This document shows, piece by piece, positions 1-59,965 of a DNA stretch of 59,965 nt. The translations under genes and the position numbers were made by a program. The stretch covers positions 78,141 to 138,105 of the forward strand of contig VGIW01000001.1 of the NCBI GenBank assembly GCA_016867715.1, given 5' to 3'. The notes under the pieces are model-generated. The model was not told the DNA's origin. It made no database searches and was given only the letters and a program-made list of their open reading frames with translations. Every line of letters begins with the position of its first letter. Position 1 is the first letter of the stretch. Origin of the DNA: Candidatus Eisenbacteria bacterium (lineage in GTDB: Bacteria; Orphanbacterota; Orphanbacteria; Orphanbacterales; Orphanbacteraceae).

Positions 1-255
1 GAGCGCATGGTGATCCTTCACGACAAGGATCTCATCACGCCGGACGATCTTCCGATGCGCGTGCGGAGCCGCGCGGAGAGCAGCCCGATCGACGAGGCGG
101 ATCTCTCTTCCCTCACGCTCGAGGAGTTGGAGAAGAGGCATCTCATCCGCGTGCTCGAGGAGACCGGGTGGCAGAAGCGAAAGGCCTCGTCGATCCTCGG
201 CATCAACACCTCCACGCTCTATCGAAAGCTCCAACGCTACGGCCTGGAGAAGTGA
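1..255 (+). CDS. C-terminal fragment of a sigma-54-dependent (NtrC/PilR-type) response regulator
   Basis: The frame is open from the first base, so the gene begins upstream of the window. The visible 84 residues are the end of a sigma-54 activator: the linker after the AAA+ domain (ILHDKDLITPDDLP), then a Fis-type helix-turn-helix (LEELEKRHLIRVLEETGWQ, then KASSILGINTSTLYRKLQRY). Members of this family bind upstream enhancers and drive sigma-54 RNA polymerase. It lies directly before a pilin gene with a sigma-54 promoter, an arrangement that suggests a PilR-like job. The receiver and AAA+ domains cannot be checked, so PilR itself is an inference. Confidence 0.85.
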   Translation, partial: ERMVILHDKDLITPDDLPMRVRSRAESSPIDEADLSSLTLEELEKRHLIRVLEETGWQKRKASSILGINTSTLYRKLQRYGLEK

Positions 256-563
256 GTCGTGCCGGGCACGTGTGACCGGCGCACGGCTCTCGTTGCGTTT
301 TGGCCCCGCCGGTCGCATTCTGCGATGAAGCCTTCTGTCCATTCCGTGCGCAGGAGAGGCCTCGTTCGTTAACGCGTTGGATGGGAACGGATTCCATGCG
401 CTCTTTCCGGTTCCCCGCCTGGCATGGGCTTTGCTCCATCCACCCGTCGGAGAGCAAAAGGGTACGGGTCCCGGATCTTGAGAAAACCGGAGACCACCTT
501 GGGAAGAGCAACAACGGATCCCGGGACCCGCCCACAACCGAAGGCTCGAAGGGGGGTACGACC
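256..563 (+). promoter_or_regulatory. Intergenic region and long leader of the pilin gene
   Basis: This 308-base gap holds no credible gene. It carries a sigma-54 promoter at 420-435, which places the start of transcription near 446 and gives a leader of about 118 nt. Within the leader GGGTCCCGG (466-474) is complementary to CCGGGACCC (521-529), a 9-bp stem enclosing 46 nt. The pilin Shine-Dalgarno is probably the GGGGGG run at 551-556. Enhancer sites for the activator are expected at 256-400, but no repeated motif was seen there. Confidence 0.6.
420..435 (+). promoter_or_regulatory. Sigma-54 (-24/-12) promoter of the pilin gene
   Basis: TGGCATGGGCTTTGCT matches the sigma-54 consensus TGGCAC-N5-TTGC with one change. 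GG lies at 421-422 and GC at 433-434, exactly the required 12-base pitch (GG-N10-GC). Sigma-54 control of pilA by PilS/PilR is established in Pseudomonas, Myxococcus and Geobacter, and a sigma-54 activator ends 165 bases upstream. Confidence 0.82.
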
Positions 564-1010
564 ATGAGAGGACAGAAGGGCTTCACGCTGATCGAGCTGA
601 TGATCGTCGTGGTCATCATCGGGATCCTCGCGGCGATCGCGATCCCGAACTTCGTCTCGATGCAGAGCCGCGCGAAGGAAGCGGGTGTGAAGGGGAACCT
701 GCACACGGTACAGCTGGGATTCGAGGACTTCAGCGTTCTGTCGGACGGCGTCTATCCGGTGAACGCGGCGAGCGTCTACGGGGGCGCGGGAACGACCCTC
801 GAGAGCCTGCTTCCGGATTGGGACGGGGTCGCGGGCGGCGACTTCCCGCGGAACCCGTTCGATGGGCTCGAGACCCCGTTCGCGTGGGGCGCGGCCGCGG
901 CGGGTTCGTCCGGCGCGTGCGCGGCGACGACCGCGTTGGTCGGCGGCTACGTTCTCGAGGCGCGTGGCAAGGACATCGCGACCTACATCCTCACGCTAAA
1001 AAACTCCTAA
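564..1010 (+). CDS. pilA: Type IV major pilin or GspG-like pseudopilin (PilA-like)
   Basis: This 148-residue prepilin starts with a six-residue basic leader ending in Gly, then the class III processing site and hydrophobic stalk ([19 protein letters not shown]), including the conserved Glu5. PilD-type peptidase would cut after Gly6. The stalk is followed by the typical pilin stretch [20 protein letters not shown] and a short globular head ending with a Cys-poor, Gly/Ala-rich region. The size and the [14 protein letters not shown] segment resemble short pilins of Geobacter-like and FCB bacteria. A frame upstream is open back to 300, but only this start gives a prepilin leader. The sigma-54 promoter and a terminator at 1122 suggest a single-gene unit. 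A GspG function cannot be excluded. Confidence 0.88.
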
Positions 1011-1030
1011 TCGGCGGCGGGCCGTAAGGT

Positions 1031-1054
1031 GTCGGGCCCCGGGAGGGGCCCGAC
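1031..1054 (+). terminator. Strong hairpin after the pilin gene (no T tract)
   Basis: GTCGGGCCCC (1031-1040) and GGGGCCCGAC (1045-1054) form a perfect 10-bp stem with a GGGA loop, 20 nt after the pilin stop. No U-run follows, so it may protect the 3' end of the mRNA rather than terminate transcription. Confidence 0.5.
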
Positions 1055-1121
1055 GCCGAGGCCGTCGCCGGTCGTCTGATCCCGCCCGGGGTCCTCCGAC
1101 CTCACACCACCGATCCGCACC

Positions 1122-1145
1122 GGACCCCGGCGGGGTCCTTTTCTT
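1122..1145 (+). terminator. Rho-independent terminator of the pilin gene
   Basis: GGACCCC (1122-1128) pairs with GGGGTCC (1132-1138) around a GGC loop and is followed by TTTTCTT. This is a standard intrinsic terminator and closes the pilin transcript. Confidence 0.8.
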
Positions 1146-1147
1146 AT

Positions 1148-1163
1148 GCAAATGTTTGCCGAT
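1148..1163 (+). repeat. Dyad motif GCAAATGTTTGC, copy 1
   Basis: GCAAA-TG-TTTGC is an inverted repeat, and the longer string GCAAATGTTTGCCGA recurs with one change at 8585-8599. Both copies sit in gaps beside pilin-type genes. It could be a repressor or activator operator; no family is assigned. Confidence 0.4.
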
Positions 1164-1179
1164 ACGCGGGGAGAGAGAA

Positions 1180-1649
1180 GCCACCCGCCGTGGGTGCGTT
1201 CTCGAATGGCGGGTGGCGGCGGCAGGAAGGGACGGATCCGATCCTGTGGGAACGGAAGGCTCCGGAGCCGAGGGGCGGGGCTCGCTTGCTCAAACATGCC
1301 GCGCGGGCCGCGGTCCTCACCCAAGTGTTCGTTCGTAGCGGGATCGGTGCGGCCCGCGCGGCAACTCGCCGCTCTGCCCCGCCCCCCGTCTCCGGAAGGA
1401 GACGGAGCGCGGGGTTCGGCTCCCGCCGTCAGACGGTGAGAGCACGGCGGGTGGCGGCCACGGGCGCCTGCTCGCGCGCAGGCCACCAAGTGCGTAGGCG
1501 CGACTGGCCGGAGCGCGAGCGGGCTGTGGCCGACACGACTGAGCCGGGGCTCCCCGTCGCGAAGAGCGACGGGGTGGCGAGGAAGCTCCTTCGCGCATGC
1601 GGCGCGAAGGAGTGACCCGCCGAACGAGAACGCAACCACGGCGGACGGC
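1180..1649. repeat. 470-bp imperfect palindromic element with multiple strong stems (possible structured RNA or MITE-like element)
   Basis: The ends 1180-1214 and 1615-1649 are inverted repeats pairing at 29 of 35 positions, including GTGGGTGCGTTCTCG (1190-1204) against 1625-1639 with one mismatch. Inside are a 14-bp perfect stem (1298-1311 with 1349-1362), an 8-bp stem with a GGAA tetraloop (1386-1405), a 9-bp stem (1552-1574) and an 11-bp stem (1586-1596 with 1602-1612). The 5' end can alternatively fold as a 10-bp local hairpin (1180-1189 with 1208-1217), and GGCGGGTGGCGGC recurs at 1446-1458. No open frame here looks like a protein. I could not match it to RNase P RNA, tmRNA, SRP RNA or 6S RNA. 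It may be a large non-coding RNA or a non-autonomous mobile repeat. Confidence 0.55.
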
Positions 1650-1661
1650 CCAGCTTGAAGG

Positions 1662-2603
1662 ATGAAGGAGCGTAGAGAGGTGATCCGACTCGACGGGGTC
1701 CGGAAGGTTTTTCGGAGCGACTTTCTGCGACGCAAGAAAGAAGTCCTTCGCGGTCTCTCGTTCCATGTGGAGCGCGGGGAGACCTACGCGCTTCTCGGTG
1801 AGAACGGGGCGGGGAAGACGACGACGATGAAGATCCTTCTCGGGCTCGTGCGCGCGGACGGCGGCTCCGCGATGATTGGGGGGATTTCATCGACGAATCC
1901 GGAATCCCGCCGCGGGCTCGGCTTTCTTCCCGAACATCCGTACTTTCTTCCACACCTCACGGGGGAGGAGCTCGTCCGTTACTACGGGCGCCTTTCCGGG
2001 CTTTCCGCCCGGGAGGCATCCGCCGCGACGGACCGCCTTCTCGCGCGCGTTCGTTTGGAGTCGGCGCGCGCGCGGCGCATCCGGACGTACTCGAAGGGGA
2101 TGCTCCAGCGCCTCGCTTTCGCGCAAGCCCTGGTCGCGGACCCGGAGGTTCTTGTCCTCGACGAGCCGCTCTCCGGGCTCGATCCGGTCGGAAGGAAAGA
2201 GATGCGCGAGCTTCTTTTGGACCTCAAGCGAAGGGGGACGACGATCCTCTTCTCCTCGCACATCATCGAGGACGTCGAGAAGCTCGCCGATCGCGCCGGG
2301 TTCCTTACGGACGGGGCGATCGGCCTCGAAGCGGACGGCGAAGGGAACGAGCGGATCGAGGTCTTCGCCGAGGGGGTGGACGCGGAAGCGGTGGCCGCGG
2401 CGGCGATCGAGGCGGAGAGGATCGCGAACGAAGGAGAGCGGCTTCTCATCACGCTCCGAAGTGAGAGGGACCTCCCTCGTCTTCGGGATCGGCTCCGCTC
2501 CCGCGGGGGACGAATCGTGCGCGTGGAAAAGCGGCGCGAGACCCTCGAGGATCTCTTCGTCGAGAACATCTTGTCCAGGCCCGGTGCGCGGGATCCGGTG
2601 TAG
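1662..2603 (+). CDS. ABC transporter ATP-binding protein (ABC-2 exporter type, NatA/GldA-like)
   Basis: This 313-residue ATPase has Walker A GENGAGKTT at about residues 46-54, an ABC signature in YSKGMLQRLAF near 147, Walker B VLVLDEP near 165 and a switch His in LFSSHIIEDVE. The C-terminal extension of about 90 residues is usual for ABC-2 partners. The permease follows after 11 nt, so the two form an exporter; its substrate is unknown. The start is uncertain: the SD-like GAAGG at 1657-1661 abuts the ATG at 1662, whereas GAAGGAG at 1664-1670 is well spaced for an in-frame GTG at 1680. It heads an operon continuing to 8574. Confidence 0.9.
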   Translation: MKERREVIRLDGVRKVFRSDFLRRKKEVLRGLSFHVERGETYALLGENGAGKTTTMKILLGLVRADGGSAMIGGISSTNPESRRGLGFLPEHPYFLPHLTGEELVRYYGRLSGLSAREASAATDRLLARVRLESARARRIRTYSKGMLQRLAFAQALVADPEVLVLDEPLSGLDPVGRKEMRELLLDLKRRGTTILFSSHIIEDVEKLADRAGFLTDGAIGLEADGEGNERIEVFAEGVDAEAVAAAAIEAERIANEGERLLITLRSERDLPRLRDRLRSRGGRIVRVEKRRETLEDLFVENILSRPGARDPV

Positions 2604-2614
2604 GAAGGAACGGC

Positions 2615-3379
2615 ATGCGCATCGTCCAGGTCGCCCTGCACACGCTGAAGGAAACGACGCGCGACCGGGTCTTCGCCGCGTCGATCCTCTTCGCGGCTCT
2701 CCTCATCGGCGGCTCCGTGGCGGTGAGCCCGCTTGCCGCCGGGCAGCAGGACAAGGTCGTGAAGGACATCGGGCTCGCGTCGATCGCGGCGATCGGGGTT
2801 TTTCTCGCGGTCTTCGTCGGCGTCTCGCTCGTTCACCGAGAGATGGAGCGACGAACGATCGTCACGCTTCTCGCCCGACCGATCGGGCGGACCGATTACT
2901 TGATCGGGAAGTATCTCGGCATCGTGCTTACGCTCGCCCTGAACACGGCCGCGATGGGGACGCTCTTTCTCCTCTTGGTTCACTTCCACCTCCGCACGCT
3001 CGCCGCGGGGCACGTCGCCGCGATCTACATGATCGGCGTCGAGCTCGCGGTGATCGCCTCGTTCTCGGTCCTCTTCTCGGTCGTCTCCTCGCCGGCGCTC
3101 GGAGGGCTTTTCACGCTCGCCCTCTTCTTCGTCGGGCACCTCGCGGAAGATGTCCGCACCTTCGCCTCGATGCTCCCCGCCGGCGCGGGAAGAACCCTCG
3201 CGGAAGCGCTCGCGTTTCTTCTCCCGAATCTCGAGCTGTTCAACGTGAAGGGGATGGCCGTGTATGGGAAGCCGATCGGGGCGGGGCTGCTCCTCTGGGC
3301 GACCGCCTATGCGTGCGGGATCATCGTCTCATCGCTCCTCGTCGCATCGGTCGTCTTTCGGCGAAGGGATCTCCAATGA
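2615..3379 (+). CDS. ABC-2 type permease
   Basis: This is a 254-residue inner-membrane protein with about six hydrophobic segments, including FAASILFAALLIGGSVAV, IAAIGVFLAVFVGVSLV and TLALNTAAMGTLFLLLVHF. The motif EMERRTIVTLLARPIGRTDY before the second membrane block is typical of ABC-2 permeases such as NosY and GldF. It is the membrane partner of the preceding ATPase. Its stop overlaps the next start (ATGA at 3376-3379), so translation is probably coupled. Confidence 0.88.
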   Translation: MRIVQVALHTLKETTRDRVFAASILFAALLIGGSVAVSPLAAGQQDKVVKDIGLASIAAIGVFLAVFVGVSLVHREMERRTIVTLLARPIGRTDYLIGKYLGIVLTLALNTAAMGTLFLLLVHFHLRTLAAGHVAAIYMIGVELAVIASFSVLFSVVSSPALGGLFTLALFFVGHLAEDVRTFASMLPAGAGRTLAEALAFLLPNLELFNVKGMAVYGKPIGAGLLLWATAYACGIIVSSLLVASVVFRRRDLQ

Positions 3380-4470
3380 GACGCGCGCGCCGGGCGGAGA
3401 CCGCGCTCTCTCTTCTCGTTTCTCTCACTCTTCTCTTCGGCCTCAACCGGTTCGTCGCGCCGGCCGCGGAGGCTCGGCGCGCGGCGACGACGCTCGAACA
3501 GGAGCTCGCGTTCTATCCCTCGGGCCGAATGTTGAAGCCGCTCGCCTCCGGCTTTCATAACGCGCTCGCCGACATCCTCTGGCTCCGCGCGATCCAGTAC
3601 TACGGCGAGCACCGGAAGACGGATCTCGTGTTCGACAAAGCGGCGCATGTCTTCCGGGTTCTCACCGACCTCGATCCCCACTTCGTGGAAGCGTACCGCT
3701 TCGGAGCGCTCGTCGTCGTCGAGGACGCCCGCGATCCGAAGTCGGGGTACGCCCTCCTCCGCAAGGGGATCTTAGAGAACCCGGAACGATGGGAGCTTCC
3801 CTTCGATCTTGCCTTCCATCACTTCCTCCAGGGCGAGCACGGATGGGCGGCTTCGTACTTCCGAAGGGCGGCGCGGCTGAACCCGGAAAACCAGCGGGTC
3901 GCGCGCTTCGCGGCGTTCGCGGAGAAGAGACGGGGGGGACTCGACGCGTCGGAGGAGATGTGGCGAGAAATTCTTCGGACGACGGAGAACGAGCGTTTCC
4001 GCGAGGCCGCGGAGGCGGCGCTCCTCGGGATTCAGGCGGCGCGGGACACGACCGCCCTGGCGGAGGCGGCGCGGAAGTTCCGCGATCGGACGGGGATCTT
4101 CCCGCGCTCGCCGGAGGCGCTCGTCCGCGCGGGCCTTCTCGCGCGCGTGCCGCCCGAACCGTTCGGCGAGCGCTACGTGATCCATCCGGTCACCGGGGAA
4201 GTGCGGTCGCTCTTTCTTCTCGCGCGCGAAGTTCGACGCGATCTTCATGTCCTGCAGATCGTCGTCGAGGCGTTCCGCGAGGCTCGGGGACGATCGCCGG
4301 CGAACCTGGAGGAGCTCGTCGTGGCGCGGATGTTGGAGGCGATCCCCTCTCCGTGGGGGGTCGAGTACTTCCTCGACGACGCGTCGGGCGGGGTTGAGGC
4401 GCGTTCCGCGGCGGCCGGGCTCGATCTCCGGGACTCGCGCCGCGGGACGGACGGGAGGGAACGCGCGTGA
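3376..4470 (+). CDS. TPR-like membrane-anchored or exported protein of unknown function
   Basis: The 364-residue product starts with a hydrophobic segment (ALSLLVSLTLLFGLNRFVA), a likely signal anchor or signal peptide. A conserved-looking block follows (FHNALADILWLRAIQYYGEH), then helical pairs resembling TPR units, for example LDPHFVEAYRFGALVV, NPERWELPFDLAFHHFLQG and YFRRAARLNPENQRVARFA. The C-terminal half carries two similar short motifs (FPRSPEALVRAGLLARVP and RSPANLEELVVARMLEAIP), a duplicated small domain. Its place between an ABC permease and a histidine kinase suggests a scaffold for the exporter. The function is not known. The frame is open far upstream, but the ATG at 3376 overlaps the permease stop. 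Confidence 0.75.
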   Translation: MRRARRAETALSLLVSLTLLFGLNRFVAPAAEARRAATTLEQELAFYPSGRMLKPLASGFHNALADILWLRAIQYYGEHRKTDLVFDKAAHVFRVLTDLDPHFVEAYRFGALVVVEDARDPKSGYALLRKGILENPERWELPFDLAFHHFLQGEHGWAASYFRRAARLNPENQRVARFAAFAEKRRGGLDASEEMWREILRTTENERFREAAEAALLGIQAARDTTALAEAARKFRDRTGIFPRSPEALVRAGLLARVPPEPFGERYVIHPVTGEVRSLFLLAREVRRDLHVLQIVVEAFREARGRSPANLEELVVARMLEAIPSPWGVEYFLDDASGGVEARSAAAGLDLRDSRRGTDGRERA

Positions 4471-5864
4471 AGTCGCTCGTCGCGGTTCTCCCTCTTCTTC
4501 TCCTCGCCGGAGTCTTTCTTCTCTTCTTCCTCCCGTGGGCGGCCGCCCGCTTCACGCGGGTCTTTCGAGGGAAGGCGCAGCGCGCCGACGAGACCGCGCT
4601 CCTTCTCGGAACCGTTCAGGAGATGCTGAGCGGAATTCGGGCGAGCGAGAGCGATCTTCGCGACCTCTACTCGAGGGCGGAGCGCCGCGCGTCGTTCCTC
4701 GAGCGCTACCATCAGGGAATTCTCGAATCGCTGAAGACCGGCGTGGTCGCGTGCAACCGCCGCGGCGAGATCGTTTCGCTGAACCGCGCCGCCGCCGACA
4801 TCCTTCGGATTCCCGCCTCCAAGGCGCGCGGGAAGCCTCTCGATGGTCTTCTCGGGCCGGGCCATCTCTTCACGCGGATGCTCGGCGCCGTCGCGCGGGG
4901 AGAGCCGGTGGAGGACCGCGTCGAGCTCGAAGCACGCCGGGAAGGGGAGGAACCGCTCTTCGTGGAGCTTCGCACGTCGATCCTTTATGGCAAAAGCGGC
5001 CAAGCGGTCGGCGCGACGTTTCTCTTGGACGACGTGAGCGAGAGAAAGATCCTTCGCCGGAGAATCGCGCTCAAGGAACGGCTCGCGGCGATGGGCGAGA
5101 TCTCCGCGGGGATCGCCCATGAGTTCCGGAACGCTCTCCACTCGCTCGGCGGCCTCGCGAAGTTGATCGCGCGGCGCGCCGAGGGGGACGAGCGGGTCGA
5201 GCCGCTCGCCCGCGAAATCCTGAACGAGACGGCGAGGATGGAGAGGATCTTGCACGAGCTTCGTCTCTTCGTGAAGCCCGAGGAGCTCTCGATCGAGCCC
5301 ATCGTCCCGGCGGAGCTCATTCGGTCGGTTCTCGTTCCGTTCGTCGAGGACGCGGGCGCGCGGGGGATTCGCGTCCGAATGGCCGCGGCGTCGGATCTGC
5401 CGGAGATCCGCGCCGATCGCGCTCTTCTCGCGCAGGCTCTCCGCAACTTGGTTCGGAACGCGGTGCAAGCGATGGGTTCGGCGGGAGGCGTGGTGACCGT
5501 GCGAGCGTCGGCGCACGGGCCCGTGCGCGGACCGATCCGACAGGTCGTGATCTCGGTGACCGACACGGGTCCGGGAATCCCGGAAGAGATCCGCGCGAAG
5601 ATCTTCACTCCCTTCTTCACGACGAAGCCGGAAGGAACCGGGCTCGGGCTCGCGCTCGTCGAGAAGGCGATGGCCGCTCACGGAGGAAGCGTCGATCTGG
5701 AGAGCGCGGCGCTCCGAGGGACGACCTTTACCCTCTCGTTCCCCGCGGGGGGGCGGGAAGCGGCCGAGACGGGTCTCTCCGCGCGCGAGGATCGATCGCG
5801 CGTGTGCGGATCGCTCGCCGCCGCCGGCGGTCCTTCGAATCAAGTGGAGGAGGGGAGGCGATGA
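4467..5864 (+). CDS. PAS-domain sensor histidine kinase (NtrB/PilS/AtoS-type)
   Basis: This 465-residue kinase has one N-terminal membrane segment (residues 4-25), a helical linker, a PAS domain at about 80-190 (ILESLKTGVVACNRRGEIVS), then HisKA with the H-box AGIAHEFRNALHS, phospho-acceptor His218. The HATPase domain shows the N-box NLVRNAVQAM, G1 DTGPGIP, F-box FFTTKPEGTG and G2 GLGLALV. It has no periplasmic sensor domain, so the signal is probably read by the cytoplasmic PAS domain. GTG start overlaps the previous stop (GTGA). The response regulator follows with another 4-nt overlap, so this is its cognate partner. Confidence 0.93.
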   Translation: MKSLVAVLPLLLLAGVFLLFFLPWAAARFTRVFRGKAQRADETALLLGTVQEMLSGIRASESDLRDLYSRAERRASFLERYHQGILESLKTGVVACNRRGEIVSLNRAAADILRIPASKARGKPLDGLLGPGHLFTRMLGAVARGEPVEDRVELEARREGEEPLFVELRTSILYGKSGQAVGATFLLDDVSERKILRRRIALKERLAAMGEISAGIAHEFRNALHSLGGLAKLIARRAEGDERVEPLAREILNETARMERILHELRLFVKPEELSIEPIVPAELIRSVLVPFVEDAGARGIRVRMAAASDLPEIRADRALLAQALRNLVRNAVQAMGSAGGVVTVRASAHGPVRGPIRQVVISVTDTGPGIPEEIRAKIFTPFFTTKPEGTGLGLALVEKAMAAHGGSVDLESAALRGTTFTLSFPAGGREAAETGLSAREDRSRVCGSLAAAGGPSNQVEEGRR

Positions 5865-7222
5865 CGGAGAAGAGGATCCTCGTCGTGGAGGATCGCGCGG
5901 GGACGCGCAAGATGCTCGAGGGGACGCTCGCCGACGAGGGATATCGGGCGGTTGCGGTCCCGACCGGCGAGGAGGCTCTCCGACGCCTCGAGGAGGAGAG
6001 CTTCGATCTCGTTCTCACCGATCTCGCCCTTCCCGGGATCGACGGCCTTCGAGTGCTGGCGGCGTCGAAGGAGAGCGATCCGCTCGCGCCGGTCATCGTG
6101 ATGACCGCCTATGGAACGATCGAGAACGCGGTGCGCGCGATGAAGGAAGGGGCCTACGACTTCGTCGTGAAGCCGGTCGATCCGGAGCGCCTTCTCCTTC
6201 TCGTCCGGCGCGCGGCGGAGCGGCGGACGCTCGAGATCCGGAATCGCGGGTTCTCCTCGGCCGAGGCGCCTCCGGCGATCGTCGGCAAGAGCGCGGCGAT
6301 TCGGAAGGTCCTCGATCTTGCCGACAGGGTCGCGCCGAGCGACGCCGCGGTGCTTCTCTCAGGCGAAAGCGGAACAGGCAAGGAGCTCTTCGCCCGAAGA
6401 ATTCACCTCTCGAGCGCGCGCGCCGGGCATCCGCTCGTCGCGGTGAATTGCGCCGCGATTCCCCGCGAGCTGGTCGAGGCGGAGCTCTTCGGCGCCGAGA
6501 AGGGAGCGTACACCGGCGCGGACCGGCTGCGGGTCGGGAAGTTCGAGCTCGCCGACGGGGGCACGATCTTCTTCGACGAGATCGGCGAGCTCTCGCTTCC
6601 GCTCCAATCGAAACTGCTTCGAGTGCTCGAAGGAAAGACGGTTGAGCGGATCGGCGGGTCGCGCGCGATCCGAGCGGATGTCCGCCTCATCACCGCTACG
6701 AACCGGGTTCTTGAGGATGAGGTGCGCGCCGGCTGCTTCCGAGAGGATCTCTTCTATCGCCTCAACGTCTTTCCGGTCCGGATTCCGCCGCTTCGGGAGA
6801 GGAGAGAGGACATCGCCCTTCTCGCGGGGCATTTCCTCGCGCGGTTCGCCGCCGAGATGCGGAGAGACCGGATCGCTCTCTCGGCGGACGCGCTCCGCGC
6901 TCTCGAGGAGTACGACTGGCCGGGGAACGTTCGGGAGCTCCGGAACGTGCTCGAGCGCGCGGTCATCCTCGTCGAGGGAGACACGATCCCGGCCGAGCTC
7001 GTCGTTCCGCGCGCGAGAACTTCCCGAACCGACGACGAACGTTCCGCTCTCGCCGCGACCGATCTTCACGCCGCGGTCCGCGAGACGGTGCGGCGGGTCG
7101 AGGCGGATCTCATCGGGCGCGTGCTTCGGGACTGCGGAGGGAACAAGAGCGAGGCCGCCCGGCGTATGAACATCAGCTATCGATCGTTGTGGTCCAAAGC
7201 AAGGGAGTATGGTCTGGAATGA
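5861..7222 (+). CDS. Sigma-54-dependent response regulator (NtrC family)
   Basis: The 453-residue regulator has a receiver domain at 5-120 with acidic pocket E10/D11 and phospho-acceptor Asp54 (LTDLALPG). An AAA+ domain follows at about 145-370, with Walker A GESGTGKE, the sigma-54 contact loop as GAYTGA (Tyr in place of Phe is common), Walker B GTIFFDEIGEL and sensor loops. A Fis-type HTH closes it (GGNKSEAARRMNISYRSL). ATG at 5861 has the SD GGAGGAGGGG just upstream and overlaps the kinase stop. Likely targets include the sigma-54 promoters at 420 and 51554, but this is inference. It may be the second PilR-like regulator of the locus. Confidence 0.95.
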   Translation: MTEKRILVVEDRAGTRKMLEGTLADEGYRAVAVPTGEEALRRLEEESFDLVLTDLALPGIDGLRVLAASKESDPLAPVIVMTAYGTIENAVRAMKEGAYDFVVKPVDPERLLLLVRRAAERRTLEIRNRGFSSAEAPPAIVGKSAAIRKVLDLADRVAPSDAAVLLSGESGTGKELFARRIHLSSARAGHPLVAVNCAAIPRELVEAELFGAEKGAYTGADRLRVGKFELADGGTIFFDEIGELSLPLQSKLLRVLEGKTVERIGGSRAIRADVRLITATNRVLEDEVRAGCFREDLFYRLNVFPVRIPPLRERREDIALLAGHFLARFAAEMRRDRIALSADALRALEEYDWPGNVRELRNVLERAVILVEGDTIPAELVVPRARTSRTDDERSALAATDLHAAVRETVRRVEADLIGRVLRDCGGNKSEAARRMNISYRSLWSKAREYGLE

Positions 7223-8574
7223 AACCCCTCGCGGTTCTATGCGTTGCGTTGGTCTTGTTGGCCGCCGCTTTCCCGGCCGAGGCGACCCTCTCCCATCCCG
7301 AGCGGGTGGTCGCGGGCGTCTGGCGGCTCCCGTTCTTCTATCTTCCCGACGAGCCGCTTTCGCTCCCCGCGTCGATTCGGTGCGTCCAGGGGGGCGTCAC
7401 AGCCGAGGTTCCGCTCGACTCGCTCCCGAGACTGGGAGGAGGACCCCGCTACGGGGCGTTCGTCGAGGAGCCGCTCCTCACCGCGAAGCCCGGAACAAAG
7501 GTGCGCGTGGAGGTTCTTCTCGGGGACTCCGTCGTCGAGTCGGCCGCGATCTCGGTGGAGGCGCGCCCCTCTCTCGCGCGGATCGTCTCGATTGACGAGG
7601 AAGGGGGAGTCGCGCTCTGGGCCGAGGACGGCGCGGGCGGTCTCGAACCGCTCGAGCGGGCGCTGGCTCCGTCGGTGGTGCGCGAGGTTCTACTTTTGCG
7701 GACGCGCGAAGGGGACGCGCGGATCGTCGGCGCGACCGACGACGGGGAGGCGATCGTCTGGAAGTGCGATGGACCCCTGCTGGAGATCGCGCGCCGGCCG
7801 CTTGGCGGCCGCCCCAGCTCGGCAGCCGCAGGATCGAATCCCGGAGAGGGCTTCTTCGGACTCCTCGACGGCCGCATCGTGCGGATCGCGCTCCGCGGAT
7901 CGGCGGAGCCGGAAGTGATCGCCTCGGCCGACGGGATCCCGACGAGCCTCGCCCTCGGCGATGCCGACGGGGACGGGATCGAGGATCTCGCCGCGACAGT
8001 CCTCGAGGTCGAACGATCGAACCTCGTCGTGTGGCGCGGCCAGGAGCGGGGAGGGTTCGACCGGGAGCATCCGACCGTCATTCTTCTTCCCGGGACGGGA
8101 CGGGCGGTTCTTTTCGCTTCCTTGAGGCGCGAGCCGGAGCTCCTTCTCCTCCTTCATGCGGCGGATGTCGATCTCTCAGGCGTTCTGGTCTGGAGTCTCT
8201 CGGGGCAGGATTCGGTGCGCGTGCTCGACCTGCCGGGGATCTCGGAGAAGAGCGTGCATCGCTTGGTGAGCGGCGATTGGAACGGCGACGGGATCGGCGA
8301 TCTTGCCGTGCTGACTGGAGGAGCGCGTTCCCTTCTCGAGTTCTTTCTGATGGACGAGGACGGCTCCGTGGGCCGCCCCGCCTGCGCGGTCCCGGTCTCG
8401 GGCCCCGAGGTCGATCTTCTCGCGGTCGATCTCGACGGGAGCGGGGCGGAGGATCTCGTCGCCGTCGAGGGGGCGTTTCACGTCTGGCTCTCCGACGGTT
8501 CGGGGCGGATGACGGCGCTGCCGCACACGCCCGAAGGCGCCCCCTCGCGGGCGGCGCGACTCGGCCCGCCCTAG
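7219..8574 (+). CDS. Secreted FG-GAP/VCBS-repeat protein
   Basis: The 451-residue product begins with a signal peptide (LAVLCVALVLLAAAFPAEA, cut near Ala23). It contains at least three calcium-binding-like FG-GAP motifs: DADGDGIEDLAAT, DWNGDGIGDLAVL and DLDGSGAEDLVAV. These usually form blades of an integrin-like beta-propeller. The N-terminal 130 residues form a separate beta-rich region. ATG at 7219 overlaps the regulator stop (ATGA), so it belongs to the kinase/regulator operon, while pilin-type genes follow. It may be an exported surface or periplasmic protein serving the pilus; no direct evidence exists. Confidence 0.8.
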   Translation: MKPLAVLCVALVLLAAAFPAEATLSHPERVVAGVWRLPFFYLPDEPLSLPASIRCVQGGVTAEVPLDSLPRLGGGPRYGAFVEEPLLTAKPGTKVRVEVLLGDSVVESAAISVEARPSLARIVSIDEEGGVALWAEDGAGGLEPLERALAPSVVREVLLLRTREGDARIVGATDDGEAIVWKCDGPLLEIARRPLGGRPSSAAAGSNPGEGFFGLLDGRIVRIALRGSAEPEVIASADGIPTSLALGDADGDGIEDLAATVLEVERSNLVVWRGQERGGFDREHPTVILLPGTGRAVLFASLRREPELLLLLHAADVDLSGVLVWSLSGQDSVRVLDLPGISEKSVHRLVSGDWNGDGIGDLAVLTGGARSLLEFFLMDEDGSVGRPACAVPVSGPEVDLLAVDLDGSGAEDLVAVEGAFHVWLSDGSGRMTALPHTPEGAPSRAARLGPP

Positions 8575-8756
8575 TCCCGTTCGGCAGATGTTTGCCGACC
8601 CTCGGAAACGAGATGCAGGAAACCGGTGAAATGCCCTTCGAGAGAAGGGGAGGAGATCAACAGAAACCGTTGGAATCAAAGTCGATCGCTCGAATGTCCT
8701 CGGGCCGACGGTCCGGGAATGGAAGTTGCCCGGATCGACGGGCGGGAGGTCCGACG
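8575..8756. other. Intergenic gap before the minor pilin cluster
   Basis: This 182-base gap holds the second copy of the GCARATGTTTGCCGA dyad (8582-8599) and a Shine-Dalgarno GGGAGGT at 8744-8750. I found no convincing sigma-70 or correctly spaced sigma-54 promoter and no terminator, so the downstream genes may be read through from 1662 or use an unrecognised promoter. Confidence 0.5.
8582..8599 (+). repeat. Dyad motif CGGCAGATGTTTGCCG, copy 2
   Basis: CGGCAGA-TG-TTTGCCG is a near-perfect dyad of seven pairs with one G-T. The core GCARATGTTTGCCGA matches copy 1 at 1148-1163 in 14 of 15 positions. Position beside pilin genes in both cases suggests a shared operator. Confidence 0.4.
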
Positions 8757-9215
8757 ATGCATGCGAAGACGGTTCGCGGCCGGAGCGGGTTCTCGCTCAT
8801 CGAGATGATCCTCGCGATCGCCCTTCTTGGGTTCGCGTTCCTCGGAATGGGGAAGCTCTTTCTCGCCTCGTCGGAGCACGCGAAGCAGGGGCGGCACGAT
8901 CTGATCGCCCTGAACACCGCAAACGAGATCCTCGAGCGGATGCACGCGGTCCCCTTCGAAAGCGTGAAGCCTCTTTTCGACGGGATCGACACGCGGCAGC
9001 AATCGACGATCCCGACCGAAGCGCGAAACTGGGCGGTCCACCTCCGCGAGCACCTCGGGCCGACCGCGTGGGCGACGGTCTCGGTCCTCGACGAGAACGA
9101 CAACACGGCGCTCCCGCGCGGGCTGGTCGAGGTCGACATCCGGACCTCGTGGACCGAGCGCGGGCGGGAACGAACCGTTCAGACGAGCACCTACGTCGTT
9201 CGGATGGGGAGCTAG
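8757..9215 (+). CDS. Minor prepilin, PilV/GspI-like
   Basis: The 152-residue protein has a basic leader and the prepilin site SGFSLIEMILAIALLGFAFLG, with Glu5 present. The segment ALNTANEILERMHAV after the stalk is typical of PilV. The remainder is a small beta-rich head (WAVHLREHLGPTAWATVSVL, VEVDIRTSW). It opens a cluster of four prepilin-type genes and is probably part of the minor pilin complex that starts pilus assembly. The ATG at 8757 has a well placed GGAGGT six bases upstream. Confidence 0.85.
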   Translation: MHAKTVRGRSGFSLIEMILAIALLGFAFLGMGKLFLASSEHAKQGRHDLIALNTANEILERMHAVPFESVKPLFDGIDTRQQSTIPTEARNWAVHLREHLGPTAWATVSVLDENDNTALPRGLVEVDIRTSWTERGRERTVQTSTYVVRMGS

Positions 9216-9217
9216 CC

Positions 9218-10771
9218 ATGACGACGCGAAGAAATCCCGGAAACGAGAGGGGCTCGGCCCTCGTCCTCACCCTTCTTCTCCTCACGGCGCTCTCGCTGAT
9301 GGGGATGACGCTCGCGCTCCTCTCGGGGACCGACCGGCGAGTGGCGGCGTACGACCGCGAGAGCATCGCCGCCCTTCACGCGGCCGAAGCAGGGATCGCG
9401 ATGGCGAAGAGGAACATCCAAGACCGGGCGATCACGTTCGACGACGAGAACGGAAACGGATATCCGGATTTCCGCCTCGTGGACACGCTCTCCTGGGGCG
9501 GGCGCTACGATGTCTTCGGCGAGTCGAACCTGCCCCTCGGAAGCGGCGCCTCCCCCTACTCGGGAAGCAAGTTTCTTCTCGCGGCCGAGGGGCGCTCGCG
9601 CGACGCGGTCCGTCTCGTCGAGGCGGAGATCGAGCACGATTCCTTCCTCAAGTACGCGCGCTTCGTGGAAAGCGCCGGGACCGCGTACGAGTGCGGCGCG
9701 GTGCTCACCGGCGAGGTGTACATCGGCGGGACGCTCGGTCTTCCGAGCAGCTGTCCTTCCGGCTCGAAGGTCGTGTTTCTCGAGATGGTCGCCGCGACGA
9801 ACGGCATCACGAACAAGTCGAGCGCGGTCTTCCACAAGGGCTACACCGATTCGGCGAGCGCGATCGATCTCGAGAGCTCGGTCGACTTCACGCTTCTCCG
9901 GAACAAGGCGAAGGGGCTGGGGAGCGAGTGCGACTGCGAGGGGAGGGGAAGGATCGGTCTCTATATGGGCTGGAATCCGCTCGGTGTCGGAACGAACGGC
10001 ACGATCGATCTGTCGCGTTTCGATTTTTCGTTTCCCGATCCGGTGACGTCCGACACGATCATCCGCTACAACGGAAGCCCTGTGATCGACCAGACTACCG
10101 GGGTCCCGATGCTCGCCTCCGATTTCAACGGCGTGATCTTCTACGAAGGGGACGGCTTCGTTCGCGGCACGATGGACGGCGTGAGCGCGACCGGGCTTTG
10201 CGTGTTCGCGACGGACGACATCTTCATCGAGGGGAACATCCTCACCGGGCACACCGGTTACGACGAGACGACCCGGCTTCCGGACCACTCGGGGGATCCG
10301 GTCAACATCGGGCTCGTCGCGTACGACTACGTCTACTTCGGGAACGTGAGCCGCGTCGTCACCGTCGACGCCGCTCTCTTGGCCGTGCGCGCGAACTGGC
10401 GCGTCTACAACACGAGCTTCTCCGCGCACCCGCCGGCGCCGCCCGGCGCCTACGATCTCGATCAGGACGGCATCGTCGGCGAGTCGCCGCAGAACCACGA
10501 TCCGAACCCGGGCGAGGGCTGGGACGAGATCATCACCGCCTCGAACCAGAACAAGACATGGGTGATGAACATCAACGGCCCGATCATCACGCACGACGGC
10601 GGATCCGCGTACCCTTGGAACGCTTCGACCGTGCTCGCCGACGCGGACGGACCGACCCGCCGCTACAACTACGACATGGACATCACCGACTTTCCGCCTC
10701 CGTGCTTTCCGGTTCCTCTCAACCTATGGAAGGACTTCGCGTGGGCGGAAAAGTACGACTCGAGGAACTGA
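9218..10771 (+). CDS. Large PilX/GspK-like minor pilin protein
   Basis: This 517-residue protein begins with NERGSALVLTLLLLTALSLMGM, the PilX/GspK form of stalk that lacks the usual Glu5, followed by AALHAAEAGIAMAKRNI, the usual PilX helix. The remaining 400 residues are beta-rich with many Asp/Gly turns (DENGNGYPDF, DLDQDGIVGE) and resemble large PilX proteins of FCB and delta-type bacteria. It starts two bases after the previous stop. PilX-type subunits cap or prime the pilus; the DENGNG and DQDG loops may bind calcium, which is inference. Confidence 0.8.
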   Translation: MTTRRNPGNERGSALVLTLLLLTALSLMGMTLALLSGTDRRVAAYDRESIAALHAAEAGIAMAKRNIQDRAITFDDENGNGYPDFRLVDTLSWGGRYDVFGESNLPLGSGASPYSGSKFLLAAEGRSRDAVRLVEAEIEHDSFLKYARFVESAGTAYECGAVLTGEVYIGGTLGLPSSCPSGSKVVFLEMVAATNGITNKSSAVFHKGYTDSASAIDLESSVDFTLLRNKAKGLGSECDCEGRGRIGLYMGWNPLGVGTNGTIDLSRFDFSFPDPVTSDTIIRYNGSPVIDQTTGVPMLASDFNGVIFYEGDGFVRGTMDGVSATGLCVFATDDIFIEGNILTGHTGYDETTRLPDHSGDPVNIGLVAYDYVYFGNVSRVVTVDAALLAVRANWRVYNTSFSAHPPAPPGAYDLDQDGIVGESPQNHDPNPGEGWDEIITASNQNKTWVMNINGPIITHDGGSAYPWNASTVLADADGPTRRYNYDMDITDFPPPCFPVPLNLWKDFAWAEKYDSRN

Positions 10772-10773
10772 CG

Positions 10774-11256
10774 ATGAGGAGAAATCAACGAAGGGGCTTT
10801 AGCCTCGTCGAGCTGATGGTGGTCGTCGGCATCATCGGCCTCGTGATCGCGGCGACAGCCGTCCCGGCGGTGAAGACGTGGAAGCGCGCCGATCTCGATC
10901 GGAACGCCAACCGGATCGCTGGAACGATGCGCCTCTGTCGCCAGAAGGCGATCTGGAAGCGCGTCCCCTACCGGCTGACGATCGACCCCGCTCGCCGGCT
11001 CTTCTACTCCGAGCGGAGCGATTCGGCGAGCGTGTGGGTTCTCGATCCGCCCGAGACGACATTCGTCGATCGGGGAATCTCTCTTTCAGTGACCGCGGGC
11101 GGGAGCCCGTCGAACCGCGACCTCGTCTTCGAGGGGCGGGGAACGGTGGCGAGCGGGGACGCCCCCGCGACGGTCCTCTTCTGGAACGACCGTGCGGAGA
11201 GCCTCGCGGTGCAGATCATTCGGACCGGAAGGGTCCGCCTTGCGAGGAGGGGATAG
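10774..11256 (+). CDS. Minor prepilin, GspH/FimT-like
   Basis: This 160-residue prepilin has leader MRRNQRRG and processing site GFSLVELMVVVGIIGLVIA. The next stretch (NRIAGTMRLCRQKAIWKRVPYRLTI) is characteristic of GspH/FimT. The remaining residues form a small beta domain (LVFEGRGTVASGDAPATVLF). It sits between the PilX-like and the PilW-like genes with 2-nt spacers on each side, as in minor-pilin operons. Confidence 0.87.
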   Translation: MRRNQRRGFSLVELMVVVGIIGLVIAATAVPAVKTWKRADLDRNANRIAGTMRLCRQKAIWKRVPYRLTIDPARRLFYSERSDSASVWVLDPPETTFVDRGISLSVTAGGSPSNRDLVFEGRGTVASGDAPATVLFWNDRAESLAVQIIRTGRVRLARRG

Positions 11257-11258
11257 CC

Positions 11259-14129
11259 ATGCTGGGAAGACGCGGGTTCACGCTCATCGAGATCGTGGTG
11301 GCGCTCTTCGTCCTTGCCGCGGTTTCCGCCTTCTCGTATCAGATGCTGGTGAGAGCGCAGAATGCTTTTGAGACGCAAAGGGATCTCGTCGAGGCGCAGG
11401 AGAACGCGCGCGCGGCGATCGGAGAGATCACCACCGACCTTCGCCAGATCAGCTACAGGAAAGACGCGACGCAGCCTTCAGTCATCTTCGCCGGAATCGA
11501 CTCGATCGTTTTCGTCGCGGATCTCTACGACACGATCCCGGGCGCGGAGATCGTCTCGATCCATCTGACGCCGACCCTCGATTCGGGGACCGCGAACCCG
11601 AGCGACCGTCTGATCGAGCGGGTCGTCTGGGACACGTCGGGGACGCAGGTCCTCGCCGGTCCGATCGCCTACGGGATCTCGGACAGCGGGCTCACGTTCT
11701 TCTACTACGACCGGGACGGCACGCCGATGACCTTCCCGATCGGACAACCCGAGCACATCGGAGAGGTCGAGGTCGCCCTCACGGCCCAAACCGCACGCGC
11801 GCGGAGGGAGGTCGGCTACCAGGACGTGATCGTGACCTCGATCGTCTATCCGCGGAACCTCCCGTTCACCCCGCCGATGCCCAGGCCGAACCCGCCCGGG
11901 TGCGGCTCCCTGACAAGCCCGAACTGCGAGTCGCTGACGATTCCCTGGACGACTCCGACGCAAAACACAGACGGGAGCGCGCTCGCCTTCAACGACATCG
12001 CCCACTTCTCCGTCTACTTTGGAACGCGCCTCGATTCGATGAACTTGGATACGAGGCTGGCCCGCAACGTGAACATTTGGACAGTGAAGAGCCTGATCGC
12101 GGGCCTCTCCTACTATGTCGGTGTGACCGCGACGAGCACGGCCGGCGTGGAGAGCGCGCTCTGCGCGCGCCAGGGAAACGTCGGGGCATCGGCTCCCCCG
12201 CGCGCCCCCTCGTCGATCGCCGGAAGCGGCGGGATCGGGGCGATCTCGCTCGCGTGGTCCCGCGTCCTGGAGGACACGCTCGGGAACACGATCACCGCCG
12301 AAGTACGATACAGCGTCTATCGAGGAACGTCTCCCGGGGTCGCGCTCGTCTCGGGGAACCGGATCGCCGCCGACCTCGTCGACACCACCTACACCGATCT
12401 CGTTTCCGACTCGTGCGTGACGTACTACTACCGGGCGACCGCGAAGGCCTGCGGATGGGAAGGTCCGGGATCGGGCGAGGTGGCCTTCTCGCTTCCGGCT
12501 CGCCCCTCATGCCCTCCGTCGGTCGAGGCCGAGGAGGGGGCGGTCGCGGGTCAGATCGTGGCGAGGTGGTCGCGCCCGACGACGCGCGCCGACGCGACCC
12601 CTCTTCTTGAATCGGACATCGCGGGTTATCGGATCTTCTACTCGTTGGTACCCGGGGCGTACTCAGACTCGGTGAGCGGGGCCGCGGGCGTTCTCGAGAA
12701 GACCTTGAGCGGGCTCCAGGATTGCGCCACGTACTACGTGAACGTGGCGGCGATCGACAACTGCGGCACGCTCGGGGTCTTGTGCGGCGGGCGTGAGGCG
12801 GCGGCGCGAACATCCGCGCCTTGCAACGAGTACGTTCCCGCCGCACCGGCCGGTCTCGCTCTCGTCTCCGGCGACAGGCGGATGGAGCTCACCTGGCCGG
12901 CGAACCGCGCGGACTGCGACCTCGACGGCTACTTGGTCTACTACGGACGTGCGGCAGGTCAGTACAACGGGACCGAGGCCGCTGAAGGATCCTCGCCGGT
13001 CTTCGTGGACGCCTCGGCGGCGCACATCGACTCGAGCACTGGCTTCTTCGTTCTGACGACCCTCGAGCCGTGCACTCGCTACTACTTCGCGGTCTCGTGC
13101 GTGGACGTGTGCAGCCCGCGTCTCGAGAGCGCGCTTTCGCCGGAGAGGAACGAGCTTACGCAATGCGGGACGTGCGAGATCGAGAAGGCGTGCATCACGG
13201 AAATCGCCGAGGGCGCGTCGCAGGAACGGGTGCGCTTCCAGATCGGGAACGAAGGATCGACGAGCGTGGCGGTCGAGGAGATCCAAGCGGATTGGAGCGG
13301 GGGAGCATCGCTCCTCGAGGTTCTCCTCGGGGGGACGGCGATCTGGAAGCACGACGGGACCGCGGGCGCGGGCCCGAGCGGGCCGCAGAGCTCTCCCTCG
13401 AAGATCGACATCAATGACTTCTCGCTCACCCCGGACGACGACTTCGGCCGGCCGAAGGAGATGATCCTCGTCTTCAGCGCTGCCGCGACAGGGTCCGTGA
13501 TCAACCTCACGTACGAGACCGAGGACGGGATGTGCACGATCTCTCTCTCGCCGTGCGCGCGCCTCTTCTCCGAGACGTTCACGCAGGCGGACGGACCGCC
13601 CGCGGGTTGGACGCCGAGGACCGGATCGAACTGGCGGGTCGTCTCCAACCAGCTCCGGACGTCGAGCGACGGGAGGATCACGCCCGACGCCCTCGGCTTC
13701 TCCCGCGGCGACTACACAGCGTCCGCTCGGGTGAAGGTCGAGGGGACGAGGATGAACCGGAGGGCCGGCTATTACGTCCGCTACCGGGACACCGGGAACT
13801 ACTACCTCCTACTCATCCAGCCGTACTACAGCCGCATCGTGTTTCAGAAAAAGGTGAACAACGGCAGCCTCATCACCCTTGCCCAGAAGACCAGCGTCTC
13901 GATCGCCAACGGCCAGTACTACTCGCTCCGCGTTTCCGCCTACGGGAACACGTTCCGCGTCTGGTTCGAGGGGACTCTCATCGATTGGGACGGTGCCACG
14001 GGGACGGTGATCACGGACGCCTCGATCGCGACCGGCAACATCTGCATGTACGCATGGGACGCATCGTACGGCTGGTACGACGACGTGGTCGTCGAGCCGA
14101 CCTGCGGTTGCGGAGGGGCGATTCCGTAG
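11259..14129 (+). CDS. Giant PilW-like prepilin with FnIII-like modules and a C-terminal beta-sandwich (putative pilus adhesin)
   Basis: The 956-residue protein starts as a PilW/GspJ prepilin (RRGFTLIEIVVALFVLAAV, then QNAFETQRDLVEAQENARAA). PilW proteins are normally 200-350 residues; here about 750 residues are added. Regions near 210-310, 315-415, 418-520 and 525-630 look like fibronectin type III modules, each with a YY/YYV core (SYYVGVTAT, TYYYRATA, TYYVNVAAI, RYYFAVSCVD). A Cys-containing domain spans about 638-765, and 768-956 resembles a LamG/DUF1080-like sandwich (YVRYRDTGNYYLLL, GNTFRVWFEG, YDDVVVEP). Cysteines are frequent, fitting a disulfide-rich exported protein. Displayed through a pilus, it would be an adhesin; that role is inference. 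Confidence 0.8.
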   Translation: MLGRRGFTLIEIVVALFVLAAVSAFSYQMLVRAQNAFETQRDLVEAQENARAAIGEITTDLRQISYRKDATQPSVIFAGIDSIVFVADLYDTIPGAEIVSIHLTPTLDSGTANPSDRLIERVVWDTSGTQVLAGPIAYGISDSGLTFFYYDRDGTPMTFPIGQPEHIGEVEVALTAQTARARREVGYQDVIVTSIVYPRNLPFTPPMPRPNPPGCGSLTSPNCESLTIPWTTPTQNTDGSALAFNDIAHFSVYFGTRLDSMNLDTRLARNVNIWTVKSLIAGLSYYVGVTATSTAGVESALCARQGNVGASAPPRAPSSIAGSGGIGAISLAWSRVLEDTLGNTITAEVRYSVYRGTSPGVALVSGNRIAADLVDTTYTDLVSDSCVTYYYRATAKACGWEGPGSGEVAFSLPARPSCPPSVEAEEGAVAGQIVARWSRPTTRADATPLLESDIAGYRIFYSLVPGAYSDSVSGAAGVLEKTLSGLQDCATYYVNVAAIDNCGTLGVLCGGREAAARTSAPCNEYVPAAPAGLALVSGDRRMELTWPANRADCDLDGYLVYYGRAAGQYNGTEAAEGSSPVFVDASAAHIDSSTGFFVLTTLEPCTRYYFAVSCVDVCSPRLESALSPERNELTQCGTCEIEKACITEIAEGASQERVRFQIGNEGSTSVAVEEIQADWSGGASLLEVLLGGTAIWKHDGTAGAGPSGPQSSPSKIDINDFSLTPDDDFGRPKEMILVFSAAATGSVINLTYETEDGMCTISLSPCARLFSETFTQADGPPAGWTPRTGSNWRVVSNQLRTSSDGRITPDALGFSRGDYTASARVKVEGTRMNRRAGYYVRYRDTGNYYLLLIQPYYSRIVFQKKVNNGSLITLAQKTSVSIANGQYYSLRVSAYGNTFRVWFEGTLIDWDGATGTVITDASIATGNICMYAWDASYGWYDDVVVEPTCGCGGAIP

Positions 14130-14228
14130 ATGATTGCGGTCCAAGCGCGGCCGTCAAGTTCGACCGCGCGCGGCCGATCCTCAGGGGGAACCGGAGCATT
14201 GCGCTCCCGCGGGGGAAGGGAAGGATTC
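14130..14228 (+). other. Short gap between the adhesin-like prepilin and pilM
   Basis: The 99-base gap contains a possible hairpin (GCGCGG at about 14145 with CCGCGC at about 14163) and a purine-rich SD (GGGAAGGGAAGG) before the pilM start. No promoter was recognised. Confidence 0.35.
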
Positions 14229-15275
14229 ATGGGATTTTGGAAGGCTTTCCTCAAGATGGAGACGGGGCTCGTCGGCCTCGACATCGGGAGCCGGTCGATC
14301 AAGGCGGTGGAAGCCTCGCGGAAGGGAGGACGTCTCACCGTCGCCCGCTACGGAGCCGCTTCTCTTCCCCCGGACGCGATCGTGGACGGCGAGATCATGG
14401 ACCGCGAGGTCGTGGTCGAGTGCATTCAGGATCTTCTCCGGGAGACCGGCATGCGCTCGCGCCATGTCGCCTCCGCCGTCTCGGGACGATCGGTCATCGT
14501 CAAGCGGATCACGCTCGACTCGATGACGACCGAGCAGGCGAGCGAGGTCATCTACTGGGAAGCGGAGCAACACATCACCTACGGGATCGATGAGGTCTCC
14601 CTCGACTTCCAGATCCTCGGGGAGACGGGCCAGGGGAAGATGGACGTCCTCCTCGTCGCGGCGAAAAAGGAGACGGTGGAAATGCACACTTCGCTCCTTC
14701 GCGACGCGGGCCTCGTCCCGGTGATCGTGGACGTCGACTCCCTCGCGGTGCAGAACGCGTTCGAGGCGAACTACGAGACGGACAAGAGCGAGAAGGTGCT
14801 TCTCCTCAACGTCGGGGCGTCGGTCACGAACGTGAGCCTTCTCACGGGAGGAGCGCCCCTCTTCACGCGCGACCTCTCGGTCGCCGGGAACGCGTTCGCG
14901 GATGAGATTCAGCGCATGCTCAGCGTGGACCGCGACGAGGCGGAGAAGATCGCCAGAAGCACGCGCGAAGAGGACCGGGAGCGGATCGGACCGATCCTGG
15001 ACACGGTGGGCCAGGACCTTCTCCTTGGGGTGGAGCGATCCCTCTCGTACCTGAGAGGCGTATCCGGGTCGGCGGAGATCTCGCGAGCCCTTCTCTCGGG
15101 GGGCGGCGCGTTGCTTCCCGGTTTGCATGGATACGTTGCGAACCGGCTCGGGGTCCCGGTGGAGGTCGCCGATCCGTTCCGATCCCTCGATTTCGACGAG
15201 GCGCTCTTTCGCGAAGGCGAGAGGGAAGAAGTCGGCCCCTCGCTGATGGTCGCCGTCGGGCTGGCGCTTCGGTGA
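14229..15275 (+). CDS. pilM: Type IV pilus inner-membrane alignment protein PilM
   Basis: PilM is a cytosolic actin-like ATPase that binds the N-terminus of PilN. This 348-residue protein shows the phosphate-1 motif GLDIGSRSIKAVEAS, the PilM stretches VKRITLDSMT and EAEQHITYGIDEV, and the end motif LLSGGGALLPGLHGYVANRL. Length fits the family (about 350). It begins the standard order pilM-N-O-P-Q. The frame is open upstream, but the ATG at 14229 lies after the SD and gives the usual N-terminus. Confidence 0.95.
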   Translation: MGFWKAFLKMETGLVGLDIGSRSIKAVEASRKGGRLTVARYGAASLPPDAIVDGEIMDREVVVECIQDLLRETGMRSRHVASAVSGRSVIVKRITLDSMTTEQASEVIYWEAEQHITYGIDEVSLDFQILGETGQGKMDVLLVAAKKETVEMHTSLLRDAGLVPVIVDVDSLAVQNAFEANYETDKSEKVLLLNVGASVTNVSLLTGGAPLFTRDLSVAGNAFADEIQRMLSVDRDEAEKIARSTREEDRERIGPILDTVGQDLLLGVERSLSYLRGVSGSAEISRALLSGGGALLPGLHGYVANRLGVPVEVADPFRSLDFDEALFREGEREEVGPSLMVAVGLALR

Positions 15276-15288
15276 AGAAGGAGCACGG

Positions 15289-15903
15289 ATGATTCGGATC
15301 AACCTGATCCCGCGCGAAGAGCGGGTCACGATCCAATCGGCGAGACCCAACTGGCTCCTGATCGCGGCCGTCGTTGGGCCGGTCTTCTATGCGTTTCTCC
15401 TCCTCGCCGTCGTGATGGTGCAGAACCACCGGTCGATCGTGTTGGACGAGCTCATCCAGCAGGAGGAGGCGGCGATGGCGCACTACGCCCCGGCTCTTCA
15501 GAAGATCGACACGATGACGCGCGAGAAGGCCGAGCTCGAAAGCCGCCTCGCCGCGATGGATGAGCTGGATGATTCGAGGCGGTTGCCCGTGGTTCTCCTC
15601 GAGACGCTGGCCCGCAGCGTTCCGCGCTTCCTTTGGATCGAGAGGATGGAGGAGGTGCTCGGGGACAGCCTCGAGATCGCCGTCAAGGGGAACACGTTCT
15701 CCAACCTGATCGTCTCCGACTTCATCGACCGCCTCGAGGAGAGCGAGATCTTCACGGTCGTCGACCTCGACCTCACGAAGGAGAACCGGATCGGCGAGAC
15801 GAAGGTGGTGGAGTTCTCCCTCGTCGTGCGTGGGTCGCCGGTGCTTCCGGACGAGACGGAACAGGGCCTGGCGGCTCTCCCGGTTCGGGTGCACGGAGGC
15901 TAG
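15289..15903 (+). CDS. pilN: Type IV pilus assembly protein PilN
   Basis: The 204-residue protein starts with MIRINLIPREE, matching the PilN INLLP motif that docks into PilM. One membrane segment follows (LLIAAVVGPVFYAFLLLAVV), then a coiled coil and a periplasmic ferredoxin-like domain (PRFLWIERME, LIVSDFIDRLEES, VVEFSLVV). With PilO it forms the alignment complex linking the inner membrane to the secretin through PilP. Confidence 0.93.
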   Translation: MIRINLIPREERVTIQSARPNWLLIAAVVGPVFYAFLLLAVVMVQNHRSIVLDELIQQEEAAMAHYAPALQKIDTMTREKAELESRLAAMDELDDSRRLPVVLLETLARSVPRFLWIERMEEVLGDSLEIAVKGNTFSNLIVSDFIDRLEESEIFTVVDLDLTKENRIGETKVVEFSLVVRGSPVLPDETEQGLAALPVRVHGG

Positions 15904-15909
15904 GGGCCG

Positions 15910-16581
15910 ATGAAGAAGATCGACATCCGCGACCGAAGCTCGCAGAAGATCGCGCTCGTGGTGATCCTCTTCCTCGGGCTGAACTACCTCTTCTTCTTCA
16001 CCTCGTACCTTCCGTTCTTCTACATGCCGAAGAAGACGGCGATCCAGGAGAAGGAGAAGCGGTACGAGCATCTCGCGCTCCGGGTGGAGGAGGCGCGCCG
16101 CGCCGCGGCGGACCTCCCCAAGCTGGAGGCGGAGCTCGCGGAGCTGCACGGCCGTTGGAAGATCGCGATGAGCCACCTGCCGGAGAAGAAGGACATCGCC
16201 TCGCTTCTTCGCCGCGTCACGCTCTCGGGAGAGCGCGCGGGCGTCCGTTTCCTCCTGTTCGAGCCGCAAGAGGTCTCGAGCCGGGGAATCTACGACGAGC
16301 ATCCGGTCCGCGTTCGGGTCGAAGGAGGCTACCACGGGATCGGTTCGTTCCTCGGGAACCTCGTTAATCTCGACCGGATCGTTCATGTGTCCGGGATCGC
16401 CCTTAAGGCGCATCGAACCGACGAAGCGGAGCAGGTCGTGCAAGGGGAGATGATCGTTTCCGCGTTCACCGTGCCGGCCGGTCGCGCGGATCAAGCCGTG
16501 GTCCGACCGAGCCCCGGAGGGGCTCCGGAGTCGTTGCGAAATGAACCTTCGCAGCACGATGAAAACGTTCCGAACGAGTAA
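15910..16581 (+). CDS. pilO: Type IV pilus assembly protein PilO
   Basis: The 223-residue protein has a short cytoplasmic tail, one membrane segment (IALVVILFLGLNYLFFFTSYL), a coiled coil (EEARRAAADLPKLEAELAEL) and a periplasmic domain with YHGIGSFLGNLVNLDRIVHV, the PilO signature. It heterodimerises with PilN. Its last 41 nt overlap the pilP start in another frame, an unusually long overlap. Confidence 0.93.
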   Translation: MKKIDIRDRSSQKIALVVILFLGLNYLFFFTSYLPFFYMPKKTAIQEKEKRYEHLALRVEEARRAAADLPKLEAELAELHGRWKIAMSHLPEKKDIASLLRRVTLSGERAGVRFLLFEPQEVSSRGIYDEHPVRVRVEGGYHGIGSFLGNLVNLDRIVHVSGIALKAHRTDEAEQVVQGEMIVSAFTVPAGRADQAVVRPSPGGAPESLRNEPSQHDENVPNE

Positions 16582-17233
16582 GAGAAGGACGGCGCTTCTC
16601 GCTTCGGCGGCGGCCGTTCTCTTGGGGATTGCGTTCGCGGGGCCGCATCTGGCGGGCGCCGCCGGCGGGGGAGCCGGCTGGGTGGTGCGCCAGGTCGTCC
16701 GCGCCGTGGCGTACCGGAATGTGTCGCCGGAAGACGAAACGGCTGTCCTGAGCGCTCGGGTCCGAGTCGCCGCGCATCCCGGGGCGCCGTCGATCGAGCA
16801 GGCGGGTCTTCCTTCGGTCCCCGAAGGCGAACCGTCGGAGGAGCCCGCGCCCCCCGAGGAGCTTCCGGCGGTCGATCTCGTCACGCCTCTTGAGCAGGAG
16901 ATAGAAGGCCGCCGGCCCGACCTTCCCTCGTATCGGACGTTCGGCCTTCGCGATCCGATGGTCCCGCTCGTGACGATCGACGGCGAGCAAGACGACGAGA
17001 CACAGTTCAGCGTCTACCGGCTCACGCTCGTCGGCGTCGCTTGGAACGGAGAGCGGGTCGCGCTTCTCGAGGATCCTGCCCGCAAGAGTTACCTCTACCG
17101 CGTCGGGGAGTGGACGAAGGACGGCGGGCGTGTGACCGACATAACGGAGAACTCCATCACCTTCGCGCACGTGCGGTACGGAGAGATGACCCGGTTCACC
17201 CTCCGTCTCGAGGCGCCCAAGGAGGAGCAGTGA
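16541..17233 (+). CDS. pilP: Type IV pilus assembly protein PilP-like
   Basis: The 230-residue protein has an N-terminal signal or anchor (ALLASAAAVLLGIAFAGP), but no lipobox Cys, unlike lipoprotein PilP. A Pro/Glu-rich linker (EPSEEPAPPEELPAVD) precedes the PilP beta-domain: FGLRDPMVPL, YRLTLVGVAWNGERVALLED, YLYRVGEWTKDGGRVTDI. PilP joins PilN/PilO to the secretin N0 domain. A second in-frame ATG lies at 16559. The stop overlaps the pilQ start. Confidence 0.88.
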   Translation: MNLRSTMKTFRTSKRRTALLASAAAVLLGIAFAGPHLAGAAGGGAGWVVRQVVRAVAYRNVSPEDETAVLSARVRVAAHPGAPSIEQAGLPSVPEGEPSEEPAPPEELPAVDLVTPLEQEIEGRRPDLPSYRTFGLRDPMVPLVTIDGEQDDETQFSVYRLTLVGVAWNGERVALLEDPARKSYLYRVGEWTKDGGRVTDITENSITFAHVRYGEMTRFTLRLEAPKEEQ

Positions 17234-18573
17234 TGAGCATGGATGCGGGCGGCGCGCGGAGAGCGCGCGCGGCGGTCGGGGGGCGAGGCCTCCTCGCGGT
17301 CGTCGGGATCTCGGGCCTGTTCCTGCTCCTCTCGCCGGTCCTCGCCGCGGACCCGTACGAGGAGCCGGGCATTCTCTCGCTTGATGTGCAAAAGGCCGAG
17401 ATCGCAACGGTGCTTCGGACGATCGCGGACTTCAGCGGAAGGAACATCGTCGCCGGCCCGGAGGTAACGGGGCTCGTGACCGTTCGCATCCTCTCCGTTC
17501 CGTGGCGGAGCGCCCTCGACGTCGTGCTTAGGGCGAACGGATACGGGTGGAAGGAGGACGCGGAGGGGATCATCCGCGTCACGACGATCAAGAACCTCCA
17601 GAACGAGGACGTGGAAAAGGAGGCGGCCGAAAGAAGAAGGGAAGATCTCCTTCCTCTCCGAACCCGCGTCTTTCCCGTGAACTTCGCGAAGGCGGAGGAA
17701 CTCAAGGACGCCGTCGAGACGATCCTCTCTCAGAGAGGACAAGTCCACGTGGACGAACGAACGAACGCCCTCCTCGTGAAGGACATCGATCTCAACCTCG
17801 ATCGCATCGGCGAGCTGGTTCGAGAGCTGGATCTGGAGACGAAGCAGGTCGAGATCGTGGCGAAGCTCGTCGATCTCGACGCGAAGGTCTCGCGGGAGCT
17901 CGGCATCGAGTGGCTCGCCTCGGGGTTGAACAACCCGGCGATCGACGCAACGGCGGACGTAGCGGTCAACGCGGCGAGCCCGGCGCGCGCCGGGACCTTC
18001 TCGGTCGGAACGGTCGGGCCCGGAGGGAGCCTCGACGCGACCCTCACGGCGCTCGCCACACAGAACAAGGCGCGGATCATCTCGAACCCGCGGATCACGA
18101 CGCTCGACAATCAAGAAGCATGGATCCTCGTCGGCAAGAAGATCCCGCTCATCGTTTCGGACCCGTCGGGGAACCCGATCACCGAGCTCACGACGATCGG
18201 AATCCAGATGACGGTGACGCCGCACATTCACGCGAACGGGAACGTGACCCTCGACCTCCATCCGGAGGTGAGCGATCTCTCCTCTCAGGCGACGGTGCAG
18301 GGCGGGATCATCATCGTCACCAGCGAGGCCTCCACGCGCGTGATGGTGGAGAACGGCCAGACCGCGGTGATCGGAGGCTTGATCCGCTCGAACACCTCCG
18401 AGGCCGGCTACGGAATCCCGTTCCTCAGGGATATCCCTCTTCTCGGTCATCTCTTCAGCTCCAGCTCGGAGGTCGAGGAGCAGCGGGAGTTGCTCATCTT
18501 CGTCACCCCGAGAATCATGGATCCCGAGGACCTCGTGAGCGGGAGCGAGACGTCGGAGGCGGAGCAGCGATGA
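17233..18573 (+). CDS. pilQ: Type IV pilus secretin PilQ (short form)
   Basis: PilQ forms the outer-membrane pore for the pilus. This 446-residue version has a signal peptide ending near PVLAAD, an N0/STN domain at about 50-115 (ILSLDVQKAEIATVLRTIA), one N1/NolW domain (RVFPVNFAKAEELKDAVETI, VDERTNALLVKD) and a secretin domain with IISNPRITTLDNQEA, VTPHIHANGNVTLDLHPEVS, NGQTAVIGGLIR and LLIFVTPRIM. The AMIN domains that begin most PilQ proteins (about 600-750 residues) are absent. It starts at ATG 17233 overlapping the pilP stop and overlaps the next gene by 4 nt. Confidence 0.93.
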   Translation: MSMDAGGARRARAAVGGRGLLAVVGISGLFLLLSPVLAADPYEEPGILSLDVQKAEIATVLRTIADFSGRNIVAGPEVTGLVTVRILSVPWRSALDVVLRANGYGWKEDAEGIIRVTTIKNLQNEDVEKEAAERRREDLLPLRTRVFPVNFAKAEELKDAVETILSQRGQVHVDERTNALLVKDIDLNLDRIGELVRELDLETKQVEIVAKLVDLDAKVSRELGIEWLASGLNNPAIDATADVAVNAASPARAGTFSVGTVGPGGSLDATLTALATQNKARIISNPRITTLDNQEAWILVGKKIPLIVSDPSGNPITELTTIGIQMTVTPHIHANGNVTLDLHPEVSDLSSQATVQGGIIIVTSEASTRVMVENGQTAVIGGLIRSNTSEAGYGIPFLRDIPLLGHLFSSSSEVEEQRELLIFVTPRIMDPEDLVSGSETSEAEQR

Positions 18574-21500
18574 ACGGACTCCTCGGTCGATCGAGCGCTC
18601 TTTTCGGAATCGTGCTTCTTGCCGGCCTGCTTCTTCTGCCGGCCGGATGCGAGAACAAGGGATCGCTGCGTCCCTTCGAGCCGACCGATCTGCCGAACGC
18701 GTTCCTGTACGCGATCTCGGCCGACCCGAGCATGGTGGGTCTCGGCGGGAGGGAATCGACGATCACGGTGTACGTGGTCGACAGCGAGGGAAACCCGGTG
18801 GACGGCGTCGATGTGGCGTTCGCGAGCGACCTCGGGACAATCGATCGCGTCGCGCGGAGCGACACGGCCGGGGTCGCGAGGGCCGTCTTCCGAAGCGGAA
18901 ACGAAAAGGGAACGGCGACGGTTGTCGCGTCGATCGGATCGTTCCAAGCAGAGGCGAAGATCCTTCTCGGAGCGAACGAGCTCGTCGTGGGAGCGAGCTC
19001 CGCGGTGGCGGACGGCCGCACGAAGGTGTCGGTCGCCGCACGGGTCTACCGCGTCGACGGCCGGGCGGCGGCGGAAGTGCCGGTCATCTTCGCGGCGACC
19101 GCCGGGTCGATCCCGGCGCTCGCGCTCACCGACTCGTCCGGCAACGTCCTCGTTCACCTCACCGCGCCCGCCAGTCGGACGGACGTCCAGGCCGAGGTCC
19201 GCGCGACCGTCGAGTCCGAGGACATCGGCGCGCCCGACGCCGGCGGAACGGAAGTCGTCGGGGTCGCCGTCGTCTCCTTCCGCGGGATCACGCTCTCCCT
19301 CGCCGCCGACGAGAGCGAGCTCGTCGCGTCCGGCTTCGACACGACTCTCGTTCGATGCCGCGTCGCCGAGACGGTGAGCAAGGTGCCGGTGGAGAATCTC
19401 GAGGTCTCTTTCGGAAGCGATCTCGGATCGATCGCGTCTTCCGCGCGCACGAACGCGAGCGGGACCGCGTCGGCGACCCTTGTGAGCGGGATCTACGCGG
19501 GGACCGCGAAGATCGTCGCGATCGTGGAAACGCTCCGCGATTCGACCTCGATCGAGTTCACGCCGCTCCAGCTTCTTCCGCTCAAGGCGACCCCGAGCGC
19601 GATCCTCGTCGGGGGCGCCCAGTCGATGATCTCGACGCGGATCCTGAACCGGAGCAACAACCCGGTCGAGGGCTTGCAGGTTCGCTTCGAGACCGATCTC
19701 GGCGTCATTCCCTCGCGCGCCGTCACCGACGCCTCGGGAGAAGTGGCCGTTCCGTTGACGAGCGGGGACTCGTCCGGAACTGCCACCGTGCACGCCTGGT
19801 TCGGATCTCTCTCCGTTGAGAAGTCGGTGCAGTTCAACCGACCGGTGGAAGAGCCCCTCCGTCTGACGGCGCTCGCCTTCGAGCCCCGATTCCTCGTCGC
19901 GGATGGAAGGAGCCGAGCGAAGGTCTCGACACGGCTTCTTAACGAATCGAACAACCCGGTCGTGGGTCGAACGGTCGCGTTCTCGACGACGCTCGGCGTG
20001 ATCACGGAAGAGGGGATCACCGACACGAACGGCATCGCGTCGGCGTGGCTCACGAGCGCGGAGACGAACGACACCGCGGAGGCCTCGGTGACGGCGGAGC
20101 ACGGGAACCTCGCCGTGTCCGCGACGTTCCCATTCTACCCGGCGGGAACGAGGGTTCCGAACGCGCTCTCTCTCTTCCCGGCCGCATCGAGCATTCAAGT
20201 CGCCGGTCTTGGAGGAAGCGAGAGCGTCCTCCTCACGGCGATCGCGCTGGACGAGGCGGGGGATACGATCGACGCCGGTTGGGACGTCGACTTTCGCATC
20301 CTGAATGGTCCCGGCGGCGGCGAGGTTCTCGTCTGGCCGGCTTCCGGATCGGGAAGCGCGATCACGGTTCCGATCGTCGGCGGCCGTGCGCGGGCGACGC
20401 TCACCGCGGGGACGGAGAGCGGTTTGGTTTCGGTGGAGGCGCGCGTCGGAGGCGGCGTCGTGGCGACGACCTCCGTGGCGATTGCCTCGGGGCCTCCTCT
20501 GTCCGCGGTCATCGGCATCGATTCGCTCACGGCGACCTACGCCGGAGGCGGTCTCTGGGGCTACGTGATCAGCGCGGCCGTTCGCGACGCGTACGCGAAC
20601 CCGGTGACGGCGGGGACGCCGGTGACCGTGAGCGTGGTCTCCGGCGCGTGCGGATCGGCGGTCGTTCCGGAGGCGATGCAGATCGATGGGGCGGTCGTCG
20701 TGGGGAACACCCCCTCCTGCGGATCGGGGACCGCGCAAGCGGGGATCGCATACGCCTGTCTGACCGCGCCGTACGACGAGTTCGCGAGCTTCCCGAGCTT
20801 CGCCGTCGAGGTTCGCGCGGCGAGCGGGGTGATCGGGTGTCTTGCGATCGATCACGGGGGAACGGGGGCCGCGCCCGCGAGCATCGTGTTGGTCTCGGTG
20901 GAGGATAGCTCGATCGCTGTGGCGGGGGTCGGCGGCGACGAAACCTCGATTCTCGTCTTTGAGGTGCGGGATTCCGCGGGCCGTCCGATGCGCGAGGGGA
21001 ACCCGACATCGGTCGCGTTCCAAATCGTCGCCTCGCCGGGCGGAGGTGCTTCTCTCTCTCGCGCGGCCGACACGACCGACGCGACCGGACGCGTCACGAC
21101 GACCGTCCGGAGCGGGACGGCGAGCGGCGTTGTGAAGGTGCGCGCGACCTCCGGCTCGGCCGCCTCGGGAGTGGTCAGCCTCGCGATCCGGAGCGGGCCT
21201 CCGGACGCGGATCACTTCAGCATCGCCGCGGAGAAGGTGAACATCGAAGGGCTCCTTCGCTTCGGCATCGAGGACAAGGTGACCGCGTTCGTCTATGACA
21301 TCCACGGGAACCCGGTGCAGCCGGGGACTGCGGTCTACTTCACGTCGCAGTTCGGCGGCATCCTCGGTTCGGCGGTGACGGACACGACCGGACGCGCGCA
21401 GTCGATTCTCTATTCGGCCGCGCCGCTCCCGACGTGCGCCGAGGGCGGGCTGGTGCCGGTGACCGCTCGAACCGTAAACGGTTTGAACCAGACGATCGAG

Positions 21501-21851
21501 GCGCGGATGAGCGTTCTCTTCACGGGACCGACCGTGATCTCGGCGTCGCCTTCGTCGTTCGCGGTCCCGAACGGAGGCTATGTGGATCTCGTCGTCTTCG
21601 TCCACGACGCGTGCGGAAACCCGCTCGTGTCGGGAACGTCGATCGAGATCACATCGAGCGGCGGCACGCTGGTCGGGAACACGAAGGTCACGCTTCCGGA
21701 CACGCAGTCGCCCGGATACACGCAGTTCTGGGTGCGTCTCACCGACGACAGCGCGAACGAAACCGATCCGCCGGTCGGCGCCACGATCACCGTCGAGGTG
21801 ACGAGCAAGAACGGCGACGCCGGCTACGTGATCTTCGGAACGATCGACTAG
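18570..21851 (+). CDS. Large lipoprotein with repeated bacterial Ig-like (Big_1/invasin-type) domains
   Basis: The 1093-residue protein has a lipoprotein signal (LLAGLLLLPAGCENKG, lipid on Cys27). The rest is a chain of about ten 90-100-residue Ig-like units, recognised by recurring motifs: DSEGNPVDGVDVAFASDLG, TDSSGNVLVHL, VSFGSDLGSIASSARTNASG, VRFETDLGVIPSRAVTDASG, VAFSTTLGVITEEGITDTNG and VYFTSQFGGILGSAVTDTTG. These match the Big_1 fold of invasin and intimin. It overlaps pilQ by 4 nt, so it is coupled to the secretin. It may be an outer-membrane adhesin or a cage around the pilus exit; this role is inference. Confidence 0.85.
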   Translation: MNGLLGRSSALFGIVLLAGLLLLPAGCENKGSLRPFEPTDLPNAFLYAISADPSMVGLGGRESTITVYVVDSEGNPVDGVDVAFASDLGTIDRVARSDTAGVARAVFRSGNEKGTATVVASIGSFQAEAKILLGANELVVGASSAVADGRTKVSVAARVYRVDGRAAAEVPVIFAATAGSIPALALTDSSGNVLVHLTAPASRTDVQAEVRATVESEDIGAPDAGGTEVVGVAVVSFRGITLSLAADESELVASGFDTTLVRCRVAETVSKVPVENLEVSFGSDLGSIASSARTNASGTASATLVSGIYAGTAKIVAIVETLRDSTSIEFTPLQLLPLKATPSAILVGGAQSMISTRILNRSNNPVEGLQVRFETDLGVIPSRAVTDASGEVAVPLTSGDSSGTATVHAWFGSLSVEKSVQFNRPVEEPLRLTALAFEPRFLVADGRSRAKVSTRLLNESNNPVVGRTVAFSTTLGVITEEGITDTNGIASAWLTSAETNDTAEASVTAEHGNLAVSATFPFYPAGTRVPNALSLFPAASSIQVAGLGGSESVLLTAIALDEAGDTIDAGWDVDFRILNGPGGGEVLVWPASGSGSAITVPIVGGRARATLTAGTESGLVSVEARVGGGVVATTSVAIASGPPLSAVIGIDSLTATYAGGGLWGYVISAAVRDAYANPVTAGTPVTVSVVSGACGSAVVPEAMQIDGAVVVGNTPSCGSGTAQAGIAYACLTAPYDEFASFPSFAVEVRAASGVIGCLAIDHGGTGAAPASIVLVSVEDSSIAVAGVGGDETSILVFEVRDSAGRPMREGNPTSVAFQIVASPGGGASLSRAADTTDATGRVTTTVRSGTASGVVKVRATSGSAASGVVSLAIRSGPPDADHFSIAAEKVNIEGLLRFGIEDKVTAFVYDIHGNPVQPGTAVYFTSQFGGILGSAVTDTTGRAQSILYSAAPLPTCAEGGLVPVTARTVNGLNQTIEARMSVLFTGPTVISASPSSFAVPNGGYVDLVVFVHDACGNPLVSGTSIEITSSGGTLVGNTKVTLPDTQSPGYTQFWVRLTDDSANETDPPVGATITVEVTSKNGDAGYVIFGTID

Positions 21852-21872
21852 CTCGAGGGGGGAGATGGACAG

Positions 21873-22625
21873 ATGAAACGCCGGTTGCTAGTCTCGCTCG
21901 GGGCGTTCCTTCTTCTCGCGCCTTCCGGCGCCTCGGGGACGTCGATCGGGGTCCCGATCGCCTACGGCGAGGGAGCGTATCTCGTCGGCTTCGAGGTCGA
22001 GTCGGTCGAGGAGACGATCGATCAGGAGACGTTCCGATCGACCCGTTACCTCGGGCGGATCTCGATGCGGGTCGCGGATCCGCTCGTTCTCTCGCTCCGG
22101 ATCGGAGGATCGGAGATCGACGTCGGGTCGGATGTGCACGGGAAGCCGACCGTGTTCGAGGGGCGGCCGAAGCTCGCCCTCGGGATCGGCGCCGGATCGT
22201 TCTTCCCGCTCGCGCGGGAGGGGCTCGGCCTCTTCGCCGACGTGGGGGTTCTCTACACGCTCTCCTCGGGGAGGACGAGCTTCTCGACGACGATCCAATC
22301 GAACACGTTCCATGAGGAGTACGAGAATCGTTATCGGTGGATCGAGGCTCAGGCGGGCGCCGGCGTTCGAGTCGGCCTTCCGTTCGGGTCGGCGCACGCG
22401 GGGGTCCTCGCGCGCGGCGTCGACGGAGAGGTTTGGCGAGAGACGTACCAGGGGGGCGCCGGGGTCTCCGCGGGATCGGAGGAGTTCTCGCGCGCGGTCG
22501 CGCTCCACGGCCTCGCCGGGGTCGATCTTCGTCTCCCCGGCAGGTTCGTCCTTTCGATCGGAGGGAACGCGAGAAGCGCCGACGATTTCGGTTGGACGGT
22601 CGCGATCGCCGAGATCTCTCGCTGA
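21873..22625 (+). CDS. Outer-membrane beta-barrel-like protein of unknown function
   Basis: The 250-residue protein has a signal peptide (RRLLVSLGAFLLLAPSGASG). The rest alternates hydrophobic and polar residues in about ten strands (YLVGFEVESVEE, PLVLSLRIGGSEI, GLFADVGVLYTLSSG, WIEAQAGAGVRVGLPFG, GFVL-type ends), as expected for a small OMP barrel. It lies 21 nt after the Ig lipoprotein and before a terminator, ending the pilus operon. It may assist surface display of that protein. No family is certain. Confidence 0.6.
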   Translation: MKRRLLVSLGAFLLLAPSGASGTSIGVPIAYGEGAYLVGFEVESVEETIDQETFRSTRYLGRISMRVADPLVLSLRIGGSEIDVGSDVHGKPTVFEGRPKLALGIGAGSFFPLAREGLGLFADVGVLYTLSSGRTSFSTTIQSNTFHEEYENRYRWIEAQAGAGVRVGLPFGSAHAGVLARGVDGEVWRETYQGGAGVSAGSEEFSRAVALHGLAGVDLRLPGRFVLSIGGNARSADDFGWTVAIAEISR

Positions 22626-22659
22626 TCGGCCGAAGGCCGCTCCCTGTCCTTTGAATCAG

Positions 22660-22690
22660 AGCCCCTTCCCGGGCGGGGAGGGGCTTTCGC
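22660..22690 (+). terminator. Hairpin terminator after the pilus operon that also holds the aroK ribosome binding site
   Basis: AGCCCCTTCCC (22660-22670) pairs with GGGGAGGGGCT (22675-22685) with one G-T, loop GGGC, and is followed by TTTCGCC. It can end the upstream operon. The 3' arm contains GGGGAGGGG, the only plausible Shine-Dalgarno for the TTG at 22692, so folding would also block aroK translation in read-through RNA. Confidence 0.65.
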
Positions 22691-22691
22691 C

Positions 22692-23216
22692 TTGATCGAC
22701 CGGATCGCCCTCGTCGGCATGATGGGCTCGGGAAAGAGCGAGGTCGGACGAGAGCTCGCCTCACGCCTCGGGTTGCCGTTTCACGATCTCGATGCTCGGA
22801 TCGAAACGGCGGAGAAGACGTCGATCGCATCGATCTTCGAGAAGCGGGGAGAGGGGGCGTTCCGCGATCTGGAAAGGGCGCATCTCGTCGTCCTTTGCCG
22901 CGACGAGCGTGGGGTCCTCGCGACGGGAGGAGGGACGGTGCTCGACCCGGGGAACCGGGAGCGTCTCCGCGCGTGGGGGAGCGTGGTCTACCTCCGCGCG
23001 CGGGCGGAGAGCCTCGCGGCGCGTCTACGGGGGCAAGAGCCCGACGCGCGGCCGCTCCTGGCCGGCGCGCCGGCAGTGGAGAGGATCGAGGCCCTGCTCG
23101 CCGCCCGCGAAGCCTTCTACTATATGAGCGCCCACTTCGTTCTCGACACGGACGATCTTGTCCTGAACGATGTGGTCGAACGGGTTCGGCTCGCGCTTCG
23201 CATTCCTCCCGCATGA
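22692..23216 (+). CDS. aroK: Shikimate kinase
   Basis: Shikimate kinase phosphorylates shikimate at the 3-OH for aromatic amino acid synthesis. This 174-residue protein has the P-loop GMMGSGKSEVGREL, the substrate motif DLDARIE (Asp), FRDLERAHL, and the GGGTVLDP motif, followed by the lid region RPLLAG. Length is typical. It starts at TTG 22692 with the SD inside the hairpin stem at 22675-22683; no in-frame ATG precedes the P-loop. It is probably transcribed with the pilus operon or from an unrecognised promoter. Confidence 0.93.
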   Translation: MIDRIALVGMMGSGKSEVGRELASRLGLPFHDLDARIETAEKTSIASIFEKRGEGAFRDLERAHLVVLCRDERGVLATGGGTVLDPGNRERLRAWGSVVYLRARAESLAARLRGQEPDARPLLAGAPAVERIEALLAAREAFYYMSAHFVLDTDDLVLNDVVERVRLALRIPPA

Positions 23217-23250
23217 CCGGTCCCCCCCGGGACGCGACACTCGAATTCCC

Positions 23251-23280
23251 TTGACCGGTCGCTTCCAATGCAAATAGAAT
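23251..23280 (+). promoter_or_regulatory. Sigma-70 promoter of the rsmD operon
   Basis: TTGACC (23251-23256) and TAGAAT (23275-23280) are separated by 18 bases. Both hexamers match the consensus in five and five positions. Transcription would begin near 23287 and rsmD starts at 23301. Confidence 0.75.
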
Positions 23281-23300
23281 CAACAACTTGAGGTGAACGG

Positions 23301-23855
23301 ATGCGCATCATCGCGGGGTCGAGGCGGGGAGCGCGCCTCCACACCGGAAAGGCCGAAGGCTTTCGCCCGACCTCCGACCGTGTGCGGGAGGCGATCTTCG
23401 CCGTGCTCGGGGACGAGGTCGTCGGGCGGCTCGTGCTCGACCTGTACGCCGGATCGGGCGCCCTCGGCTTCGAGGCGCTCTCGCGCGGGGCCGCTCACGC
23501 GCTCTTCGTCGAGAAGAACCGCGCGCCGGCCGGCTGGATCGAGCGGAACGGACGCGCTCTCCGGTTCGAGGGAGCGTTCCGCGTCGTGCGCGGGGATGCG
23601 ATCCTCTTTCTCAATCGGCGGCCGGAGGCCGCGGCGTGCGACCTCGTGTTCGCGGACCCGCCGTACGGGGCGGGTCTCGTGAGCCGAACGCTGGCGGCTC
23701 TCTCGGCGCTCCCCGGGTCGAGACGGGTCGTCGTCGAGAGGGACAAACGGGAGGCGCGCGGGGAGGCGGGAATCCCCTGGCGCGAGGCGGGCGCATACGG
23801 GGACACGGTGGTCGAGTATCTTCTGTTCGGCGAGGCGAAGGAGGAGGGTCGATGA
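23301..23855 (+). CDS. rsmD: 16S rRNA (guanine966-N2)-methyltransferase RsmD
   Basis: RsmD methylates G966 of 16S rRNA using S-adenosylmethionine. The 184-residue protein starts with MRIIAGSRRGARL, as in RsmD, and contains RPTSDRVREAIFAVL, the SAM motif VLDLYAGSGALGFEALSRGA, and the catalytic FADPPYGAG. It heads a short operon with coaD, a NUDIX gene and an FmdB-like gene; its TGA overlaps coaD (ATGA). A strong promoter lies 20-50 bases upstream. Confidence 0.93.
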   Translation: MRIIAGSRRGARLHTGKAEGFRPTSDRVREAIFAVLGDEVVGRLVLDLYAGSGALGFEALSRGAAHALFVEKNRAPAGWIERNGRALRFEGAFRVVRGDAILFLNRRPEAAACDLVFADPPYGAGLVSRTLAALSALPGSRRVVVERDKREARGEAGIPWREAGAYGDTVVEYLLFGEAKEEGR

Positions 23856-24340
23856 GCAAGGTTCTTTATCCGGGAACGTTCGACCCGGTCACGAACGGCC
23901 ACATGGATCTCATCGAACGGGGATCGCGGCTCTTCGATCGGATGGTCGTCGGGGTCGCGGCCGCCCATCACCGGGAGAAGACCACCTTCTCGGTCGAGGA
24001 GCGGGTCGAGATGGTGCGCGAGGCGACCCGAGGGAACCCCGCGGTGGAGGTTCTTCCCTTCGACGGGCTGCTCGTCGCCTTCGCCCGCGCGGTCGGCGCG
24101 CGGGCCGTTCTTCGCGGGCTCCGGGCGATCTCCGATTACGAGTACGAGACGCAGATGGCCTTCATGAACCGGAGGCTCGATCCGGGAGTCGAGATTCTCT
24201 TTCTTCCGGCGGACGAGAAATACACCTACGTGAATGCTTCGTTGGTGAAGGAGATCGCGCGGCTCGGCGGGAACGTCGCGGCGTTCGTCCCGCCGGTCGT
24301 TCTTTCCCGCATGACCGCGCGCATTCGCGGGGAGAAATGA
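23852..24340 (+). CDS. coaD: Phosphopantetheine adenylyltransferase CoaD
   Basis: CoaD converts 4'-phosphopantetheine to dephospho-CoA. The 162-residue protein shows VLYPGTFDPVTNGHMDLIER with the nucleotidyltransferase TxGH motif, LRGLRAISDYEYETQMAFMN, and YVNASLVKEIARLGG near the end. Length is normal. The frame is open upstream, but the ATG at 23852 overlaps the rsmD stop and gives the usual N-terminus. rsmD-coaD adjacency is widespread in bacteria. Confidence 0.96.
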   Translation: MSKVLYPGTFDPVTNGHMDLIERGSRLFDRMVVGVAAAHHREKTTFSVEERVEMVREATRGNPAVEVLPFDGLLVAFARAVGARAVLRGLRAISDYEYETQMAFMNRRLDPGVEILFLPADEKYTYVNASLVKEIARLGGNVAAFVPPVVLSRMTARIRGEK

Positions 24341-24894
24341 TGCGGCGCTGGGAACGTCTGTCGAACGAGGTCTTCTTCCGCTCGCCGTGGGTCTCCTTCG
24401 AGCACGACCGCTACCGCTTGCCGGACGGCGTGGAAGGAGACTACTTCTACGTGCGGTCGGCGGGAGCGGTGATGGTCGTTCCGATCGACCGGGAGGGGGG
24501 CGTCCATCTCGTCCGCCAGTACCGCTATCTTCTCGATGAGGACTCGCTGGAGTTCCCCGCGGGGGGGATGCGGGGAGGAGTCGATCCGGTCGAACAGGCG
24601 CGCGCGGAGCTTCGAGAGGAGGCCGGCTTCGAGGCGGGCGAATGGGAGCCCCTCGGGCGATTCGCCTCGTGGAACGGTGTGACGAACGAGATCTGCCACG
24701 TCTTTCTCGCCCGCGACCTCGCGCCGGCGGCGGGTGAGCCGGACACGACCGAGGAGTTCGAGAGGATCCGCGTGACGTGGGAGGAGCTTCTTCGCATGGC
24801 CGAGACGAACGAGATCTTCGACGGGATGACCCTTGCCTCGATCGCGCTCGCCCGGCGAGTCGTCGAGGGAGAGCGGGGCCGCGCGGAGGGCTAG
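24337..24894 (+). CDS. NUDIX hydrolase (ADP-ribose pyrophosphatase-like)
   Basis: The 185-residue protein carries the NUDIX box at about residues 73-95 (GGMRGGVDPVEQARAELREE, then AGF). The preceding LVRQYRYLLDEDSLEFPAG is typical of ADP-ribose pyrophosphatases that hydrolyse ADP-ribose to AMP and ribose-5-phosphate. The start overlaps the coaD stop. Substrate is not certain. Confidence 0.88.
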   Translation: MMRRWERLSNEVFFRSPWVSFEHDRYRLPDGVEGDYFYVRSAGAVMVVPIDREGGVHLVRQYRYLLDEDSLEFPAGGMRGGVDPVEQARAELREEAGFEAGEWEPLGRFASWNGVTNEICHVFLARDLAPAAGEPDTTEEFERIRVTWEELLRMAETNEIFDGMTLASIALARRVVEGERGRAEG

Positions 24895-24897
24895 GAA

Positions 24898-27458
<2,561 letters not shown>

Positions 27459-27462
<4 letters not shown>

Positions 27463-28373
27463 GAGAGGGAGTTCGCTGGAAGCACCGGATCGAGGATTGG
27501 GGGCTTCGCCTCCTCGCGCGGCCGCTCGGGCCTCTCGGATGGAGGGGGACGCAGCGTCTTGGCGCCTTTCTCGGGAGCGCGGGCTACCGGCTCGTTCCCA
27601 TTCGCGTCTCCGTGGCGCGAGCGAACCTCACGCGCGCGTTCGGGGAGCGGCTCCTTGCGGAGGAGATCGAGCGTATCCTGCGCGCGACGTATCTCCAGTG
27701 GGGGACGACCTTCCTCGAGGTCGCCCGCTTCGGAGCGATGAGCCCGGACGAGGTCCGCGCCGTCGTGCGCTTCGATCGTCCCGAGGTTCTCGATGCGGTC
27801 CGCGCGGAGGGGAGGGGGGCGCTTCTCATCACCGGGCACTTCGGGAACTTCGATCTTTTCGGTGCGGCGGTCGCGGCGAGCGGGTACCCTCTTTCGGTGC
27901 TCGTGCAGAGGCAGAGCAACCCTCTCGTCGAGAGCCGTCTTCGCGCATCGCGCGAGCGGATGGGGGAGCGGGTGATCGCGCGGGGGGCCGGCGTGCGCGA
28001 GATCCTGCGGGCTCTCCGGAGGAACGAGTTCGTGGCGATCGTCGGGGACCAGGACGCGGGGAGCGCGGGGATCTTCGTCGATTTCTTCGGGAGGGCGGCC
28101 TCGACCGCGAAGGGGCCGGCGCGGATCGCCTATCGCTCCGGAGCCCCGATCGTCTTTGGCGTGATCGAGCGCGGCGAGGAGGGGACGCACGTCGCGCGGT
28201 TCGAGAACCCGCTTTGGGCGAACCCGGACCGGCCTGAGGAGGAGGAGGTTCTCCGCCTCATGTCTGCGGTCTCCAGGATGCTGGAGGAGGCGATCCGCAG
28301 GCGTCCGGATCACTACTTCTGGCCGCACCGGCGCTGGAAGACCGCCCCCTCCGGCGAAAGGAAGGCGCCGTGA
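27459..28373 (+). CDS. LpxL/HtrB-family lipid A acyltransferase-like protein
   Basis: The 304-residue protein has the acyltransferase HX4D motif in ITGHFGNFDLFG, the VLVQRQSNPLVESRLRASRE stretch and VAIVGDQDAGSAGIFVDFFG, matching lipid A late acyltransferases (LpxL/LpxM). The family transfers a secondary acyl chain to lipid A at the inner membrane. The N-terminal helix (IEDWGLRLLARPLGPLGW) is amphipathic. ATG at 27459 overlaps the dprA stop. It is also similar to other HtrB-type acyltransferases, so the exact acyl chain is unknown. Confidence 0.87.
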
Positions 28374-29365
28374 GCCGGATCGCCGTCGTCGGCACGATCA
28401 ACCACGACCGGATCGTGGCTCCGGATGGGAGGACGCACGAGGATCTCGGAGGGATTCTCTACAACGTTCTCACGCTCGCACCCTTCCTTCGCGAAGGGGA
28501 TGCCGCGCTTCCGATCGCGCGCGCCGGGATCGAGAAGCGCGAGGAGGTGGAAAGCCTCTTCTCCGACTATTCCTGTATCGATGGTTCGCATCTCATCTGG
28601 TGGCCGGGGGGGACGAACGAAACCGTTCTTCGTTATGTCACGCCCGACGAGAGAGAGGAGACGCTGATCGAGCGGATCGTTCCTCTTCGCGAGGAGGAGG
28701 TGCGGCCGGCCGCGGAGTGCGATCTCGTCGTCGCGAACCTGATCTGGGGGAAAGAGCTCACGCCGGAGCTTCTTCGCGCGATGGGGTCGCGCGGAACGCC
28801 GATCGTCCTCGACATTCAGAGTCTCGTGCTGACGTTCGAAAAGGGCCCCGGGCGCGGCTACCGGAACATCCCCGCCTGGCGCGAATGGGCGGCGCCGATC
28901 CGGGTGCTCAAGGGGAACGAGGAGGAAATACGCTGGTTCGCGGGAGAGAGAGGACGCTTCGAGGGGGAGCTCCGCGACGTTCTCCGGACGCTTCTCGATG
29001 CGGGCCCGAACGTCGCGATCGCGACGCGCGGGACATCGGGCGCTTCGATCGCCTGGCGCGAGAACGGGGGGCGTCTCTTCGCGGAGATCCCCGCCGTTCC
29101 GATCCGCGCCGCGGAGCGCGCGGACAGCACCGGTTGCGGGGACGCGTTCACCTCGGGATACGTCCTCGGCTGGATGCGCGGGGAACGCCCGCTCGATGCG
29201 GCGCTTCTCGGCTCCTCCCTCGCCGCCCTCGTCTTGAAGACCCGCGGCCTCCGCGCGCTCCGCGGCCTTTCCGATCCGTTCGTGCTCCGCGGGGAGGCGT
29301 ATGGCGATCGTCTCGAGCGCCCGGATTCATCGAGGAAGGGGGCATCGCGCCGTGGCGAGCCGTGA
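28370..29365 (+). CDS. PfkB-family carbohydrate or nucleoside kinase
   Basis: The 331-residue protein shows an N-terminal sugar-kinase block (IAVVGTINHDRIVAP) and the PfkB C-terminal signature DSTGCGDAFTSGYVLGWMRG with the catalytic Asp in GCGDAF. A hydrophobic core near 140 (GTPIVLDIQSLVLTF) replaces the usual DPN motif. GTG start overlaps the acyltransferase stop. The substrate cannot be inferred; neighbours are glycosyltransferases, so a sugar is likely. Confidence 0.83.
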   Translation: MSRIAVVGTINHDRIVAPDGRTHEDLGGILYNVLTLAPFLREGDAALPIARAGIEKREEVESLFSDYSCIDGSHLIWWPGGTNETVLRYVTPDEREETLIERIVPLREEEVRPAAECDLVVANLIWGKELTPELLRAMGSRGTPIVLDIQSLVLTFEKGPGRGYRNIPAWREWAAPIRVLKGNEEEIRWFAGERGRFEGELRDVLRTLLDAGPNVAIATRGTSGASIAWRENGGRLFAEIPAVPIRAAERADSTGCGDAFTSGYVLGWMRGERPLDAALLGSSLAALVLKTRGLRALRGLSDPFVLRGEAYGDRLERPDSSRKGASRRGEP

Positions 29366-30434
29366 GAATCGAGGAGGAAGCAACCTCTCCGCCTGCGTGA
29401 TCAACCACGAAGGGGAGGCGGTTCTGGAGGGGACGCTTCGCGCGCTGTTCGAGGAAGGGACCGCGTTCGACGAGGTCGTTCTCGTCGACGACGCCTCGAA
29501 GGACCGAAGCCTCGCGATCGTGCGCGAGAGGTTCCCGTCGGTCCGGATCGTCGCGCTCGAGGAGAACCGGGGGCCCGCCCATGCGCGGCAGACCGGGTTC
29601 CTCGAAGCGCGCGGCGATCGGGTCCTCTTTCTCGACAACGACGTCTCGCCTCTTCCCGGTTCGGTCGCGCTCCTCACCGAAGCGCTCGACGAGATCCCGC
29701 GCGCGGTTCTCGCCGTCCCGCGCGTCCTCTTCGCGTCGAAGCCGGACACGATCCAGTACGATGGGGCGAGGAGCCACTTCACGGGCGTTCAGGTGCCGGA
29801 GAACGAAGGACTGCCCAAAGCCGGAGCGCCGGCGGGGATCCGGCGGATCGACTCGATGATCAGCGCGTGCTTCCTTCTCGACCGGGCCCGCTGGGGGACC
29901 GGCCCTCTCTTTGATCCTTCGTTCTTCATCTATTTGGAGGATCACGATCTCGGGTTTCGGGCGCGCCTCGCGGGGCACGAGGTTCTCGCCGTCCCGAGGG
30001 CCGAATGCCTGCACGGGGAGGGGACCGCGGGGCTCTCCCTCCGGCGGAGCGGCCGCTACACGCCCCGGCGGGTCCGGTGTCTCATACGAAACCGGTGGCA
30101 GGTGGTTCTTCGTCTCTACAGCGCGCGCACGCTCCTCCTTCTTTCCCCCGCGCTTCTTCTCTATGAGATCGCCCAGATCGCGATCGCCCTCCGGATGGGA
30201 TGGATCGGACTCTATCTCGGCTCGGTTGGCTGGCTTCTCGGCCGGAGCGGGGCGCTTTGCCGGGAGCGGCGGCGGATTCAGGAGGGGCGGAAGACGCCGG
30301 ATCGCGAGATACTCAGCGGCGGACCGCTCCCCTTGCGCAAGGAGATGACGGAAGGCGCGGCCGAGCGGGCGGGAAGGCGTATGCTGGAGGGGGCGCTTGA
30401 TTTCTATTGGCGATGGGTGGTTCGCGTTCTTTGA
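29352..30434 (+). CDS. Family 2 glycosyltransferase
   Basis: The protein has a GT-A core: SACVINHEGEAVLEGTLRAL, VVLVDDASKDRSLAIV, the DXD motif LFLDNDVSPL, and the acceptor-region motif YLEDHDLGFRARLAGHE. The C-terminus has two membrane segments (LLLLSPALLLYEIAQIAIAL and MGWIGLYLGSVGWLLG). The inverted or rhamnosyl-type GT2 class is common in surface glycans. The frame is open back to 29301 (377 residues), but GTG at 29352 after GAGGAAGGGGG fits better (360 residues) and shortens the overlap with the kinase. Confidence 0.85.
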   Translation: MASRENRGGSNLSACVINHEGEAVLEGTLRALFEEGTAFDEVVLVDDASKDRSLAIVRERFPSVRIVALEENRGPAHARQTGFLEARGDRVLFLDNDVSPLPGSVALLTEALDEIPRAVLAVPRVLFASKPDTIQYDGARSHFTGVQVPENEGLPKAGAPAGIRRIDSMISACFLLDRARWGTGPLFDPSFFIYLEDHDLGFRARLAGHEVLAVPRAECLHGEGTAGLSLRRSGRYTPRRVRCLIRNRWQVVLRLYSARTLLLLSPALLLYEIAQIAIALRMGWIGLYLGSVGWLLGRSGALCRERRRIQEGRKTPDREILSGGPLPLRKEMTEGAAERAGRRMLEGALDFYWRWVVRVL

Positions 30435-30452
30435 TGGTCGGGAGATAGACGG

Positions 30453-31625
30453 ATGAAGCATCGACTCCGAATCGCGGTCGTCGCCGCGTGTCCCTTCCCG
30501 GCGGCGAGGGGCACGCCGGTCCGGATCCTCCGGCTCGCAGAGGCGCTCGCCGCGCGCGGTCACGAGCTTCATGTCGCCGCCTATCATCTCGGCGATCCCC
30601 GAGCGGCGGAAGGGATTCGGATCCATCGAATCCGCGAGGTCGCGACCTACCGGAAGACCTCTCCCGGACCGAGCCCCCAGAAACTCCTCGTTCTCGATCC
30701 GCTCCTCGTGCTTCTCCTTCGCAAGGTTCTCCGGGAACAGCCGATCGATCTCGTGCACGCGCATCACTACGAGGGGCTCCTCGTGGCGCGGCTCGCCGGT
30801 GTTCGGGGGAGGATCCCTCTCGTGTACGATGCGCATACTCTTCTGGAATCGGAGCTCCCCTACTACGGCGGCCCGTTCGCGTCCCTCAAGAAGAGGGTCG
30901 GACGGTGGCTCGACCGGCGGGTGCCGCCCTCAGCCGACCACGTGATCGCGGTCGCTCCGCGCATCCGCGAGCGGCTGATCCGAGACGGGATCGTGCGCGG
31001 CGAGAACATCACGGTCGTCTCGAACGGGGTGGAGCTCGAGCTCTTCGAGGAAGCGCGAAACCGCGCCCGACCGCCGAGCCGCGTTCGGCGTCTCGTCTTC
31101 ACCGGAAACCTCGCGCTCTACCAGAGGATCGATCTTCTTCTCGATGTCTTCGCTCGGGTCGCCGCGGTCCGGGCCGATGTCCGGCTTCTTCTTGTGACGA
31201 ACTCTCCTTTCGATCCCTACGAGGAATCTGCGCGCCGGCTCGGCATCCGGGATCGCGTCGATCTTGTGCAGGCTCCCTTCGCCGAGATCCCGAGCCTCCT
31301 CGCGGGGGCGGACCTCGCCTTGAACCCGAGAACGGAATGTGACGGCATCCCGCAGAAGGTGTTGAACTACATGGCGGCGGGGAGGCCGATCGTGTCGTTC
31401 GAGGGATCGGCCGTCTCCGTCGAGCACGAAAGGACCGGTCTTGTCGTGCCGAACGGCGACGTCGAGGCGTTCGCGGCGGCCGTGCTTCGCGTCCTCGAGG
31501 ACCCCGCTCTCGCGCGGCGTCTCGGCGATGCGGCCGCCGCGCGGGCCGCGGAGCACTCGTGGGCGGCCAAGGCGGAGGAGACCGAGGCGATCTACCGCCG
31601 GCTTCTCGAAAGGAGCCGGCCGTGA
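30453..31625 (+). CDS. Family 4 glycosyltransferase
   Basis: The 390-residue GT-B protein begins with an N-terminal Rossmann motif (RIAVVAACPFPAARGTPVRI) and contains LVHAHHYEGLL, the link VSNGVELELF, and the C-terminal EX7E region IPQKVLNYMAAGRPIVSFEG. This layout matches GT4 enzymes for polysaccharide or glycolipid synthesis. It is followed by another GT4-like gene with a 4-nt overlap. Confidence 0.88.
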   Translation: MKHRLRIAVVAACPFPAARGTPVRILRLAEALAARGHELHVAAYHLGDPRAAEGIRIHRIREVATYRKTSPGPSPQKLLVLDPLLVLLLRKVLREQPIDLVHAHHYEGLLVARLAGVRGRIPLVYDAHTLLESELPYYGGPFASLKKRVGRWLDRRVPPSADHVIAVAPRIRERLIRDGIVRGENITVVSNGVELELFEEARNRARPPSRVRRLVFTGNLALYQRIDLLLDVFARVAAVRADVRLLLVTNSPFDPYEESARRLGIRDRVDLVQAPFAEIPSLLAGADLALNPRTECDGIPQKVLNYMAAGRPIVSFEGSAVSVEHERTGLVVPNGDVEAFAAAVLRVLEDPALARRLGDAAAARAAEHSWAAKAEETEAIYRRLLERSRP

Positions 31626-32905
31626 GCGGTGCGCGGCGGCTCCGGATCGCCTACGTCGTCCCGGGGCACAACCTCCTCCCCTCGGCCGGCCCGACCCGAA
31701 ACGTCCTCAACCTCGCGGGGGCGCTCGGAGAGCACGCGGACGTCACCGTCGTCTTTCGCTCGATGCTGGAACCGTTAGCACCTCAAGCGTTCCGAGTCCT
31801 CGAGATCGAGCCGTCCGGCCGCCCGGGCGGCATTCCGCTCGACGACGCGGCGGCGCGTGGAGTCGGTCTCTTCGCGTTCTTCTCGTACCTCCGTTCGGTC
31901 GATCGCTGGGTCCGGAAGGAAACCGCCTCCTTCGACGTCGTGCTCGAGAAGAGCTGGCTTCTCTCGGGGTACGTCGCTCAGAAGACCGTCCGGGCGGGCG
32001 TTCCCGGAGTGCTGGTGGAGAACATCCCCCCGATGCTCGAAGAGCCGATCCGAGGGCTCTCCGGTCTCCTCCGGCTCGCGCGGCACCGGACCGCGCGCGC
32101 GTGGGCCGGGCGGTGCGCGCGGAGCGCATCGCGCGTGATCGTCGAGACGGAAGAGCTGAAGGTTCTCGTCGCGCGCGGCTGGAGGATCCCCGAGGAGAAG
32201 ATCGCGGTGGTCGGGCTCGGCGTCGATCGCGCCCTCTTCCGGCCCCGGGATCGCGAGGAGGCGAGGGCGAAGCTCGGTGTGCGCTCCGATGCGGTCGTTC
32301 TCCTCTACTCGGGAGTGCTCGATCGGACGCATACGCTCGTTCCGCTCCTCACGGCGCTCCGGCATGGGTCGCCGCGGGGGGCGGAGCTCCACATCGCGGG
32401 GGACGGAAGCCTGCGAGAGACCTACGAGCGGATCGCGCGGGAAGTTCCGGCTCCGGTCCTCTTCCACGGGAGAATCCCTCACGAGACGATACCCGAGTAC
32501 ATCGCAGCCGCCGATCTCTGTCTCGCGCCGTACGACGCCTCGGTCTTTCTGGGAGGCGAGGTCGTCTATTCAACCCTAAAGATTCCGGAGTATCTCGCCT
32601 CGGGGCGCGCGGTGGCGAGCGTGCCGAGCGGGAACATCCGAAGGCTGATCCGAAGCGGGGAGACCGGCTTTCTTCTCGAGAACACCGAAAGCGCCTGGGC
32701 CCTGTTCTTTTCCGACTTCCCGCCGCGCGAGCAGCTTCGGGAGATGGGGGAGCGGGCGGGCTGCTCGGTCGCCGTCCCCTCTTGGGAGGAGACGGCGCGG
32801 AGTTATCTCGCGATCTGCGAGGAGGAAGTCCGCAAGGCCGCCGGCCGATCGCGGGTAGCCCACCCGCGCCGGGAAATGTGTTGCACGGAACGCGAAGTGG
32901 AGTAG
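31622..32905 (+). CDS. Family 4-type glycosyltransferase
   Basis: The 427-residue GT-B protein opens with RIAYVVPGHNLLPSAGPTRN and contains VLEKSWLLSGYVAQK, VGLGVDRALFRPRD and the donor-site-like segment YSTLKIPEYLASGRAVASV. The tail (RVAHPRREMCCTEREVE) is poorly conserved-looking. The GTG start overlaps the previous stop. Acceptor and donor are not predictable. Confidence 0.84.
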   Translation: MSGARRLRIAYVVPGHNLLPSAGPTRNVLNLAGALGEHADVTVVFRSMLEPLAPQAFRVLEIEPSGRPGGIPLDDAAARGVGLFAFFSYLRSVDRWVRKETASFDVVLEKSWLLSGYVAQKTVRAGVPGVLVENIPPMLEEPIRGLSGLLRLARHRTARAWAGRCARSASRVIVETEELKVLVARGWRIPEEKIAVVGLGVDRALFRPRDREEARAKLGVRSDAVVLLYSGVLDRTHTLVPLLTALRHGSPRGAELHIAGDGSLRETYERIAREVPAPVLFHGRIPHETIPEYIAAADLCLAPYDASVFLGGEVVYSTLKIPEYLASGRAVASVPSGNIRRLIRSGETGFLLENTESAWALFFSDFPPREQLREMGERAGCSVAVPSWEETARSYLAICEEEVRKAAGRSRVAHPRREMCCTEREVE

Positions 32906-32908
32906 GAT
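32881..32908 (+). promoter_or_regulatory. Possible sigma-70 promoter before the CopD-like pair
   Basis: TTGCAC (32881-32886) and TAGGAT (32903-32908) are 16 bases apart. It overlaps the end of the preceding gene and lies about 94 nt before the next start. Moderate match only. Confidence 0.4.
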
Positions 32909-33001
32909 CGTTCGAGACCGCGGGCGCCGATACTCGCCGGGCGCGGAGAGGGGACGGACAGAGGCCCGGCGAGGAAACCACGAGGAGGGCTCTCGGGCGC
33001 G

Positions 33002-33478
33002 ATGGCTGTGCATCTTCTCGTCGTCTTCCTGCATATCATGACGTCGATCCTCTGGGTCGGGTACGTTCTCTTCTGGACGATCGTCGCCGGACCGATCGCC
33101 CGCGCCGGCGGATCGTCTGAAGCGGCGCGCGTGTTCGAGGCCGTGAACCGGGCACCTTGGCCGCCGCGCAAGATCCCGGCGCCTTTCCGGTTCAAGTTTT
33201 CACAGGTCGGAGGTTTGCTCCTCGTTGTTCTGGCGATCACGGGCTTTCTTCTCGTCTTCGCGGAAGGGATCGGGCTCGGCGATCTCGTTTCGGGGCGCTT
33301 TCTGACCGATCGTTTCGGACGCCTTCTCGCGGTGAAGCTCGTTTTGGTTCTTCTCCTCGCCGGCCTTCAGTTTCGCCTGGCTGCCCGCCCCTCGCGGCGG
33401 ACGGCGTATGGGAACCTCCTGGGGGCCGTCATCGTCGTCGTTCTTTCCGCGCTTCTCGCGCGCTTGGTGGGGAAATGA
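33002..33478 (+). CDS. CopD-like/DUF2269-like four-helix membrane protein
   Basis: The 158-residue protein has four membrane segments: LLVVFLHIMTSILWVGYVLF, LLLVVLAITGFLLVF, LLAVKLVLVLLLAGLQF and LLGAVIVVVLSALLA. The N-terminal His/Trp pattern (FLHIMTSILWVGYVLF) is found in CopD-type and related haem- or metal-linked integral proteins. The next gene encodes a sister protein with the same plan. Function unknown; its location within glycan genes is unexplained. Confidence 0.65.
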   Translation: MAVHLLVVFLHIMTSILWVGYVLFWTIVAGPIARAGGSSEAARVFEAVNRAPWPPRKIPAPFRFKFSQVGGLLLVVLAITGFLLVFAEGIGLGDLVSGRFLTDRFGRLLAVKLVLVLLLAGLQFRLAARPSRRTAYGNLLGAVIVVVLSALLARLVGK

Positions 33479-33906
33479 ACGCCTACTCGGTTCTTGTCGC
33501 GCTCCACGTTCTCGCCGCCCTCGCCTGGTTCGGCCACATGTTCTTCTGGTCCCTGGTCGCGGGGCTTTCGCTGAAGGAAGTCGATCCCCCGGAAACGGGG
33601 CGGCAGGTGCGCGAGGCGGGGCTCCGCTGGGGAGGCTTCGGGTGGCCGAGCCTTGCCGTTCTCGGGGTCACCGGCGTTCTCATGATCATCCTGAACAACA
33701 TCACCGTTCATCACGTGGTCTCGGGTGAGTTCTGGAACGAGCCGCTCGGCCGCGTGATGGCCGTGAAGATCGTCCTCGTCGGCTGCATGGCCGCCTACCA
33801 GTGGTTCGTCGGACACCGCCCGGCGCCCCGGCTCATCTACCTGAACATGGTCTTCGCGATCGCGGTCATCGGCCTCTCCATTCTTCGGGTGCGTTCGCCA
33901 TGGTAG
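33475..33906 (+). CDS. Second CopD-like four-helix membrane protein
   Basis: The 143-residue protein repeats the plan of its neighbour: YSVLVALHVLAALAWFGHMF, WPSLAVLGVTGVLMIILNN, GRVMAVKIVLVGCMAAYQWF and MVFAIAVIGLSILRV. His10 and Trp18 in the first helix align with His11 and Trp18 of the upstream protein. It overlaps that gene by 4 nt, so the two are likely subunits of one complex. It also overlaps the next start by 7 nt. Confidence 0.65.
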   Translation: MNAYSVLVALHVLAALAWFGHMFFWSLVAGLSLKEVDPPETGRQVREAGLRWGGFGWPSLAVLGVTGVLMIILNNITVHHVVSGEFWNEPLGRVMAVKIVLVGCMAAYQWFVGHRPAPRLIYLNMVFAIAVIGLSILRVRSPW

Positions 33907-35429
33907 GCCCCGCCGAGCGGAGGGTCCTTGTCATCGGGCTCGACGGCGGCTCCGGCGAGAGGATCCAACGATGGGCGGAGGACGGGTCTCTTCCCGTCCT
34001 CCGATCGCTTCTCTCGGGGGGAATCCGGCGGGATCTTTCTACCCCGGCGGAGGACCTGCATGTCTCGGCGTGGCCGTCGATCTACACTGGAACGCATCCG
34101 GGGAAGCACGGGGTCTATTACACGGTCCAGCCGGCGCCGGGGCTTCAGGGATACCGCCGCTTCCACAAGGGGCTCTACGGGCGGCCGACGTTCTGGAAGA
34201 TCCTCGCGGACGCGGGGAAGCGGTGCGTGGTGCTCGACGCGACCTACACGCATCCCGAGGAAGGATTCCGCGGCGCCCAAGTCTTCGATTGGGGAACGTG
34301 GGCGCGTTACTGGAAACCGATGTCGACGCCCTCGGGTCTCATCGGGCGTCTCCGGAGGGAAGTCGGACCGTATCCTCTCGGCCTCGACGCCCTGCAGGTC
34401 GGGCTCTCGCCCCTCGAGGCGGAACCGATCGCGGAGCGACTCGCGCGGGCGGCGCACGCGAAGACCGACGCGATCCTCTGGTTGATGGACGAGGAGCCGT
34501 GGGATCTCTTCCTCGCGCTCTACTGCGAGACGCATCCCGCCGCCCACTGCTGCTGGCCGCCGGGGGCCGAGCCGGGAAGAGAAGAGGGGGACGAGTTTCT
34601 TCCTCTCCGAAAGGTTTATGAGGCAATCGATCGCGGCCTCGGGCGGATTCTGGAGAAGGCGGGTCCCGAGGCCCTGGTCGTCGTCGTTTCGGGCGAGGGG
34701 GTCGGACCCAACCGGGCGGGATGGCATCTTCTCCCCGAGGTCCTCCGGAGGCTCGGTTACTACGCCGCCTCGCCTCCGCCGGAACCGGGCCCGGCCGGCG
34801 CTCCCCCCAAGAAGGGGATCGCGAAGCGCGTGAAGAACCTCGTTCGACCGGAGGTCCGGAAGGCGATCGCGGGACGGCTCCCGTGGGGGATTCGGGACGC
34901 GATCAACCGCCGCCTCGACTGGAAGGGGGTCGACTGGACGAGGACCCGGGCGTTCTGCCTGCCGACCGATCTGGAAGGGTGTATTCGTTTGAACCTAAAA
35001 GGACGAGAGCCGAAGGGAACGGTCGCCCCGGGGACCGAGGGCGGGAGGGTTTCTCTGGAGCTGGCGGAGTCTCTCCGGAAGCTCGTGAACCCGCGCACCG
35101 GAAGGCCGGCCGTGAGGGAGGTCGTTCTCACGGACGACCGCTATCCCGGGGAGCGCCGCTCCTTCCTCCCCGACCTCATCGTTCTCTGGTCGAACGAGAC
35201 AGAGATCGACGAGCTCTCCTCTCCGGAAATCGGGACCGTGAGCGGTTTCTCGCCGGACGGAAGGACGGGCACGCACGCGCCCCCCGGCTTCGCGATCGTT
35301 CGAGGGCCGGGGATGCCGCGCGGGGAGACGCGCGAGGGCGGAAGCGTGTACGATCTCGCGCCGACCGTGCTCGCCGCGTTCGGCGTCGCGCGCCCCTCCT
35401 CTATGGACGGACACGCGTGGAGAGATTGA
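33900..35429 (+). CDS. Alkaline-phosphatase-superfamily protein (type I phosphodiesterase-like), copy 1
   Basis: The 509-residue protein has the superfamily core: metal-binding VIGLDGGSGERIQRW, the nucleophile region HVSAWPSIYTGTHPGKHGVYY (a Thr or Ser in WPSIYTGT), FLALYCETHPAAHCCW for metal ligands, and VVSGEGVGPNRAGWHLLP. Related proteins hydrolyse nucleotide or sugar phosphodiesters or transfer phosphoglycerol-type groups. No signal peptide is obvious, which differs from secreted members. A paralogue lies 1.1 kb downstream and shares the RLNLKGREPKG and DLVNPENG-type segments. Confidence 0.82.
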   Translation: MVGPAERRVLVIGLDGGSGERIQRWAEDGSLPVLRSLLSGGIRRDLSTPAEDLHVSAWPSIYTGTHPGKHGVYYTVQPAPGLQGYRRFHKGLYGRPTFWKILADAGKRCVVLDATYTHPEEGFRGAQVFDWGTWARYWKPMSTPSGLIGRLRREVGPYPLGLDALQVGLSPLEAEPIAERLARAAHAKTDAILWLMDEEPWDLFLALYCETHPAAHCCWPPGAEPGREEGDEFLPLRKVYEAIDRGLGRILEKAGPEALVVVVSGEGVGPNRAGWHLLPEVLRRLGYYAASPPPEPGPAGAPPKKGIAKRVKNLVRPEVRKAIAGRLPWGIRDAINRRLDWKGVDWTRTRAFCLPTDLEGCIRLNLKGREPKGTVAPGTEGGRVSLELAESLRKLVNPRTGRPAVREVVLTDDRYPGERRSFLPDLIVLWSNETEIDELSSPEIGTVSGFSPDGRTGTHAPPGFAIVRGPGMPRGETREGGSVYDLAPTVLAAFGVARPSSMDGHAWRD

Positions 35430-35447
35430 CCGAACCGCTTGGGGAGG

Positions 35448-36521
35448 ATGCCTGAAGTGGCTCTCCGTATTCTTCAGATCGGGGTGGGCGTGCGGGGCGG
35501 CCATTGGATCGAGTTCATCCGGGCGCATCCCGACACGACCACGGCCGCGTGCGTCGATTGCCGGCGGGAGGCGCTGGATGCGGTCCGCGCCCGTTACGGC
35601 AGCGGCTTCTGCGCCCTTTACACCGACATCCGCGAGGCGATCGAGAAGACCGAGGCCGACGCCGTGCTCATCGCGACCCCGTCCGACCTCCACGCGGAGC
35701 ACGCGCTCCTCGCCCTCGAGGCCGGTCTTCCCGTGATGACGGAAAAGCCGCTCGCGGTCACCGTCCGCGAGGCGAAGCGGGTTCTCGAAAAGGCTCGCGA
35801 GGTCGGGAAGCCGATTCTCGTCGCCGAGAACTACCGCTACTGGCCGGCGGAGCGGACGGTCCGGAAGGTCCTCGCCGACGGCGTGCTCGGGACGATCAGC
35901 GCGGCGACGTTCGTCGACTATCGGAACCAACCGAAGGATCGGCTCCCCGCGTGGGTCGACGAGCTCGAGAACCCGCACCTTCAAGAAATCGGCGTGCACC
36001 ATTTCGACAGCATTCGCGCGCTCTTTTCACGCGACGCGGCCTGGATCTCGGCGCGCGCGTGGAACCCTCCGTGGAGCGGATGGAAGGGCTTCGCGAGCAC
36101 GGAGGCGCTCGTCGAGATGGAGGGCGGAATGCACGTTCAGTACTACAGCACGCTCGCCTCGCCCTACTTCTCCTTCATGCTCCGCGTCGAGGGGGAGAAG
36201 GGCGATCTATGGACGAATCGGAAGTATGTCTTCCGGCGCGCGCGCGGGAAGAAGCTCTTCCTTCCGGTCCGGGGCGTGAAGGTGCCGCCCGGGGACGCCA
36301 CGAAGTACCCGCGGGGCGGAACGACGTCCCTCCTCAACGCTCTTCGTGACGCGGTGGTTACCGGCGCTCCCGCTGAAACGCGCGGCGAGGACAACATCCG
36401 CTCGCTCGCCATGGTCGAGGCCGCGTGGATCTCGCACAAGGAGGGGAGGCGCGTGGCGATCGACGAGGTGATGGGCGGGTCCTCTGAGCGGGACTCGACT
36501 CTGAGAACGCGATCGGGATGA
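35448..36521 (+). CDS. Gfo/Idh/MocA-family oxidoreductase
   Basis: The protein has an N-terminal NAD(P)-binding motif (LRILQIGVGVRGGHWIEFI), the EKP catalytic-type motif in VMTEKPLAVTV, and the C-terminal beta-sheet domain (HHFDSIRALF, ASTEALVEMEGGMHVQYYS). Such enzymes oxidise or reduce sugar substrates, often nucleotide sugars. ATG at 35448 lies directly on the GGGGAGG (35441-35447), so the GTG at 35457, nine bases away, may be the true start. It is flanked by the two alkaline-phosphatase-like genes. Confidence 0.87.
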   Translation: MPEVALRILQIGVGVRGGHWIEFIRAHPDTTTAACVDCRREALDAVRARYGSGFCALYTDIREAIEKTEADAVLIATPSDLHAEHALLALEAGLPVMTEKPLAVTVREAKRVLEKAREVGKPILVAENYRYWPAERTVRKVLADGVLGTISAATFVDYRNQPKDRLPAWVDELENPHLQEIGVHHFDSIRALFSRDAAWISARAWNPPWSGWKGFASTEALVEMEGGMHVQYYSTLASPYFSFMLRVEGEKGDLWTNRKYVFRRARGKKLFLPVRGVKVPPGDATKYPRGGTTSLLNALRDAVVTGAPAETRGEDNIRSLAMVEAAWISHKEGRRVAIDEVMGGSSERDSTLRTRSG

Positions 36522-38122
36522 CGAAGCGAAGCGGGCGCGCGAATAGGGGAAGCCGAAGAGCGCCGGCGGGGAACCGGCGCGTTCTGCTTGTCGGGGTGGA
36601 CATCGCGGACGGGGCGCTCATCGACCGCTGGTGCCGCGAAGGTCATCTTCCCCATTTCCGCGCGCTCCGCGAGGAGGGGGTCTGGGGAGAGCCCCGAACC
36701 GCCGCCGAGATCCTGCACGTATCCGCGTGGCCGACCGTGCACACCGGCACGCTGCCCGGCAAGCATGGGATCTATCACGCCTATCAGGTTCGCGCCGGCG
36801 AGCAGGGGATTCGCCGCGCCCGCGCGCAGGATCAAGCGATGCCCCCCTTCTGGAAGTTCCTCGACGAGGCGGGCCGCCGCTGCCTCGTCGCCGATGCCTT
36901 TTTCGCGCACCCGGTCGAGCCGTTCGCGGGGATCCAGGTCCACGAATACGGGACCTGGACCTGGTTCTCGGACCCGGAAACGGTTCCCCGTGCGATCGGC
37001 AAGGAGATCCGCCGGCTTTTCGGGGCCTATCCGTTTCCGGAGCACACGAAGGTGCTCACCGTCCCCGACCCGCGTTGGCTACGTGATCGGCTTCGAGCCG
37101 CTCTTTCCTTGAAGTCGAAAGTGAATCGGTGGCTTCTCCGCGAGCACCCGTGGGATTTCGCCTACGTCAACTTCGCCGAGACCCACGCGGCGGGCCATTA
37201 CCTGTGGCACATCGTCGATTCCTCCTATCCGGCTCATCGGCCCGAGGAGGCGCGGGGGTTGGAACACGCGCTCCGGGATGTCTACGCCGCCGTCGACGAG
37301 GCCCTCGGGGAGCTTCTCGCCGAAACCGACGACTCGGTCCACGTCCTCGTCGTCTCGGCGGACGGGATGGGACCGAACTACGCCGGTTGTCATCTCATTC
37401 CCGGCGTTCTCCGCCGACTCGGCGTCTACTTCGCGCCGGGCGCGGGGGAGGGAGAGGAGGTCGGAGGAAGAGCGAGCGGGCCGGGGCTTCTCTCTCGCGC
37501 GCGTCGTCTCGTTCCGCTTCGACTTCGGCAGGAGGTCACCCGCCGCATTCCGCGCGCGCTTCACTATAGGATGAGCACGAAATGGGCGAGCCACGGCATC
37601 GATTGGGAACGGACGAAGGCGTACGTCGTCCCGAACGCGAACGAGGGCTATGTTCGTTTGAACCTCAAGGGAAGAGAGCCCCGCGGGATCGTGGAGCCGG
37701 GACCCGAGGCGGAGGAGCTTCTCGCGTTTCTCGAGGCGAGCCTCGGAGATCTCGTGAACCCGGAGAACGGTGCGCGGGCGGCCGCGCGGATCGCGCGGGC
37801 ACAGGAGCTCTTCCCGGGGAAGGAGAGCGCGCACCTTCCGGACCTCGTCGTCACGTGGAGCCCCGAGGCGCGAATCCTGGACGCCGTCGAGTCGCCGGCT
37901 GCGGGACGCGTGACCGGCGGTCCGGGATACGCGATCGCTCCGTACTACACCGGAAACCACCGGCCGAACGCGTTCGTGGCCGCGAGGGGACCGGAGTTCC
38001 GAGCGGGATCGCTTCTCGGCGCGGAGCATCTTGTCGGCCTCGCCCCGACGATCCTCGGTCTTCTCGGGTGCGACGTTCCGAGCGACATGGACGGCGGCGT
38101 TTGGGAGAGCCTTGTCCGCTGA
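36518..38122 (+). CDS. Alkaline-phosphatase-superfamily protein (type I phosphodiesterase-like), copy 2
   Basis: The 534-residue paralogue has VLLVGVDIADGALIDRWCRE, HVSAWPTVHTGTLPGKHGIYH for the nucleophile region, AYVNFAETHAAGHYLWH for metal ligands, and VVSADGMGPNYAGCHLIP. It is clearly homologous to the gene at 33900, and the two share the order and spacing of motifs, suggesting duplication. It overlaps the Gfo/Idh/MocA gene by 4 nt. The N-terminus is basic (MTKRSGRANRGSRR) without a signal peptide. Substrate unknown. Confidence 0.82.
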   Translation: MTKRSGRANRGSRRAPAGNRRVLLVGVDIADGALIDRWCREGHLPHFRALREEGVWGEPRTAAEILHVSAWPTVHTGTLPGKHGIYHAYQVRAGEQGIRRARAQDQAMPPFWKFLDEAGRRCLVADAFFAHPVEPFAGIQVHEYGTWTWFSDPETVPRAIGKEIRRLFGAYPFPEHTKVLTVPDPRWLRDRLRAALSLKSKVNRWLLREHPWDFAYVNFAETHAAGHYLWHIVDSSYPAHRPEEARGLEHALRDVYAAVDEALGELLAETDDSVHVLVVSADGMGPNYAGCHLIPGVLRRLGVYFAPGAGEGEEVGGRASGPGLLSRARRLVPLRLRQEVTRRIPRALHYRMSTKWASHGIDWERTKAYVVPNANEGYVRLNLKGREPRGIVEPGPEAEELLAFLEASLGDLVNPENGARAAARIARAQELFPGKESAHLPDLVVTWSPEARILDAVESPAAGRVTGGPGYAIAPYYTGNHRPNAFVAARGPEFRAGSLLGAEHLVGLAPTILGLLGCDVPSDMDGGVWESLVR

Positions 38123-38160
38123 TCCGGCGGCGCGGGCGCGAAGTGTAGGGAGGGTGGACC

Positions 38161-39074
38161 GTGTCCGGAATCGCGGGCCTCGTCTTTTCGGAAGCGGCGT
38201 CGGGGGAGGAGGCCCGCGCGACCGTCGGGCGGATGTGCGACCTACTCGCGCACCGAGGTCCCGACAGGCGACGCGTGCTCGAAGGCCGAGGCTTCTGTTT
38301 CGGGGAAACGGTCTGGACCTACCCGCGGAAGAACGGCGGCGGGATCTTCGAGGGACGGGACGGGGCGCTCTCGATCGTCTTCGATGGTTTTCTCACGAAC
38401 CGCTCCGCCGCGCGCGAGGCGCTCGAGCGGGAGGGAGCGCGTCTTCCGTCCGGGGACACGCGCGGGACGTGCTCATCGGAAGATGCGAAGACGCCTACTC
38501 GTTCTTGAGGAGCGCTTCCGAGCGCGGGATCCAGGCGACGCGGCTCGCCGACCTCGCGCTTCTACGCCCGCGCTTCTTCCATCGCGCAGACCGGCTCGGC
38601 ATGGCGGTCTCCGCGGAGCACCGCGACCCAGTGCAGGACAAGGACTCCATCCGACGTTCGATCCACTATCCGCTCGGCTTTCTTCTCCGGCGCGGCACGA
38701 ACAAGTGGGCCCTGAAGGAGGTCGCGAGCCGCTATGTGCCGGCGCAGATCGTTCACAGGAAAAAGATCGCGTGGGCTCTGCCCGAGGCGCGCTATCTCGC
38801 GCGTCTCGCTCGTCCGGAGCTCTTTCGCAACGGGTTCTGCGCGGACTTCTTCCGGCTCGACGCGGACGCGATCGGGGATTTCGCGAGGCTTCACCGCGAA
38901 AACCCCCACTCGTTTTTCCATCTCGTCTGCGTGGAGACGTGGGGGCGTCTGTTTCACAAGTGGGAAACGGAGGAGGAGATGGCGGGTCTTCTCACCCGGC
39001 GGAGCGCGGGAGGAAGGCCGGGCGCCTCGCGCGAGTCGACGAGGGACGATAGTCGGTCGGGAGGAGAACGTTGA
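38161..39074 (+). pseudogene. Decayed glutamine-dependent asparagine synthetase (AsnB-like)
   Basis: The first frame (38161-38508) gives MSGIAGLVFSE and LAHRGPDRRRVLEG, the start of a GATase II domain, but the catalytic Cys2 is Ser. Near 38460 the homology moves to another frame (DVLIGRCEDAYSF), then jumps to the C-terminal part of AsnB: DRLGMAVSAEHRDPVQDKD and RGTNKWALKEVASRYVPAQI, HRKKIAWALPEARYL. About 240 residues, including the PPi-loop SGGxDS, are absent. The remnant is about 304 codons against about 600. A frameshift alone could be a sequencing error; the internal deletion and Cys loss are not. In intact relatives such enzymes make amide-modified surface sugars. Confidence 0.75.
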
Positions 39075-40498
39075 CTCACGGGGCGGCGAAGGGGACGTTG
39101 CAGCTTTCGGCGGAGCACGCGCTCGGGCTTTTCACCGGATACTTCGCGACGCTGATCCTCGCGCGGGAGCTGGGGCCCGAGGCGTTCGGCCTCTATGGAA
39201 TCATCCTCTCCGTCCTCGCGTGGGCGGAGACGACGGGACAGTTCGGCGTCCCTGCGGCGGCGACCCGCCTCATCGCGGAGGGTCGCGAGGAGAAGGAGGC
39301 GGTGGGCCAAACGACGCTGGTTCTCGGCTTCGTCTCCTATCTGGCGGTCTTCGTGCTCTTCGTTCTTGCGGCCCCTTTCTTCGCCAGGGCCCTCAACGCT
39401 CCGGGCGAAGCGGGTCTCTTCCGTCTCGCGGCCTTCGACATTCCTTTCTTCGGGATCTACTTCGTTCTGCGGGGCGTCGGCCTCGGCCAGAGGAAGTTCG
39501 GCACCGTCGCCCTCGGCGGCCTTGTCGTCGGTTTCGCGAAGCTGTTCGGCGTGCTTCTCCTCACGGCGGTCGGGGTCACGGTCGCCCGCGCCCTCGCGGT
39601 GATCATCGCAAGCTCCCTCATCGGGCTCTTGATCTTGACCGCTCGGATCCCGATCCGCGTCGCGAAGCCCGACCGGAGGCTCCTCGGGATTCTCATGCGG
39701 ATCGCGATACCGCTCGCCCTCTCCGCTCTCGCTCTCTCGTTTCTTCACAATGTCCATCTTTGGATCTTGAAATCTCTTTCCGGCGATGCGGCGAAGGGGA
39801 GCATCGGTGTCTACGTCGCCGCCGCACATCTCGCGAAGGGGCCGGAGATGATCGTGATCGCGGTCGGCGCGGTGCTCTTCCCTTCGATCTCGCGGGCGAT
39901 CGCGCAGGGGGACGACGCCGCGGCGCTCGCGTACGTGCATGGGGCCGTCCGCTTCCTCTGGCTCGTCCTTCTCCCGGTCGCGCTCCTCGTCGCGCTGGAC
40001 GCGGAGAGGATCATGACCTTTCTCTTCTCCGCGAAGTACTCGGGCGGGGGAGAGGTTCTTCGCGTTCTCATCTTCGCGTACGCGCTCCTCGCCTTTCTCG
40101 TCTCCTTCTCCTACATGCTGCTCGGCCGGGGGGAGTTCTACCGCGTCGCGTTCCTCGGGTTCGGGATTCTCGCGCTCATGGTGGGGACGGGGATGATCCT
40201 CGTTCCGCGAGCGGGCGCCGTGGGCGCGGCGTTCTCGCTTCTCGCGGCGACATCCGTCGGCGCCGCGCTCTACGCCTTCTTGGTCTGGCGCCGATTCGGC
40301 GGGCTTCTCCTACGGCGCACGTTTCTCAGCGGAATCCTCGCCTCCCTCGCCGCGCTTCTGGTCGCGCTTCTCCTTCGCGCGGACGGCGCGCTCCTTCTCG
40401 TGAAATATGCGGCGGTCCTCGGCGTCTATCTCCTCTTTCTCGCGCTTACCCGCGAGATCAAGGAGAAAGACCTCGCCGCGGTTCGTTTCTGGAAGTAG
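39071..40498 (+). CDS. Polysaccharide flippase (MATE/Wzx-like)
   Basis: The 475-residue protein has about 12-14 membrane segments, for example LGLFTGYFATLILARELGP, LVLGFVSYLAVFVLFVLAA, VVGFAKLFGVLLLTAVGV, VRFLWLVLLPVALLVALDA and ILASLAALLVALLLRADG. The EALGPEAFGLYG-like motif at the start (ARELGPEAFGLYGI) is typical of O-antigen flippases, which move lipid-linked glycan repeat units across the inner membrane. TTG start overlaps the pseudogene stop. It is the last gene of the glycan region on this strand. Confidence 0.87.
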   Translation: MTHGAAKGTLQLSAEHALGLFTGYFATLILARELGPEAFGLYGIILSVLAWAETTGQFGVPAAATRLIAEGREEKEAVGQTTLVLGFVSYLAVFVLFVLAAPFFARALNAPGEAGLFRLAAFDIPFFGIYFVLRGVGLGQRKFGTVALGGLVVGFAKLFGVLLLTAVGVTVARALAVIIASSLIGLLILTARIPIRVAKPDRRLLGILMRIAIPLALSALALSFLHNVHLWILKSLSGDAAKGSIGVYVAAAHLAKGPEMIVIAVGAVLFPSISRAIAQGDDAAALAYVHGAVRFLWLVLLPVALLVALDAERIMTFLFSAKYSGGGEVLRVLIFAYALLAFLVSFSYMLLGRGEFYRVAFLGFGILALMVGTGMILVPRAGAVGAAFSLLAATSVGAALYAFLVWRRFGGLLLRRTFLSGILASLAALLVALLLRADGALLLVKYAAVLGVYLLFLALTREIKEKDLAAVRFWK

Positions 40499-40534
40499 CG
40501 GGGAACGAGAGGGGCGCCGAGGAACGGTTCCAGG

Positions 40535-42154
40535 CTAGATTGTACACGCGCTCTCGTCGCGAAGGTGGTCGGCCAGGCGGAGCGCGAGCGCGATCATCGT
40601 GAGCGTGGGGCTCGAATGTCCGGTCGCCGGAAAGACCGAGCCGCCCGCCATGTAGAGATTCCGGACCTCGTGCACGCGGCAGTTCCGATCGACGACCCCG
40701 TCCCTCGGATCGTCGGACATGCGGGTGGTCCCGAGATGATGGGAGGCGTCGGAGAAGCGGGGCTCCCCCTCGCCCGGCGTCAGCGTGCCGATCCCCTCGG
40801 CCGCGAGGCGCTCGGCGAGAAGATCCTGGAGGCGGAAGAGGGTTCTCGAAACCTCCGTGGGGATCTTCCAATGCAGGCGGACACGCGCCATGCCGAGCGC
40901 GTCCTTTTCGTCCGAGAGGGCGACACGGCTCTCCGGATCCGGAGGTTGCTCGCAGAAGTAGACGACGACCCTCTCGTTCCCGCCGGACTCCGGGTTCCAC
41001 ACGCGGCGGATCGTCGTCATCCATCGATAGACGAAGTGGGGCATCAGCTCCTTCGGCGTGAGAAGGTAGATCATCCCCGGAATCTCGCCGAACTCCGCGC
41101 GTCCGATCTTCCACCGGCTTCCGGCATAACCTCTTCGAAGAAGAACCTTCGCGGATTGAACCATCGTCTCGTACTTCTGCTCGACGTACGCGGAGTAGCG
41201 CGCTTCGAGCGTCGCGTAGTGGTCGAGGAGCCCCTCGCCGCGCTGGATCTCTTCGGAGAGCCCGATCCCGAACTGGACCTTGCCGTCGCGAAGCGGAATG
41301 CCGCGGATGAGAGGGACGCGGTTCCCCTTGCGGAGGCTCACCGTTCCGTACACGGCGCGCGGGTGGTCCATGAAGAAGCGCCCGACCGCGCCGGAGCCGT
41401 TGCCGACCCCGTCCGGACGGCGGTCGCGCGAGACGAGGAGAAGCCTCGCGTTCTCGATGCCGCCGCAAGCGAGGACGAAGCTCCTCGCCCGGATCTCGAT
41501 TCGCTTCCCCGCGAGGGTCCGCACCTCGATCGATTCGACCGCGCGCCCCTCGCGGTCGAGGACGACGCGGACGGCGTTCGCCTGAAGAAGAACGCGCGTG
41601 TTCGCGGAGCGCCGGAGTCGTTTCCTGTGGGCGGCACCGAAGCGCCTCGGCTTCGTTCCCCAGAGGGAGATCGCGGGCCGGAGCCGTCCCACCGCGAAGA
41701 GAGCCTTCTCGTCCCTTGTCATTCGGCTCGCGTAGGTTGACGGGTCAAACTTCTCGATCGAAGGAAGGCGAAGAGCCCGCGCCGCGCGCGCATGATACGA
41801 GGCGATCTCCTCATAGGGGATCGGCCAGCCGCTCCCGGCGACCCAGCTCCGGCGGGCCGTGTCGATCGGCTCGAGGAGCATGTTCCGTCCCGCCCAAAGA
41901 TTGCACGAACCTCCGTAGTACCGTGCGCGCGACATAAACTTCTCGCGGATCGGGTAGCCGACGCTTTCCAGATCGTAGAGCGCCTGGGTCTCCTCGTCCG
42001 GGCCGAAGCCGCCGCTTTCGACGAGGAGGATGCTGCTGGAAGAACCCTCGAGCTCTGCCGCGAGGGTCGTTCCGCAGGCGCCGGCGCCTACGATACAGAG
42101 GTCGGCCGAGAGGGAGGCGCCGTCCTCGATGCCTCTGGCGTCGATGAAGGCCAA
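40535..42154 (-). CDS. GMC-family FAD-dependent oxidoreductase
   Basis: The 539-residue protein has the FAD motif CIVGAGACGTTLAAELEG near residue 20, the GGSCNLWAGR flavin-region motif at about 80, FVLACGGIENARLL, and the C-terminal GMC signature HLGTTRMSDDPRDGVVD, then NLYMAGGSVFPATGHSSPTL. GMC enzymes oxidise alcohol groups, often sugars. It is convergent to the flippase with a 36-base gap and lies 8 nt after DUF3467, forming an operon with M6 protease. Substrate is unknown; no signal peptide. Confidence 0.86.
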   Translation of the reverse strand: MAFIDARGIEDGASLSADLCIVGAGACGTTLAAELEGSSSSILLVESGGFGPDEETQALYDLESVGYPIREKFMSRARYYGGSCNLWAGRNMLLEPIDTARRSWVAGSGWPIPYEEIASYHARAARALRLPSIEKFDPSTYASRMTRDEKALFAVGRLRPAISLWGTKPRRFGAAHRKRLRRSANTRVLLQANAVRVVLDREGRAVESIEVRTLAGKRIEIRARSFVLACGGIENARLLLVSRDRRPDGVGNGSGAVGRFFMDHPRAVYGTVSLRKGNRVPLIRGIPLRDGKVQFGIGLSEEIQRGEGLLDHYATLEARYSAYVEQKYETMVQSAKVLLRRGYAGSRWKIGRAEFGEIPGMIYLLTPKELMPHFVYRWMTTIRRVWNPESGGNERVVVYFCEQPPDPESRVALSDEKDALGMARVRLHWKIPTEVSRTLFRLQDLLAERLAAEGIGTLTPGEGEPRFSDASHHLGTTRMSDDPRDGVVDRNCRVHEVRNLYMAGGSVFPATGHSSPTLTMIALALRLADHLRDESACTI

Positions 42155-42162
42155 GAACTCTC

Positions 42163-42465
42163 CTAGCCCTGCCGGAAGCCGATACCCTGCGAGGGTTCCT
42201 GTTTTCCGGGAAGCTTCACCGCGCCGTGCTTCTCTTCGTACATGTCCATGTTCCGCTTCAACGTCTCGAGGAGCGCCTTCGCGTTCGGCGGCGTCATCAC
42301 GATGCGCGAGAAGACTCTCGCCTTCGGCTGGCCGGGGAGCATGCGGGCGAAGTCGATGATGAACTCGGACGGGCTGTGCGAGATGAGCACGAGGTTCGAG
42401 TAAATCCCCTCCGCCTCCTTCTCGCCGAGCTCGATGTTCAGTTTCGGTTTCGGCTCTTCCATCAT
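42163..42465 (-). CDS. DUF3467 family protein
   Basis: The 100-residue protein matches the small DUF3467 family: KLNIELGEKEAEGIYSNLVL, SEFIIDFARMLPGQPKARV, IVMTPPNAKALLETLKRNM. It has no membrane segment and is probably cytoplasmic. SD AGGAG is five bases before the ATG. It lies between the M6 protease and the GMC gene with 7- and 8-nt gaps. No function is known for the family. Confidence 0.82.
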   Translation of the reverse strand: MMEEPKPKLNIELGEKEAEGIYSNLVLISHSPSEFIIDFARMLPGQPKARVFSRIVMTPPNAKALLETLKRNMDMYEEKHGAVKLPGKQEPSQGIGFRQG

Positions 42466-42472
42466 GTTTCTC

Positions 42473-44374
42473 CTATCGCAGGACCGCGATCCTTCCGGTC
42501 TTCGGATCCCCGGCGCCCGCGATCACGTAGAGATAAACTCCGGAGGCGACCTCCTCGCCCGCGTCGTTCCGGCCGTCCCAGAACGCCCGCATCCCCTCCC
42601 CGTCGGCGACGATCTCGTCCCCGGCGCGCTCGAGCGTTCGGACGAGACGTCCTCCGAGATCATACAGGCGAACCGAGGTCGTCACCGCATCTTCTTGTGT
42701 CCCCGTCGAGATGCGGAATGCGATCGCCGCCTGCTCGTCCTTCGCGGGAGTGAACGGGTTCGGGTACACGTACGGCTCCCCCTTCCGCACGCTCTCGAGA
42801 TCGAGCGTGAAGGCGATCCTCGCCCCCTGCTCGCGGATCTCGCTGACGGCGACGCCGGAGTACGCGCCCCCGTGCAAAGCGGACGAGGGGCTCGTCTCGT
42901 CGGTCCACTCGGTCTTGGAGCCGTAGGGCCAACAATCGGCCTCCTCGCCGAGGTTGAGCGATCCTTGAGGGGTCGAGCTTCCGAGGTTGCCCGGGGCGCC
43001 GTCGGTCTCCACGACCCCGAGAAGCCGCTTGGCGAAATCCGCCGACTCGTTCGCCGGCCTTCTTTCGTTGACGTGCCAAATGAGGAGGCCCGATCCCGGA
43101 AGATAGGCGTCGAAGCCGACCTGCCTTCGGTTCTCGATCAGGAAGTACTCGCCCGTTCCGCTTCCCTTGCCGTCCCAGTCGATTCCGCCCGGGTTGGAGA
43201 GGAGGCGAACGACCTCTCCGCCGCGTTCGACCTCGTCGAGCCGGAGCGCGAGCGGCCCCGAGAAGTCGGGGCCCGCCTCGTAGCCGACCGGGTCGATCCA
43301 CCCGAGCCACGCCTTGAAGAACGGGTTCACGTGGGAGGGGGAATCCCCCGCGGCCACGGTCCCGGTCGTCCGAAAGGGGAGAAGCGAGCCGGCGTCCATC
43401 AGGCAATAGGCTCCGATCGTTGATTCCTGAATGGTCGTGCCGTCTTGGTTGTACGTTCGATAGAGATCGGGAAGCCCGAGGATGTGCCCAAACTCGTGGG
43501 CGTACACGCCGGTCTGCCCGATCTCGGGGACCATGTTGTACGGACCGATCCGGACGCCGTCGGCGAGGGTGGGCCCGATGAGACCGAGGATCGCCGGATC
43601 GTTCATGTCCGACTTGTGCGACCAGATTTGGCTCGGCCCGAGGTACGGGTCGAAGACACGCTCCGCGCCCGCCCCCGCGTGGAGGACGATGAGCGCGTCG
43701 ACGATCCCGTCGTCGTCCCCGGAAGAGGGGATTCGGTCCGGCCCGTCGTTGTCGAAGAGGGAGAAGTCGAGCCCGGCGGCGCGCGCGAGATCGACCGCCT
43801 CGCGGACGATCCCCCACACGTTTGCCGCGTACGGCTTCGCGGCGAACGCCTCGGCCGATGTGTCGAACCCGTAGTCGTCCTTGGTTCCCGGAGTTCCGTC
43901 TCCGTTCACATAGTATCCGTACGGGAGAGAGGAGCGAAGCCAGACGGTAACCGTTCCGCCGATTCGGAAGCGTCCGCCGGAGATCTCGAGATAGTAGTCG
44001 CGCATCGTCTCGTTTTGAAGGGCCGACGTCTGGAAATACTCCTTCTCGAAGCGGGATGGAGGATTCGTCGTCCGCCGCGCCTCCTGATCGGTCCAGTCGA
44101 GAAGAACGACCACGGCGGCCATCGAGTCGGGCGCGGCGCCCCGGATCGTCTCCGCGAGCGCGGGGACGAGGGCGGTCTCGGAGGAAGCGCCCGCTCTCTT
44201 TCCCACGTCCTCGCCGGCCGCCCAGCGCGGATAGAGGCACGAGACCGGGACCGGCTTCGGCGGCGCGGCTCCGGGCGCGGAGGCGAACGCGAGAAGAAGA
44301 GCGGCGAGGATCGCGCACGAGCCGTAAGCCCGGCTCAAGAGCCACGCCTTTCCAGCGAGAGCGTTCCGCAACAT
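42473..44374 (-). CDS. Secreted M6-family metalloprotease with C-terminal FlgD/T9SS-like Ig domain
   Basis: The protein is about 633 residues from ATG at 44374; the frame is open to 44464, but only this ATG starts a good signal peptide (AILAALLLAFASAPGAAPP). The catalytic site is HEFGHILGLPDLY (HExxHxxGxxD) near residue 300, preceded by VVVLLDWTD and DYYLEISGGRF, typical of immune inhibitor A-like M6 peptidases. The C-terminal 80 residues (PYVYPNPFTPAKDEQAAI, VRLYDLGGRLVRTLER, FWDGRNDAGEEVASGVYLYV) are a FlgD-Ig-like domain used for surface sorting or anchoring in FCB bacteria. No SD lies before the ATG, and a promoter ends six bases upstream. Confidence 0.86.
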   Translation of the reverse strand: MLRNALAGKAWLLSRAYGSCAILAALLLAFASAPGAAPPKPVPVSCLYPRWAAGEDVGKRAGASSETALVPALAETIRGAAPDSMAAVVVLLDWTDQEARRTTNPPSRFEKEYFQTSALQNETMRDYYLEISGGRFRIGGTVTVWLRSSLPYGYYVNGDGTPGTKDDYGFDTSAEAFAAKPYAANVWGIVREAVDLARAAGLDFSLFDNDGPDRIPSSGDDDGIVDALIVLHAGAGAERVFDPYLGPSQIWSHKSDMNDPAILGLIGPTLADGVRIGPYNMVPEIGQTGVYAHEFGHILGLPDLYRTYNQDGTTIQESTIGAYCLMDAGSLLPFRTTGTVAAGDSPSHVNPFFKAWLGWIDPVGYEAGPDFSGPLALRLDEVERGGEVVRLLSNPGGIDWDGKGSGTGEYFLIENRRQVGFDAYLPGSGLLIWHVNERRPANESADFAKRLLGVVETDGAPGNLGSSTPQGSLNLGEEADCWPYGSKTEWTDETSPSSALHGGAYSGVAVSEIREQGARIAFTLDLESVRKGEPYVYPNPFTPAKDEQAAIAFRISTGTQEDAVTTSVRLYDLGGRLVRTLERAGDEIVADGEGMRAFWDGRNDAGEEVASGVYLYVIAGAGDPKTGRIAVLR

Positions 44375-44380
44375 GGGGAG

Positions 44381-44409
44381 ACTATAACCGTCGGCCGAGC
44401 GCCCCGCAA
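44381..44409 (-). promoter_or_regulatory. Promoter of the M6 protease gene (possibly leaderless)
   Basis: On the minus strand TTGCGG (44409-44404), 17 bases, then TATAGT (44386-44381), then CTCCCC and the ATG at 44374. The start of transcription would fall on or next to the start codon, and no Shine-Dalgarno is present, the arrangement of leaderless genes (-10, six bases, ATG). Confidence 0.6.
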
Positions 44410-44431
44410 CCGCGCCGGGGAGAGTCGCGCG

Positions 44432-44460
44432 TTGACCGGCTCTCCCGCCGCGTGCATAAT
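44432..44460 (+). promoter_or_regulatory. Sigma-70 promoter of the heptose kinase operon
   Basis: TTGACC (44432-44437), 17 bases, then CATAAT (44455-44460). Both hexamers match in five positions. Start of transcription near 44467, 39 nt before the ATG. It is divergent from the M6 promoter, whose -35 begins 22 bases away. Confidence 0.78.
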
Positions 44461-44505
44461 CCACGCGTTGTTGAACGCCCGAACGGACGCGAACCGAGGA
44501 GCGCG

Positions 44506-45495
44506 ATGACCCCGACGATCGATCCGGCCCGCGCCGCCGACCTCTTCTCCCGCTTCCGCAGCCTTCGCGTGCTCGTGGCGGGGGATCTCATGCTCGACCG
44601 GTACGTGTTCGGAGAGGTCTCGAGGATCTCTCCCGAGGCGCCGGTTCCGGTCGTGCGCGTCGTTCGAGAGGAAGAGCGGCTCGGGGGGGCGGCGAACGTC
44701 GCTCGGAACCTCCTCGCGCTCGGCGCCGAGCCGATGCTTTGCGGCGTGATCGGCGACGACGCGGACGGCGAGGCTCTCCTCGATCTCCTCGGGGCCGCCG
44801 GGATGAGCACGGGCCTCGTCGTTCGCGCGCCCGGGCGCCCCACGACGCGGAAAGTGCGCATCCTCGCAAACCAACAGCAGGTCGTCCGCGTGGATCATGA
44901 GCGCGAAGACCCGCTCGACGCAGAGACAGAGGAGAGAATCGGAGATCTTCTCTCCGAGGCGGTCCTTTCCGCAGACGGGCTCGTTCTTTCCGACTACGCG
45001 AAGGGGGTCGTCTCCGAAAGGAGCGTGCGTCGGGCGATCGACGCATCGGGCATCAAGCGTCCAGTCTTCGTCGATCCAAAGGTGAAGCATTTCTCGTTCT
45101 ACCGCGGGGCTTCGCTGGTCACGCCGAATCTCGCCGAGGCGAGCCTCGCGGCGGGGGAGCGGATTATCGACGATGCCTCTCTCCTTCGCGCGGGAAGGCG
45201 CCTCCTCGAGATGCTCCCCGGGACCACGGTTCTCGTGACGCGCGGAGCGGAGGGAATGAGCCTCTTCGAGCCGGACGGGACGGTGACGCACATCGGCACG
45301 GTCGCGCGGCGAGTCTTCGACGTAACCGGAGCGGGGGACACGGTGATCGCGGCGTTCGCGGCGGCTTCCCTCGCGGGGGGGAGCGGCGTCGAGGCGGCGA
45401 TCGTGGCGAACCGCGCGGCGGGCGAGGTGGTGCAGGAATCCGGCGCGGCCGCGGTCTCCCTTTCCGCGCTCGAGCGGGCCTTCCGCGGGGAGTGA
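44506..45495 (+). CDS. hldA: D-glycero-beta-D-manno-heptose-7-phosphate kinase (HldE N-domain/RfaE1)
   Basis: The 329-residue sugar kinase has LVAGDLMLDRYVFGEVSRISPEAP, the RfaE1 signature, LGGAANVARNLLALGA, the phosphate motif VTRGAEGMSLF, and the PfkB DVTGAGDTVIAAFA with the catalytic Asp. It makes the heptose 1,7-bisphosphate step to ADP-heptose for LPS core. The nucleotidyltransferase is a separate gene just after it, in contrast to the fused hldE of E. coli. SD GAGGAG precedes ATG 44506. Confidence 0.93.
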   Translation: MTPTIDPARAADLFSRFRSLRVLVAGDLMLDRYVFGEVSRISPEAPVPVVRVVREEERLGGAANVARNLLALGAEPMLCGVIGDDADGEALLDLLGAAGMSTGLVVRAPGRPTTRKVRILANQQQVVRVDHEREDPLDAETEERIGDLLSEAVLSADGLVLSDYAKGVVSERSVRRAIDASGIKRPVFVDPKVKHFSFYRGASLVTPNLAEASLAAGERIIDDASLLRAGRRLLEMLPGTTVLVTRGAEGMSLFEPDGTVTHIGTVARRVFDVTGAGDTVIAAFAAASLAGGSGVEAAIVANRAAGEVVQESGAAAVSLSALERAFRGE

Positions 45496-45497
45496 CG

Positions 45498-45974
45498 ATG
45501 GGGTGCGTCGTTCGCGAGGAAGAGCTTGTCTTGGAGCGGGCGCGCGCCGCGCGCGAGGGGCTTCGCTTCGTTTTCACGAACGGCTGCTTCGACATCCTCC
45601 ATGCCGGACATCTCGACGTGCTCCGCGCCGCCAAACGGGCCGGCGATCTCCTCGCGGTCGGGCTCAACACGGACGATTCGGTTCGGAAGCTAAAAGGGGA
45701 GGGGAGGCCGCTCGTCGCGGAAGCGGAGCGCGCGGAGCTTCTCGCGGCGCTCGAGATGGTCGACTTCGTTGTGCTCTTCGGCGAGGAGACCCCCGCGCGG
45801 CTCATCGAACGACTCCGTCCCGACGTGCTCGTGAAGGGAGGCGACTATTCGCCCGAGACGATCGTCGGCGCGGAGACGGTGCGCGCTGCGGGGGGCGATG
45901 TGATCGTCGTCCCCCTTCGGTCCGGACTCTCTACGCAGCGCCTCATCGCGCGCATTGTGGAGCGGTACGGGTAG
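45498..45974 (+). CDS. hldC: D-glycero-beta-D-manno-heptose 1-phosphate adenylyltransferase (HldE C-domain/RfaE2)
   Basis: The 158-residue nucleotidyltransferase shows FTNGCFDILHAGHLDVLRAA (HxGH motif), VGLNTDDSVRKLKGEGRPL and VLVKGGDYSPETIVGAE, the RfaE2 signature. It activates heptose 1-phosphate to ADP-heptose. An alternative GTG at 45492 overlaps the kinase stop by 4 nt; ATG 45498 is preceded by GGGGAG at 45487-45492. Confidence 0.93.
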   Translation: MGCVVREEELVLERARAAREGLRFVFTNGCFDILHAGHLDVLRAAKRAGDLLAVGLNTDDSVRKLKGEGRPLVAEAERAELLAALEMVDFVVLFGEETPARLIERLRPDVLVKGGDYSPETIVGAETVRAAGGDVIVVPLRSGLSTQRLIARIVERYG

Positions 45975-45992
45975 AGCGAGACGGCTTTCTCC

Positions 45993-46020
45993 TTGTCCGC
46001 GCCGGGAGAGATGCTACAAT
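45993..46020 (+). promoter_or_regulatory. Sigma-70 promoter before the cDPG-synthetase-like gene
   Basis: TTGTCC (45993-45998), 16 bases, then TACAAT (46015-46020). The start of transcription would be near 46027. The frame starts before this promoter (45993), but ATG 46110 is the better start. Confidence 0.6.
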
Positions 46021-46109
46021 CAGCCCCTGTGCCGTGGGGGCATGGCCTCATCGGTTCGGCCTCTTCCGCTCCCGATTCCAACGAGAACCGAACAAGGACG
46101 GATCGGCAG

Positions 46110-47459
46110 ATGAGAAGAAGACGGGTGGTGATCATGGGAGCCGCCGGACGCGACTTCCACACCTTCAACACGGTCTTTCGGAACGACCCGAACGTGGAGG
46201 TTGTCGCGTTCACGGCGACGCAGATCCCGAACATTGACGGCAGGGCGTATCCGCTCGAGCTGGTGGGGCCTCACTATGCCGAGGCGATCCCGATCCTCCC
46301 CGAGGCGGAGCTCGGAGATTTGATCCGCGCCAAGCGCGTGGACGAGGTCGTGTTCGCGTATAGCGACGTGACTCACGAGCGGGTGATGAACATCGCCTCG
46401 GCAGTGATCGCCGCCGGCCCCGACTTCCGCCTCGCCGGCCTCGAGCGCACCGCGCTCGCGAGCGCGAAGCCGGTCGTCTCGGTCTGCGCGGGACGCACCG
46501 GCTCGGGGAAGAGCCAGACGACGCGGCGCGCAGCCGACATTCTCCGCCGGCTCGGCGCGAAAATCGCGGTCGCGCGGCATCCGATGCCGTACGGCGATCT
46601 CCGAAAGCAGGTCTTCCAGCGCTTCCGAACTCTTCGGGACCTCGACAAGAACGAGTGCACGATCGAGGAGCGCGAAGAGTACGAACCGCACATCCGGAAG
46701 AAGACGACCGTCTTCGCGGGCGTCGACTACGAGAAGATCCTCCGCGCGATGGAGAAGGAAGCGGACGTGATCCTCTGGGACGGCGGGAACAACGATCTCC
46801 CCTTCTTCCGTCCCGACCTCGCGATCGTCGTCGTCGATCCGCACCGCCCCGGCGACGAGATCACCTACCATCCCGGCGAGGCGAACGTCCGGATGGCGGA
46901 TGTTTTGATCATCAATAAAGTGGACACGGCGAATCCGGACCACGTCGAGGAGGTCCGCCGCAACGTAACGGCGATCAACCCGGAGGCGGTTCTGATCGAC
47001 GCCGCGTCGCCGGTCTCGATCGATCGGCCGAGCCTCGTGCGCGGGAAGCGCGTGCTCGTCGTCGAGGACGGGCCGACCCTCACACACGGAGAAATGGAAT
47101 ACGGAGCCGGCATGGTGGCCGCGATGAAATTCGGCGCCGCCGAGGCGGTCGACCCGCGTCCCTTCGCGAAGGGATCGATCCGGAAGATCTACGAGGACTA
47201 CCCCGACATCGGTCCTCTCGTGCCGGCGATGGGGTACGGAAAGAAACAGGTGAAGGATCTCGAGGCGACGATCCGCGCGTCCGACGCCGAGGTCGTCGTG
47301 ATCGGCACGCCGATCGATCTCACCCGGCTGATCGAGATCCCGATCCCGGCGGTGCGCGTGACGTACGAGCTTCAGGAGATCGGCAAGCCGGATCTCGACG
47401 AGGTACTCACCCGGTTCTGGAACGGCGTTTCGAAGAAGAAACGGAGCGGGAGAAGATGA
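46110..47459 (+). CDS. Cyclic 2,3-diphosphoglycerate synthetase-like P-loop protein (COG2403)
   Basis: The 449-residue protein has [18 protein letters not shown] at the start, [19 protein letters not shown] (Walker A), [28 protein letters not shown] and the NKVD-type motif [11 protein letters not shown], all features of COG2403, archaeal cyclic 2,3-diphosphoglycerate synthetase and bacterial relatives. The archaeal enzyme closes 2,3-DPG into a cyclic compound. The bacterial function is less clear. It overlaps sucC by 4 nt (ATGA), so it is coupled to the TCA-cycle genes. Confidence 0.87.
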
Positions 47460-48597
47460 AAATCCACGAGTATCAGGCGAGAGAGATCTTCCGCCGGGCG
47501 GGGGTCCGCGTGCCGGACGGCGACGCGGTCTCGACCCCCGCGGAGGCGCGCCGCACGGCGGAGAGGATCGGCGTTCCCGTGATGGTGAAGGCGCAGGTCC
47601 ACGTCGGCGGGCGCGGGAAGGCGGGCGGGATCCGCTACGTCCCGAACTTGGACGATGTGGAGCGGGTCGCGGGCGACGTTCTCGGCATGCAGATCAAGGG
47701 CCTCCCGGTGAAGAAGGTGCTCGTGTCGAAGGCGATCGATATCGCCACGGAGGCGTACGTCGGGATGATCCTCGACCGCGATCAGCGGCGGCTCACGTTT
47801 CTCGTGAGCCCGGCGGGAGGCGTCGACATCGAGGAGGTGGCGCGCACCTCGCCGGAGAAGATCTTTCGGTTCACGGTCGACCCGAACGTCGGCTTCCGCC
47901 CGTACGCGGCCCGCTGGCTCGCCTCGCGCCTGTACGACGATCCGAGGCTCGTGAAGGAAGCGGCGACGATCCTTCTCAAGATGTACGACGCGTTCCTCGC
48001 GTGCGATGCCTCTCTCGCGGAGATCAACCCGCTCGTCACGACCCCTTCGGGGGAGGTCTGGGCGATCGACTCGAAGATCAACATCGACGACAGCGGGCTC
48101 TTCCGCCGGAAGGAGATCGAGGCGATGCGCGATCTCGACGCGGAGGCGCGGGCGGAGACCCTCGCCCGCGAGAACAACCTCTCTTATGTTCCGCTCGACG
48201 GGAACATCGGCTGCGTTGTGAACGGCGCCGGTCTCGCGATGACGACAATGGACGTCATCAAGCACTTCGGCGGGGAGCCGGCGAACTTCCTCGACATCGG
48301 CGGAAGCTCGAGCCCGGACAAGGTGGTGGCCGCCCTCGACATCATCACGAGCGACCCGAAGGTCCGCGCGGTTCTCTTCAACATCTTCGGCGGCATCACC
48401 CGGTGCGACGACGTGGCGGTCGGAATCCGGACCGCTTTCGAGAGGCGCTCGACGATGCTCCCGATCGTCATTCGCCTCACCGGGACGAACGAGAAACGCG
48501 CGAAGGAGATCCTCGAGGAGGCCGGGTACACGACCCTCACCGACATGGACGATGCGGTGCGCGAGGTCGTGGGGCTTGCGGAGAAAGGAGGCCGGTC

Positions 48598-48601
<4 letters not shown>
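47456..48601 (+). CDS. sucC: Succinyl-CoA synthetase (ADP-forming) beta subunit
   Basis: The 381-residue subunit starts [17 protein letters not shown], contains the ATP-grasp stretch [55 protein letters not shown] and [16 protein letters not shown], all typical of SucC. It makes ATP from succinyl-CoA in the TCA cycle. The length fits. GTG of sucD overlaps its stop. Confidence 0.96.
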
Positions 48602-49628
<1,027 letters not shown>

Positions 49629-49632
<4 letters not shown>

Positions 49633-50051
49633 GCGCGGTCGAACGAACCCTCCTCATGGTGAAGCCGGACGCAACCGCTCGGAACCTCACCGGGGAGATC
49701 CTTCGGCGGGTCGAGGAGGCGGGGTTCCGCCTCCTCGCGATCCGGATGGTTCGGCTTCGAAAAGATGAAGCCGAAAGCTTCTATGCGGTTCATCGGGAGA
49801 GGGAGTTCTTCGCGCCGCTCGTCGAGTACGTCGTGTCCGGAAGCGTGGTGCCGATGGTCTTGGAGAAGGAAGACGCGGTTCGGGCTCTCCGGGATCTGAT
49901 CGGCCCCACGAAACCCGCGGACGCGAAGAAGGGATCGATCCGCGGCGATTTCGGGCTCGACGTGCAGCGGAACGCGGTGCACGCGTCGGATTCGCCGGAG
50001 ACGGCCGCGCGCGAGATCGCGTTCTTCTTCTCGGAGCGCGAACGGGTCTGA
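49629..50051 (+). CDS. ndk: Nucleoside diphosphate kinase
   Basis: The 140-residue enzyme starts with [21 protein letters not shown], has the motif KGSIRGDFG and the active-site pattern [16 protein letters not shown] with the phospho-His in AVHASD. It equilibrates NTP pools and is often coupled with succinyl-CoA synthetase. ATG overlaps the sucD TGA by 4 nt. Confidence 0.96.
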
Positions 50052-50067
50052 CCGCCGGGGCGGGAAG

Positions 50068-51375
50068 ATGGCGGAGAGGAAGATCCTTCTCGTCTCGTAT
50101 TACTTCCCGCCCCTCGGCGGCGTGGGCGCCTTCCGCGCGGTGAAGCTCGCGCGCTACCTGCCGCGATTCGGATGGCGCCCGACCGTGCTCACCCTACGAA
50201 CCCCGTACTATTACTGCATCGACCCGACGCTCGAGCGGGAGCTCGGCGAGGGGGTGCGCGTCGTTCGCACCGAGAGCGCGGACCCGTTCCGTCTCTTCGG
50301 GCGGCTTCGTCCGCCCCCGAAGGAGGGGGCGGCGGACGGGACGCGGAGGGATCCGCTCTTCGGCCGGCTCACGCGCTGGGCGAAGAGCGTGAACACGTGG
50401 TTCTTCGTTCCGGACAACTCGATCGGGTGGTTTCCGTTCGCCGCGCGCGCGGCGGAGCGGGTCGTCCGAGAGGAAGGGATCGATCTCGTCTACTCGATCA
50501 ACGTCCCGCAGACCTGCCACCTGATCGGGCGCGCGGCGAAACGGCGCACCGGCGTCGCCTGGGTCGCCGACTTCCGCGACGCCTGGACGGCCAACCCCGA
50601 TCTCCCCTCGCCGACCTCTCTCCACGCGAAGATGAACCGCGCCCTGGAACGCTCGGTCCTCCGCGAGGCGGACGGGATCGTCTCGGTGAACGACACGATC
50701 CGCTCGATCCTGATCGAGGGAGCCGGAGGCAAGGAGGAGGCGCGCTTCCTCACGGTCCACAACGGCTACGACCCGGAGGACTTCGCCGGCCTCGAGCGGA
50801 AGCGTTTCGATCGCTTCACGATGGTTTTTGTCGGAACGTTTCATAAGCGAACGGACCCGCGCCTCCTGCTCGCCCCGTATCGGGAGTGTCTCCGATCGGG
50901 GTGGATTCCGCGGGGAGCCTCGCGAGTCGTCGTGGTCGGCGCGCAAAGCGCGCGCACGCTGGAGGCGGTCCGCGCGCTCGGCCTCGAGGAGGAGGTCGAG
51001 ACGACCGGGTTCGTCGCGCATCGGGAGAGCCTCGCGTGGATGGTCTCGGCGGATCTCCTCCTTCAGGTGATCGCGCCGGGGCCCGGAAGCGACCAGATCG
51101 TCTCCGGAAAGCTTTATGAATACATGATCGCGGGTCCCCCGGTTCTTACGATCGGCCCGGAGGGGGAAGCGCGGCGAATGGTTCTCGATCTTCGTCTCGG
51201 TTCCGCCGCCGATGTCTCGCGCCCCGAGGATGTGGCGGAGAAGCTGGCGGACGCTTTTCGCGCGTGGAAGGAGGGGACGTTCGCGTCATCCGCGCCCTGC
51301 GAGGCGGTCGAGCGCTTCGCCTTCGGGGCGCAGACCGCGATCCTCGACGAGTTCCTTCGACGTCTTCTTCGTTGA
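50068..51375 (+). CDS. Family 4-type glycosyltransferase
   Basis: The 435-residue GT-B protein has the N-terminal motif ILLVSYYFPPLGGVGAFRAV, typical of GT4 enzymes, VYSINVPQTCHLIGRAA, the catalytic-region VHNGYDPEDF, and a C-terminal donor segment YEYMIAGPPVLTIGPEGEAR. It is 16 nt after ndk in the same direction but separate from the glycan locus. Substrate is unknown. Confidence 0.85.
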   Translation: MAERKILLVSYYFPPLGGVGAFRAVKLARYLPRFGWRPTVLTLRTPYYYCIDPTLERELGEGVRVVRTESADPFRLFGRLRPPPKEGAADGTRRDPLFGRLTRWAKSVNTWFFVPDNSIGWFPFAARAAERVVREEGIDLVYSINVPQTCHLIGRAAKRRTGVAWVADFRDAWTANPDLPSPTSLHAKMNRALERSVLREADGIVSVNDTIRSILIEGAGGKEEARFLTVHNGYDPEDFAGLERKRFDRFTMVFVGTFHKRTDPRLLLAPYRECLRSGWIPRGASRVVVVGAQSARTLEAVRALGLEEEVETTGFVAHRESLAWMVSADLLLQVIAPGPGSDQIVSGKLYEYMIAGPPVLTIGPEGEARRMVLDLRLGSAADVSRPEDVAEKLADAFRAWKEGTFASSAPCEAVERFAFGAQTAILDEFLRRLLR

Positions 51376-51553
51376 GAAACCGTCCTTCGCTCGTTCTTGC
51401 CGAACGGAAGAGAATTCGCCGCTTCGGGCCGCATCATCGCCAAGTTTTTGAGCATCCCATCTGGTCTTCCTAAGAGTGCCGCGATCGACATTCGTAATTG
51501 ATTGTTATACAAGCTGTTAGAATGACGCTTCTCGGGTAGATTCTCGGTTCGTT

Positions 51554-51569
51554 TGGCACCGTCCTTGCG
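51554..51569 (+). promoter_or_regulatory. Near-consensus sigma-54 promoter of the HU-like gene
   Basis: TGGCACCGTCCTTGCG has TGGCAC and TTGC perfect to the consensus. GG at 51555-51556 and GC at 51567-51568 have the 12-base pitch. The start of transcription is near 51580. It is the best sigma-54 site in the window. An AT-rich stretch upstream (51490-51525) with AGAAT...ATTCT (51519-51543) and TTGT-TAT-ACAA may hold IHF or activator sites. Confidence 0.85.
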
Positions 51570-51594
51570 TATGGAGGATGCGTTTCACAACCCT

Positions 51595-51634
51595 CCCTTC
51601 GGGCCGCGCCGTGTCCGGGGCGGCCGTCGAAGGG
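51595..51634 (+). promoter_or_regulatory. Stable leader hairpin of the HU-like gene
   Basis: CCCTTCG (51595-51601) pairs with CGAAGGG (51628-51634), and GGCCGC (51602-51607) with GCGGCC (51620-51625), with a 12-nt loop and a GT bulge. The stem ends six bases before GGAGGAAGGAAGGA, the Shine-Dalgarno. It could stabilise the mRNA or modulate translation. Confidence 0.6.
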
Positions 51635-51653
51635 AATTGGAGGAAGGAAGGAA

Positions 51654-51929
51654 ATGAACAAGAGCCAGCTCGTGAAGTACGTCTCCTACAAGACGAGGCT
51701 CCCGCAGAAGGATGTCTGGATGGCGGTCGAGACGACGCTCGACTGCATCAAGCGTTACACGCCGCGCCGCGGCGGGGTGAAGATCCCCGGTTTCGGCAGC
51801 TTCTACTGCGCCACGCAGAAGCCGCAGCGGAAGTGGAACGCGAGGACGAAGCGCTACCAGTACACGAAGCAGTACCGGGAGGTCTACTTCACCCCGACCC
51901 GGACCTGGTGGAAGAACATCCAGAGCTAG
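51654..51929 (+). CDS. Divergent HU/IHF-like DNA-binding protein
   Basis: The 91-residue protein starts as HU does (MNKSQLVKYVSYKTRLPQKD) and has the HU core VKIPGFGSFYC in place of VQLIGFGTFEV. The arm region (KPQRKWNARTKRYQYTKQY) keeps basic residues but lacks the RNPxTG motif, including the Pro that intercalates DNA, and the end is aromatic (TPTRTWWKNIQS). So it may bind DNA without HU-type bending. HU proteins organise the nucleoid and assist sigma-54 transcription. It is a single-gene unit between its sigma-54 promoter and a terminator. Confidence 0.8.
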   Translation: MNKSQLVKYVSYKTRLPQKDVWMAVETTLDCIKRYTPRRGGVKIPGFGSFYCATQKPQRKWNARTKRYQYTKQYREVYFTPTRTWWKNIQS

Positions 51930-51950
51930 CACCTGAAGCCGAGTTCCCCG

Positions 51951-51983
51951 CGCCCGCCTTTTCGAAGGCGGGCGTCTTTTTTT
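51951..51983 (+). terminator. Rho-independent terminator of the HU-like gene
   Basis: CGCCCGCCTT (51951-51960), loop TTCG, AAGGCGGGCG (51965-51974), then TCTTTTTTT. It is a perfect 10-bp stem with a stable tetraloop and a long T tract. Confidence 0.93.
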
Positions 51984-51992
51984 GAGGTCTCG

Positions 51993-52021
51993 TTGACACC
52001 TTTCGGGGTGTTACCTATACT
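51993..52021 (+). promoter_or_regulatory. Strong sigma-70 promoter of the tol-pal operon
   Basis: TTGACA (51993-51998), 17 bases, TATACT (52016-52021). The -35 is perfect and the -10 matches five of six. Start of transcription is near 52028. ACACC and GGTGT, an inverted repeat with a six-base TTTCGG spacer, cover the end of the -35 and the spacer, so a repressor could bind there. Confidence 0.85.
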
Positions 52022-52096
52022 CGCGCGCGGCGTCGAGGCATGTATCCGTCGCGCACGAAAGAAGTTGGCGATGCGCGCCGCGGAAGGGAGGAGCGA

Positions 52097-52816
52097 ATGC
52101 CGCTGGCCCCGATGGGCCCCTCGGGGACGCTCGAGGGGAACGTATGGACTCTGGTGGCCCATTCCGGGCCGGTCGCGAAGACGGTTCTCTTGATCCTTCT
52201 CGTTTTCTCCGTGGTCTCTTGGGCGATCATCTTGGAGAAAGTGGTGCGCTTCCGAAAGGTGGACGGCGCGTCGCGCGCGTTCCGGCGCGATTTCGCGGGA
52301 AGCGATCTCGCGGAAGCGATCCGGCGCTGCGTGGGCGGAGGGTACGAGGCGACGCCTCTGCGCGTGCTTCTCGTCTCCGGGGTCCGCGAGGGACATGGTT
52401 CATCGGCGAAAGAAGCATACCTCATGGATGACATCGAGAAGCCGGGGGGGCTGCCGTCGGAAGATCGGGGGCGGATCGAGCGGGCGGTGGAACGGACGGC
52501 GCAGCGAGAGCTTCAGACGCTCGAAAAGCACCTCGTCTTCCTCGCCTCCACCGCGAACGCGACCCCCTTCATCGGTCTCTTCGGAACGGTGTGGGGCGTG
52601 ATGGACGCGTTCCTGGCGATGGGGATGAAGGGCTCGACCAACCTCGCGACGGTCGGGCCCGGCATCGCCGAGGCGCTCATCGCGACGGTGGCGGGTCTCG
52701 CGGCCGCGATCCCCGCGGTCGTCGCTTACAACCACTTCCTCGGGCGGATTCGGAACTACTCGATCGACTTTGAGCGCTTCGGTTCCCTGCTCGCGGATCG
52801 CCTGACGAGGAGATAG
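52097..52816 (+). CDS. tolQ: TolQ/ExbB-type proton channel
   Basis: The 239-residue protein has three membrane segments: VLLILLVFSVVSWAIILEKV, LVFLASTANATPFIGLFGTV and LIATVAGLAAAIPAVVAYNHF, with the conserved TolQ motif ATPFIGLFGTVWGVMDAF. With TolR it converts proton force to energise TolA and Pal. The frame is open back to 52040, but ATG 52097 has the SD GGGAGGAG and sits in the transcript. Confidence 0.93.
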   Translation: MPLAPMGPSGTLEGNVWTLVAHSGPVAKTVLLILLVFSVVSWAIILEKVVRFRKVDGASRAFRRDFAGSDLAEAIRRCVGGGYEATPLRVLLVSGVREGHGSSAKEAYLMDDIEKPGGLPSEDRGRIERAVERTAQRELQTLEKHLVFLASTANATPFIGLFGTVWGVMDAFLAMGMKGSTNLATVGPGIAEALIATVAGLAAAIPAVVAYNHFLGRIRNYSIDFERFGSLLADRLTRR

Positions 52817-52819
52817 ACG

Positions 52820-53233
52820 TTGGCTCGAGACGAGTTCCATCCCCTCTCCCAGATCAACGTCACGCCGCTCGTGGACGTCATCCTCGTCCTCCTTATCATC
52901 TTCATGCTCACCGCTCCTCTCCTCAAGGAGGGGCTCGACGTCGATCTTCCGAAGGCGGAGGCGCAGGGGATCGACATGAGCGACGCGTGGATCCTCACGG
53001 TGACCCGCGACGGCACCCTCTACCTCAACGAGAGGAAGATGATGCCCGAGGAGCTCGAGGCGGCGGTCCGAACGACGGTGCTCCCCTCCGGAGGGAGGGA
53101 GGTCTATGTCCGGGGCGACGCGCAAGTTCCATACGGCGTGGTGGTCCGTCTCGTCGGGGTCCTCAAGCGCTCGGGAATCGAAGCGGTCGGCCTCGTCACG
53201 CAGCCGGAGGAGCGCTCCCATGCGGGTTCCTAG
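52820..53233 (+). CDS. tolR: TolR/ExbD-type protein
   Basis: The 137-residue protein has INVTPLVDVILVLLIIFMLTA with the essential Asp in the membrane segment and a periplasmic domain with VYVRGDAQVPYGVVVRLVGVL. TTG start with GAGGAG upstream. It overlaps the next gene by 14 nt. Together with TolQ it forms the proton-driven motor. Confidence 0.92.
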   Translation: MARDEFHPLSQINVTPLVDVILVLLIIFMLTAPLLKEGLDVDLPKAEAQGIDMSDAWILTVTRDGTLYLNERKMMPEELEAAVRTTVLPSGGREVYVRGDAQVPYGVVVRLVGVLKRSGIEAVGLVTQPEERSHAGS

Positions 53234-53975
53234 AGGCCTGCCTCCCTACCTCGGCGTTTCGCTCGTTCTCCACGCCGCCCTCTTCTTCGTCTACGTGCGG
53301 TCGGTGAGCGGCGCCCGTTTCGCGGTCCCGCACCCGGGAGCGTATCGGGTGAGCCTCGTCCAGCTCCCCGGCGGGTCGGGGCCGGCCCCGGGAGAGGGAC
53401 CGGGCCCGGCGGCCAAGGCTCCGGAGCCGGAGAAGAAGGACGAGAAGACGGTGCGCATCCCGGAGAAGCCCCGGCCGATGAAAAAGACCGAACCGTCAAA
53501 AAACGAACCGAAAAAGACCGATGTCAAAAAGAAAGACACGACCCGAACGAGAGAGAGGCCGCCGGAAGAGGGGACCTCGAGCGGATCGGGCGGCGAGGGC
53601 GGCTCCGGGGCCGGGACCGGGATAGGAACCGGAACGGGTTCCGGGTTCGGCTCCGGGTCCGGCATCGTGGGACTCGACGGCGCCGACTTCCCGTTCCTTT
53701 ACTACCTCGCGCTGATCGAGGCGCGGATCGGCGATCGCTGGGTGCCGCCCGAAGGGCTCGTCTCCGGAGGGAAGCCGCCGAGCGCGACCGTCCGCTTCGA
53801 TATCCACCGCGACGGGCGGGTGCACGGCCCGAAAGTGAGCGAAAGCTCCGGCATCTCGTATTTCGATCTGTCGGCGATCCGCGCGGTCCTCGAGTCGGAT
53901 CCGTTTCCGCCGCTCCCGGACGGATTTCCGGGAGACCGTTTGGGGGTGTTCTTTGTCTTCCGTTTCGAGAGGTAG
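53220..53975 (+). CDS. TonB/TolA-like protein
   Basis: The 251-residue protein has an N-terminal membrane anchor (GVSLVLHAALFFVYVRSV), a Lys/Pro/Glu-rich linker (PEPEKKDEKTVRIPEKP, TDVKKKDTTRTRERPP), a Gly/Ser repeat (SGSGGEGGSGAGTGIG) and a C-terminal TonB-type domain (YYLALIEARIGDRWVPPEG, VRFDIHRDGRVHGPKV). It takes the TolA position between TolR and TolB, although its C-terminal domain is TonB-like. The spans are short compared with E. coli TolA (421 residues). Confidence 0.83.
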   Translation: MRVPRGLPPYLGVSLVLHAALFFVYVRSVSGARFAVPHPGAYRVSLVQLPGGSGPAPGEGPGPAAKAPEPEKKDEKTVRIPEKPRPMKKTEPSKNEPKKTDVKKKDTTRTRERPPEEGTSSGSGGEGGSGAGTGIGTGTGSGFGSGSGIVGLDGADFPFLYYLALIEARIGDRWVPPEGLVSGGKPPSATVRFDIHRDGRVHGPKVSESSGISYFDLSAIRAVLESDPFPPLPDGFPGDRLGVFFVFRFER

Positions 53976-55188
53976 CATCGTTCTTCTCCTGATGCTTCTC
54001 CCGGGGACGGTCCTCGGCCAGACCGAGGTCTGGCTCGGGGTCACCAAGCTCCGCGCGACGCGCATCCCGATCGGGGTTCGCTCCTTCGGCGGGGACCCGG
54101 CGCTCGCGGCGACCCTGGAGGAGACGGTCGTTCGCGATCTTTCGATCGCGGGGTTCTTCGAGATGATCCCGTGGAACTCGGACGACACCCTTCGGGCGCG
54201 TGCCGTCGTCTCCGGAACGGCGGACGCGGAGAGGGGATCGCTCGAGGGGCTTCTCGATCAAGCGCCCGGAGGGCGGAGGATCGTCGCGCGCCGATACGGG
54301 ATCGAGTCGGAAGGGCCGAGGGGGGCCGCGCACCGCTTCTCCGACGACGTGATCTACCACCTCACCGGGGAGAGAGGGCTCTCGCGAACCCGGATCGTCT
54401 TCTCGCGGACGGACGGCCGCGTCGCCGACCTTTACGCGGTCGATTGGGACGGCGCGAACCTCCGGCGGATCCTCGGGAACGGCTCTTTGAACATCACGCC
54501 GCGCTGGTCCCCGGACGGCGGAAAAGTCCTTTATACATCCTATATACGCGGCGAGCCGGACATCTACTGGATGGACGCGGGCGGCGGTGCGGGAGGGCCG
54601 GTCGTGCAGTCGCTCGGCATGAGCAGCGCCCCGGCTTGGTCCCCCGACGGGAAGCGGATCGCCTTCATGATGTCCCGGGACGGGAACTCGGAGATCTACC
54701 TGATGAACCGGGACGGGAAGGGCCTCCGCCGCCTCACCTATCACGACGGGATCGACACCTCGCCCTCGTGGGCGCCGAATGGCCGGCAGATCGTCTTCGT
54801 CTCCGATCGGTCGGGAAGGCCGCAGATCTACCGGATGAACGACGACGGCTCCGATGTCACGCGCCTCACCTACTCGGGCGGGTACAACGCCTCCCCCAAG
54901 TGGTCCCCCCTGGGGGATCGGATCGTTTACGTCTCGCGGGAGGAAGGCGGATTCCAGGTACGAGTTCTTGACATGACCGATCAAGAATCGTACCTTCTTA
55001 CGCTTGGAAGCGGAAGCAACGAGGATCCGGAGTGGTCTCCGGATGGCCGGCACATTGTTTTCTCTTCGTCCCGTACCGGGGAGAGAAAGCTTTACGTGAT
55101 GCTCGCCGACGGGAGCGACGTGCGGCTTCTCGCATCGGGTGACGGGGGAGATTACTCACCATCCTGGTCCCCCCGGCCGAGGAACTAG
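53953..55188 (+). CDS. tolB: Tol-Pal system protein TolB
   Basis: The 411-residue periplasmic protein has a signal peptide (IVLLLMLLPGTVLGQ), an N-terminal D1 domain, and a six-blade beta-propeller of PD40 units (SPDGGKVLYTSYIRGEPDIY, SPDGKRIAFMMSRDGNSEIY, APNGRQIVFVSDRSGRPQIY and SPDGRHIVFSSSRTGERKLY). D1 (PWNSDDTLRARAVVSGTADA) is about 15-20 residues shorter than in most TolB. The TTG start overlaps the previous gene by 23 nt. TolB binds Pal and OmpA. Confidence 0.92.
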   Translation: MSSVSRGSIVLLLMLLPGTVLGQTEVWLGVTKLRATRIPIGVRSFGGDPALAATLEETVVRDLSIAGFFEMIPWNSDDTLRARAVVSGTADAERGSLEGLLDQAPGGRRIVARRYGIESEGPRGAAHRFSDDVIYHLTGERGLSRTRIVFSRTDGRVADLYAVDWDGANLRRILGNGSLNITPRWSPDGGKVLYTSYIRGEPDIYWMDAGGGAGGPVVQSLGMSSAPAWSPDGKRIAFMMSRDGNSEIYLMNRDGKGLRRLTYHDGIDTSPSWAPNGRQIVFVSDRSGRPQIYRMNDDGSDVTRLTYSGGYNASPKWSPLGDRIVYVSREEGGFQVRVLDMTDQESYLLTLGSGSNEDPEWSPDGRHIVFSSSRTGERKLYVMLADGSDVRLLASGDGGDYSPSWSPRPRN

Positions 55189-55220
55189 CTCGGCCGAGGA
55201 GGGGATGGAGGGAGGCTACC

Positions 55221-55727
55221 ATGGCAAGCAAGAAGACGGCGCTATTCCTTATCGCCTGCCTGCTGATGATTCCGCTCGTTGTCTCCTGCGGCGGGAAGAA
55301 GAAGGCTCCGCCGCCGACGCCGACGCAGAAGGAGACGCCGAGGGAGACGGTGGCGCCGGTCCCCGAGGAGAAGCCGGCCGAGGCGCCTGCCGCGTACGAG
55401 TTCGTCGACATCAACTTCGATTTCGACAAGCACGACCTCAAGCCGGGCGCGCAGAAGATCCTCGCCCAGCACGCGAAGGTTCTTTCGGAGAACAAGGGCT
55501 GGAGGGTGAGGATCGAGGGACACTGCGACGAGCGCGGCACGGTCGAGTACAACCTCGGGCTCGGCGAGCGGCGGGCGAACGCCGCCAAGAACTACCTCGT
55601 GCAGTACGGCGTGGACGCGGCCAACATCACGACCGTCACGTACGGGAAGGAGAGGCCGAAGGACAGGCGCAGCAACGAAGAGGGCTGGGCGATCAATCGG
55701 CGCGCCGAGTTCCACGTGACCAAGTAG
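55221..55727 (+). CDS. pal: Peptidoglycan-associated lipoprotein Pal
   Basis: The 168-residue lipoprotein has signal and lipobox IPLVVSCGGKK, a Pro-rich linker, and an OmpA-like domain with FDFDKHDLKPGAQKILAQHA, IEGHCDERGTVEYNLGLGER and INRRAEFHV. These bind meso-DAP peptidoglycan. SD GGGATGGAGGG is before the ATG. Its length fits the Pal family. Confidence 0.95.
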   Translation: MASKKTALFLIACLLMIPLVVSCGGKKKAPPPTPTQKETPRETVAPVPEEKPAEAPAAYEFVDINFDFDKHDLKPGAQKILAQHAKVLSENKGWRVRIEGHCDERGTVEYNLGLGERRANAAKNYLVQYGVDAANITTVTYGKERPKDRRSNEEGWAINRRAEFHVTK

Positions 55728-55737
55728 GAAGATTGAA

Positions 55738-56505
55738 GTGAATCGCATAACGAGCGCCTTGTCTCTTCTCGCGGCGGCGTCGGTGTTCGCGGGATGCTAC
55801 GGCAGGGCGCTCGTGCGCGGTCCGATCACGACCGAGGAGAGCGCGGAGTCGATCGCGCGCATCCGAGAAGACCAGATCGAATCGGAGAAGCGACTGGCCC
55901 GCCTCGAAACCCTGGCCGCAGAGCAAGCCTCGCTCCTCCGCGAGCTACGGGCGGGCTGGACGGCGGATCGGGAGGAGAGCCTCCGCAGGGCGCAGAACCT
56001 CGAACAGCGAATTGTGGAGAGCATGGACCGGGTGCAGCGCGTCGAGGGGAAGGTGGATCGTCTCCTCTATCGTTCGGGCCAAGCCCCGCCTCCGGAGGCG
56101 GGCCGCCCGGCGGACACCACCGCGGTCGCGATCGATCCGAAGCCGCTCTACGACGCCGCCTATCTCGACCTCATCCGCGGAAACTACCGGGCCGCGCGCG
56201 CGGGATTCGAGGCGTTCCTCGAGGCGTATCCGGCGAGCGCGCTCTCCGACGACGCGAGCTACTGGATCGGGGAGTGCTTCCTCGCGGAAGGAGATCCGCG
56301 CGAGGCGGCGAACCACTTTCAGCGTGTTGCCAGGGACTTCCCCGACTCGGAGCGAGTGGCCGCGGCTCTTCTCAAGCTCGCGACCTGCTACCTCGACCTC
56401 GGAGAGAAACAGGAAGCGCGGAAGGTCCTCACGCGAATCATCGAGGAGCATCCGAACGCGGTGGAAGCCTCCCTCGCGAAGGAGAGGCTTCGCGGGACCG
56501 GTTGA
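55738..56505 (+). CDS. cpoB: Cell division coordinator CpoB/YbgF-like lipoprotein
   Basis: The 255-residue protein has the lipobox SVFAGCYGR, a coiled coil (RIREDQIESEKRLARLETLA) as in the CpoB trimerisation domain, and C-terminal TPR units (AAYLDLIRGNYRAARAGFEA, ASYWIGECFLAEGDPREAA, LLKLATCYLDLGEKQEARKV). CpoB links Tol-Pal to peptidoglycan synthesis. In E. coli CpoB is periplasmic and soluble; here it may be lipid-anchored. GTG start. It is the last tol gene. Confidence 0.88.
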   Translation: MNRITSALSLLAAASVFAGCYGRALVRGPITTEESAESIARIREDQIESEKRLARLETLAAEQASLLRELRAGWTADREESLRRAQNLEQRIVESMDRVQRVEGKVDRLLYRSGQAPPPEAGRPADTTAVAIDPKPLYDAAYLDLIRGNYRAARAGFEAFLEAYPASALSDDASYWIGECFLAEGDPREAANHFQRVARDFPDSERVAAALLKLATCYLDLGEKQEARKVLTRIIEEHPNAVEASLAKERLRGTG

Positions 56506-56536
56506 TTCTCCGGCGGCCGCCCTCCCCTCGAACGGA

Positions 56537-57262
56537 GTGAACGCGCGCGTGATCCGGGTCACCGATCTGTCGGTTCGGTTCGGACGGCGGACGGCGCTGT
56601 CGGGCGTTTCGTTCGAGGTTCGGCGCGGGGAGCTCGCCGTGCTTCTCGGTCCGAACGGGGCTGGGAAGAGCACCGCGCTTCGCGTCCTCGCCGGAACGCA
56701 TCCTCCCGACTCCGGTTCCGCCGAGGCGGCGGGCTTTGACGTCGCGGCGAGCCCGCTCGAAGCTCGGCGGAGGATCGGGTTTCTTCCCGAGCGCGTTCCC
56801 GTCGACGACGGGATGAAGACGCGCTGCTATCTTCGCTTCGTCGCCGATCTCAAAGGGATTGACCCGAAGAATCGGGAGGGCGCGATCGAGTGGGCGCTCG
56901 ACCGCTCGGGCGCCGGGCCGGTCTCCGAACGGCGGATCGGCCCTCTCTCGCTCGGCTTTCGGCAACGGGTCGGCTTGGCGCAGGCGCTTCTCGGGGACCC
57001 GGAGGTTCTTCTCCTCGACGAGCCGACGGCCGCTCTCGATCCGGAGGAGACCGCCGCCCTTCGCGAGCGGCTTCGCGGCCTTCGGTCGGAGCGCACGATT
57101 CTCCTCTCCACGCACGATCTCGACGAGGCCTCGCGGCTTGCCGACCGGGTTCTCGTGCTCCACGAAGGGCGGTTGGCCGCCAACGGCGCTCCGGAGGCGT
57201 TTCAAGGCGAGGGCGCGACGCTCGAGGAGGTCTACCTCCGCCTCGTCCGGGGAGACGCTTGA
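56537..57262 (+). CDS. ABC transporter ATP-binding protein, GldA/NatA-like
   Basis: The 241-residue ATPase has Walker A LLGPNGAGKSTALRVLAG, signature in LSLGFRQRVGLAQALL, Walker B VLLLDEPTAALDP and the H-switch LLSTHDLDEASRL. It pairs with the next gene, a permease fused to a GldG-like domain, so it is a Gld-type exporter ATPase. A second in-frame GTG at 56549 is possible. Substrate unknown. Confidence 0.9.
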   Translation: MNARVIRVTDLSVRFGRRTALSGVSFEVRRGELAVLLGPNGAGKSTALRVLAGTHPPDSGSAEAAGFDVAASPLEARRRIGFLPERVPVDDGMKTRCYLRFVADLKGIDPKNREGAIEWALDRSGAGPVSERRIGPLSLGFRQRVGLAQALLGDPEVLLLDEPTAALDPEETAALRERLRGLRSERTILLSTHDLDEASRLADRVLVLHEGRLAANGAPEAFQGEGATLEEVYLRLVRGDA

Positions 57263-57263
57263 C

Positions 57264-59357
57264 ATGCGAACCGTCTTGGCTTTCGCTCGGCGCGAGCTCG
57301 GCGGCTTCGTCCATTCCCCGATCGCCTGCGCCGCGGGGACGGTCTTCCTCTTCCTCGCGGGTTTCTTCTTCCGCGGGCACGTGCTCTTCTATCATCTGCA
57401 ATCCTTCCAGGCCGGAGCGAGACCTCCCGGCGCCGAGCCGCTCCGGATCTCCGACGGGATCCTCCGGCCGTTCTTCGGCACGATGAGCGTTCTCGTTCTC
57501 CTCGTCCTCCCGTTTCTTGCCGCGCGCCTCTTTGCGAGAGAAAAGAGAAGCGGATCGCTCGCGCTCCTCCTCAGCTATCCGATCCGTCCCATTCACGCGG
57601 TTCTCGGAAAGTTCGCCGGGGCGCTTCTCTTCCTCGCGGTTCTTCTTCTCGCGAGCGCGGTGCTTCCGGCGTTCCTGCTCTTCGCTTCGGCTCCGGACGC
57701 GGGGGTTCTCGCCGGGGGGTACGCGGGGCTCTTTCTCTTCGGCGCAACGTTCTTGGCGCTTGGGCTTCTCGCCTCCTCGCTCACCGCGAGCGCGGCCGTC
57801 GCCGCCATCTGGACCGTCGGGTTCTTCGTGCTCGCGTGGGGGATCGGTTGGAGCGCGGCGTTCGGCGGACCGGCTGCGGGACGGGCTCTCGAGTCGATCT
57901 CTTTCTTCCATCGGTATGCGCGCTCCAGCGCCGGAATACTCGAGGCGGGGGACGCCCTCTTCTTCCTCGCGTGGATCGCCTTTCCGCTTTTCTTGGCCGC
58001 TCGGGTCGTCGGGACGAGAGGGTGGAGGGATGTGACGGTCCGCGGGATCGGCTTCTTCGTCGCGATCGGCCTTCTCCTCGCGGCGGCGGTGGTCGCGGCG
58101 GATCGTCACGGTCCGCGTATCGACATCACGTCCGAGGGGGAGCACGCGCTCGCGCCCGGCACGGTCGAGATCCTCGCTCGGCTCGACGGGCCGCTTGAGG
58201 CGACCGCCTTCTATCGGCCGGGGGATCCCGGCGCCTCGCTCGCTCGCGATCTCCTGGAGAGGTTCGCGGGCGCGAGCTCCCGGTTCGCGTACTCGATCGT
58301 CGATCCGGATCGGAACCCAGGAGTCGCGCGGGCGCTCGGACTTCGGGCGTACGGAGCGATCATCCTAAAGAAGGAGGGACGGCGCGAGACCGTGCTCGCG
58401 CGAGACGAGGCGGAGATCGCCGCGGGGGTTCTTCGACTTCTGGAGAAGGAGCCTCGCCGGGTTCGCTTTCTCGCCGGCCGCGGAGAGAAGGACCCGGAGG
58501 AGAGAGGGGACAGCGGGTACTCGCGCGCGGCGGAGCGGCTTCGCAAGGCGGGCCTCGGCGTCGAGCGCGGGTCTCAGGCCTCGGAGAAGGGTGTCCACGA
58601 CGAGGCGGGGGCGCTTGTCCTCGCGGGACCGATCCAGACGCTCCAACCGGAGGAGATCGATCATCTGGAGGAGTTCGTGCGGCGCGGGGGGCGGCTCGCG
58701 GTTCTCATCGACCCGGACGGATCTTCGAACATCAACGATCTTCTCGGGCGGTTCGGCATCGAGGCGGCCGACGAGGTGATCGTCGATCCGTCGAGCCGTC
58801 TGTTCGGAGCGGATCTTCAGGTTCCGATCGTCGCCGAATACGATCGGCACGACGCGACGCGCGCGCTCCGCGGGAGGAGCGTCTTCCCGCGCGCCCGACC
58901 GCTCCGTCTCCGCCACGAAGAGGCGAGAGGGGAGATCCGCTCCCTCTTTCGCGCGGGGCCCGAGGCGCGGGGGGAGGCCGACTCGCTCCGGCTCGCGCGC
59001 GGGACGCTCGAGCTTCGCGAGGGAAACCACGAAGGACCGCTCCTCCTCGGAGCCGTCGTTTCGGTTCGCGCCGAGGGGAACCGGACCGGCCGGCTCGCCG
59101 TCATCGGCGATTCCGATTTCGCGTCGAACCTCTTCATCGAGATCGGGGTAAACGGAGATCTCTTCGTCGATCTGATCGGATGGTTGGCGAGGGGGGACGG
59201 TCCCCTCGGGATCCGGACGCGGTCGCTCGCGAGCGAGCCGCTCCTCCTCTCGGATCGCGAGGCGAAGACGCTCGCCGTCTTTTCGCTCGGGATCGTGCCG
59301 GGCGCCTACCTCCTCGCCTCTCTCGCCGTTCTGATCCGCTGGAGGAGGGGATCGTGA
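57264..59357 (+). CDS. Fused ABC-2 permease (GldF-like) and GldG-like ABC auxiliary protein
   Basis: The 697-residue protein has a GldF-like N-terminal permease with about six membrane segments (AAGTVFLFLAGFFFRGHVLF, VLVLLVLPFLAARLFAREKR, FLFGATFLALGLLASSL, AAIWTVGFFVLAWGIGW), then at about 250-280 a membrane segment (GIGFFVAIGLLLAAAVVAA) opening the GldG domain, with RIDITSEGEHALAPGTVEIL and GDSDFASNLFIEIG. A final segment (SLGIVPGAYLLASLAVLIRW) ends it. In Bacteroidetes GldF and GldG are separate proteins for gliding; fusions occur in other FCB and delta-type bacteria. Confidence 0.88.
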   Translation: MRTVLAFARRELGGFVHSPIACAAGTVFLFLAGFFFRGHVLFYHLQSFQAGARPPGAEPLRISDGILRPFFGTMSVLVLLVLPFLAARLFAREKRSGSLALLLSYPIRPIHAVLGKFAGALLFLAVLLLASAVLPAFLLFASAPDAGVLAGGYAGLFLFGATFLALGLLASSLTASAAVAAIWTVGFFVLAWGIGWSAAFGGPAAGRALESISFFHRYARSSAGILEAGDALFFLAWIAFPLFLAARVVGTRGWRDVTVRGIGFFVAIGLLLAAAVVAADRHGPRIDITSEGEHALAPGTVEILARLDGPLEATAFYRPGDPGASLARDLLERFAGASSRFAYSIVDPDRNPGVARALGLRAYGAIILKKEGRRETVLARDEAEIAAGVLRLLEKEPRRVRFLAGRGEKDPEERGDSGYSRAAERLRKAGLGVERGSQASEKGVHDEAGALVLAGPIQTLQPEEIDHLEEFVRRGGRLAVLIDPDGSSNINDLLGRFGIEAADEVIVDPSSRLFGADLQVPIVAEYDRHDATRALRGRSVFPRARPLRLRHEEARGEIRSLFRAGPEARGEADSLRLARGTLELREGNHEGPLLLGAVVSVRAEGNRTGRLAVIGDSDFASNLFIEIGVNGDLFVDLIGWLARGDGPLGIRTRSLASEPLLLSDREAKTLAVFSLGIVPGAYLLASLAVLIRWRRGS

Positions 59358-59965
59358 GAACCGCGCGCGCCGTGATCTTCGTCGCGATCCTTCTTCTCGC
59401 CGCCGCGCTCCTACTACGCGAGAGGGGCGGGCCGGCCGAGGAGCGGGCGCCTCTCTTTCGCGCGCGGGCGGAGACGGTCGATCGGCTCGCGATTCGGAAC
59501 GACTCCCTCGATGGGGTCTTTCGAAAGGAGGGAGACGAGTGGCGGATCGAGCGGCCGGTCGAGGATCGAGCGGATCCGGTACGCATGGAGGCGATTCTTC
59601 GCGCGATCCTTGAGACGACAATCATCCGCGTCGTCGACGAAGCTCCGGAGGATCCGGCCCTCTACGGGCTCGATCCGCCGGCGGGGACGATCGCGGTCGC
59701 GGAGGAGACGGCGTCGATCGGCGCGCGGAACCCGACGGCGGACGGGGTCTATGTTCTCCGCCCGCACGCCCGCGCGGTTCTTCTCGCGGACAACGCGCTT
59801 CTCCCGGCCGCCACGCTCTCTCTCGACCGCGTGCGCGAGCGGGTTCTTCTCCGATTCCCGGTCCGTACGGCGGAAAGGTTGGTCGTTCGCCGAGGGGGCG
59901 AGACGAGAACGCTTCGTAGAGAGGTGAGAAACCGCTGGCGGATCGAGGAGCTCGACGTGCGCGCG
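59354..59965 (+). CDS. DUF4340 protein, N-terminal part (cut by window end)
   Basis: The GTG at 59354 overlaps the previous stop (GTGA) and opens a frame that runs to the end of the window (204 codons). It begins with a signal anchor (TARAVIFVAILLLAAALLL) and contains DRLAIRNDSLDGVFRKEGDE, WRIERPVEDRADPVRMEAIL and YGLDPPAGTIAVAEE, the recurring DUF4340 motif pattern. The family usually lies downstream of GldF-GldG permeases. It is probably an external partner of the exporter. Confidence 0.87.
   Translation, partial: MRTARAVIFVAILLLAAALLLRERGGPAEERAPLFRARAETVDRLAIRNDSLDGVFRKEGDEWRIERPVEDRADPVRMEAILRAILETTIIRVVDEAPEDPALYGLDPPAGTIAVAEETASIGARNPTADGVYVLRPHARAVLLADNALLPAATLSLDRVRERVLLRFPVRTAERLVVRRGGETRTLRREVRNRWRIEELDVRA

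What the first reader, a model, noticed from the sequence alone, without database searches (positions are those of the whole stretch)
1180..1649. 470-bp palindromic, multi-stem non-coding element
The ends pair at 29 of 35 positions, including a 15-base block with one mismatch, 420 bases apart. Between them lie perfect stems of 14, 8, 9 and 11 bp, one with a GGAA (GNRA) tetraloop. The 5' end also has an alternative 10-bp local hairpin. This is far more structure than a plain intergenic gap needs. It lies between a terminated pilin gene and an exporter operon. It could be a novel large structured RNA or a non-autonomous mobile repeat.
Basis: partly seen in the sequence, partly recalled or inferred. 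Interest (0 to 1): 0.7.

Follow-up and report, generated by a model that had tools for sequence, protein, structure and literature searches.

The report
Mosaic of swappable DNA hairpins
The 470-base palindromic stretch is one of about 40 scattered copies of a mosaic repeat built from interchangeable hairpin modules that sit in gaps just after genes; a sister species shares many of these gaps but has different hairpins in them, so this is a mobile-type repeat rather than a gene-specific RNA.

Summary
The structure is real: ends pair at 29/35 positions (maximum 21 in 5,000 random window segments) and the fold z-score is about -10 on both strands. It is not a single-copy RNA. Its own genome holds about 40 loci built from the same modules (X, Y, Z), joined by a palindromic linker in varying order and orientation. 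Copies are extragenic, close to gene 3' ends (median 20 bp; 162 bp to 5' ends), with no strand bias relative to genes. Module Y covaries strongly. A sister-species MAG has modules at many of the same slots, but different ones; where the module kind matches, the two copies are usually not closest relatives. Species-specific REP sequences, each flanking a RAYT gene of its own genome, sit in the same slots. Four more distant relatives lack the insert at the window locus.

Best reading: a large, multi-module BIME/REPIN-like mosaic of non-autonomous hairpin DNA whose slots persist while contents turn over. The enzyme moving X/Y/Z is unidentified: no RAYT gene examined is flanked by them, and target-site duplications could not be tested. 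New variant of a known kind.

The parts
1180..1214 (-). terminal linker (Lk) copy, inverted; left half of the long-range stem
   Evidence: Lk profile match on the - strand, E 2e-5; pairs with 1615-1649
1246..1435 (+). module Z with flanks; Z hairpin core is 1261-1312 plus 1355-1396; most other copies run straight from 1312 to 1355
1313..1354 (+). 42-nt extra apical loop of Z, bounded by the 15-bp stem 1297-1311/1349-1363; a similar long-tip Z occurs in L011
1422..1458 (+). internal linker joining Z to Y
   Evidence: 84% match to Lk
1446..1541 (+). module Y (variant Y2), multi-stem with conserved CCACCAAG/CGACTGG internal loop
   Evidence: profile and covariance-model match, 81 bits; covariation
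1537..1621 (+). module X, two hairpins (9 bp with GAAGA loop, 11 bp)
   Evidence: 98.8% match to X consensus
1615..1649 (+). terminal linker copy; right half of the long-range stem
564..1010 (+). upstream neighbour: type IV pilin-like gene ([13 protein letters not shown]...), 3' end facing the element
   Evidence: ORF; gene score; identity from the N-terminal sequence
1662..2603 (+). downstream neighbour: ABC transporter ATPase gene
   Evidence: ORF with Walker A GENGAGKTT; orthologues at the same place in relatives

Best explanation
The element is one slot of a dispersed, mosaic, non-autonomous repeat family that works like an oversized BIME/REPIN. Shown: it is assembled from interchangeable hairpin modules (X, Y, Z; a fourth, W, in other copies) joined by a palindromic linker; slots are extragenic and mostly beside gene 3' ends; many slots are shared by two sister species while module and REP content differ. 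Inferred: single strands, for example during replication, fold into hairpins; an HUH/Y1-type activity such as the RAYTs in these genomes inserts new hairpins into or beside existing ones; recombination at shared linkers swaps or deletes modules. Old slots would then be harmless landing sites whose contents turn over. RAYT action is supported by association for the REPs in the slots. For X/Y/Z it is a conjecture (about 0.4).
For: About 40 loci, shuffled modules. 38 of 39 extragenic by a home-made gene finder; median 20 bp to 3' ends, 162 bp to 5' ends. Y: 63 double-change cells against 29 in shuffles and 1-10 in slid controls. Window locus: four outgroups have about 500 bp less between the genes, the sister has Y-Lk without X. 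Same boundary with different interior at L016 and L023; slot table. Same-kind copies in a shared slot are usually not nearest relatives: Z ranks 1, 16, 7, 3, 14, 13 of 17. REP type a only in G000 and type b only in G001 among held DNA; each flanks a RAYT-like gene. 11 of 33 REPa loci lie within about 60 bp of a module (hand count).
Against: No RAYT gene examined is flanked by X/Y/Z/Lk. No target-site duplication or exact empty site was obtained; the outgroups are too diverged. X and Y2 vary only 1-4% between species, which could also mean constraint. Most G001 slots are seen from one side because contigs end in the repeat, and most of those contigs were fetched because they carry modules.
Confidence: 0.75

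Rival explanations
1. Fossil repeats reshuffled only by homologous recombination: the modules are dead miniature elements, and differing slot contents come from gene conversion and deletion between copies at the shared linker, without current transposition.
For: Modules join at a near-identical linker, and same-kind copies in a slot have been replaced by other family members; no partner transposase for X/Y/Z was found.
Against: REP types specific to each species have entered the same slots since the split, so insertion of some hairpins has occurred; X and Y2 copies are far less diverged than flanks.
Confidence: 0.3
2. A functional structured RNA family, for example mRNA 3'-end stabilisers or terminators, kept by selection at gene 3' ends.
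For: Compensatory changes in Y, location at gene 3' ends, constant internal loop.
Against: No orientation preference relative to the adjoining gene (11 same, 15 opposite; p 0.56); module identity is not kept at orthologous slots; not found in four family members.
Confidence: 0.1
3. A conventional MITE: an internally deleted insertion sequence with terminal inverted repeats moved by a DDE transposase.
For: 35-bp terminal inverted repeat, no convincing ORF, dispersed copies.
Against: The 'TIRs' are linker copies that also occur inside composites; many copies are single modules; the make-up is a mosaic, not a deletion series. A genome-wide search for an insertion sequence with matching ends was not made.
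Confidence: 0.08

Closest known systems
BIMEs (bacterial interspersed mosaic elements), as described in PMC2817692
   Same: Extragenic, palindromic units combined as mosaics in alternating orientations, high copy number.
   Different: BIMEs combine short REPs; here the units are 80-150 nt multi-stem modules, and X/Y/Z are not themselves the REPs of the RAYTs found.
REPINs with RAYT transposases, as described in PMC3116915
   Same: Non-autonomous hairpin DNA in extragenic space; REP types a and b in these slots flank RAYT-like genes of their own genomes.
   Different: No RAYT gene examined is flanked by X, Y, Z or the linker; modules are larger and several kinds are combined.
CGTC-tagged REPs, as described in PMC3733652
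   Same: Dispersed palindromic repeats reported to lack a dedicated transposase although RAYT genes may be present in the genome.
   Different: Those are single hairpins with 8-9-bp stems and a terminal CGTC tag; these modules are long and multi-stemmed and no terminal tag was established.

Membership tests
BIME | dispersed, multi-copy, extragenic | tested here: met
   about 40 loci; 38 of 39 outside coding by a home-made gene finder
BIME | mosaic of palindromic units in varying order and orientation | tested here: met
BIME | built from short REP units | tested here: not met
   modules X, Y, Z are about 86-100 nt and W about 147 nt; short REPs are present in some slots only
REPIN/RAYT | a RAYT gene in the genome | tested here: met
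   Y1_Tnp hits in G000, G001, G004; best NCBIfam match REP_Tyr_transpos, one above and three below its cut-off
REPIN/RAYT | the repeat flanks its RAYT gene (for X/Y/Z) | tested here: not met
   no X/Y/Z/Lk match in the RAYT loci
REPIN/RAYT | the repeat flanks its RAYT gene (for REP types a and b) | tested here: met
   REPa around L081, REPb around L077
REPIN/RAYT | excision intermediates or mobility observed | not testable with these tools
   needs population reads or assays
GTAG/CGTC-tagged REP | GTAG or CGTC at one end of the palindrome | tested here: inconclusive
   read by eye only; REPa shows no GTAG, and the linker contains CGTC internally without defined ends
MITE | terminal inverted repeats at the ends of each copy | tested here: inconclusive
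   present in the window copy, but formed by linkers that also lie inside composites
MITE | target-site duplication | not testable with these tools
   no close empty site was obtained; outgroup sites are too diverged
Rfam RNA families | match to a covariance model at the curated score | tested here: not met
   no match in the window; one chance-level match at E 0.76

The most novel reading that the evidence does not exclude
Genomes of this lineage keep fixed extragenic docking slots in which large folded hairpin cassettes (X, Y, Z, W and REPs) are exchanged by a dedicated, still unknown activity on single-stranded hairpins, so that slot positions are inherited while contents are replaced faster than sequences diverge.
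Probability: 0.25. Interest if true: 0.75.

Novelty: new variant of a known kind. Interest (0 to 1): 0.55.

Why it matters
The described REP families are short single hairpins of 20-40 bp (PMC3733652). Here 80-150-nt modules, one of them with clear compensatory changes, form mosaics whose positions are shared between species while the contents differ. That offers a natural experiment on how hairpin DNA moves and on whether RAYTs carry larger passengers. It also cautions that strong folding and covariation do not by themselves make a dispersed repeat a functional RNA.

Tried and rejected
Rfam: nothing. A weak module-Y match in unrelated genome G034 and one in G003 align poorly and were dropped. 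Model R1 was built with a mistyped structure and not used; R2 replaced it. Plasmid, phage and viral collections: no match. 'Insertion only at hairpin tips' was considered and dropped, because Z breakpoints are spread over the hairpin. A pooled flank query was built but not sent; single-locus queries were used. Literature searches found BIME/REPIN papers but no description of these modules. Species clustering of module copies was mixed: above all 300 shuffles for Y1, not for Z, X or Y2.

Full report
OBSERVATION. Random 470-bp segments of the same window reach at most 21/35 in 5,000 draws. Both strands fold far better than shuffles (RNA + strand z -9.6; DNA - strand z -10.8).

COPIES. A search of the window's own 3.5-Mb, 172-contig genome (G000) returned 68 matching pieces at about 40 places. 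This is probably a lower bound: 40 of 126 candidates were scored, and several copies sit at contig ends. The window holds no second copy. The pieces break into recurring blocks, which I call Z (1246-1435), Y (1446-1541), X (1537-1621) and a linker Lk (GACCCGCCGTCC...CACGGCGGGTGGC...), itself a palindrome. Profile searches show chains such as Z-Lk-Y and Y-X-Lk-Z, and inverted joins. A fourth module, W (about 147 nt), occurs in other copies.

RANGE. The modules are abundant in G001, the other genome of the genus in the set; Y alone occurs in G004 (4 copies); model R2 found none in G002, G003, G005 or G006. A pattern scan of the genome collection found the Y core only in contigs of 'Gemmatimonadetes bacterium isolate DeMMO4_6'; their lengths match G001 contigs (for example 12,664 and 10,315 bases), so I take G001 to be that MAG. 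Only seven genomes were held for the phylum, so absence further afield is weakly tested. Plasmid, phage and viral collections gave nothing.

STRUCTURE. In 16 Y copies from three genomes, 15 of 35 pairs show changes on both sides; 63 double-change cells against 29 in shuffles (0 of 500) and 1-10 when partners are slid. The outer stem exists in three complementary versions and the inner stem in several, while the CCACC(A/G)AG...CGA(C/A)TGG loop is kept in nearly all copies. The structure was derived from one of these sequences, which favours it in the slid control. In X, Z and Lk almost no pair shows a change on both sides, so covariation is shown for Y only.

LOCATION. A home-made dicodon gene finder placed 38 of 39 loci outside coding sequence; the exception is an antisense ORF over the window copy that I judge spurious. 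Distances to gene 3' ends have median 20 bp and to 5' ends 162 bp (p 8e-7); there are five convergent and one divergent gene pairs. Modules lie in either orientation relative to the gene whose 3' end they adjoin (11 same, 15 opposite; p 0.56), which argues against a strand-specific RNA as the reason for their spread.

SLOTS SHARED, CONTENTS NOT. At the window locus G003, G004, G005 and G006 carry the pilin and ABC genes with roughly 500 bp less between them, whereas G001 has a Y plus linker without X next to the ABC gene. Flanks of G000 loci were mapped onto G001 contigs, and 26 loci were tabulated with flank identities of 83-95% and nearly all with modules or REPs at the boundary. Most of those contigs were fetched because they carry modules, so this is not a rate. 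Six slots were queried without that selection: window, L016, L023 and L020 carry linker or module sequence in G001 with different neighbours; L041 and L045 showed no module in the stretch fetched. At L016 (GGCAG[A/G]GCTTCGGATC) and L023 (CCTGCCGCCGCC) the boundary is the same in both species while the interior differs. Where the module kind is the same, the two copies are usually not closest relatives: Z ranks 1, 16, 7, 3, 14, 13 of 17 and one Y1 pair 21 of 24; one X copy ranks first.

REP/RAYT. Species-specific REPs sit in the same slots. Type a (GGTACCTGATACC) was seen 17 times in held G000 loci and never in 445 kb of held G001 DNA (with some redundancy); type b (AACCAGGTTCCTTA) 41 times in G001 and never in G000. 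Type a lies around a RAYT-like gene of G000 (L081), type b around one of G001 (L077). The proteins best match NCBIfam REP_Tyr_transpos, one just above and three below its cut-off. Of 33 REPa loci counted, 11 lie within about 60 bp of a module match (hand count); the chance rate is not known, and assumed rates of 6-10% give p from 2e-6 to 2e-4. None of the RAYT loci is flanked by X, Y, Z or Lk.

INTERPRETATION. The simplest account is a BIME-like mosaic acting at DNA level: old extragenic slots of hairpin DNA in which modules and REPs are gained, lost and swapped. RAYT action is supported by association for the REPs and only conjectured for X/Y/Z. Gene conversion at linkers is a serious contributor and could be the main one. 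X and Y2 differ by 1-4% within and between the species while most flanks differ by 5-15%; recent spread, transfer between lineages and constraint were not separated.

LIMITS. Draft MAGs break at these repeats, so most G001 slots are seen from one side. Exact module ends, target-site duplications and expression are untested. The gene finder is approximate, and several counts (REP-module proximity, slot boundaries) were made by eye from tool output.

Noticed in passing
L083 1311-1431 (G000:C24): A RAYT-like gene of the own genome appears interrupted by a GC-rich hairpin stretch of about 120 nt that matches no module held.
   Followed up: partly
L033 1723-1869, L016 1831-1977, L040 1612-1756, L022 1205-1349, L043 1285-1430, L117 1232-1370: A further repeat module W of about 147 nt, in both G000 and G001, associated with the same slots.
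   Followed up: partly
L069-L072 (G004), downstream of module Y: The four Y copies of G004 are each followed by simple CGATAGCGATCCCGAT-like repeats, and at least L069 has REPs like those at the RAYT of G004 just upstream.
   Followed up: no
alignment A2, columns 46 and 61: In the constant internal loop of Y an A with C is replaced together by G with A in other copies, a possible non-canonical pair that covaries.
   Followed up: no
L113 474-843 and 1019-1408; also L114, L115: Outgroups G003, G005 and G006 show two pilin-like matches where the window has one, so pilin copy number differs at this locus.
   Followed up: no
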